IMG/VR virus record: IMGVR_UViG_3300022919_000010
Span: 1 to 27,699 of that record
Origin: a virus
Direction: 5' to 3' (one strand)
Length of the DNA: 27,699 nucleotides
Shown: one piece after another, positions 1 to 27,699 of the stretch
Layout: every line of letters begins with the position of its first letter
Position numbering within the stretch: the first letter of the stretch is position 1
Program-made: the position numbers and the translations under genes
The notes under the pieces: model-generated
The model's input: the letters and a program-made list of their open reading frames with translations, nothing else
Told to the model about the DNA's origin: nothing
Databases searched by the model: none

Positions 1-2810
1 CTCAGGCTGAAATAGACGCATATTATAAATCTCAAAACTCTGGATCTGGAGGTGCTAATCCTGATGGGACGACTGTAAACGCAAGCAATTTAAGGCAAGC
101 AGAAGATACTATAGATGCTATAGATAGAGAAAGAATATCTATTAAACCATATACAGACGAAATAAATAAAAATTCCAAAGCTACCGAGTTCAACACAAAA
201 ACAAGAAAACTTTCAAATCTAGAATTAGAAAAAGAAAAAATAAGACTTGCTCAAAATGCAGCTGCTTTAAAAAATCTTGCAAAAGAACAAGTTGCTGAAA
301 AGGGCAGCTTAGACCAAAGAAGAGCTGCGTTAAATAGATTAAGAGTGACGTTCGACGGGCTTTCTGCTCAGGAAAGAAATTCTCCATTCGGGCAAAGACT
401 AGCCAAAACAATACCTCAGTTAAATAAACAAGTTTTAGATTTAGAGCAAGCCACAGGCAGATCAGGCAGGAATGTTGGTAATTATGGAAGTGCTTTTGAT
501 AAGGTAGCCGCAGGAGCAGGAAAAGCTTTTGGAGCGTTAAGATTTGTAGCTAACATACTTCCTGGGGTTGGTATAGCTGGATTAATTGCGTTTGCGGCTG
601 ACCCTATAATTGAATACATATCAAAACTAGATATTTTTGCTAAAAAAATTGATGAATTAAAAAGAAGGGCAGATCAAATAGATTCCGTTAAATTATTAGG
701 AACTCAAAACGCTCAATCAGAATTGATTACATTAAGATTATTATTTACCGAATACACTAATAATAATTTAAAGCTAGAAGAGAGAGAGAGAGCTTATAAA
801 CAATTACAGAACTTATACCCTGCATATTTTGGCAATCTAAAATTTGAAGAAAGCGCATCAATAAAAGCTAGGGAGGCTTATGACGCGCTTTCTAGTTCTA
901 TCTTAGCTACAGCCAGAGCAAGAGCCGCAAACGAGAAAATAAGCGAGATAGAAAAAACAAAACTTGATAATGAAACTAAGAGAATTCAGCTTGAAAGAGA
1001 AAACATAAAATCGCAAAGGGAATTAGCTAAAATACAAAAGGATTTAGACCAGGAATTCATAGAAGGAAGAACAAAAAGAGAAGTAGCCCTTGCGGACGGA
1101 GGAGGGCAACAGATTTCTACTGCTGAGGGCGCAGAAATTGCAAAGCAAAAGCAAAACCTAACAGATAGAAGAAAACTAATACTTGAAAACAATAAATTAA
1201 CCCAAGATCAAGCAAGAATAGAGAAATACGCAAGACAGCAAATGTCTTTAGGAGGAAATTTGACTGATATTCCAGATCCAAAAGATCCCAAAAAACCAAA
1301 AAAAGAACCTAAAGGCGTAGACCCAGCTATTCAGGCTAGAAAAGATGCCGCCGCTATAATTCAAGTTCAAATAGACGCATTAAAAGAGGCTCAGTCTTTG
1401 TATGATGAACAAGCAAATCAGCAGAATTTTAGCTTAGAAGGTAGGTTGAATGGGCTTAAAAACTATCAAGATGTATCACGAGAAATAATTGATCTGGAGG
1501 CAAAAAAAGAAATTGCCAGTAAAAAAGTTTCTTCAGAGGAAATACTTGCAATAGAGTCTGATTCACAGAAAAAACAAGTAGACTTATCTCTAAAAGGTGC
1601 CGACAGGGTAAATCAAATCACAAAAGAGGGGCTAAAAAGACTTAATGATATTCGTGTTGAGCAAAACATTAAGGATTTAGACTCAATCGATAGAAGAAGA
1701 GATGATGAAATATCCTCTTTAACTAATCTATACACAAAAGGGTTGATTAGCCAAGAAAATTTTAATTTTAGAAAAGAGGAAATTGAAAAAGCCTACACAG
1801 CCGAATACATTTCTTTGCAAATTGAGCAAACGGAAGCTTATATATCCAACCTAAAAGCGAGAGGGGAAAATACAGACACAGAAGAAACTAAGCTGGCCGC
1901 CATAAGGCTAAAATTTGCAAATCTAGCTGTTTCTGATGGTAAAGATGTTAATCAAAAATTAATTGACAAAGCAAAAGAGCGATTTGAAATTGAGAAACAA
2001 ATTGCTTTAGAATTATTTGATCTCACCAAAACATTAATAGGCAGAAGTTCTGAACTGAGGTTGAACGCACTTAAAGACGAGGCTTCGGCTGTAGAGGAAA
2101 AAAGAAATAAAGATATAGAGCAGGTCAATGATTCTGTAGCTACAGAAGAAGAAAAAGCAAATAGTATAGCGATTATAAATGCTCGAGCCGATTCGCAACA
2201 AAAAGCAATAGATGAAAGAGTAAGGCAAGAAAAAATTAAACAAGCTAAAGCGGAAAAAGCAGCTGCAATTGCTCAGGCTTTAATAAACGGAGCTTTAGCC
2301 ATGACTAAAGTTGCTGCTCAAACAGGAGTTTTGTCTTTCGCCTTTAGTCCTTTGATAGCGGCTTTAACAGCCGTTCAAATTGCAACAATTATCGCTCAGC
2401 CAATCCCAAAATATAAAGGAGGTAAAGGTAAAGGCGATAACTACTCTGGTTCTGCATGGGTTGGTGATGGCGGAATGAGTGAACTTGTTATTGAGCCAAA
2501 TGGTTCAATGTGGGTAACACCAAGTACGCCAACATTAACAAATGTAAGTGCAGGAACCGAAATTATTTCGGGGCCAGATTTTAAAAGGATGTTAGCTAAG
2601 CCAAATTTAGATACTGCTTCGGGTGGTTCGTCGATTGATTTATCTTTATTGGTTAAAGAACAAAGAAAAAGCACTGATACAATGGTTAAAGCGTTTAAAT
2701 CTCAATCAATAAACAGCACTATTTTAACCGAAAAAGGATTAATTCGGAATCGCTCAACAGTTGGCAAAATATCAGAACACATAGGCAAACAATTTGGCCG
2801 TAGATTTTAA
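1..2810 (+). CDS. Tail tape measure protein (5' partial)
   Basis: The reading frame is open from the first full codon at position 3 to the TAA at 2810, giving about 935 visible residues. A GTG at 345 is an internal codon and not the start; the true start lies left of the window. The protein is Lys/Glu/Ala-rich and largely coiled coil. It has hydrophobic stretches encoded near 520-630 (FGALRFVANILPGVGIAGLI) and 2240-2400, and a Gly-rich C-terminal segment encoded at 2410-2570 (GKGKGDNYSGSAWVGDGGMS, then ELVIEPNG), a pattern typical of tape measure C-termini. Tape measures set tail length and pass through the tail tube during DNA ejection. A tail protein gene follows 12 nt downstream, as expected in a siphovirus tail cluster. 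The assignment is by architecture and context, not by a search. Confidence 0.88.
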   Translation, partial: QAEIDAYYKSQNSGSGGANPDGTTVNASNLRQAEDTIDAIDRERISIKPYTDEINKNSKATEFNTKTRKLSNLELEKEKIRLAQNAAALKNLAKEQVAEKGSLDQRRAALNRLRVTFDGLSAQERNSPFGQRLAKTIPQLNKQVLDLEQATGRSGRNVGNYGSAFDKVAAGAGKAFGALRFVANILPGVGIAGLIAFAADPIIEYISKLDIFAKKIDELKRRADQIDSVKLLGTQNAQSELITLRLLFTEYTNNNLKLEERERAYKQLQNLYPAYFGNLKFEESASIKAREAYDALSSSILATARARAANEKISEIEKTKLDNETKRIQLERENIKSQRELAKIQKDLDQEFIEGRTKREVALADGGGQQISTAEGAEIAKQKQNLTDRRKLILENNKLTQDQARIEKYARQQMSLGGNLTDIPDPKDPKKPKKEPKGVDPAIQARKDAAAIIQVQIDALKEAQSLYDEQANQQNFSLEGRLNGLKNYQDVSREIIDLEAKKEIASKKVSSEEILAIESDSQKKQVDLSLKGADRVNQITKEGLKRLNDIRVEQNIKDLDSIDRRRDDEISSLTNLYTKGLISQENFNFRKEEIEKAYTAEYISLQIEQTEAYISNLKARGENTDTEETKLAAIRLKFANLAVSDGKDVNQKLIDKAKERFEIEKQIALELFDLTKTLIGRSSELRLNALKDEASAVEEKRNKDIEQVNDSVATEEEKANSIAIINARADSQQKAIDERVRQEKIKQAKAEKAAAIAQALINGALAMTKVAAQTGVLSFAFSPLIAALTAVQIATIIAQPIPKYKGGKGKGDNYSGSAWVGDGGMSELVIEPNGSMWVTPSTPTLTNVSAGTEIISGPDFKRMLAKPNLDTASGGSSIDLSLLVKEQRKSTDTMVKAFKSQSINSTILTEKGLIRNRSTVGKISEHIGKQFGRRF

Positions 2811-2819
2811 TTATATTTG
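2793..2819 (+). promoter_or_regulatory. Possible Bacteroidetes-type promoter, very short leader
   Basis: TATATTTG (2812-2819) fits the Bacteroidetes -7 consensus TAnnTTTG and ends 3 nt before the ATG at 2823. An upstream TTTG (2793-2796) is 15 nt away, shorter than the usual 17-22, so this is a weak call. If active it would give a leaderless transcript of the next gene. Confidence 0.35.
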
Positions 2820-2822
2820 AAC

Positions 2823-4895
2823 ATGGCAGATTTGTTACCAGAAAATGAGTTTCGATATTTCTTAACATATAAAAATGTTAGAACGCAGTTTTATGCTGCT
2901 CCTGAAGATTGGGATAAAGACACGATAGGGAAATTTGCAAGGGATATTGAAACGGCTGGAATAATGCGAACTTTAAGCTTACCTATTAGCTTTGTTTTAG
3001 ATGGCTATAATATCGTTAAACAGGCATTTATAAATGATGGATATGAAGCAGAAGTATTTTTTGAGTGCGAACAATTAGAGCATGCAACATTTATTTATAG
3101 ACCTCGTTTTTCATCTGATTTAGATTTTAGTCAATATAAAGATACTGGGATTCGGGCAAATGTTATGCTTTTAGAATCTGGTGTTTCGGCTACTTTAAGG
3201 GCAAAGGAAGATACTAAATATGAATACCCTTTAACGGGATTGGATGTTGTAAATATTCGTATTCCAGGCGTTGTGTTTAATGAGAAAGCAGATTTTATAT
3301 TTACAAATGAGGGCGAATCAGATAGGTTTATGAATGCCATTGATTTAGTAAATAACGATACTAATTCTGGCTTTGTAGATGTTCAAAACGTAGAGCAACA
3401 AGAAAACATAACGGATGAAAGTATTTTTACTACATCTGAAAATTGGTTTGTAAAAGGAAACAGACCAACTGGCGTGCCTATAAAAATAAAAGGCAACATA
3501 AAAGTAGATGCATATAGGCCGCCTTTAGGCGATCATGGAAATGACTTTGCTGTTTTGTTAAAAGATAATTCTGGAGCAACAATACAAACGATTTTTCAAT
3601 CTCCTAGCTTAAATATTAATCAGCATTATATTTATGACATTCCTTTTGATATTGATATAAATTTAGCATTAGATCAAAAGCTATTTTTCTATATTCGTAC
3701 TGACGTTATTCCTTCTGATTTAAAGGTTACAGTAACCGATGGCGATTTGAATATAAGTTATACTCAGGTTTCTGACCCATCAAACTGTAAAGGTGTTAGA
3801 ATTGAAGATTTATTTAAAAGAATTGCAAGGCGAATCGTTCCGCAACAAGCGGTTGACAGCTACTTATTGCGTAATCAATGGAACGGTTTAATTATTACTT
3901 GCGGCAATGCTATACGCGAGCTTGCTGATGCGGCAATACAAACTACTTTAGCCGACTTCTTTAAAACGTGCAACGCTTTAGAATCGGCAGGAATGGGGTT
4001 TGATACAGGCATTTTAAGACTAGAACAAAGACCTTTTTTCTTTAGGCCATATAAAATTGAAACATTGACAGGAGTTAAGTCTTGCGAGTTTAGCGTTTGG
4101 AATGAGGCTTTATTTAATGCTGTTTCCGTTGGTTATAATGACGGAAACACCGACGATACAGATGGTCAATATGAATATAATTCAAAACAAGAATGGGATT
4201 TGCCTATTGTTAGAGTTCAAAGGAAAGAAGATTGGGTTTCTCCATACAGAGCCGATCAATACGGAATAGAAAAACTTCGTGTTGACTTTATTAAAAAAAC
4301 AAATGATACATCAAGCGATAATGATGTGTTTATGTTTGATTGCGAATTTGATGGGACAAACTGGAATCCGATTAAAGGAAGTTCCACGAGTTACATTAGT
4401 GTTTCTGGGATGTCAAGCGCAGCCGCTAATTTAGCCGCTTATAACCTAAGATTAACGCCAAAGGAAAACCTATTAAGGCACGATAGCTATTTATCATCTA
4501 TGCTTTTTTGGTACAATAGTAGATATATTGAATTTGCATCTGCCGAAAAGAATAAAGATTTAGAATTTGTAAGAAGTGGTCAAGGAATTGCGTCAAACTT
4601 TCAACTTAAACAGTCTCAATCAATACCTGTAGCCTCGTTAAATGGTTTATATTTTCAGCCTGTTGTTGCTACCTTGCAATGCAAATTGCCATTGCTTTTC
4701 ATGAGTAAAATGGACGCAAATTCATTTGGTTATTTAGAGTGGGAATGGCAAGGTGATATTTATCAAGGCTATATTTTGGAATTAGATGTAGATTTGGCAA
4801 GAAATACGGAAAGGGAAGTTAAGTTGCTGTTGACGGATAAGCCGTCTACCGTTGCGCTACCTCCAGTTGCTGCCCCATTGCCTCCTCCTCCTTAG
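2823..4895 (+). CDS. Large tail/baseplate structural protein
   Basis: A 690-residue protein directly after the tape measure. ATG 2823 is preferred over an in-frame TTG at 2817, because the TTG lies inside a promoter-like TATATTTG. The protein is beta-rich with many aromatic residues. It has a central helical patch (EDLFKRIARRIVPQQAVDSY, around residue 330) and a C-terminus made of a proline tail (PPVAAPLPPPP). I see no enzymatic motif. By position, just after the tape measure and before fibre genes, it is most likely a distal tail or tail-associated (baseplate hub) protein that joins the tube to the fibres. I do not recognise a named family, so the exact role within the tail tip is inferred from gene order only. 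No signal peptide is present. Confidence 0.68.
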   Translation: MADLLPENEFRYFLTYKNVRTQFYAAPEDWDKDTIGKFARDIETAGIMRTLSLPISFVLDGYNIVKQAFINDGYEAEVFFECEQLEHATFIYRPRFSSDLDFSQYKDTGIRANVMLLESGVSATLRAKEDTKYEYPLTGLDVVNIRIPGVVFNEKADFIFTNEGESDRFMNAIDLVNNDTNSGFVDVQNVEQQENITDESIFTTSENWFVKGNRPTGVPIKIKGNIKVDAYRPPLGDHGNDFAVLLKDNSGATIQTIFQSPSLNINQHYIYDIPFDIDINLALDQKLFFYIRTDVIPSDLKVTVTDGDLNISYTQVSDPSNCKGVRIEDLFKRIARRIVPQQAVDSYLLRNQWNGLIITCGNAIRELADAAIQTTLADFFKTCNALESAGMGFDTGILRLEQRPFFFRPYKIETLTGVKSCEFSVWNEALFNAVSVGYNDGNTDDTDGQYEYNSKQEWDLPIVRVQRKEDWVSPYRADQYGIEKLRVDFIKKTNDTSSDNDVFMFDCEFDGTNWNPIKGSSTSYISVSGMSSAAANLAAYNLRLTPKENLLRHDSYLSSMLFWYNSRYIEFASAEKNKDLEFVRSGQGIASNFQLKQSQSIPVASLNGLYFQPVVATLQCKLPLLFMSKMDANSFGYLEWEWQGDIYQGYILELDVDLARNTEREVKLLLTDKPSTVALPPVAAPLPPPP

Positions 4896-4938
4896 ATAGG
4901 GTATTTTTGAGACTGGAACTATAAATAATAAAATTTAC

Positions 4939-4946
4939 TATATTTG
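4939..4946 (+). promoter_or_regulatory. TAnnTTTG -7 box before fibre gene
   Basis: TATATTTG lies 5 nt before the ATG at 4952, in the 56-nt gap after the previous gene. No well-spaced TTTG/TTG -33 element is visible. The box-to-start distance would put the transcription start at or next to the start codon. Confidence 0.4.
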
Positions 4947-4951
4947 AAACA

Positions 4952-6568
4952 ATGATACAGATATCAAAACTCAACCCTGTTAGATTCATTGACACTACGG
5001 ATATTAACGCAGGGTTTGACGGCAATTTTAACCTGTATCAAACGCCTAATTATACTGATCCTAAATGTTATTTGCAAAAATGGGCCCAAAGTGATACTTT
5101 AAAATTACAGGTAGTTGCCGATGTTGCGCCATCCGATGTTGAAATTCGGGATATTGATAACAAATTAATCGATACAATTAATTGGGCTGCATCAACTTTG
5201 GTTCTTAGTAATTTTCCTACATTAACTATTTACGAGCTTCAATATCAATTCTCTGCTTGTCCTGTAGGTAAATATCAACTATACTTTGATGATTTTATTT
5301 CCGAGCCAATTTGCGTTCAAGTAGATCAGCCAAAAACTATTCTTTTAAAGTACAAAAATTCAGAAAACAACTACAATACTGTTTTCGATACAGGTATTGA
5401 GTTTGAATTTAGAATAGAATCTGAGATAAAAGATTATAAACCAAAGAACGACAGGGAAGTTTACAACGATCAAAAACAAAACCTTACTCAACTATTTTCG
5501 GTTGCGTATAGTCAATTTACATTTGTTGTCGGCGGTCAAAGAGGTGTAGCAAGATGGGCTTTGGATAAGGTTAATCAGATACAGCAATGCGATCAAGTAA
5601 CTTATGATGGAATATTTTACCAGCCTATTGCGGATGCAGAATTTGAAGTAATACAACCCGAATTTTACGACCTTTTAGGCGCGACAGTAGATATTCAGCC
5701 AAAAGATAATAATTTTAGTAAATTTGTAACACAGCCCGTAAATTCGGGCGTAACATTTACGCCAGTGCAAAAAGTAACTCCATTTTCAAGCGGTTCTGGA
5801 AATCAAACGATTTCGGGCGTATTTAAAAACCTATCGTTTTTAGAGCATCTACTTATTTATAAAACGGGCGCAAATTACCTTTTAAATATTGGCACAACTC
5901 CAGGCGGCAATGAAATAATGGCTAATGCTAATATTAACCAGCCTGAAAATGTTTTAGAAGTTGACTGGCCTTTTACTTCTACGCAAGATGTTTACCTTAC
6001 AGGCGCAGGGTTAAATTATAATTTAATGTATGCTTTATGGAAACAGGTAGACGAGCCGCCAATAAATATAGGAAGCGGAACACCAGCACCGCCAGTAGGC
6101 AAAGGAGCTAAAATGTTTTTCGAGGAATTAAATGCAGGAGATTTAGCTTTAGCTTTTAATTTAGCGACAGGATTAGGATTAGCAAATACTGATTGGGCTG
6201 ATTGGTGTTTAGCAGGAACAAACGGAACGCAAGATATGTCAGGACGTTTACCTATCGGATGGGATGGAGCAGACCCGATAACAATAGGAACGCCAACAGG
6301 TAGCGCAACTTTACTAATCGCTAAAACTAATTTACCAGCGGAGGGAATAGCTACATTATCGCCAACAGTAAACACAAGCCCTGGCGATCTTCCCGACGCA
6401 AATAGCTCAGTAGCAAGAGCAGGCAGCAATAACGGTGCATTCGCTTATGAATTAAGAAAAGGATCAGGAGCTGCTAATTTAGGTAAGTCTGCTAATTTGG
6501 GAGATGGTACGCCGCTTGCAAACAATCCTTTATCAAGAGTTTGTGTTTACGTTATAAAAATAAACTAA
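4952..6568 (+). CDS. Tail fibre/collar-like protein
   Basis: A 538-residue protein. Residues 1-250 are beta-rich. The C-terminal ~150 residues hold a collar/fibre-type domain: MFFEELNAGDLALAFNLATG, then WADWCLAGTNGTQDMSGRLP, and an ending NPLSRVCVYVIKIN. The pattern 'W..WCLA-GTNGT-D-GR-P-G' is common at the ends of phage fibre and collar proteins, where it forms the receptor-facing tip. A small loop with PAPPVGKG separates the two halves. There is no signal peptide, unlike the three fibre genes further on. The gene overlaps the next by one nucleotide (TAATG), so the two are probably translationally coupled. Its likely role is adsorption or attachment in the tail tip; host receptor unknown. 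Confidence 0.75.
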   Translation: MIQISKLNPVRFIDTTDINAGFDGNFNLYQTPNYTDPKCYLQKWAQSDTLKLQVVADVAPSDVEIRDIDNKLIDTINWAASTLVLSNFPTLTIYELQYQFSACPVGKYQLYFDDFISEPICVQVDQPKTILLKYKNSENNYNTVFDTGIEFEFRIESEIKDYKPKNDREVYNDQKQNLTQLFSVAYSQFTFVVGGQRGVARWALDKVNQIQQCDQVTYDGIFYQPIADAEFEVIQPEFYDLLGATVDIQPKDNNFSKFVTQPVNSGVTFTPVQKVTPFSSGSGNQTISGVFKNLSFLEHLLIYKTGANYLLNIGTTPGGNEIMANANINQPENVLEVDWPFTSTQDVYLTGAGLNYNLMYALWKQVDEPPINIGSGTPAPPVGKGAKMFFEELNAGDLALAFNLATGLGLANTDWADWCLAGTNGTQDMSGRLPIGWDGADPITIGTPTGSATLLIAKTNLPAEGIATLSPTVNTSPGDLPDANSSVARAGSNNGAFAYELRKGSGAANLGKSANLGDGTPLANNPLSRVCVYVIKIN

Positions 6569-6978
6569 TGGCAAACAGAGACGAAATACTAAGAGAATTA
6601 AAGGTAGAGGAAATTTGCCACCCTCTTGGCGATGCGGCTAATCCAGAGGATATGTCTGTCAACTACGGTAAATTCAAATACAATCAACCTAACAATTTTA
6701 CAGACCCCAGAGATATACCAGATTTGGGAGAAGTAATGTATCAAATCGGATTATCTGGGGGATTAACTAAAAAAATCATAAACAAGTTAGGTTCTGATGT
6801 TGATGGTTCGGGAAATTTAGATTTGAGTTTAGAAACAGGAATACCAGCAAACGCAAATTATACAGTTTACATAAATGGATATGCTGGATTACAGGCTATT
6901 GGTTACGATGAAAACGGTATGATAATGGGCGGATTTGGAGTTTCGCCAACTGATACGATAAAAATAATATTCATATAA
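6568..6978 (+). CDS. Small tail-region hypothetical protein
   Basis: A 136-residue protein. ATG 6568 overlaps the upstream stop codon (TAATG); an earlier in-frame start at 6541 would lie well inside the upstream gene and is less likely. The sequence begins MANRDEILRELKVEEICHPL, continues with a polar middle, and ends in a short beta-like segment (GMIMGGFGVSPTDTIKIIFI). It also overlaps the downstream fibre gene by one nucleotide. I recognise no domain. Its place between two fibre genes and its coupled translation suggest an adaptor or minor virion protein, or a fibre assembly partner; that is inference from context. Confidence 0.6.
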   Translation: MANRDEILRELKVEEICHPLGDAANPEDMSVNYGKFKYNQPNNFTDPRDIPDLGEVMYQIGLSGGLTKKIINKLGSDVDGSGNLDLSLETGIPANANYTVYINGYAGLQAIGYDENGMIMGGFGVSPTDTIKIIFI

Positions 6979-9900
6979 TGAAAAGATTAATAACCATACT
7001 TTTACTCGCAATAAGCGGCTTTGCTTCGGCTCAAACCTACCAATTGAATTATCCAGACATTCGTATTGGCAATTCAAATACAGGTAAAATAGTTTTAAGG
7101 GGCTCAAATGTTCAGTTTCCTTTTTTGGCTTTAGGATCAATTACAGACAGCGTAGTTACTATTGATAATGGTGTTTTTAAAAAGGTTCCTCGTTCACAAT
7201 TTAGTGGCGGCGGAGGTGGCGCGGTTTCATCTGTATTCGGTAGAACAGGAGCGGTAACTGCTCAATCATCAGATTACGACCCGTTTTATCCTTTATTAGT
7301 CGGAACTTACAACAATCCAACATGGATAAACACTTTGGCTTATTCAAAAATTACGGGCGTTCCTGCGTTTATTACAACTGAAACCGATCCTGTTTGGAGT
7401 GGTGTATCTGCAAGTTACAGAACGAAAACACAAAATGATGGACTGTATTATCCATTAACAGGAAACCCATCGGGTTTTTTAACAAGCTTTACGGAGTTAG
7501 ATCCAACTGTTCCTGCGTACGCTAAAACATTAACAGCTTTTAGTGTTATAAAACCATCTACAGATGTTTTATATGAACCGATAATTGCCTCAGGCAGTGC
7601 GACACAGTATATTAAAGGGAACAAAACATTAGGAACTTTTCAAACGGATGTAAGTGCTAATACTGATGTAGCAGCAAATACAGCAGCAAGACACAGTGCT
7701 GTAACTATTGGAACAGCAAATGGTCTTTCGTTAGCTGGACAAGTCCTTTCTATAGGTTTATCATCTAGTGGCGTTAATGGTGCATTAAGTGGTTCTGATT
7801 GGAATACTTTTAACTCAAAACAAAATCAATTAGTTTTAACAACATTAGGAACAAGCGGAACAGCGAGCTTAATTGGGAATACTTTAAACATACCTAATTA
7901 TGCAACAGGTGGTGGCGCAGGAAGTTCAGCTTTAAGGGTTCCAGTTACTTTGGCATCGGGAGCAACTGTTATACCAATTACTTGGGCTACATATTCGGCA
8001 ACATACGGTGCAAGCCCTACAGATTTGAGCTTAATTGAACTATCATCGACAGGCGACAGGCAAGTATTTACAAATTGGTATTCAGATGATAATGGGGTTA
8101 CTTATAAATTTGATGTGGCACCCGAAACGGGTAGTAGAAATTTTGTTGTTGTAATATCGGGAGGAAGCATGGTTTCTTCGGGTAATGTTACAAGCGTTAC
8201 CAGTGCCAACGGAGATATAAGCGTGACTAATTCCAGTACCACTCCTGTATTAACATTAAATAGCGGCACAGGAGCAAATCAGATTGTTAAAAGGAACGGA
8301 AGCGGCGTAATAGCAGATTTAGCTCCTTATGCCTTAGATGTTAATGTTTTACATAAAACAGGTAACGAAACTGCCACAGGTATTAAAACGCTTCAAAGAA
8401 TCATAGTAGGTTCCGCGACGACTTCTGAAAAAATAGAAACAGATGGGTATGTGAAAGCTGTTGGTTTTGCCACGCTTGCGGGTACATCATCCGATTTGTT
8501 AACCGCGGATGGAGGAATTACTACTAGCGGAAACTTCCTGCACACTACTGGAAATGAATCGAAAACTGGAAACCTAGATTTAGATGGGTTTTTCACCGCT
8601 AAAAGAATCGGTATCGACGTAAGCAGTTTCTCTGATGCATTAACAGTTAACGGAAACAGTAGGTTTGGAATTTCAACAGCAGCAAACGTTTTAGTGGATG
8701 TACAAGGTTCAACTGGAAATAATAAGCTTATATCTAAAAGAAACGGGGTAGAAGAAGGATTAGAAATCGATGCATCAACAGTAAGAGTAAAACAGATATC
8801 TGTAGGGCGTGATCCTCTTGGTATTATGGGTACTTTTGAGGGTACAATCACTAACGGAAACAATCTAGACGGGATTATCGTTACTACTAAAACTGCTGCT
8901 ACATCAAGTGGTTATTATGATGTATTTGGTATATCGTCACAAACAACTGATCAGAACATCCCATCTGGTGTATATGATACTGGTTTGAGGGTAGCCATTA
9001 CTGGCGATGCATATTCGCAAGCGAACACATTTGCAGGCAGATTAGGCACACAAATCGGATTAAGAGGTCGAGCTGGTTTTGGGGGAAATACAGGAGGCCA
9101 AACAGGAGCGATAGTTGATAATGCGATAGGAGTTTTAGCGGAAATAAGAAACGAAACACCTAACGTAACAATCGGGAATGCTTATGGAATTAAGATCGCC
9201 AGTTTAGCCTCTAATGCAGGAAATATAACAAATCTATACGGACTATACCAAGAAGATGTTAATGCTAAAAACTTCTTTGCAGGAGATGTTGAAGGTAAAT
9301 CTTTTAAAAAAACAGGCGGCACTTCTCTACAGTTTTTAAAGGCTGATGGTTCTGTAGACAATAGTACATATTTGTCGTCAGCGGCAATAACCACAGGACA
9401 AACAATAGGGGCAAACACTACTGGTTCGGCAGCAACATTAGGCACAACAAGATCGATTTGGGGGCAAAATTTTAATGGCGCAACAAACGTTAGCGGTGCT
9501 TTATCAGGAGCAACAACAATAAATGCCAGCGGGATTATTACAGGCTCATCATTCACTGGCGCAGGAACAGGACTTACTGGAACTGCATCTAGTTTAGTAT
9601 CGGGAAATGCAACAAAATTGTCAACCCCAAGATCAATAGGTACAACAGGTATAACGTCAACTCCTGCATCATTTGATGGAAGCACAAATGTAAATATTGC
9701 TGTTACTGATGTGCCTGGATCGATTGTTAGTGGCAACATTTCAGGCTCGGCTACTGGAACAAGCTTAAATCAAGTTTTAGCAGCAGGAAACATCTTTACA
9801 AGAAGTTCCAGCGGAACAACTGGCAGTCCAGTATTTGAAGATATCATAAGGTATGGCGTTGATGGCTCTAGTGTTTCAAAAATAAGAGGGATAAATAGTT

Positions 9901-10526
9901 TATCATCAAATTTTGGAACAGGACTAAGTTTTCAAACTAATAATCCTGCATCGGCAAACACGAATATTGAATCTATGAGAGTTATGTACGGCAGGACTAC
10001 GTTTGGCTCTATGCGCCCTCTTTATATAGACAACGACGTTTCGGCTCCTTCACAGATTAATGGTATTTATTATGACACAGATAACACGGGCTATTCCTTT
10101 GGAATTGGTAAAGTCGTGTCAGGTACGAAAACAAATCAAATTACCTTAACAGACGCTAATGTAGTGCAAATAACAGGGAAGGCTACGGTATCATCGGCTC
10201 CAACAAACTTGACAGATGTTGTAAGACTGCAAGATGTTTCACTTTCCATAGCCACCACTACTTCGGCAACATCTTTCGCTATTCCTAGCACGGGTGGTAT
10301 TTATAGATTTGAGGGAACTACCTCAACTTTTACACTTCCATCAGTCGCAAGCAGTATAGGTAAAACATTAATAATTGCAAATAGAGGTTCGGGCAGCATA
10401 ACGTTAAATACAAACGCAGGTGCTAATGAACTTTATAGCGCAGGTACGCTATCAAACACAACAATTATAAATATAACAGCAACATCAAAATTGATTAACG
10501 ATGGTGTTAATTGGTCGTTCTATTAA
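6978..10526 (+). CDS. Long tail fibre-like protein with signal peptide
   Basis: A 1182-residue protein, very rich in Ser, Thr, Gly and Asn, with many short beta repeats, as in trimeric phage fibres. It opens with a clear Sec signal peptide: MKR, a hydrophobic core (LITILLLAISG) and a cleavage-like FASAQ, so mature protein would start at Gln. Fibre repeats include NETATGIKT and NESKTGNLD around residues 460-530, a GTSG-LIGNTLNIPNYATGGG module near residue 290 shared with the next gene, and a GTTG-rich middle. The C-terminus (about residues 1090-1182) is a beta domain ending SKLINDGVNWSFY. No S74 chaperone domain is seen. A signal peptide on a virion fibre is unusual; either this protein is exported or the segment anchors it at the membrane before assembly. 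Confidence 0.75.
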   Translation: MKRLITILLLAISGFASAQTYQLNYPDIRIGNSNTGKIVLRGSNVQFPFLALGSITDSVVTIDNGVFKKVPRSQFSGGGGGAVSSVFGRTGAVTAQSSDYDPFYPLLVGTYNNPTWINTLAYSKITGVPAFITTETDPVWSGVSASYRTKTQNDGLYYPLTGNPSGFLTSFTELDPTVPAYAKTLTAFSVIKPSTDVLYEPIIASGSATQYIKGNKTLGTFQTDVSANTDVAANTAARHSAVTIGTANGLSLAGQVLSIGLSSSGVNGALSGSDWNTFNSKQNQLVLTTLGTSGTASLIGNTLNIPNYATGGGAGSSALRVPVTLASGATVIPITWATYSATYGASPTDLSLIELSSTGDRQVFTNWYSDDNGVTYKFDVAPETGSRNFVVVISGGSMVSSGNVTSVTSANGDISVTNSSTTPVLTLNSGTGANQIVKRNGSGVIADLAPYALDVNVLHKTGNETATGIKTLQRIIVGSATTSEKIETDGYVKAVGFATLAGTSSDLLTADGGITTSGNFLHTTGNESKTGNLDLDGFFTAKRIGIDVSSFSDALTVNGNSRFGISTAANVLVDVQGSTGNNKLISKRNGVEEGLEIDASTVRVKQISVGRDPLGIMGTFEGTITNGNNLDGIIVTTKTAATSSGYYDVFGISSQTTDQNIPSGVYDTGLRVAITGDAYSQANTFAGRLGTQIGLRGRAGFGGNTGGQTGAIVDNAIGVLAEIRNETPNVTIGNAYGIKIASLASNAGNITNLYGLYQEDVNAKNFFAGDVEGKSFKKTGGTSLQFLKADGSVDNSTYLSSAAITTGQTIGANTTGSAATLGTTRSIWGQNFNGATNVSGALSGATTINASGIITGSSFTGAGTGLTGTASSLVSGNATKLSTPRSIGTTGITSTPASFDGSTNVNIAVTDVPGSIVSGNISGSATGTSLNQVLAAGNIFTRSSSGTTGSPVFEDIIRYGVDGSSVSKIRGINSLSSNFGTGLSFQTNNPASANTNIESMRVMYGRTTFGSMRPLYIDNDVSAPSQINGIYYDTDNTGYSFGIGKVVSGTKTNQITLTDANVVQITGKATVSSAPTNLTDVVRLQDVSLSIATTTSATSFAIPSTGGIYRFEGTTSTFTLPSVASSIGKTLIIANRGSGSITLNTNAGANELYSAGTLSNTTIINITATSKLINDGVNWSFY
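7817..7914 (+). repeat. Fibre module shared with the next fibre gene, copy 1
   Basis: This encodes a KQN-...-GTSG-LIG-TLNIPNYATGGG module. A second copy at 10898-10998 is strongly similar in protein but diverged in DNA at synonymous sites. This points to an old duplication or modular exchange between neighbouring fibre genes. Confidence 0.7.
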
Positions 10527-10537
10527 AAATATAAATC

Positions 10538-11959
10538 ATGAAAAAAATATTATTAATCCTTTCTTTTTTTGTTTCGTATTCTGCATACGCTCAGTACGTA
10601 CCGAAGGCAGGGAACAAATTAAATGTTAAGCCTAACGGGATATTGGTTCCAACTTCATCGGCTGATGATACACCTATAGCAAGACTAGAGGTTTTTGCTT
10701 CAGGCGTTTCTACGATAAAACCAACAGCTTTACCTATTGCATCTGCTTCTCTTTTAGGGGCTTTTAGGGTAGGCACAGGACTTTCGATAGATATAAATGG
10801 GATTTTAAGTACTGTTGGCGGTTCTGCTCCTGACACGACTATTTATCGTACAGTAGCAAATAGTAGAAGTTTAGCACAAACACAAACGGCTTTAAATGCA
10901 AAACAAAATAATATTACCTTAACCACAACAGGAACATCAGGAGCCGCTACGTTAATAGGCTCAACATTAAATATCCCAAACTATGCAACTGGTGGCGGCG
11001 GAGGTTCTTATGTTGATTTGACAACTAATCAAAGTGTTGGCGGTGTTAAAACGTTTACAGCTGATAATCTTTATATTGATGGGGGTACTGGAACACAAAA
11101 AATGTTTGGTTTTTCTGGAGCTGACGTTAATCCAAATTTTAAGGGTGTTTACGATTTTGATGGGGGTTATTCTGGATTTCAGTCAGGAACAAGCAAAGGC
11201 GTTCAAGTGTTTGGCTATTGGGGGGTGACTATTCAAGGTAACACTCAAAATAATACACCTAACACAACTGCATTGATTACGGGCGGCGCAACAGATCCAT
11301 CGTTAAGAGTTATCCAAACTACAAACACAGCCCCTATAGTAGATTTAAAAGCGGCTGCAAGTACGTCTGGGGATTACTTAAGTTTAAGCACAAGTGCAGG
11401 GAATGCAAATGTTTTAAGGATTAAAAGTACAGGCGCATTAACATTGCCTTTAGTTACTGCATCATCCGTTCTAAAGTTAAACGCTTCTAACGAAGTTGTT
11501 CCCGCTGTTAGTAATACCGACTTTTTACCTGTTGCATCGCCAACAATGACGGGAACGCCAGTCGCGCCAACTCCAGGAAGTAATATAAACACAACGCAAA
11601 TTCCAACAACAGCATGGACTAATACATATTACGCAGCAAAAGCAAGTCCGACTTTTACGGGTACGCCAGCAGCGCCGACGGCAAGTGCTAAAACGAGTAC
11701 CACGCAAATAGCAACAACTGCTTTTGTAGGTAAACAATTTACAGCAACAGGAAGCGGAACAGGCGCAGCAACAACAATCAGTTTTGCTCATGGGGTTACG
11801 GGCGTTACATCGGCAAATAGCGTAATTGTTACGCCTAACAATGCAGCAGCGGCAGGATTGATTTATGTAACTTTGGATGCTACAAACGTCAATGTTGTAT
11901 ACTCGGTTGCTCCTGCTTCAGGCACAAACAACTTAGCTTATTCAGTTTCAATTAAATAG
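10538..11959 (+). CDS. Tail fibre protein with signal peptide
   Basis: A 473-residue protein starting 11 nt after the long fibre gene. Residues 1-18 form a Sec signal peptide (MKKILLILSFFVSYSAYAQY, cleavage likely before Gln). Around residue 125 is the module shared with the upstream fibre gene. Residues 333-400 hold two 36-residue tandem repeats of the SPTFTGTP-APT-TTQIATTAF type, which is classic phage fibre sequence. The C-terminal ~70 residues form a Ser/Thr/Val beta domain (FAHGVTGVTSANSVIVTPNN) of a kind seen at fibre tips. Role: a receptor-binding or accessory fibre. The fibre call is strong; the export signal is as clear as in its two neighbours and is unexplained. Confidence 0.82.
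   Translation: MKKILLILSFFVSYSAYAQYVPKAGNKLNVKPNGILVPTSSADDTPIARLEVFASGVSTIKPTALPIASASLLGAFRVGTGLSIDINGILSTVGGSAPDTTIYRTVANSRSLAQTQTALNAKQNNITLTTTGTSGAATLIGSTLNIPNYATGGGGGSYVDLTTNQSVGGVKTFTADNLYIDGGTGTQKMFGFSGADVNPNFKGVYDFDGGYSGFQSGTSKGVQVFGYWGVTIQGNTQNNTPNTTALITGGATDPSLRVIQTTNTAPIVDLKAAASTSGDYLSLSTSAGNANVLRIKSTGALTLPLVTASSVLKLNASNEVVPAVSNTDFLPVASPTMTGTPVAPTPGSNINTTQIPTTAWTNTYYAAKASPTFTGTPAAPTASAKTSTTQIATTAFVGKQFTATGSGTGAATTISFAHGVTGVTSANSVIVTPNNAAAAGLIYVTLDATNVNVVYSVAPASGTNNLAYSVSIK
10898..10998 (+). repeat. Fibre module shared with previous gene, copy 2
   Basis: Second copy of the KQN-GTSG-LIG-TLNIPNYATGGG module found at 7817-7914. Protein identity is high, while synonymous positions differ. 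Confidence 0.7.
11534..11731 (+). repeat. Tandem 108-nt fibre repeats (36 aa)
   Basis: Two in-frame copies begin at 11534 and 11642 (ASPTMTGTPVAPT and ASPTFTGTPAAPT, each followed by TTQI-TTA). The 108-nt period matches repeats found in many phage fibre shafts. Confidence 0.75.
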
Positions 11960-11961
11960 CC

Positions 11962-12474
11962 ATGAAAAAATTATTAATCTTATTACTATTCGTAAGTGCT
12001 TTTGCTAAAGCGCAATTAACGCCAGTTGCATCTAAATCTTTTGGTACAATATCAGATTTGAGGTCACAAAGCGGAAGTTCAAATACTCAGGTATTGTTAC
12101 AGGGTTTGAATGCCATAAATGATGGTAACGGAGGAATCTATATGTGGGATGATTTAAGCACAGCCACAGATGATGGACTTTCCGTTATTAAAGTAGCAAG
12201 CGTAACAACTGGAAGATGGCTTAAAATGCCAAATTCAAACACAATTAAAGGTAATGTAACTTTTAGTGCTGCAGTTCTGCAAACAGCCTATGTAGTTAAT
12301 CATGGACTTTCGTTTGCGCCTAATCAGATTTACATACAAGCAAGGTCGTCAAATGCTGCGGTTCCGTCATGGGTAAGTAATATTACTTCTACATCTTTTA
12401 CGGTAAATTTCGCAAGCGTTCCGATTTTAGGAACAAACAATATTACAATTGATTACTTAATTATTAAGTTCTAA
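11962..12474 (+). CDS. Fibre/tailspike head-type protein with signal peptide
   Basis: A 170-residue protein that begins 2 nt after the upstream stop. It starts with a Sec signal peptide (MKKLLILLLFVSAFAKAQLT). Residues 27-90 match a pattern often found at the head of tailspikes and beta-helix proteins: a 'DLRSQSGSSNTQVLLQG' start, then NDGNGGIYMWDD, then TTGRWLKMP. The C-terminal part (VVNHGLSFAPNQIYIQARSS to the end) is a small beta domain like that closing the preceding fibre. The gene overlaps the beta-helix gene by one nucleotide (TAATG). A plausible reading is that this protein and the next form a split tailspike: a head/adaptor followed by a beta-helix. That pairing is inferred from order and coupling. 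Confidence 0.68.
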   Translation: MKKLLILLLFVSAFAKAQLTPVASKSFGTISDLRSQSGSSNTQVLLQGLNAINDGNGGIYMWDDLSTATDDGLSVIKVASVTTGRWLKMPNSNTIKGNVTFSAAVLQTAYVVNHGLSFAPNQIYIQARSSNAAVPSWVSNITSTSFTVNFASVPILGTNNITIDYLIIKF

Positions 12475-13712
12475 TGAAAAAACTAATATTATTACCAGAA
12501 ACAATACCTCCTATAAGTTCTACGGTAAGCAAAACAACTCACGTAATAACTTATTCAGATGGAATTGTAATTACTTTAGTTGGCAGCAATACGGTTGCTA
12601 TTCGTAAAGCTGCTTATTTAAAAGCTAAAGGCGAAGTTAAGCCATCTGTTTCAGATGTTAAAACAATTTCTTTTTTAGAGTTTGCAAACTTATCGGATAT
12701 TTCAGATAAAAAGTATAGAGTAACACCAGGCAATTACAAACAAGGCATTTATCATAAGAATTTAAAAAACGTTATTTTCTATGGTGATGGTGTAAACATA
12801 TCAGATCTTAAAACACCAGCTTTAACGATTGCGGGTAAAAGCGTAAATGTGAGTTATGAGGGGTTTAATTTTACAAACATTAACTCTTACCAAATAGTTG
12901 TTGAAAACGCTGATAAAAATGTTTACAATGGCTCAGAGGGTGGTTTTATTGATGGCTTAAAAATAAATAAATTCACCTTCGATGGTGGTGGTCGTCCTTT
13001 TCATTCAGATGGAAATGTAAGATCAAAAGGAGTTCACGACGGCGTATTAAAAGGCTTTGTTTTCTCAAATAATGTAGTCAAAAACAACCTCGGATCTAAG
13101 TTCATGGTTTACTTAGGTAATGGTTTTGACTTCGATATTTTCGGCAACACGTTTGAAAACATCAACAAGCAGAATAATGAAGATAATGGGATGTTTTACC
13201 TTAAAGCAACAGGTAAGCTGCATAATAACAAAGCATCGAATTATCAAGGTTATTTAGCCCGTATATGGCCCCATAGTATTGGAGAAAGAAGAACGGTCGA
13301 GGTTTATAATAACATAGGCTTAGATGGCGATAAATATGGGTTGATTGAATTACAGTTTTCTCCTGACTTTATAGATAGAGGCGCAGAGCCAGCTGACGCA
13401 AAAGTGTATAACAATACGGCCTTAAACCTAAACAAAACAACTGATTGGGCTGGGGAATTGCTAACTTTATACAATACTTTTGGCAAAGTGGAGTATTACA
13501 ATAACTTAGGAGCGAGTTTAGTAGGCCAAGAGGGAGGCAGGCCAACAAGGGATTATAAAGTAATATCTGGTAATAAAATGGTTTTCGGTCAATACGATGA
13601 TAAGAAAACGACTTTAATAGTATCTGGTCAGAATTTATATTTCGACAAAGTATCTGATGCAGTAAACGATAATTTAACAAGTAAACATAACGGAATAGGA
13701 GCCGTTCAATAA
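12474..13712 (+). CDS. Beta-helix tailspike-like protein
   Basis: A 412-residue protein. From about residue 90 on it shows a regular rhythm of Asn/Gly/Val-rich turns (GDGVNISDL, YNGSEGGFIDGLKI, FGNTFENINK, VYNNIGLDGD, VYNNTALNLN, YYNNLGASLV), typical of right-handed parallel beta-helix proteins such as pectate-lyase-like folds and phage depolymerase tailspikes. No signal peptide is seen: the MKKLILLPETIPPISS start is not followed by a hydrophobic core. The N-terminal ~60 residues look like an attachment segment. Its likely role is binding or cutting host surface polysaccharide. I cannot name catalytic residues, so enzyme activity is unproven. Translation is probably coupled to the upstream 170-residue protein. 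Confidence 0.7.
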   Translation: MKKLILLPETIPPISSTVSKTTHVITYSDGIVITLVGSNTVAIRKAAYLKAKGEVKPSVSDVKTISFLEFANLSDISDKKYRVTPGNYKQGIYHKNLKNVIFYGDGVNISDLKTPALTIAGKSVNVSYEGFNFTNINSYQIVVENADKNVYNGSEGGFIDGLKINKFTFDGGGRPFHSDGNVRSKGVHDGVLKGFVFSNNVVKNNLGSKFMVYLGNGFDFDIFGNTFENINKQNNEDNGMFYLKATGKLHNNKASNYQGYLARIWPHSIGERRTVEVYNNIGLDGDKYGLIELQFSPDFIDRGAEPADAKVYNNTALNLNKTTDWAGELLTLYNTFGKVEYYNNLGASLVGQEGGRPTRDYKVISGNKMVFGQYDDKKTTLIVSGQNLYFDKVSDAVNDNLTSKHNGIGAVQ

Positions 13713-13714
13713 TT

Positions 13715-13858
13715 ATGATAGATCCAAAAGAAAAAGAGCAGGAAGTTGAACAAACTGAACAGGAAAGTGAATGTAGCCAAGATTCCGATTGCGGTAAAGG
13801 TCAGGTTTGTATTCGAGGCAGATGTGTAGACGAGCTTTCTCAGGAAGATGAATCTTAA
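13715..13858 (+). CDS. 47-aa acidic cysteine-rich protein
   Basis: A small reading frame that starts 2 nt after the beta-helix gene and overlaps the next gene (ATG 13848) by 11 nt. The N-terminal half is very acidic (KEKEQEVEQTEQESE). The second half has four cysteines as CSQDSDCGKGQVCIRGRCV, spaced 5-5-4. This 'C-D-DC-G-C-G-C' layout resembles small disulphide-rich domains found in secreted bacterial and animal proteins. No signal peptide is present, so it would be made in the cytoplasm unless it leaves with the virion or through lysis. Function unknown. The packing and the motif support a real gene. Confidence 0.6.
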   Translation: MIDPKEKEQEVEQTEQESECSQDSDCGKGQVCIRGRCVDELSQEDES

Positions 13859-14222
13859 GCCAATATTTACGTTACTATTATTATTGATCCACGTCATTTG
13901 TTTGGCGTGGTATCTGTATTTAGGGCCAAAATATATGGCAGATCATAAATATTTACACGTGTTGTTGCTTTATGGTCCTGCTTTAATATTACCAGCTATA
14001 AATAATTCACTTAGAAGTAATAACGACAACAAATATCAGATTTACATTTATCAATCACACAACCTGTTTTGCTTATTAGTTGGCACTATATATGCGATGT
14101 ATTATGTGGGTATATTTTTCACTCCAAGAGTTCAAGTCGTAACAGGTTGTTTTATATTTATAATTTTAATTATATTAGTATTTTCTAACCTATGGCGATA
14201 CGGCTTCTTTAAGCATAAGTAA
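13848..14222 (+). CDS. Four-TM membrane protein
   Basis: A 124-residue protein with about four predicted membrane segments: residues 7-25 (FTLLLLLIHVICLAWYLYL), 38-52, 72-90 and 98-115 (TGCFIFIILIILVFSNLW). It starts inside the 3' end of the cysteine-rich gene. I recognise no family. Its location between the fibre genes and the lysis operon, next to two other membrane proteins, is compatible with a holin/antiholin-like or superinfection-related role; that is inference only. Confidence 0.6.
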   Translation: MNLKPIFTLLLLLIHVICLAWYLYLGPKYMADHKYLHVLLLYGPALILPAINNSLRSNNDNKYQIYIYQSHNLFCLLVGTIYAMYYVGIFFTPRVQVVTGCFIFIILIILVFSNLWRYGFFKHK

Positions 14223-14235
14223 AGGCATACAAAGC

Positions 14236-14553
14236 ATGACACAATATAGAGTAATGACTAATCCTAATTCGCCTCATCAACCAGATTTATGGTTCGAAAT
14301 CGTAGAGATACTAAAATCCTACAATCTTTTTTTGATAGCCTTATTAATTCCTTTAAATAAGGCTATAAGTAAATACTTTGAGTATAAGAAGCAGAAAGAT
14401 AAGGAAGCGATAAAAGAAGTTGTTACCGAAGTGTTTACTCCATTTCAGAACGAAATGAGGTCAGACTTAAAGGAAATCAAACAAGCCCAGGAAGCCGACC
14501 GCTTACAATTCAATAAGGATATTAAAGAACTACTTAGAGAAATAAAGAAATGA
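14236..14553 (+). CDS. Single-TM coiled-coil protein (holin/spanin-like?)
   Basis: A 105-residue protein with one membrane segment near residues 28-45 (YNLFLIALLIPLNKAI) and a long charged coiled coil to the end (YKKQKDKEAIKEVVTEVF, then KDIKELLREIKK). Start 14236 has an A/G-rich upstream stretch; ATG 14254 is an alternative. It ends in an ATGA overlap with the next gene. This N-terminal anchor plus coiled-coil layout occurs in inner-membrane spanins and in phage lysis accessory proteins, but no lipoprotein partner lies beside it on this strand. Function tentative. Confidence 0.55.
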   Translation: MTQYRVMTNPNSPHQPDLWFEIVEILKSYNLFLIALLIPLNKAISKYFEYKKQKDKEAIKEVVTEVFTPFQNEMRSDLKEIKQAQEADRLQFNKDIKELLREIKK

Positions 14554-14849
14554 TAGCCATTAACGTAATCATAGTTCAATCTTTTTTTGCTATTATCTGG
14601 ATTCTTTTAAAGAAAGTGGTTTACTGTTTATGGGGGGAAGACTATAAAGCATTTAACTACATAAAGGATTGGTACTACTGGACAGAATACATTTTATTGT
14701 TTACAGCTACGGTGTTAACACCAAAACATACTACCGACGAGGGCATTCTAACACTCATTGTAGTTATCATGATTAAGTTCATTTTAGATAGACTTACATT
14801 TATAGATAATGCTTGTAAAAAGTATATCAAATCTAATAAGTCAACGTAA
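14550..14849 (+). CDS. Three-TM membrane protein
   Basis: A 99-residue protein translated in an ATGA overlap with the coiled-coil protein. Membrane segments: residues 3-19 (AINVIIVQSFFAIIWIL), about 44-60, and 66-82 (ILTLIVVIMIKFILDRL), with a Lys-rich C-terminus. Size and topology fit the broad holin class, but many unrelated small phage membrane proteins look the same. Together with the two upstream membrane genes it forms a membrane-protein trio of unknown role. Confidence 0.55.
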   Translation: MIAINVIIVQSFFAIIWILLKKVVYCLWGEDYKAFNYIKDWYYWTEYILLFTATVLTPKHTTDEGILTLIVVIMIKFILDRLTFIDNACKKYIKSNKST

Positions 14850-14853
14850 CAAC

Positions 14854-14892
14854 ATTGTTGCTATCTACCTATATTGAAATGAAGTAAATTTG
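14854..14892 (+). promoter_or_regulatory. Promoter with upstream ATTGTTGC element
   Basis: TAAATTTG (14885-14892) is a consensus -7 box and ends 4 nt before the ATG at 14897. ACCTAT begins 18 nt upstream of it, and ATTGTTGC begins at 14854. The same three elements at identical spacing precede the next gene (15246-15284). A canonical TTTG at -33 is absent, so ACCTAT/ATTGTT may replace it. Confidence 0.5.
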
Positions 14893-14896
14893 TTTC

Positions 14897-15241
14897 ATGA
14901 AAGCAAATGAATTAAGAATAGGAAACGTATTAAAGCATAAATCTGGAGAGTTCTTTAAAATTACTGGCAGTGATTTATCTTTATTAGACATAAAAGAAGA
15001 TATATCAGCTATACTTCCAATAGAAATAACAGAAAAAATTCTTTTAAATTGCGGTTTTGTTCTAATGAATCAATGGTTTGATTATGAATTAGCTTTATTC
15101 AGAATTGGCTACATTACTAATGATGAATATTTTCAATTCGAAAGTAATGGCAAAGTGATTGATATTAAAAGCCTACATCAACTTCAAAATATAGTATATT
15201 TCAATTCAGAGCAAGAACTAGATGTGTCTAAAATATTATAA
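14897..15241 (+). CDS. Conserved-type hypothetical protein of Bacteroidetes mobile elements
   Basis: A 114-residue protein. The start MKANELRIGN, the middle PIEITEKILLNCGFVLMN and the 'IKSLHQLQNIVYF' end match a family of unknown function that I recall as common in Bacteroidetes phages and mobile elements. It has no membrane segment, signal peptide or catalytic motif that I can see. It sits alone behind its own promoter and may produce a leaderless transcript. Family recall is from pattern memory, not a search. Confidence 0.62.
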   Translation: MKANELRIGNVLKHKSGEFFKITGSDLSLLDIKEDISAILPIEITEKILLNCGFVLMNQWFDYELALFRIGYITNDEYFQFESNGKVIDIKSLHQLQNIVYFNSEQELDVSKIL

Positions 15242-15245
15242 CAAA

Positions 15246-15284
15246 ATTGTTACATACAACCTATTATATTTCTTCATACATTTG
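15246..15284 (+). promoter_or_regulatory. Promoter with upstream ATTGTTAC element
   Basis: TACATTTG (15277-15284) is a -7 box 20 nt before the ATG at 15305. ACCTAT (15259-15264) and ATTGTTAC (15246-15253) have the same spacing as in the preceding promoter. TAACAA-AA-TTGTTA (15239-15252) is a perfect inverted repeat over the upstream element. Confidence 0.5.
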
Positions 15285-15304
15285 ATTCAACAAACGAAAA
15301 GAAA

Positions 15305-15535
15305 ATGAAAAAGTTATTATTATCAATCTTATTATTAGGCGGTTTATCTGCTTCGGCTTTAGAGGTAAAATTAGAGCGTGTAAGCTACCGTAACGAGAAA
15401 TACGGAACAAGCATAGATCAATCAAAAGAAGTTCAATTTCGTAAAGCCACATTGGCTAAATATAAAAAATTAGGTTACGCATTCGATGGAATGGTAACAG
15501 GTGCGAACGGAAAGTTTATGAAGTTCGTTAAATAG
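15305..15535 (+). CDS. Small exported protein
   Basis: A 76-residue protein. Residues 1-19 form a Sec signal peptide (MKKLLLSILLLGGLSASALE) with an ASA cleavage-like site. The mature part is about 57 residues, basic and polar, with VKLERVSYRNEKYGTSIDQS and GANGKFMKFVK. An A-rich segment (ACGAAAAGAAA) precedes the ATG and may act as the translation signal, as is usual in Bacteroidetes. No domain recognised. A phage-encoded periplasmic protein could serve lysis or exclusion of other phages; this is inference. Confidence 0.6.
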   Translation: MKKLLLSILLLGGLSASALEVKLERVSYRNEKYGTSIDQSKEVQFRKATLAKYKKLGYAFDGMVTGANGKFMKFVK

Positions 15536-15720
15536 ATATTCTTTACTCGGCTTTATGCGTAAATGGAATCACCGAGCCGTAGGATGTTCCCCTGACACGT
15601 CTAACAGGAAATCAGCGCAAAACAATTGCGTGGCAAGACGAAAAATCGTGACAGCTCGGAAAGACGGCATATTTAAGAAATTTAAAATACGCATGAGGGA
15701 TGGCGTAAATTTGGAAGGTG

Positions 15721-15752
15721 AGCGATACTGTCGAGAGATAGAATCGCTTTTT
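15721..15752 (+). terminator. Terminator-like hairpin
   Basis: AGCGAT (15721-15726) pairs with ATCGCT (15743-15748), followed by a run of five T. It could end a short RNA starting near 15545. Confidence 0.4.
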
Positions 15753-15761
15753 AAAAGCTTC

Positions 15762-15787
15762 ATTATCTATTCTAGAGGATAGATAAT
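15762..15787. repeat. Perfect 9-bp inverted repeat
   Basis: ATTATCTAT (15762-15770) and ATAGATAAT (15779-15787) are perfect complements with an 8-nt loop (TCTAGAGG). It could be a hairpin in RNA or a protein-binding site. Confidence 0.55.
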
Positions 15788-15803
15788 TTGTTTGTTTGGA
15801 ATG

Positions 15804-15832
15804 GTCGCTATTCGGATGGGTAGCGACTTTCT
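15804..15832 (+). terminator. Hairpin GTCGCTA/TAGCGAC with short T-run
   Basis: A perfect 7-bp stem (15804-15810 with 15821-15827) and 10-nt loop, followed by TTTCT. It resembles a weak intrinsic terminator just ahead of the next gene's -7 box. Confidence 0.4.
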
Positions 15833-15846
15833 AGGTGCCAATCAAT

Positions 15847-15854
15847 TAAGTTTG
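15847..15854 (+). promoter_or_regulatory. TAnnTTTG -7 box
   Basis: TAAGTTTG lies 17 nt before the ATG at 15872. No TTTG -33 element is seen at proper spacing. Confidence 0.35.
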
Positions 15855-15871
15855 GTTAAAAATAACGAACA

Positions 15872-16255
15872 ATGAAAACAATACAGATTTTAGAAACGGA
15901 AGATTTAGTTTTTTTAGATAAAAAGTTTTACTATTTCTTTCAAGGAGATAAAAATTTTCTTCAATCAAAAAATAGCAAAATGCCTACTTATTTTCATGGA
16001 GATATTGACGAAGCTATTTTAATTAAAATACATGATATTTTTAAGGGAACAGATAATTCAGATTTTGAATTACTAAAAGCTCATATATGCAATCAGCTTG
16101 AAGATAGGCGAAAAAGTTTACTGGAGGCAGAGGAAAAAGTAAAACATTTAATTAAAACAATAGGAGATTTTAAAGACACGCTAAAAATAGTAGCAGATAG
16201 CGAAACTTTTGAAAACGCAATTAAAGAGCTTTTAAAAAACAAAGATACTCGTTAA
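15872..16255 (+). CDS. Hypothetical protein with C-terminal coiled coil
   Basis: A 127-residue protein. The N-terminal half is mixed alpha/beta (FLDKKFYYFFQGDKNFLQSK), and the C-terminal half (from residue 75) is a charged helix rich in Lys/Glu (DRRKSLLEAEEKVKHLIK), probably coiled coil. No signal peptide or membrane segment. It is a lone gene between the hairpin-rich stretch and the lysis operon, with its own -7 box upstream and a terminator downstream. I do not recognise the family and assign no function. Confidence 0.58.
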   Translation: MKTIQILETEDLVFLDKKFYYFFQGDKNFLQSKNSKMPTYFHGDIDEAILIKIHDIFKGTDNSDFELLKAHICNQLEDRRKSLLEAEEKVKHLIKTIGDFKDTLKIVADSETFENAIKELLKNKDTR

Positions 16256-16278
16256 GTTTGTCGTTATTCTTAACGATT

Positions 16279-16312
16279 AAAGCGCAGTCATTGATTTGAT
16301 TTGTGCTTTTTT
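16279..16312 (+). terminator. Intrinsic terminator before lysis operon
   Basis: AAAGCGCA (16279-16286) pairs with TGTGCTTT (16302-16309), eight pairs including one G-U, followed by six T. Its 3' arm overlaps the -33 TTTG of the lysis promoter. Confidence 0.7.
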
Positions 16313-16330
16313 GCTTTTACGATAGTTTTG
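16300..16330 (+). promoter_or_regulatory. Promoter of the lysis operon
   Basis: TTTG (16300-16303), 19-nt spacer, TAGTTTTG (16323-16330), then 14 nt to the muramidase ATG at 16345. Boxes and spacing fit the Bacteroidetes consensus. The -33 box lies inside the upstream terminator hairpin. Confidence 0.65.
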
Positions 16331-16344
16331 TTTAACTTTATTAA

Positions 16345-16806
16345 ATGAACATTTCGACAAATGGAATTAACTTCATTAAGAATGAAGAAAAGTTTATGAG
16401 CAAGCCGTATTTAGATTCGGTTGGAGTTCCTACGATTGGGTATGGTTCAACTGTTTATGAAAACGGTGTAGCTGTTAAAATGACAGATAAACCAATTACA
16501 GAAGCAAGAGCAACAGAATTGCTTAATCATAAACTGCAATCTCGTTACGTTCCTGCCGTTAAATCTGGATTAAAGGTAAATGTTACGCAAAATCAATTTG
16601 ATGCGCTTACGTCGTTTATTTACAATGTCGGACCAGGCGGAACTTCATCAACTTTATTCAAGAAGATAAATGCTGGCATAAAAGATAAAGCAACGATTGA
16701 GTATTGGTTTGGAGTTTGGAACAAAGGAACTATTAAAGGAAAAAAGGTTGAACTTAAAGGCTTAACTTTGCGTAGAGCGAGAGAGGCTAAATTATTCTTA
16801 TCATGA
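16345..16806 (+). CDS. Endolysin, GH24 muramidase (T4 lysozyme type)
   Basis: A 153-residue lysozyme of glycoside hydrolase family 24, which cuts the N-acetylmuramic acid/N-acetylglucosamine backbone of peptidoglycan to release phage. The catalytic triad is intact and spaced as in T4 lysozyme (E11/D20/T26): Glu15, Asp24, Thr30, in NEEKFMSKPYLDSVG and VPTIGYGST. Later conserved parts are FDALTSFIYNVGPGG and LTLRRAREAKLF. Length is usual for the family. No signal peptide or SAR-like N-terminal membrane segment is seen, so release would need a holin; a holin-like gene overlaps directly downstream (ATGA). Its own promoter suggests timed late expression. Confidence 0.93.
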   Translation: MNISTNGINFIKNEEKFMSKPYLDSVGVPTIGYGSTVYENGVAVKMTDKPITEARATELLNHKLQSRYVPAVKSGLKVNVTQNQFDALTSFIYNVGPGGTSSTLFKKINAGIKDKATIEYWFGVWNKGTIKGKKVELKGLTLRRAREAKLFLS

Positions 16807-17072
16807 AAGCTTTATCAGATAACATAAAACCAATACTGGCGTTACTTATTGTAATTTGTGCTTATGTTTATTTCTTTGCGATATTGATTATTGAAAAGAA
16901 AGTAGATCCGCAGGTTATTATAGCGATTGTAGCAATGAGTTCCGCAGCAACTGGCTATTATTATGGATCAACAACTGGAACGACTAAAAAGGACGAGACA
17001 ATAGCAAATTTATCGAGCAACCCAATTATTACAAATTCAGAAACAACAAATATAAATTCTGATTCAAAATGA
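16803..17072 (+). CDS. Holin-like two-TM protein
   Basis: An 89-residue protein overlapping the endolysin stop by ATGA. It has two membrane segments, about residues 11-30 (ILALLIVICAYVYFFAILII) and 37-55 (PQVIIAIVAMSSAATGYYYG), followed by a polar Thr/Asn-rich tail (IITNSETTNINSDSK). Two-TM topology, short length and direct coupling to the endolysin support a holin that opens the inner membrane for the endolysin. Holins are too varied to classify by sequence alone, so the call rests on context. Confidence 0.7.
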   Translation: MKALSDNIKPILALLIVICAYVYFFAILIIEKKVDPQVIIAIVAMSSAATGYYYGSTTGTTKKDETIANLSSNPIITNSETTNINSDSK

Positions 17073-17170
17073 AAGCCAGATTTTGGAAAATAGTCGCTGT
17101 TATTGTTACAATAGAATTAGGTGTAATGGTTTACTATTTCTTTAAATTTGTATCATGGATAATAAAGTAA
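17069..17170 (+). CDS. 33-aa membrane peptide of lysis operon
   Basis: MKARFWKIVAVIVTIELGVM and a further hydrophobic stretch ending SWIIK. One membrane segment covers most of it, with positive ends. It starts in an ATGA overlap with the holin-like gene and itself overlaps the next peptide by 16 nt in another frame. Tight coupling supports it being real. It may modify holin timing or be a spanin-like/antiholin-like peptide; unproven. Confidence 0.5.
   Translation: MKARFWKIVAVIVTIELGVMVYYFFKFVSWIIK
17102..17150 (+). promoter_or_regulatory. Possible internal promoter in lysis operon
   Basis: TAAATTTG (17143-17150) ends 4 nt before the ATG at 17155. The palindrome ATTGTTACAAT lies upstream at 17102-17112 and recurs at 24754-24764. 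Both lie within the 33-aa coding frame, so they may be chance. Confidence 0.3.
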
Positions 17171-17253
17171 AATGGTTATACTTTTGGTACGCTTTATCAA
17201 CTTTAATAATGCTTGCTTTTTGCGTTTGGTTTGGATTCAACACTAAAAATTAA
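17155..17253 (+). CDS. 32-aa membrane peptide of lysis operon
   Basis: MDNKVKWLYFWYALSTLIML with a further AFCVWFGFNTKN. One membrane segment follows a short basic start. It lies between the 33-aa peptide and a 134-residue protein, 4 nt from the latter, and its start is next to a TAnnTTTG box. Real by packing; function unknown, membrane-acting lysis accessory likely. Confidence 0.48.
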   Translation: MDNKVKWLYFWYALSTLIMLAFCVWFGFNTKN

Positions 17254-17257
17254 ATAT

Positions 17258-17662
17258 ATGTCAGAACAAAAAAGTTGGCTGGGTAAAATCCTGGCAAGTA
17301 TCTTAGGATTATTCGCGTCGAAATGGCCCGAATTTGTAGGTAAATTATTTACAAAGATTCCAGATGAAGTAAAAGAAAAGGTTTCTTTAGCTGTTAAAAT
17401 CGTTAATTCGATAAAGGATTTCTTAGAAAGCCCTACAGCTGATTTAATTACCGCGATAATTCCAGGCGAAACGGATGATAATATTAAAGAATGGTTAAGG
17501 GTATTTTTACCAAAATTATTGGAAAGATACAACGTAATTAATCAATCTTCATTATCTGCAGAGGCATCGCATTTAATTGCCACTAATATTACCCAGGAAT
17601 TAACAGGATTAAGTTTCGGACAGTCGGCTTTGACTACAGAAGTCGTGTATCAGAATACCTAA
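17258..17662 (+). CDS. Lysis-operon hypothetical, helical, 134 aa
   Basis: ATG 17258 is chosen over an in-frame ATG at 17213, which would run through the membrane peptide gene. The protein starts MSEQKSWLGKILASILGLFA, an amphipathic or weak membrane helix, then is mainly helical with VKEKVSLAVKIVNSIKDFLE, a small charged loop GETDDNIKEW and a polar C-terminus. Family not recognised. It is the last gene before the terminator at 17689-17720, so it is likely co-expressed with the endolysin and holin-like genes. Role in lysis is inferred only from operon membership. Confidence 0.6.
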   Translation: MSEQKSWLGKILASILGLFASKWPEFVGKLFTKIPDEVKEKVSLAVKIVNSIKDFLESPTADLITAIIPGETDDNIKEWLRVFLPKLLERYNVINQSSLSAEASHLIATNITQELTGLSFGQSALTTEVVYQNT

Positions 17663-17685
17663 GCCAGCAGTAGCGGTTATTTAAG

Positions 17686-17720
17686 AGAAAACGCCAAGCG
17701 ATTGCCTGGCGTTTTTTTTT
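17686..17720. terminator. Bidirectional intrinsic terminator between convergent genes
   Basis: AACGCCA (17690-17696) pairs with TGGCGTT (17707-17713), extended by A/T pairs, with nine T on the + strand and an A/G-rich side giving a T-rich run on the - strand. It separates the lysis operon from the - strand block that ends at 17722. Confidence 0.85.
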
Positions 17721-17721
17721 G

Positions 17722-18015
17722 TTAAATCAAAGATAAAAGGTAATATATTGAATCTTCAGCTTCCTTTTCTGGGTTTTCCTTGTATGCTTCTGGGTTGAAA
17801 TCTTCTGGATTGATGATTGCATTTTTATAATACATTTCCATACCGTTAATCAAGCTAATTGGCACAATGCTTTCTGGATGAACAGGGCTTGTAATGCCTT
17901 TTCCATCTTTTTCTTGGAACATAATCGTATGAGTTCCATCTTCAAATTGAATAAGACTCCCTTTTAGGATTTCGCCAGTTTCAATACATTCTCCTGAATA
18001 AATTATTCTTTTCAT
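17722..18015 (-). CDS. Hypothetical protein (YopX-like pattern?)
   Basis: A 97-residue protein at the end of the - strand block. It begins MKRIIYSGECIETGEILKGS, continues with FEDGTHTIMF and SPVHPESIVPISLIN, and ends in an acidic helix. The 'GELVKGSLI...TI...V.PESV' rhythm recalls small phage proteins such as YopX-like ones, but the match is partial. It overlaps the upstream DUF3606-like gene by an ATGA. No membrane or signal segment is visible. Function unknown. Confidence 0.55.
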   Translation of the reverse strand: MKRIIYSGECIETGEILKGSLIQFEDGTHTIMFQEKDGKGITSPVHPESIVPISLINGMEMYYKNAIINPEDFNPEAYKENPEKEAEDSIYYLLSLI

Positions 18016-18218
18016 CCTTCAACCTCCTTTCCATTCCACAGCACCGCAGAATTAATAGTTACATCTTTACCTCGATGCGATTCGATAAATTCCTTTACAT
18101 CGGCTGTTTTATTGCCTACGATTGCCTTTGCAATTCTTATCGCATCAGCTTTGCAGTTTAATTGCTTTGACCAATAAGGAATTTCCTTTTGGCTAATTGT
18201 TAATTTGTCTTTTGCCAT
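18012..18218 (-). CDS. DUF3606-like small protein
   Basis: A 68-residue protein. The central part KLTISQKEIPYWSKQLNCKA and DAIRIAKAIVGNKTADVKEF resembles DUF3606, a short two-helix family of unknown role found in phages and bacteria, often written as '..yW.kklgvs..eL..Av..vG....vv..'. It overlaps the next gene of the block by ATGA. The resemblance is from memory and not tested. Confidence 0.55.
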   Translation of the reverse strand: MAKDKLTISQKEIPYWSKQLNCKADAIRIAKAIVGNKTADVKEFIESHRGKDVTINSAVLWNGKEVEG

Positions 18219-18234
18219 TTTGTTTATAGTTTAA

Positions 18235-18513
18235 TTATTTTGAAGATTTACCGCCTGAGCCAAACAATATTCCAGCTCCTAAAACGAACCCGAAATTATA
18301 CCAATTACCGTTATTATTTTTAGCATACATAGCTACATCTTCATCAAAAAGACTTACTATAAAAGAAAATGGTGCAATAATACCATGCCATAATCCACCC
18401 CAAAAACCATAAATATCATCAGTTAAACACTCATGTATGTTTATTGGCTTTGCGCACCCGCTAAATAAAACGAATAGCATCAAGATTCCGATTGTTATTT
18501 TTAACTTTTTCAT
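18235..18513 (-). CDS. Phage-encoded lipoprotein, 92 aa
   Basis: The signal segment is KITIGILMLFVLFSGCAKPI, with the lipobox LFSGC (lipidated Cys20), so the protein should be anchored to a membrane after Lgt/LspA processing. The mature part has two hydrophobic stretches with Gly (FWGGLWHGIIAPFSFIVSLF) and WYNFGFVLGAGILFGSGGKS, a layout I recall for small conserved bacterial proteins. Known phage lipoproteins include ones that block superinfection by occupying receptors (T5 Llp) or act as outer-membrane spanins; neither is shown here. It starts 2 nt after a 30-aa reading frame on the same strand. Confidence 0.65.
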   Translation of the reverse strand: MKKLKITIGILMLFVLFSGCAKPINIHECLTDDIYGFWGGLWHGIIAPFSFIVSLFDEDVAMYAKNNNGNWYNFGFVLGAGILFGSGGKSSK

Positions 18514-18515
18514 AA

Positions 18516-18608
18516 TTATTTATTTTTAACTGGAAAAATCCATTTACCGTAATGCCTGTAATTAGGCTTGTAAAATAGATCGATGATGAATAAAATTAAG
18601 TTGTTCAT
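18516..18608 (-). CDS. Putative 30-aa micro-protein
   Basis: MNNLILFIIDLFYKPNYRHY, then GKWIFPVKNK. It has a short hydrophobic N-terminal part and a basic C-terminus. It ends 2 nt before the lipoprotein ATG, which suggests coupling. Support is packing only; it could be chance. Confidence 0.35.
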   Translation of the reverse strand: MNNLILFIIDLFYKPNYRHYGKWIFPVKNK

Positions 18609-18633
18609 TAGTATATTGGTTTAAGTTCGGGTT

Positions 18634-18945
18634 TTATTGGTTTGTTGTTTTGAGTAATTTTGATAATAATTTCTCTGTAGTTTCGGGTGGTACTAAAAAG
18701 ATTATTTCATAACATCCTAAACACAAATTTCCTTTTTCTTCTGATTTTAAGTATCTATGGGAAATATGTCCATTTGCACAAGCATAAGTAACCCTATCAT
18801 ACCATCTATCTGGAAACCCTAAAAAGAATGGATTGCCTAAATATTCCTCTTTTATTTTCTCCAATGCAACCCATTCTCTCAAATCGGTTTCCCTTTTGAC
18901 ATATGCCTTTTTAATAGCTTCCTGTTTTGCCTGTTCGTTTGTCAT
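18634..18945 (-). CDS. Zinc-ribbon-like phage protein
   Basis: A 103-residue protein. The N-terminal half is helical and charged (KQEAIKKAYVKRETDLREWV). Residues 46-85 hold DRWYDRVTYACANGHISHRY and GNLCLGCYEIIFLVPP, giving Cys and His residues in a C-x3-H ... C-x2-C layout likely to bind zinc. Similar 'ACxNGH-S-LxSE-xCLxC' proteins occur as hypotheticals in several phages. Its start overlaps the end of a 41-aa frame (ATGA). Role unknown; nucleic acid or protein contact through the zinc site is possible. Confidence 0.6.
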   Translation of the reverse strand: MTNEQAKQEAIKKAYVKRETDLREWVALEKIKEEYLGNPFFLGFPDRWYDRVTYACANGHISHRYLKSEEKGNLCLGCYEIIFLVPPETTEKLLSKLLKTTNQ

Positions 18946-19067
18946 CTTCCAAAATTTCTATAATACGTGAATAATAAACTAAACCTGTTGAATCGTTTAG
19001 TTGAATGGATTGTGCCTAAAATAAGTCTAACTTGTTCGAGGCGGTGCGTGGCGTGTTGGGTGGTCAT
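18942..19067 (-). CDS. Putative 41-aa basic micro-protein
   Basis: Begins MTTQHATHRLEQVRLILGTI and ends LFTYYRNFGR. It starts 1 nt after the stop of the upstream gene (19069) and ends in an ATGA overlap with the zinc-ribbon-like gene, which supports translational coupling. It is basic (several Arg, His) with no known motif. G+C is high at its start compared with neighbours. Confidence 0.42.
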   Translation of the reverse strand: MTTQHATHRLEQVRLILGTIHSTKRFNRFSLLFTYYRNFGR

Positions 19068-19068
19068 G

Positions 19069-19389
19069 CTAAACAAGTTCAACTTTAAAATCAATCAACT
19101 TTAACTCAAAACTTATATTGTCATAGCCAGTTACTTCGTATGTATAAGTATTTACTAAATCTTTTCCACTCATTCTGCCAGAGTCTTTAAGTTCGAAAAC
19201 CACCACATCAGGCTTTGCTGAATCAATTTTAAATATCGGAATGATTAATTTATCACGCATCAAAGAATAAGGGTTAAAATCCCTTTCGGAATCTATAAAA
19301 TTACCTCTTGAATCAGATATTTTAATGCCTTTAAAAAATTCGTTCAAAGATCCGTCTTTTACTAGAAATGATTTCCTGTTTTCTTTCAT
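19069..19389 (-). CDS. Hypothetical protein, 106 aa
   Basis: Begins MKENRKSFLVKDGSLNEFFK and later has VVVFELKDSGRMSGKDLVNT and FELKLIDFKVELV. It looks like a mixed alpha/beta soluble protein with alternating hydrophobic strands at the C-terminus. No signal peptide or membrane segment. It sits in the - strand block between two micro-ORFs. I do not recognise a family. Confidence 0.55.
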   Translation of the reverse strand: MKENRKSFLVKDGSLNEFFKGIKISDSRGNFIDSERDFNPYSLMRDKLIIPIFKIDSAKPDVVVFELKDSGRMSGKDLVNTYTYEVTGYDNISFELKLIDFKVELV

Positions 19390-19392
19390 AAT

Positions 19393-19557
19393 TTAATTAA
19401 TTTGTAATCCCCTATTAGTCCTTATTCCTCTTTTGCTAAAATACGTGCCTATCTCACTGCATGAGTACAGCAATTCATGATAGGCGTAATTAGCTTGCTC
19501 CTTAACTTTTCGTTCGCCATCAAGGATGTTCTGGCGTTGTTGAATAGTTCTTCTCAT
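19393..19557 (-). CDS. 54-aa micro-protein coupled to regulator
   Basis: Begins MRRTIQQRQNILDGERKVKE and contains YAYHELLYSCSEIGTYFSKR. Its ATG overlaps the stop of the XRE regulator gene (ATGA at 19554-19557). It is basic and helical. Position directly after a repressor-like gene suggests a partner or antirepressor-type role, but that is guesswork; the frame itself is well supported by coupling. Confidence 0.5.
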   Translation of the reverse strand: MRRTIQQRQNILDGERKVKEQANYAYHELLYSCSEIGTYFSKRGIRTNRGLQIN

Positions 19558-19814
19558 TTTATAGATTTTAATAATTCTATTTGGTTTTCAAGCTGCTTTA
19601 TCTTATTTGTCCTCCATTTTGAAAACATAACCCTCATTATTACTAAGAATCTTCCTGGATTAGCTAATCCATTTTCTATTTTAGAGTAATTGCCTTGATT
19701 AATATTGTTTTGTTCGCAAAAATCAACAGCTTTAACGCCCATCATTTGCCGCTTGCTTTTAAGTTCTTTAGCTATCTCTATAAATTCGGTAGCTTTAATT
19801 TTTGTTTCTTTCAT
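19554..19814 (-). CDS. XRE-family HTH transcription regulator
   Basis: An 86-residue protein. An HTH of the Cro/CI (XRE) type spans residues 16-53: KELKSKRQMMGVKAVDFCEQ with recognition-helix part NINQGNYSKIENGLANP. The 'Y-KIENG-ANP' ending is characteristic. The C-terminal ~30 residues form a basic amphipathic helix (RTNKIKQLENQIELLKSIK), probably for dimer contact. There is no LexA/CI-type peptidase domain, so RecA-mediated cleavage is not expected. It is transcribed away from the early + strand block and has a TATATTTG box 4 nt before its start (19819-19826). Likely controls the divergent early promoter, and perhaps itself, through sites in 19834-19906. Confidence 0.82.
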   Translation of the reverse strand: MKETKIKATEFIEIAKELKSKRQMMGVKAVDFCEQNNINQGNYSKIENGLANPGRFLVIMRVMFSKWRTNKIKQLENQIELLKSIK

Positions 19815-19818
19815 AATT

Positions 19819-19925
19819 CAAATATACAACTTTATATCAAATGCAAGTATAATTTATTGTAATATTTATTTTACATATATTTTTAATAAACATTTGCATA
19901 TATGATTTTAACTCCGTTACTTTAC
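19819..19925. promoter_or_regulatory. Divergent promoter/operator region
   Basis: Leftward: -7 TATATTTG (complement of 19819-19826) with -33 CTTG (complement of 19844-19847), 17-nt spacer, 4 nt before the regulator ATG. Rightward: -33 TTTG (19893-19896), 21-nt spacer, weak -7 TACTTTAC (19918-19925). Two inverted TTGCAT cores (19841-19846 and 19894-19899) overlap both -33 boxes and are about 53 bp apart, near five helical turns; they are candidate operators for the XRE regulator. Confidence 0.5.
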
Positions 19926-19948
19926 ATCATCAAATAAAACAAACAAAA

Positions 19949-20269
19949 ATGGCAACAATCGACTTTACTGCTACGGCTCAAAATTCAAAAGACCTTATCG
20001 AATACTTTAACGACAAAGGCGAAGTAGTTAAAACTTATCATATTTCTGAATTAGATAAATATGTTGAGAAAAACGCATTAAGTATTTATTCTGTATCGGC
20101 TAACGGAAAAATAGGCATTGACCCTAATATTATAGAAAAGGAAATGGATATGGGGACTGAAGCTTATATAGATGAAAACTGGCTTAAAGTAACGCAGGAT
20201 TTCTACAATGCAATGAACCAAACGGAACATATTGCAAATACCAAACCACAACAAAATCGGGGGATATAA
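19949..20269 (+). CDS. First gene of the early block, hypothetical
   Basis: A 106-residue protein. It starts MATIDFTATAQNSKDLIEYF with a 'DKGEVVKTYHISELDKYV' strand-turn pattern, then an acidic helix region (DPNIIEKEMDMGTEAYIDEN) and a Gln-rich tail. An A-rich stretch precedes the ATG. It lies just right of the divergent operator, the usual place of Cro-like or early regulatory proteins, but no HTH is visible. It is acidic and soluble. Function unknown. Confidence 0.58.
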   Translation: MATIDFTATAQNSKDLIEYFNDKGEVVKTYHISELDKYVEKNALSIYSVSANGKIGIDPNIIEKEMDMGTEAYIDENWLKVTQDFYNAMNQTEHIANTKPQQNRGI

Positions 20270-20272
20270 GAT

Positions 20273-20605
20273 ATGGTATTATACAGGGCTGAAATGCGAA
20301 ACTTTGAAGAAATATTTAATCCTATAATAAAATTCGATGAATATCTGGTAATAAAAGAAACTAATTGCGGTTTTTGGATTAGAAAAATATCTAAGGATAG
20401 TAATAAAAAGTTTTGCTTAAAGGGCGACGGAAAGAGGTTTGCTCATCAAACAAAAGAACAAGCATTAGAATATTTTATTCATAGGAGAGCTTTATATCAC
20501 TCTATTTTAAAACAAAAGATAGAGGGCAATAAAATGGTTATGAAATTAGCCCAGGAATATAAAAAAGATATTAATCATAAACCAAAACAAGAATACATTT
20601 TTTAA
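20273..20605 (+). CDS. Conserved-type early phage protein
   Basis: A 110-residue basic protein. The core ETNCGFWIRKISKDSNKKFC, GDGKRFAHQTKEQALEYFIH and RRALYHSILKQKIEGNKM matches a recurring pattern of small phage hypotheticals (W-I-R-K, K-F-L, K-RFA--TKEEAL--FI-RR-xQ--IL). The C-terminal helix is long and Lys-rich (AQEYKKDINHKPKQEYIF). No enzymatic motif. It starts 3 nt after the preceding gene. ATG 20294 is an alternative start. Confidence 0.6.
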   Translation: MVLYRAEMRNFEEIFNPIIKFDEYLVIKETNCGFWIRKISKDSNKKFCLKGDGKRFAHQTKEQALEYFIHRRALYHSILKQKIEGNKMVMKLAQEYKKDINHKPKQEYIF

Positions 20606-20607
20606 CT

Positions 20608-20694
20608 ATGAAAATATTACTCCTAAAACTCCTTGCAATATCCCTGCTTGTCGGACTGTTCATTTCACAAATCGAAAAAATTAAAATATTATGA
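20608..20694 (+). CDS. 28-aa membrane micro-protein
   Basis: MKILLLKLLAISLLVGLFIS then QIEKIKIL. One hydrophobic helix, probably a membrane anchor or uncleaved signal. It starts 2 nt after the upstream stop and ends in an ATGA overlap with the next frame. Function unknown. Confidence 0.42.
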   Translation: MKILLLKLLAISLLVGLFISQIEKIKIL

Positions 20695-20870
20695 AATACG
20701 AGTATTTAGAAAGAGTTTGGTTCAATTCGAGAGGATTTAACTTTATAAAAAACCTTAATGATTTAGGTGAATACGGCTACTTAGTTGTAAGTATTCAATA
20801 TGTGCCTATGTTAGATAATCCAAATGAAATATGGCAGTATAAATTACTATTAGCTAAAAAGATATGCTAA
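20691..20870 (+). CDS. 59-aa hypothetical protein
   Basis: Begins MKYEYLERVWFNSRGFNFIK and ends WQYKLLLAKKIC. Aromatic-rich and basic, soluble. Its ATG overlaps the previous stop (ATGA), and the next gene starts inside its last codons (ATG 20864). The 'Y-Y-L-x-V-x-F-N-x-R-GFN-I-x-LN-LG-GYLV' layout reads like a real folded domain, but I cannot name it. Confidence 0.52.
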   Translation: MKYEYLERVWFNSRGFNFIKNLNDLGEYGYLVVSIQYVPMLDNPNEIWQYKLLLAKKIC

Positions 20871-20998
20871 CCAACAACGAACACAAAACAGACAGGCAAA
20901 GTCCTAAGTCTTTTTGGACGCCAAACACAAAAGTAGATAAGATAGTTTACATGGCTTTGTTAATTTTAACAATAGCTTTAATTTTAAAATTTGGGTAA
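20864..20998 (+). CDS. 44-aa C-terminally anchored micro-protein
   Basis: A polar N-terminal half (MLTNNEHKTDRQSPKSFWTP) is followed by one C-terminal membrane segment (YMALLILTIALILKFG). It overlaps the 59-aa gene by 7 nt and ends 1 nt before the PP-loop gene. Tail-anchored topology would place the N-terminus in the cytoplasm. No known family. Confidence 0.45.
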   Translation: MLTNNEHKTDRQSPKSFWTPNTKVDKIVYMALLILTIALILKFG

Positions 20999-20999
20999 G

Positions 21000-21890
21000 A
21001 TGGAAAAATACAAAAACTTAAAAACAAAAGCACAATACGATTTGCTTTTAAAATCAGGAATGATGTGGGAATTTCATCCCGAATTAACAGGCTCATGGAA
21101 TATAGATAAAAAAACCATGTTTCCTAATTCATACCCAAAGCCAGGGCAGACGATTGTTGTTTGGTTTTCTTGTGGGGCAGCTTCAGCTGTAGCTGCTAAA
21201 AAAACAATTGATGAATACGGAAAAACAAACGAAATATTAATAGTTAACAATCCAGTAGCCGAAGAAGATGCTGATAACCAAAGGTTTTTAGGTGATGTTG
21301 CTTTGTGGTTAAACTATCCAATTCATACCGCGATAAATTCCAAGTATAAAAATTGCTCTGCTGTCGAGGTTTGGGATGATCGTCAGTATATGTCGGGAAT
21401 AGGTGGTGCGCCATGTACTTTAGAACTAAAGAAAAAAGCTCGTTACGAATGGGAAATTAAAAATAGACCAGATTGGACCATATTGGGGTTTACCAAAGAA
21501 GAAAAAGGAAGATTTGATAAATTCCAAAAAGACGAAAGACCTGCTTCGGTATGGATTTTAGAAGATACCACCAAAGCTGAGTGTTTTCAGATAATAATGG
21601 ACGCTGGGATTGAATTGCCTTTGATTTATAAAATGGGATATCCTAATGCTAACTGCATAGGATGTGTTAAAGCTAATTCCCCTACTTACTGGAATCATGT
21701 TAGAAAAATGCATCCAGAAGTTTTTGCGGAAAGAGCAAGGCAAAGTAGAGAAATAGGCGCAGATGGCAAAACAATAAAGCTTGTTAGGGTTAAAGGCAAA
21801 AGACTTCATTTAGATGATTTAGATCCAGAAGCAAAAGGACGATCAATGAAAAATTTGAATTTTGAATGCGGTATTTTCTGCTCTAAGTAA
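21000..21890 (+). CDS. PAPS-reductase-family PP-loop protein
   Basis: A 296-residue protein; ATG 21000 is chosen over TTG 20991. The N-type PP-loop that binds ATP/PAPS-type nucleotides is at residues 57-67 (SCGAASAVAAK), a variant of SGGxDS. APCT-LELK (137-143) is the family's conserved PCT-K motif, and WTILGFTKEEKGRFDKFQKD follows. Cys219-x2-Cys222 and Cys290/Cys294 could hold zinc or an Fe-S centre. Family members reduce sulfate for cysteine synthesis (CysH) or activate sulfur/nucleotide chemistry (DndC-like, tRNA thiolation). In phages they are called auxiliary metabolic genes, often without proof. No dnd or cys partners lie nearby. The changed PP-loop makes plain CysH activity doubtful. 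Confidence 0.83.
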   Translation: MEKYKNLKTKAQYDLLLKSGMMWEFHPELTGSWNIDKKTMFPNSYPKPGQTIVVWFSCGAASAVAAKKTIDEYGKTNEILIVNNPVAEEDADNQRFLGDVALWLNYPIHTAINSKYKNCSAVEVWDDRQYMSGIGGAPCTLELKKKARYEWEIKNRPDWTILGFTKEEKGRFDKFQKDERPASVWILEDTTKAECFQIIMDAGIELPLIYKMGYPNANCIGCVKANSPTYWNHVRKMHPEVFAERARQSREIGADGKTIKLVRVKGKRLHLDDLDPEAKGRSMKNLNFECGIFCSK

Positions 21891-22038
21891 CCAAATCGTT
21901 GCCATAATTATTCCCCATTACCACAAATACACCTTACTTTTACATCACGCTACTGCAACAGCGATTAAGAAATTTAAACAGCCTGGATTAATATTGGAAA
22001 CGTTGCAGATTCCGATTTTATGAAAGGCTTTTTTAATT
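21891..22038 (+). other. 148-nt gap without a supported gene
   Basis: No ATG-started frame of useful length is present. One frame reads QIVAIIIPHYHKYTLLLHHA up to a stop at about 22023 but lacks a plausible start, and could be a remnant. A TACTTTTA near 21938 resembles a -7 box without a matching -33. Nothing further is supported. Confidence 0.35.
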
Positions 22039-22239
22039 ATGGAAGATATTATAAAAACTAAGTTTGAAAACGATGATTTAAAGAAACATATCGAGCTATT
22101 CAAAAACTCATTCAATCGGATTAAATCCATTAAACAAAATGAAGATTCGGTTCTAAACTTTGAGGACGGTTTTAATCATGCTATGTCAATGATAGAAACA
22201 TCAATTCATACATTTTTAACTCACACAAAGGATCAATAA
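22039..22239 (+). CDS. Small acidic helical protein
   Basis: A 66-residue protein starting MEDIIKTKFENDDLKKHIEL with NFEDGFNHAMSMIETSIHTF near its end. Almost entirely helical and charged. It precedes the annealing protein by 4 nt, so it is likely in the same transcript. Family not recognised; possible partner of the recombination genes by position only. Confidence 0.55.
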   Translation: MEDIIKTKFENDDLKKHIELFKNSFNRIKSIKQNEDSVLNFEDGFNHAMSMIETSIHTFLTHTKDQ

Positions 22240-22243
22240 AGAC

Positions 22244-22912
22244 ATGGAAACAAATAAAGAATATTTAGCAAGGATTTTGCCATTGTTAAAAAAACAAATA
22301 CCAAGTCAATGGCGTGTACAGTCGTTCTCTAAGAAAAAAGCTATCGCAACAGTTATGTCTTATATTGACCAGCGTGATGTAATGGATGTATTAGATGAAT
22401 ATTGCGATTATGGCTGGCAAAAAAAGTATGAAGAAATTTCTGGCAATTTATTTTGTTACATAGGAATCAATATGCCTGATGGTACAATTCATTGGAGAAG
22501 CGATTGCGGTGTAGAAAGTCAAGCTGATAAAGAAAAAGGCCAAGCATCTGACGCTGCAAAAAGAGCTGCGGTTAATTGGGGAATAGGGAGATTTCTTTAT
22601 GAAATGGGTGTAGAGTATGTTACATCAAGCGAAGTAAAAACAACGTCTAATTACCCATATTGTATAGATGAAAACAAAAAACAAATATGGGATTTAAATA
22701 AATACGTAAACGATAGACTTACCAAGCAGGGAAAAGGTGTCATTCCAGAATCATTAAAAGAAGAACCTCCGATTGATTACCTTAAAAAACTAAATGAGGC
22801 AAAAGATTTAACTCAACTTGCTGCTGAATGGGCTTTAGTCCCTACAGATTTAAAACCTAAATTATTAGCAAGCAAAGATATCCGTAAAGAAAAATTAACA
22901 CCAAAATCATAA
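22244..22912 (+). CDS. Rad52/22-type single-strand annealing protein
   Basis: A 222-residue recombinase of the Rad52 superfamily (Sak-like phage annealing proteins). Supporting sequence: LLKKQIPSQWRVQSFSKKKA near residue 14, a strand region YIDQRDVMDVLDEYCDYGWQ, and the family signature at residues 91-118 (ESQADKEKGQASDAAKRAAV, then NWGIGRFLYEMG). These proteins anneal complementary single strands in phage recombination and end repair. The C-terminal ~70 residues are Lys-rich and helical, of the sort that contacts single-strand-binding protein, though no acidic SSB-like tip is present. It overlaps the next gene by TAATG. No exonuclease partner is visible, but a PD-(D/E)XK-like protein lies 3 kb downstream. 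Confidence 0.88.
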   Translation: METNKEYLARILPLLKKQIPSQWRVQSFSKKKAIATVMSYIDQRDVMDVLDEYCDYGWQKKYEEISGNLFCYIGINMPDGTIHWRSDCGVESQADKEKGQASDAAKRAAVNWGIGRFLYEMGVEYVTSSEVKTTSNYPYCIDENKKQIWDLNKYVNDRLTKQGKGVIPESLKEEPPIDYLKKLNEAKDLTQLAAEWALVPTDLKPKLLASKDIRKEKLTPKS

Positions 22913-23367
22913 TGGGCGCATCAAAAGAAATGTTTTTACAAATGAGGTCCGAAGATTTGTCCCTCATGTATTCCGAAGACTTCACTAAGAAAAAAGCCAT
23001 TGAAGTCGGGAAAAAATTAGTTGATGATATTTTCGAGAAAGGCGAAGTCGACGAAAAAAAAGTATTCAGCAATATTGCCAGATTAAAAGAGGTAATCAAT
23101 TCAGCTGATAAAACTTTAAGAGAACGTACTAATTTCGTTGGCTCTGAAATTGTTAACGGTGTTGAGTTTATCCCTAAAGCTGGAAGTAAAAAATATAATT
23201 ACGATGAAGATCCAATTTACAATGAATTGGTTAAAAAAGTAAAAGATAGGGAAGCTTTATTAAAAACAGCAAACGCTTCATCAGATACAATTTTTGACAG
23301 TGATGGTATAGAAGTGCCAAAGGTCAGTATATCGTTCGATAAATCAAGTGTAACCATTAAATTTTAA
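22912..23367 (+). CDS. Hypothetical partner of annealing protein
   Basis: A 151-residue protein translated with one-nucleotide overlap with the annealing protein. The start MGASKEMFLQMRSEDLSLMY, helical middle KKVFSNIARLKEVINSADKT and beta-like end PKVSISFDKSSVTIKF suggest a soluble two-part protein. I do recall similar short proteins next to Rad52/RecT-type genes in phages, but not a named family. Likely recombination accessory by location. Confidence 0.6.
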   Translation: MGASKEMFLQMRSEDLSLMYSEDFTKKKAIEVGKKLVDDIFEKGEVDEKKVFSNIARLKEVINSADKTLRERTNFVGSEIVNGVEFIPKAGSKKYNYDEDPIYNELVKKVKDREALLKTANASSDTIFDSDGIEVPKVSISFDKSSVTIKF

Positions 23368-23370
23368 ACT

Positions 23371-23742
23371 ATGAGCTTAGAAATAATAAAAAAGTTAACG
23401 GATGAAATAAGTAAATGCTTATCATTAAGAGTTGATCGGGATAATGGCGATGAAGTTTCTGGCGTATTGCAGGAATTTATTTTAATTCAAGATAGCGCAG
23501 CTGAGGCTATGAGTTTAGCTAGTATGGTTTATGCTGAAAAAATGGCTTTACTTTATGAGGATGAAAAGTATTCTAAATTAACCGCTACAGATAAAAAGGC
23601 AATTATTCAAGGAAGAGCATCTAAGGAGATTTATTATGTTTCTTTAACCGAAAGATTAAGCCGTTCAATATCTCATGGCATAGACGGCTACAGGTCAATT
23701 TTAAGCGATTTAAAAGAACAAAGACGTAATCATGGTGTGTAA
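23371..23742 (+). CDS. Helical hypothetical protein
   Basis: A 123-residue, all-helical, mildly acidic protein: MSLEIIKKLTDEISKCLSLR, ILIQDSAAEAMSLASMVYAE, and RLSRSISHGIDGYRSILSDL. It begins 3 nt after the upstream stop and overlaps the HNH gene start by one nucleotide (TAATG). No motif recognised. Operon position links it to recombination/repair genes. Confidence 0.58.
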   Translation: MSLEIIKKLTDEISKCLSLRVDRDNGDEVSGVLQEFILIQDSAAEAMSLASMVYAEKMALLYEDEKYSKLTATDKKAIIQGRASKEIYYVSLTERLSRSISHGIDGYRSILSDLKEQRRNHGV

Positions 23743-24110
23743 TGGGTAAGTTGTGTACAGTATGCGGGAATAAACACTACGCTAAAGGAAAATGTAAAAT
23801 TCATTACCGAATGCCATCATCATTAAATAAAAAACCCATAGTAAAAAAACAAATAGCTAAATTTTCCAAAAAAATGCTTTCTAATTTGAAAATATATAGA
23901 AAGTTAAGGGATAAATATTTGGAAGAAAATCCTATTTGTGAATTTAAGGGGTGTTGCAGCAACCAAGTCGAGCTACACCACAAGAAAACAAGAGAGTATT
24001 ATCTATGTGATGTATCCATATTTATGTCAGTATGCAGATATCACCATAAATGGATAGATGAAAATGATAATGAATCTAGGGAATTAGGTTATTTATTAAA
24101 ATCAATATAA
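23742..24110 (+). CDS. HNH-type nuclease/recombination protein (NinG-like)
   Basis: A 122-residue protein. An N-terminal Cys/His cluster (C5, C8, C18, H21 in CTVCGNKHYAKGKCKIHYR) is followed by a Lys-rich linker and an HNH-like fold from residue 63: NPICEFKGCCSNQVELHHKK, then SIFMSVCRYHHKWIDENDNE. The HH pair (79-80) and C98/H101/H102 fit the Zn/catalytic layout of HNH proteins related to NinG/Rap, which act on recombination junctions, as seen in Bacteroidetes phages. Length is usual for that group. Placed downstream of the annealing protein. It could also be a homing-type HNH, but the operon position and the extra N-terminal zinc site favour a recombination role. Confidence 0.72.
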   Translation: MGKLCTVCGNKHYAKGKCKIHYRMPSSLNKKPIVKKQIAKFSKKMLSNLKIYRKLRDKYLEENPICEFKGCCSNQVELHHKKTREYYLCDVSIFMSVCRYHHKWIDENDNESRELGYLLKSI

Positions 24111-24111
24111 T

Positions 24112-24657
24112 ATGGAAGAAATTTGGAAAGAAATATCTGGGTACGAGGGGTATTATAAGGTTAGCAATTTAGGTAATGTGCGTTCTTTAGATAGAATTAT
24201 AATAGATTCAAATGGGGTTTCATCACGAAAAAAGGGTAAATATATTGCAAAAACAGACAATGGAAGCGGATATAAAATTTCATCCCTCAGTAAGGATGGC
24301 CGTAAAAACATGTATGTGCATAGGCTTGTAGCTATTCATTTCTTAGAAAATAAAGATAACCATATTGAAGTCAATCATATAGATGGAAATAAATCGAACA
24401 ACATGGTTAAAAATTTAGAATGGTGTAGTAGAAGCCAAAATATAAAGCATGCATATAAGATGGGGATGCAGCCATCTTTAGGCAACAAGTTTAATGCTAT
24501 AAAAGTTATGAACAATGTCTCAGGTCAATTATTTGGTTGTATTAAAGAAGCTGCTGATTTTTATGGTTTAAAATATTCTTTACTCAAACAAGCTTTAAAT
24601 AGAAATTGCGTTCATAAAAACAAAATATTCTCAGAACTAATTAAATTAGAAAAATAA
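24112..24657 (+). CDS. NUMOD4/HNH homing endonuclease
   Basis: A 181-residue protein with the order typical of free-standing homing endonucleases. NUMOD4 is at residues 2-25 (EEIWKEISGYEGYYKVSNLG, with NVRSL). The HNH is at about 69-110 (MYVHRLVAIHFL; VNHIDGNKSNN; NLEWCSRSQN). A NUMOD1-like DNA-binding helix region is at about 130-170 (GQLFGCIKEAADFYGLKYSL). Catalytic His and Asn residues are present. Such enzymes cut recombinant-free alleles and spread themselves; they are selfish and need not serve the phage. It starts 1 nt after the HNH/NinG-like gene and ends right at a terminator-like structure, so it may have inserted as a unit. Confidence 0.9.
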   Translation: MEEIWKEISGYEGYYKVSNLGNVRSLDRIIIDSNGVSSRKKGKYIAKTDNGSGYKISSLSKDGRKNMYVHRLVAIHFLENKDNHIEVNHIDGNKSNNMVKNLEWCSRSQNIKHAYKMGMQPSLGNKFNAIKVMNNVSGQLFGCIKEAADFYGLKYSLLKQALNRNCVHKNKIFSELIKLEK

Positions 24658-24690
24658 AAGCGGATTGCTCTACCGCTTGGTTTTAGAGCA
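24658..24690 (+). terminator. Two mutually exclusive hairpins, terminator-like
   Basis: AAGCGG (24658-24663) pairs with CCGCTT (24673-24678), followed by GG and four T. The alternative TGCTCTA (24666-24672) pairs with TAGAGCA (24684-24690), a perfect 7 bp. The two stems share bases and cannot form together, an arrangement like attenuators. Confidence 0.55.
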
Positions 24691-24709
24691 TTTAATAAAC
24701 ATTGTTACT

Positions 24710-24749
24710 CTAAACAATCTCGCCTCGTTATCGGGGCGTTGTTGTTTAG
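24710..24749. repeat. Long near-perfect hairpin
   Basis: CTAAACAA (24710-24717) pairs with TTGTTTAG (24742-24749). Inside it CGCCTCG (24721-24727) pairs with CGGGGCG (24732-24738), closed by a TTAT loop. Only a small internal loop interrupts the 15 pairs. Direct repeats ATTGTTAC (24701-24708, 24754-24761) flank it. Could be an RNA element, a terminator for - strand reading, or a protein or replication site. Confidence 0.6.
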
Positions 24750-24753
24750 CGAA

Positions 24754-24801
24754 ATTGTTACAATAAATACTTTACTATTCGGTAAATTATATTTACTTTT
24801 G
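24754..24801 (+). promoter_or_regulatory. Promoter with upstream ATTGTTACAAT palindrome
   Basis: TACTTTTG (24794-24801) is a -7 box 17 nt before the ATG at 24819. The 11-bp palindrome ATTGTTACAAT lies 36 nt upstream of it. No TTTG at ideal -33 spacing is seen. Confidence 0.42.
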
Positions 24802-24818
24802 GGTAAACAAAAAATAAA

Positions 24819-25160
24819 ATGAATATATCTGATTTTAACTACAAAACTTATGACGATTCAAGAATAGAATTAGGTCATCAAATGAAGCCGAAAATTATTT
24901 GCAATGATGGATTTACAATGTCTGTTCAAGGATCTTCTGGCCATTATTGCGAGCCTCGTTCCGTTGAAAAAGACTACTACAGAATGGAAATTGGTTTTCC
25001 ATCTGAAAGAGAAGAATCGTTAATGCCTTTTATTGATGGGGATGATAAAACAGCTCCAACTAATACTGTTTATGGTTATGTTCCATGCGATATAATTGAT
25101 GAAATTATATTGAAGCATGGAGGAATTAATGAGGAATTAACCTTTAAAACTAAATCGTAA
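24819..25160 (+). CDS. Hypothetical protein opening the replication operon
   Basis: A 113-residue protein. MNISDFNYKTYDDSRIELGH, DGFTMSVQGSSGHYCEPRSV and VYGYVPCDIIDEIILKHGGI give a small mixed beta protein pattern that I recall from many Bacteroidetes phages as 'hypothetical'. The two Cys and the GYVP-x-x-I-x-x-I-I-x-K-HGG ending are well formed. It is the first gene after the hairpin-rich gap and overlaps the next gene start by one nucleotide. Function unknown. Confidence 0.62.
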   Translation: MNISDFNYKTYDDSRIELGHQMKPKIICNDGFTMSVQGSSGHYCEPRSVEKDYYRMEIGFPSEREESLMPFIDGDDKTAPTNTVYGYVPCDIIDEIILKHGGINEELTFKTKS

Positions 25161-25324
25161 TGACAGAAGAACTATTAAAAATGAAAGTCGGAGAAACTAA
25201 AGAGTTTGACCGAAAAGATCACAGATCAATTTTAAGCATCAAAACCGAGCTTAAACGAAAGAATAAAGGCGAATGGCAAAGCGAATTGTCCTCACATGGT
25301 TTATTTATTAAAAGGAAAGCATAA
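25160..25324 (+). CDS. 54-aa basic protein
   Basis: Begins MTEELLKMKVGETKEFDRKD and ends LSSHGLFIKRKA. Both ends share one nucleotide with neighbours (TAATG at 25160 and 25324), strong sign of a real coupled gene. The 'KVGETKEF' strand start followed by a basic helix and 'GLFIKRKA' strand looks like a small single-strand or nucleic-acid-binding fold (initiation-control region), but no family is named. Confidence 0.58.
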   Translation: MTEELLKMKVGETKEFDRKDHRSILSIKTELKRKNKGEWQSELSSHGLFIKRKA

Positions 25325-25680
25325 TGACCCCATACATATACGCAGGATTAAGCGAAAAAGATCAGTTCTTTTCTAAGAACAAAATTAAAATTGTTGATAA
25401 GCACGAAATCATACAAGCGGTTTGCATGGCCTTAGAGGTCACAAAAGATCAGTTAGTAAGTCCAACAAGAAAACGGCCCATAGTAATTGCCAGACAGATA
25501 GCAATTGGTTTAATTCGAAAATATAATCCAGAGGCAACACTTATTAACATTGGTAAGCTTTTTAACAGAGATCATTCAACTATTATTTACGCACAAAGAA
25601 CTTTCGACGATTTAAACGGCAGAGATAAACAATTTACTCAGGACGTATTAAAAGTCCTTAAATTAACTAATTACACATAA
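25324..25680 (+). CDS. DnaA domain-IV (HTH) mini-protein
   Basis: A 118-residue protein carrying only the DNA-binding domain IV of DnaA. Residues 25-95 hold HEIIQAVCMALEVTKDQLVS, RPIVIARQIAIGLIRKYNPE and the DnaA box signature region ATLINIGKLFNRDHSTIIYA. The 'RDHSTIIYA' segment corresponds to RDHTTV-A in bacterial DnaA. The AAA+ ATPase domain and helicase-loading domain I are absent. Such stand-alone domains could bind DnaA boxes at a phage origin, or compete with host DnaA. It overlaps by one nucleotide with the upstream 54-aa gene and the downstream clamp-motif gene. Confidence 0.85.
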   Translation: MTPYIYAGLSEKDQFFSKNKIKIVDKHEIIQAVCMALEVTKDQLVSPTRKRPIVIARQIAIGLIRKYNPEATLINIGKLFNRDHSTIIYAQRTFDDLNGRDKQFTQDVLKVLKLTNYT

Positions 25681-25817
25681 TGGAAAACTTTAAAAACGGT
25701 GCAAGGCCTCAAATACATCAGAGAGAGTATTACGTAAGCAGAATATTATCGCCAGAAGCTTTGAAAGCAAGATGGAAATTAATTAATTATAAACCAGGGC
25801 AGTTAAGTTTATTTTAA
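25680..25817 (+). CDS. 45-aa protein ending in a sliding-clamp motif
   Basis: Begins MENFKNGARPQIHQREYYVS, then RILSPEALKARWKLINYKPG, and ends QLSLF. The last five residues are a match to the bacterial beta-clamp binding consensus QL[SD]LF, the same type as in polymerases, MutS and Hda. Its start overlaps the DnaA-domain gene stop (TAATG). It is basic and mostly helical; no other domain. Likely binds the host sliding clamp and may link it to the DnaA-domain protein or compete with host clamp clients. The gene is short but the coupling and motif support it. Confidence 0.62.
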   Translation: MENFKNGARPQIHQREYYVSRILSPEALKARWKLINYKPGQLSLF

Positions 25818-25824
25818 AATAAAT

Positions 25825-25855
25825 TTTGCACCTTCAAACTAAAAACATATATTTA
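25825..25855 (+). promoter_or_regulatory. Promoter, leaderless type
   Basis: TTTG (25825-25828), 19-nt spacer, TATATTTA (25848-25855; one mismatch at the last base of TAnnTTTG), then 4 nt (CATT) to the ATG at 25860. Spacing matches the Bacteroidetes consensus, and transcription should begin at about the start codon. Confidence 0.55.
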
Positions 25856-25859
25856 CATT

Positions 25860-26006
25860 ATGAGTAAAGAGATAAGAACTGATTTGGTTAAGGTCAGCAC
25901 GTATGCTAGAAACCAAAACAAAAGCACAACTTGGGTTTACGATCAGGCCAAAGTAAGCGCAATTAAAATAGTTGAAATAGACGGAGTTAAATTTGTAAAA
26001 GTTTAA
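25860..26006 (+). CDS. Excisionase/MerR-like small HTH protein
   Basis: A 48-residue protein: LVKVSTYARNQNKSTTWVYD, then QAKVSAIKIVEIDGVKFVKV. This matches the compact winged-helix pattern 'VxVxEYAxxxGxSxxxVYxxIKxGKIxxVEIDGVxFI' found in excisionase-type and small phage DNA-binding proteins. Preceded by its own promoter. Probable DNA-binding regulator of the replication operon or an Xis-like factor; no integrase is present in the window to decide. Confidence 0.68.
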   Translation: MSKEIRTDLVKVSTYARNQNKSTTWVYDQAKVSAIKIVEIDGVKFVKV

Positions 26007-26049
26007 TGCTTTTTTGGCGACAAAATTATTGAACTTTAAAACTACAAAT

Positions 26050-26547
26050 ATGACAGAATTAATTGCAATAGATACGTTTTATAACGGCTATTTCTTCAGA
26101 AGCAGAACCGAAGCGAGGTGGGCGGTATTCTTTGATGCATTAGGTTGGGAATATGATTACGAGTTTGAAGCCTTTAAATTACCATCTGGAGTTTATTTGC
26201 CAGACTTTTATTTTCCTAAACTAAATGTTTGGGCAGAAGTAAAGCCTGGAGAGCTTTTAGAATTTGAACTGATAAGATGTAAAGAGTTATCATTTAAAAT
26301 GAAATCTAATGACGCTGGGGTTGATGTTTTGTTGCTTGAAGGTGTTCCAGACTTAAAATCAATACGAACTATTATAAACGGAGATATCGGAGTGAATGTC
26401 ATTCCAGTTTCAATAAAAGAAAAACAATATCCGTTCTATGGTTCTGATGAATTTAATAAAAATACTTACTGTTTATACGAGACTATTGAGGCTGTAAATA
26501 AAGCTAAATCTGCTCGTTTTGAATTTGAATGGAGGGCTAAAAAATGA
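26050..26547 (+). CDS. PD-(D/E)XK-like endonuclease
   Basis: A 165-residue protein; ATG 26050 is preferred over an in-frame TTG at 26014, which lacks a good context. Residues show a compact nuclease layout: Glu21 in FRSRTEARWAVFFDALGWEY, Asp52 in PSGVYLPDFYFPKLN, and Glu63/Lys65 in VWAEVKPGELL. This E...D...E-x-K arrangement fits the PD-(D/E)XK fold as seen in many small phage proteins. It could be a recombination exonuclease, a Holliday-junction-type nuclease or a nick-specific enzyme. The C-terminal half is alpha-helical and variable. It overlaps the replication gene by ATGA. Confidence 0.68.
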   Translation: MTELIAIDTFYNGYFFRSRTEARWAVFFDALGWEYDYEFEAFKLPSGVYLPDFYFPKLNVWAEVKPGELLEFELIRCKELSFKMKSNDAGVDVLLLEGVPDLKSIRTIINGDIGVNVIPVSIKEKQYPFYGSDEFNKNTYCLYETIEAVNKAKSARFEFEWRAKK

Positions 26548-27221
26548 GCGATAAACTAGGTTTTACATTCTACCCTAAGGATTGGTGGACTTCTGATTCT
26601 TTCTATAATTTAGATCCGATTGAGCGTTATATTTATTTAGAATGTTTGTTTGTAATGTATCAAAATGATGGGTATTTAAAAACCCAAAAAACCCAAATGG
26701 AGAGAAGATTATCGCTACAAATTACAGATTTACAATGGAGTAATTTAACTGCAAACTTTATCATTGATGATACAGAAATGTTTACCCATAAATCAGTTAA
26801 TAAAAGACTAAGAAAGGCTATAGCAAATAGACAAAATGGAACTAAAGGAGGCAGGCCAGCAAAAGAAAATAAACCCAAAAAACCCAACTTAGAAACCCAA
26901 AAAAACCCACCTTCTGAAAGAGAAGGAGAAAGTGAAGAAGAAAAAGAAATAGAATATGAAGTAATACCTTCAGCGACATTATTCACATTAAAAAACTTTG
27001 AGGATTTCGATTTAGAGAACGGAACTTTCATGCAGATTGCTTGTCGTGATTCAAAGAAAAGTATAGATGAAGTAAAATCTTTTAAGATTGAATTTATTTC
27101 TTACCAAAAAGCATTAGGATTGAAAACATGGAAAAGTGAAAAGGATGCTAAAATGCATTTTATAAACTGGCTTAAAAAACAACAGAAAACAATTACAGGA
27201 CAAAACAAATTCTTCCCATAA
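26544..27221 (+). CDS. Replication initiation-like protein (DUF1376/DnaD type)
   Basis: A 225-residue protein. The N-terminal ~85 residues (LGFTFYPKDWWTSDSFYNLD, RYIYLECLFVMYQNDGYLKT) form a winged-helix pattern like DUF1376/phage O-type initiator proteins, with QITDLQWSNLTANF afterwards. The middle is a Pro/Glu/Lys linker (KENKPKKPNLETQKNPPSER). The C-terminal part (residues 145-225) is helical and ends FINWLKKQQKTITGQNKFFP, compatible with a DnaD-like helicase-loader segment. Located between nuclease and primase genes, both coupled by overlaps (ATGA and TAATG). Likely recruits the helicase or primase to a phage origin. Confidence 0.7.
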   Translation: MSDKLGFTFYPKDWWTSDSFYNLDPIERYIYLECLFVMYQNDGYLKTQKTQMERRLSLQITDLQWSNLTANFIIDDTEMFTHKSVNKRLRKAIANRQNGTKGGRPAKENKPKKPNLETQKNPPSEREGESEEEKEIEYEVIPSATLFTLKNFEDFDLENGTFMQIACRDSKKSIDEVKSFKIEFISYQKALGLKTWKSEKDAKMHFINWLKKQQKTITGQNKFFP

Positions 27222-27699
27222 TGCAAATACACGAATTATCAACACAAACAGATTACGTTATCGATGTAAAGCGATCATCTGGAGAAGAACAAATGGTATG
27301 CCCTAAATGCAGCCATTTACGAAAAAAGAAAACGATTAAATGCTTCAGTTGGAATATCGATAAAAATGTTGGTAGATGTAACCATTGCGAAAGTTCATTT
27401 ATTGTTAAAGAGGAAAAACACATGAGTTTAAAAAATTATGTTAGGCCAGAGTTTAATAACAAAACAGATTTAAGCAAAAAACTTGTTGATTACTTTTTTG
27501 GTCGGGGGATTTCTCAAAACACATTAATCGATTTTAAAATTACTGAAGGTATTGAATGGATGCCCCAAGACAAAGGAAACGTTAATACAATTCAGTTTAA
27601 CTATTTCAGAGAAGGCAAGCTAATAAACACAAAATTTAGAACTGCAGATAAGGTATTCAAACTTGTAAAAGATGCGGAATTAATTTTATTCAATCTCGA
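27221..27699 (+). CDS. DNA primase(-helicase), 3' end outside window
   Basis: Starts in a one-nucleotide overlap with the replication initiator (TAATG) and runs past the right edge; about 159 codons are visible. Residues 27-56 hold a zinc-ribbon with C27-x2-C30 and C53-x2-C56 (MVCPKCSHLRKKK and GRCNHCESSF), the usual N-terminal zinc domain of phage primases. The following segment LVDYFFGRGISQNTLIDFKI and NTIQFNYFREGKLINTKFRT is typical of the stretch leading to a TOPRIM domain in T7 gp4-like primase-helicases. The catalytic TOPRIM and any helicase motifs lie outside the window, so the helicase part is assumed, not seen. Confidence 0.8.
   Translation, partial: MQIHELSTQTDYVIDVKRSSGEEQMVCPKCSHLRKKKTIKCFSWNIDKNVGRCNHCESSFIVKEEKHMSLKNYVRPEFNNKTDLSKKLVDYFFGRGISQNTLIDFKITEGIEWMPQDKGNVNTIQFNYFREGKLINTKFRTADKVFKLVKDAELILFNL

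Follow-up and report, generated by a model that had tools for sequence, protein, structure and literature searches.

Wherever a gene for the DNA-binding domain of DnaA runs directly into a gene for a tiny protein with a β-clamp motif at its end, the question arises of whether the two products form one device or are neighbors of separate function. The locus considered here lies in a 27.7-kb viral record, analyzed over its full length of 27,699 nucleotides (hereafter the window). A sequence-only reading had taken the two proteins for a coupled pair, made in a fixed ratio and acting in the manner of Hda, the AAA+ protein that carries an N-terminal clamp motif and stimulates DnaA-ATP hydrolysis (regulatory inactivation of DnaA). 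Both open reading frames (ORFs) were found at exactly the coordinates listed below, where the evidence for each feature is given in brackets.

Organization of the locus

25160–25324, + strand: 54-aa ORF, no assigned function (ORF call; 51% identity to the copy in L035, E 2e-14)
25324–25680, + strand: free-standing DnaA domain IV (DnaA-IV), 118 aa, DnaA-box-binding helix-turn-helix, no AAA+ (Pfam, alignment, AlphaFold model)
25680–25817, + strand: 45-aa basic protein, two predicted helices and a flexible tail, β-clamp motif QLSLF at its end (ORF, relatives, dN/dS, motif statistics, model)
25800–25814, + strand: QLSLF codons, predicted C-terminal clamp-binding motif (sequence; stop TAA at 25815–25817)
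25860–26006, + strand: 48-aa ORF that may encode a small helix-turn-helix protein (judged by eye; matches no family)
26544–27221, + strand: 225-aa replication (primosome-type) protein with DUF7833, downstream replication gene (profile match)
27221–27697, + strand: probable primase/helicase-type gene, truncated at the end of the window after its start; N-terminus zinc-finger-like as judged by eye (585 aa in the relative G003)

The 118- and 45-aa ORFs have a single base in common, position 25680 (TAATG), in agreement with the one-nucleotide overlap described from the sequence. An identical overlap joins the 54-aa gene to the DnaA-like gene, which makes it a matter of ordinary gene packing and nothing peculiar to the pair. 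L035 has a related 58-aa ORF in the place of the 54-aa one, and a 59-aa ORF in most of the other contigs is possibly related to the 54-aa ORF, with a weak E of 0.015.

A free-standing DnaA domain IV

The Pfam family Bac_DnaA_C spans residues 28–92 of the 118-aa protein (E 2.9e-19, 69.3 bits; gathering cut-off 31.5 bits). The AAA+ ATPase domain III was absent in the Pfam search, so the gene encodes the DnaA-box-binding domain alone, as had been proposed, and not a full DnaA initiator. An AlphaFold model (mean pLDDT 83) matched the DnaA-DNA structures 3pvp and 1j1v with TM-scores of 0.84–0.88 (target length), and in the alignment R49, R57 and D83-H84-S85-T86 fall on the positions through which DnaA domain IV contacts DNA; R49, D83, H84 and S85 presumably correspond to the contact residues R399, D433, H434 and T435 of Escherichia coli DnaA. 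The protein thus has both the fold and the contact residues of domain IV. The invariance of GKLFNRDH in the alignment is partly built in, because the same peptide seeded the search.

Phage mini-proteins of this kind (PHROG 27829; Pelagibacter phages, P12002L, Gundel_1) likewise lack AAA+ and are found in the replication module. The gene of Tenacibaculum phage Gundel_1 sits between NinB and the replication genes, directly before the latter, and that of Polaribacter phage P12002L is one gene away from that of a replication protein, positions that point to an initiator or origin-binding factor. We infer that the window protein is probably a separate DNA-binding factor serving the origin or initiator step. 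Since it has no AAA+ domain, it would not be expected to open DNA on its own.

A distant DnaA-IV protein (L004:4310-4684) has the N-terminal motif PY[IV]Y[AP]GL in common with that of the window; the end of its gene is overlapped by another, whose 104-aa product has an SSB-like tail (EDLPF). In L100, a 151-aa protein encoded ~2 kb upstream of an HNH gene contains, by eye, a DnaA-domain-IV-like stretch, GRRCHTTVLNHI.

DnaA boxes did not form an array. Exact boxes (TTWTNCACA) numbered 0–3 per record in the window and G001–G008, compared with ~2–6 expected from a mononucleotide shuffle, and were not clustered; the records carrying DnaA-IV had 1–3 against 4–6 expected, again never clustered. The region yielded no iteron array either. 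With fewer boxes than the base composition would give, and no clusters among them, a classical DnaA-box origin is unlikely in this group and was dropped; the protein may recognize variants of the site or boxes that stand singly. In most of these records, those of phages devoid of DnaA-IV included, the boxes are approximately twofold or more below expectation, a depletion that suggests avoidance of host DnaA sites.

A 45-aa protein with a conserved clamp motif

The product of positions 25680–25817, MENFKNGARPQIHQREYYVSRILSPEALKARWKLINYKPGQLSLF, is basic (pI ~10.1) and carries no catalytic domain. It was modeled as two helices (residues 11–22 and 25–35) and a loose tail, at a modest confidence (pLDDT 67) that does not suffice for searching by fold. 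Neither Pfam nor PHROGs contained a match, and nothing credible was found in the PDB or among named phages. Eight further IMG/VR contigs carry the gene, in copies 91–96% identical to that of the window, and the substitution rates across the nine contigs (mean dN 0.028, mean dS 0.203, dN/dS ~0.14) indicate purifying selection on a real gene. Alignments between contigs break near its start and stop codons, and the gene thus looks inherited as a cassette. Searches for distant homologues, made in IMG/VR by alignment and with two degenerate patterns, and in GTDB genomes, named phages and the PDB, returned members of the same phage group only, the remaining pattern matches being unrelated or stop-containing frames.

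The tail reads QLSLF in the window and QLILF in L036; six contigs have QLSLEL, and L038 has QLSFEL. Natural clamp motifs have the form Q-Φ-x-[L/M]-[F/L] or Q-Φ-x-[L/M]-x-[F/L], according to a 2024 review (PMC11139829), and a transposase study used QLSLF as the full-consensus clamp motif (PMC4549789). The step from QLSLF to QLSLEL therefore exchanges one accepted form for the other, both being defined in the review, which also reports that LF in place of LGL has no effect in Pol IV and that, among the types of clamp peptide reported, the form found in the 45-aa tail is the strongest (PMC11139829). The clamp motifs of Pol II and Pol IV are C-terminal (PMC11139829), and these polymerases and insertion-sequence transposases present the same Q-L-x-L-F or Q-L-x-L-x-L at a free C-terminus. 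In the window, by contrast, the motif is borne by an otherwise domain-less protein of 45 residues.

Loss of the tail in homologues had been named beforehand as the outcome that would speak against a clamp motif. The canonical consensus was retained in eight of the nine copies, with only QLSFEL of L038 falling outside its strict form. The last residues and the length of the protein vary, and the downstream gene differs almost every time, yet the motif persists. Among 354 called genes, the strict C-terminal pattern QLxLF/QLxLx[LF] was expected 0.04 times by shuffling and was seen seven times, six of them in the 45-aa family. All nine copies are close and belong to one phage group, so this conservation reflects few independent changes and is evidence of modest independence. 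The fit to the consensus and the shuffling statistics make it very probable, as a prediction, that the tail binds the β clamp, and the conservation in relatives strengthens that prediction beyond the earlier single-sequence reading.

The two genes are independent

The gene directly upstream of the 45-aa gene is DnaA-IV in the window only. The same position is held by a 125-aa HNH nuclease in L036, L040 and L042, in L035 by a 110-aa protein weakly matching a LuxR-type helix-turn-helix, in L038 and L039 by a 154-aa protein that matches no family, by a 53-aa ORF in L041 and by the end of a further ORF in L037, making at least five different neighbors across the nine contigs. In L002 and L003, an HNH gene lies between DnaA-IV and the 45-aa gene. 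Two records of 41–42 kb (G003 and G008) contain the 45-aa gene, and Bac_DnaA_C was not found in them; neither record is certified complete, making this absence strong, not absolute.

Within the phage group, all three contigs with DnaA-IV have the 45-aa gene nearby. A wider survey of 33 viral DnaA-IV loci revealed a clamp-tailed neighbor at two, both from this group, and at none of the other 31. For the cultured flavophages P12002L and Gundel_1, both with DnaA-IV, the whole record of the former and 32 kb of the latter contained no C-terminal clamp motif, and Flavobacterium columnare phage VK58 encodes clamp-tailed proteins but lacks DnaA-IV. Co-occurrence and adjacency, the marks of a conserved two-gene system, thus did not hold across phages, and no description of a DnaA-IV and clamp pair was found in the open-access literature. 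DnaA-IV and the 45-aa gene are independent and not linked in evolution. Their pairing in the window is a local product of gene shuffling and not a two-protein machine, and the best reading of DnaA-IV is that it is one of several swappable small proteins at the position upstream of the 45-aa gene. The fixed-ratio pair was accordingly abandoned, the synteny across the nine contigs having broken the adjacency on which it was built.

Clamp motifs in other phage proteins

The replication modules of these phages repeatedly contain genes for proteins with C-terminal clamp motifs. Among 17 HNH relatives of family phrog_1571, four end in QLNLF, QLTLL, QLSLDL or QLNLFD, where 0.02 would be expected, and phage HNH nucleases may more generally be tethered to the clamp. 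The HNH gene between DnaA-IV and the 45-aa gene (L002/L003:5363-5740) belongs to this family, which also occurs in L102, L106, L111 and L117. A 230-aa DNA methyltransferase (phrog_757; L003:306-998, G002) ends in the clamp motif QLALF. The phage recombination region of L003 additionally encodes a 701-aa protein in which a PD-(D/E)XK nuclease is fused to an FtsK/HerA-type ATPase (L003:2356-4461).

VK58 encodes a 47-aa protein (ASD53383.1; L118:5689-5832), annotated as hypothetical, that ends in GKQLTLNL and adjoins an SSB-like gene in the replication region. Its size and design are those of the 45-aa protein, but the two have no detectable sequence similarity, and any common role would be one of analogy. 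A second VK58 protein annotated as hypothetical (173 aa; L118:3474-3995) ends in QMDLFFK and is encoded directly upstream of an HNH gene.

A model for the clamp-tailed protein

A search of seven related records for the DnaN family domain and for Pol III alpha found neither, which suggests that these phages probably copy their DNA with the host Pol III and clamp. In our model, the 45-aa protein would be a stand-alone ligand of the host β sliding clamp (DnaN): the small basic helical hairpin would bear the flexible C-terminal tail, and the tail would dock in the peptide pocket of the clamp. Most likely, the protein would serve as an adaptor that brings the clamp, and hence host Pol III, either to the DNA of the phage or to one of its replication proteins, while the upstream DnaA-IV would be a separate DNA-binding factor and one of several alternatives for the same position. 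We give this reading, an orphan clamp adaptor in the phage replication module with a separate, swappable DnaA-IV, a probability of about 0.5; clamp binding, recruitment over inhibition and the part played by DnaA-IV are what we infer from the comparisons above.

The main rival holds that the protein is a host-takeover inhibitor that fills the pocket of the clamp and shuts out its host users, among them Hda-type DnaA control, repair polymerases, MutS or host Pol III. A small, basic, orphan gene whose tail is of the strongest clamp-peptide type would suit such a role, and the Twort protein Gp168 provides a precedent for a phage product directed at the host clamp (PMC11139829). Gp168, however, works through the DNA channel and not the peptide pocket (PMC11139829). 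A general block would also harm phages in which neither a clamp nor Pol III alpha was detected, and because the phage needs the same clamp we favor the inhibitor less than the adaptor, regarding it as possible though doubtful. The tails of the phrog_1571 nucleases and the G002 methylase, of two further small proteins that end in QLELQF and QISLF, and of the VK58 proteins raise another idea, that a clamp tail generally helps phage nucleases, methylases and small proteins to reach replication forks and that the 45-aa protein perhaps serves adjoining HNH or methylase genes. We consider this unlikely, given that the gene also occurs without such neighbors and that its product has no catalytic domain.

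That QLSLF is fortuitous, and the function of the protein unrelated to the clamp, seems very improbable: the QLSFEL variant would fit, but the motif persists although the end of the protein varies in residues and length, and the shuffling expectation of 0.04 applies to the whole gene set. Hardly any weight is left for a split, Hda-like pair that ties the clamp to DnaA boxes and turns host initiation off or phage replication on. It has in its favor the adjacency and one-base overlap in the window and the three-for-three association within the group, and it shares with Hda the presence of a clamp motif and a DnaA-related sequence in one short operon. Nevertheless, the window pair has no AAA+ domain for Hda-like chemistry, its motif is C-terminal instead of N-terminal, and its members are separate proteins that come apart in relatives through the absence of DnaA-IV, the intervening HNH gene and the changing upstream neighbors. 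With no clamp-tailed gene at the 31 other loci and few, scattered boxes in the DnaA-IV records, a required DnaA-IV/45-aa pair is largely refuted.

The capture of the host replisome by phages without their own clamp or replicative polymerase is known for helicase loading, as in the case of lambda P, and to our knowledge the capture of the clamp by such phages is far less familiar. The comparison with VK58 raises the tentative and rather unlikely prospect of a class of free-standing phage clamp adaptors of 45–50 aa, unrelated in sequence and alike in design, in which a short basic helical body with a C-terminal clamp motif would recruit the host sliding clamp to phage replication and swappable DNA-binding partners would supply the target site. 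If the prediction is true, a protein of 45 residues with little beyond a clamp-docking tail would be a minimal capture device or inhibitor that is easy to test, and its analogue in the F. columnare phage VK58 makes it accessible in a cultured system.
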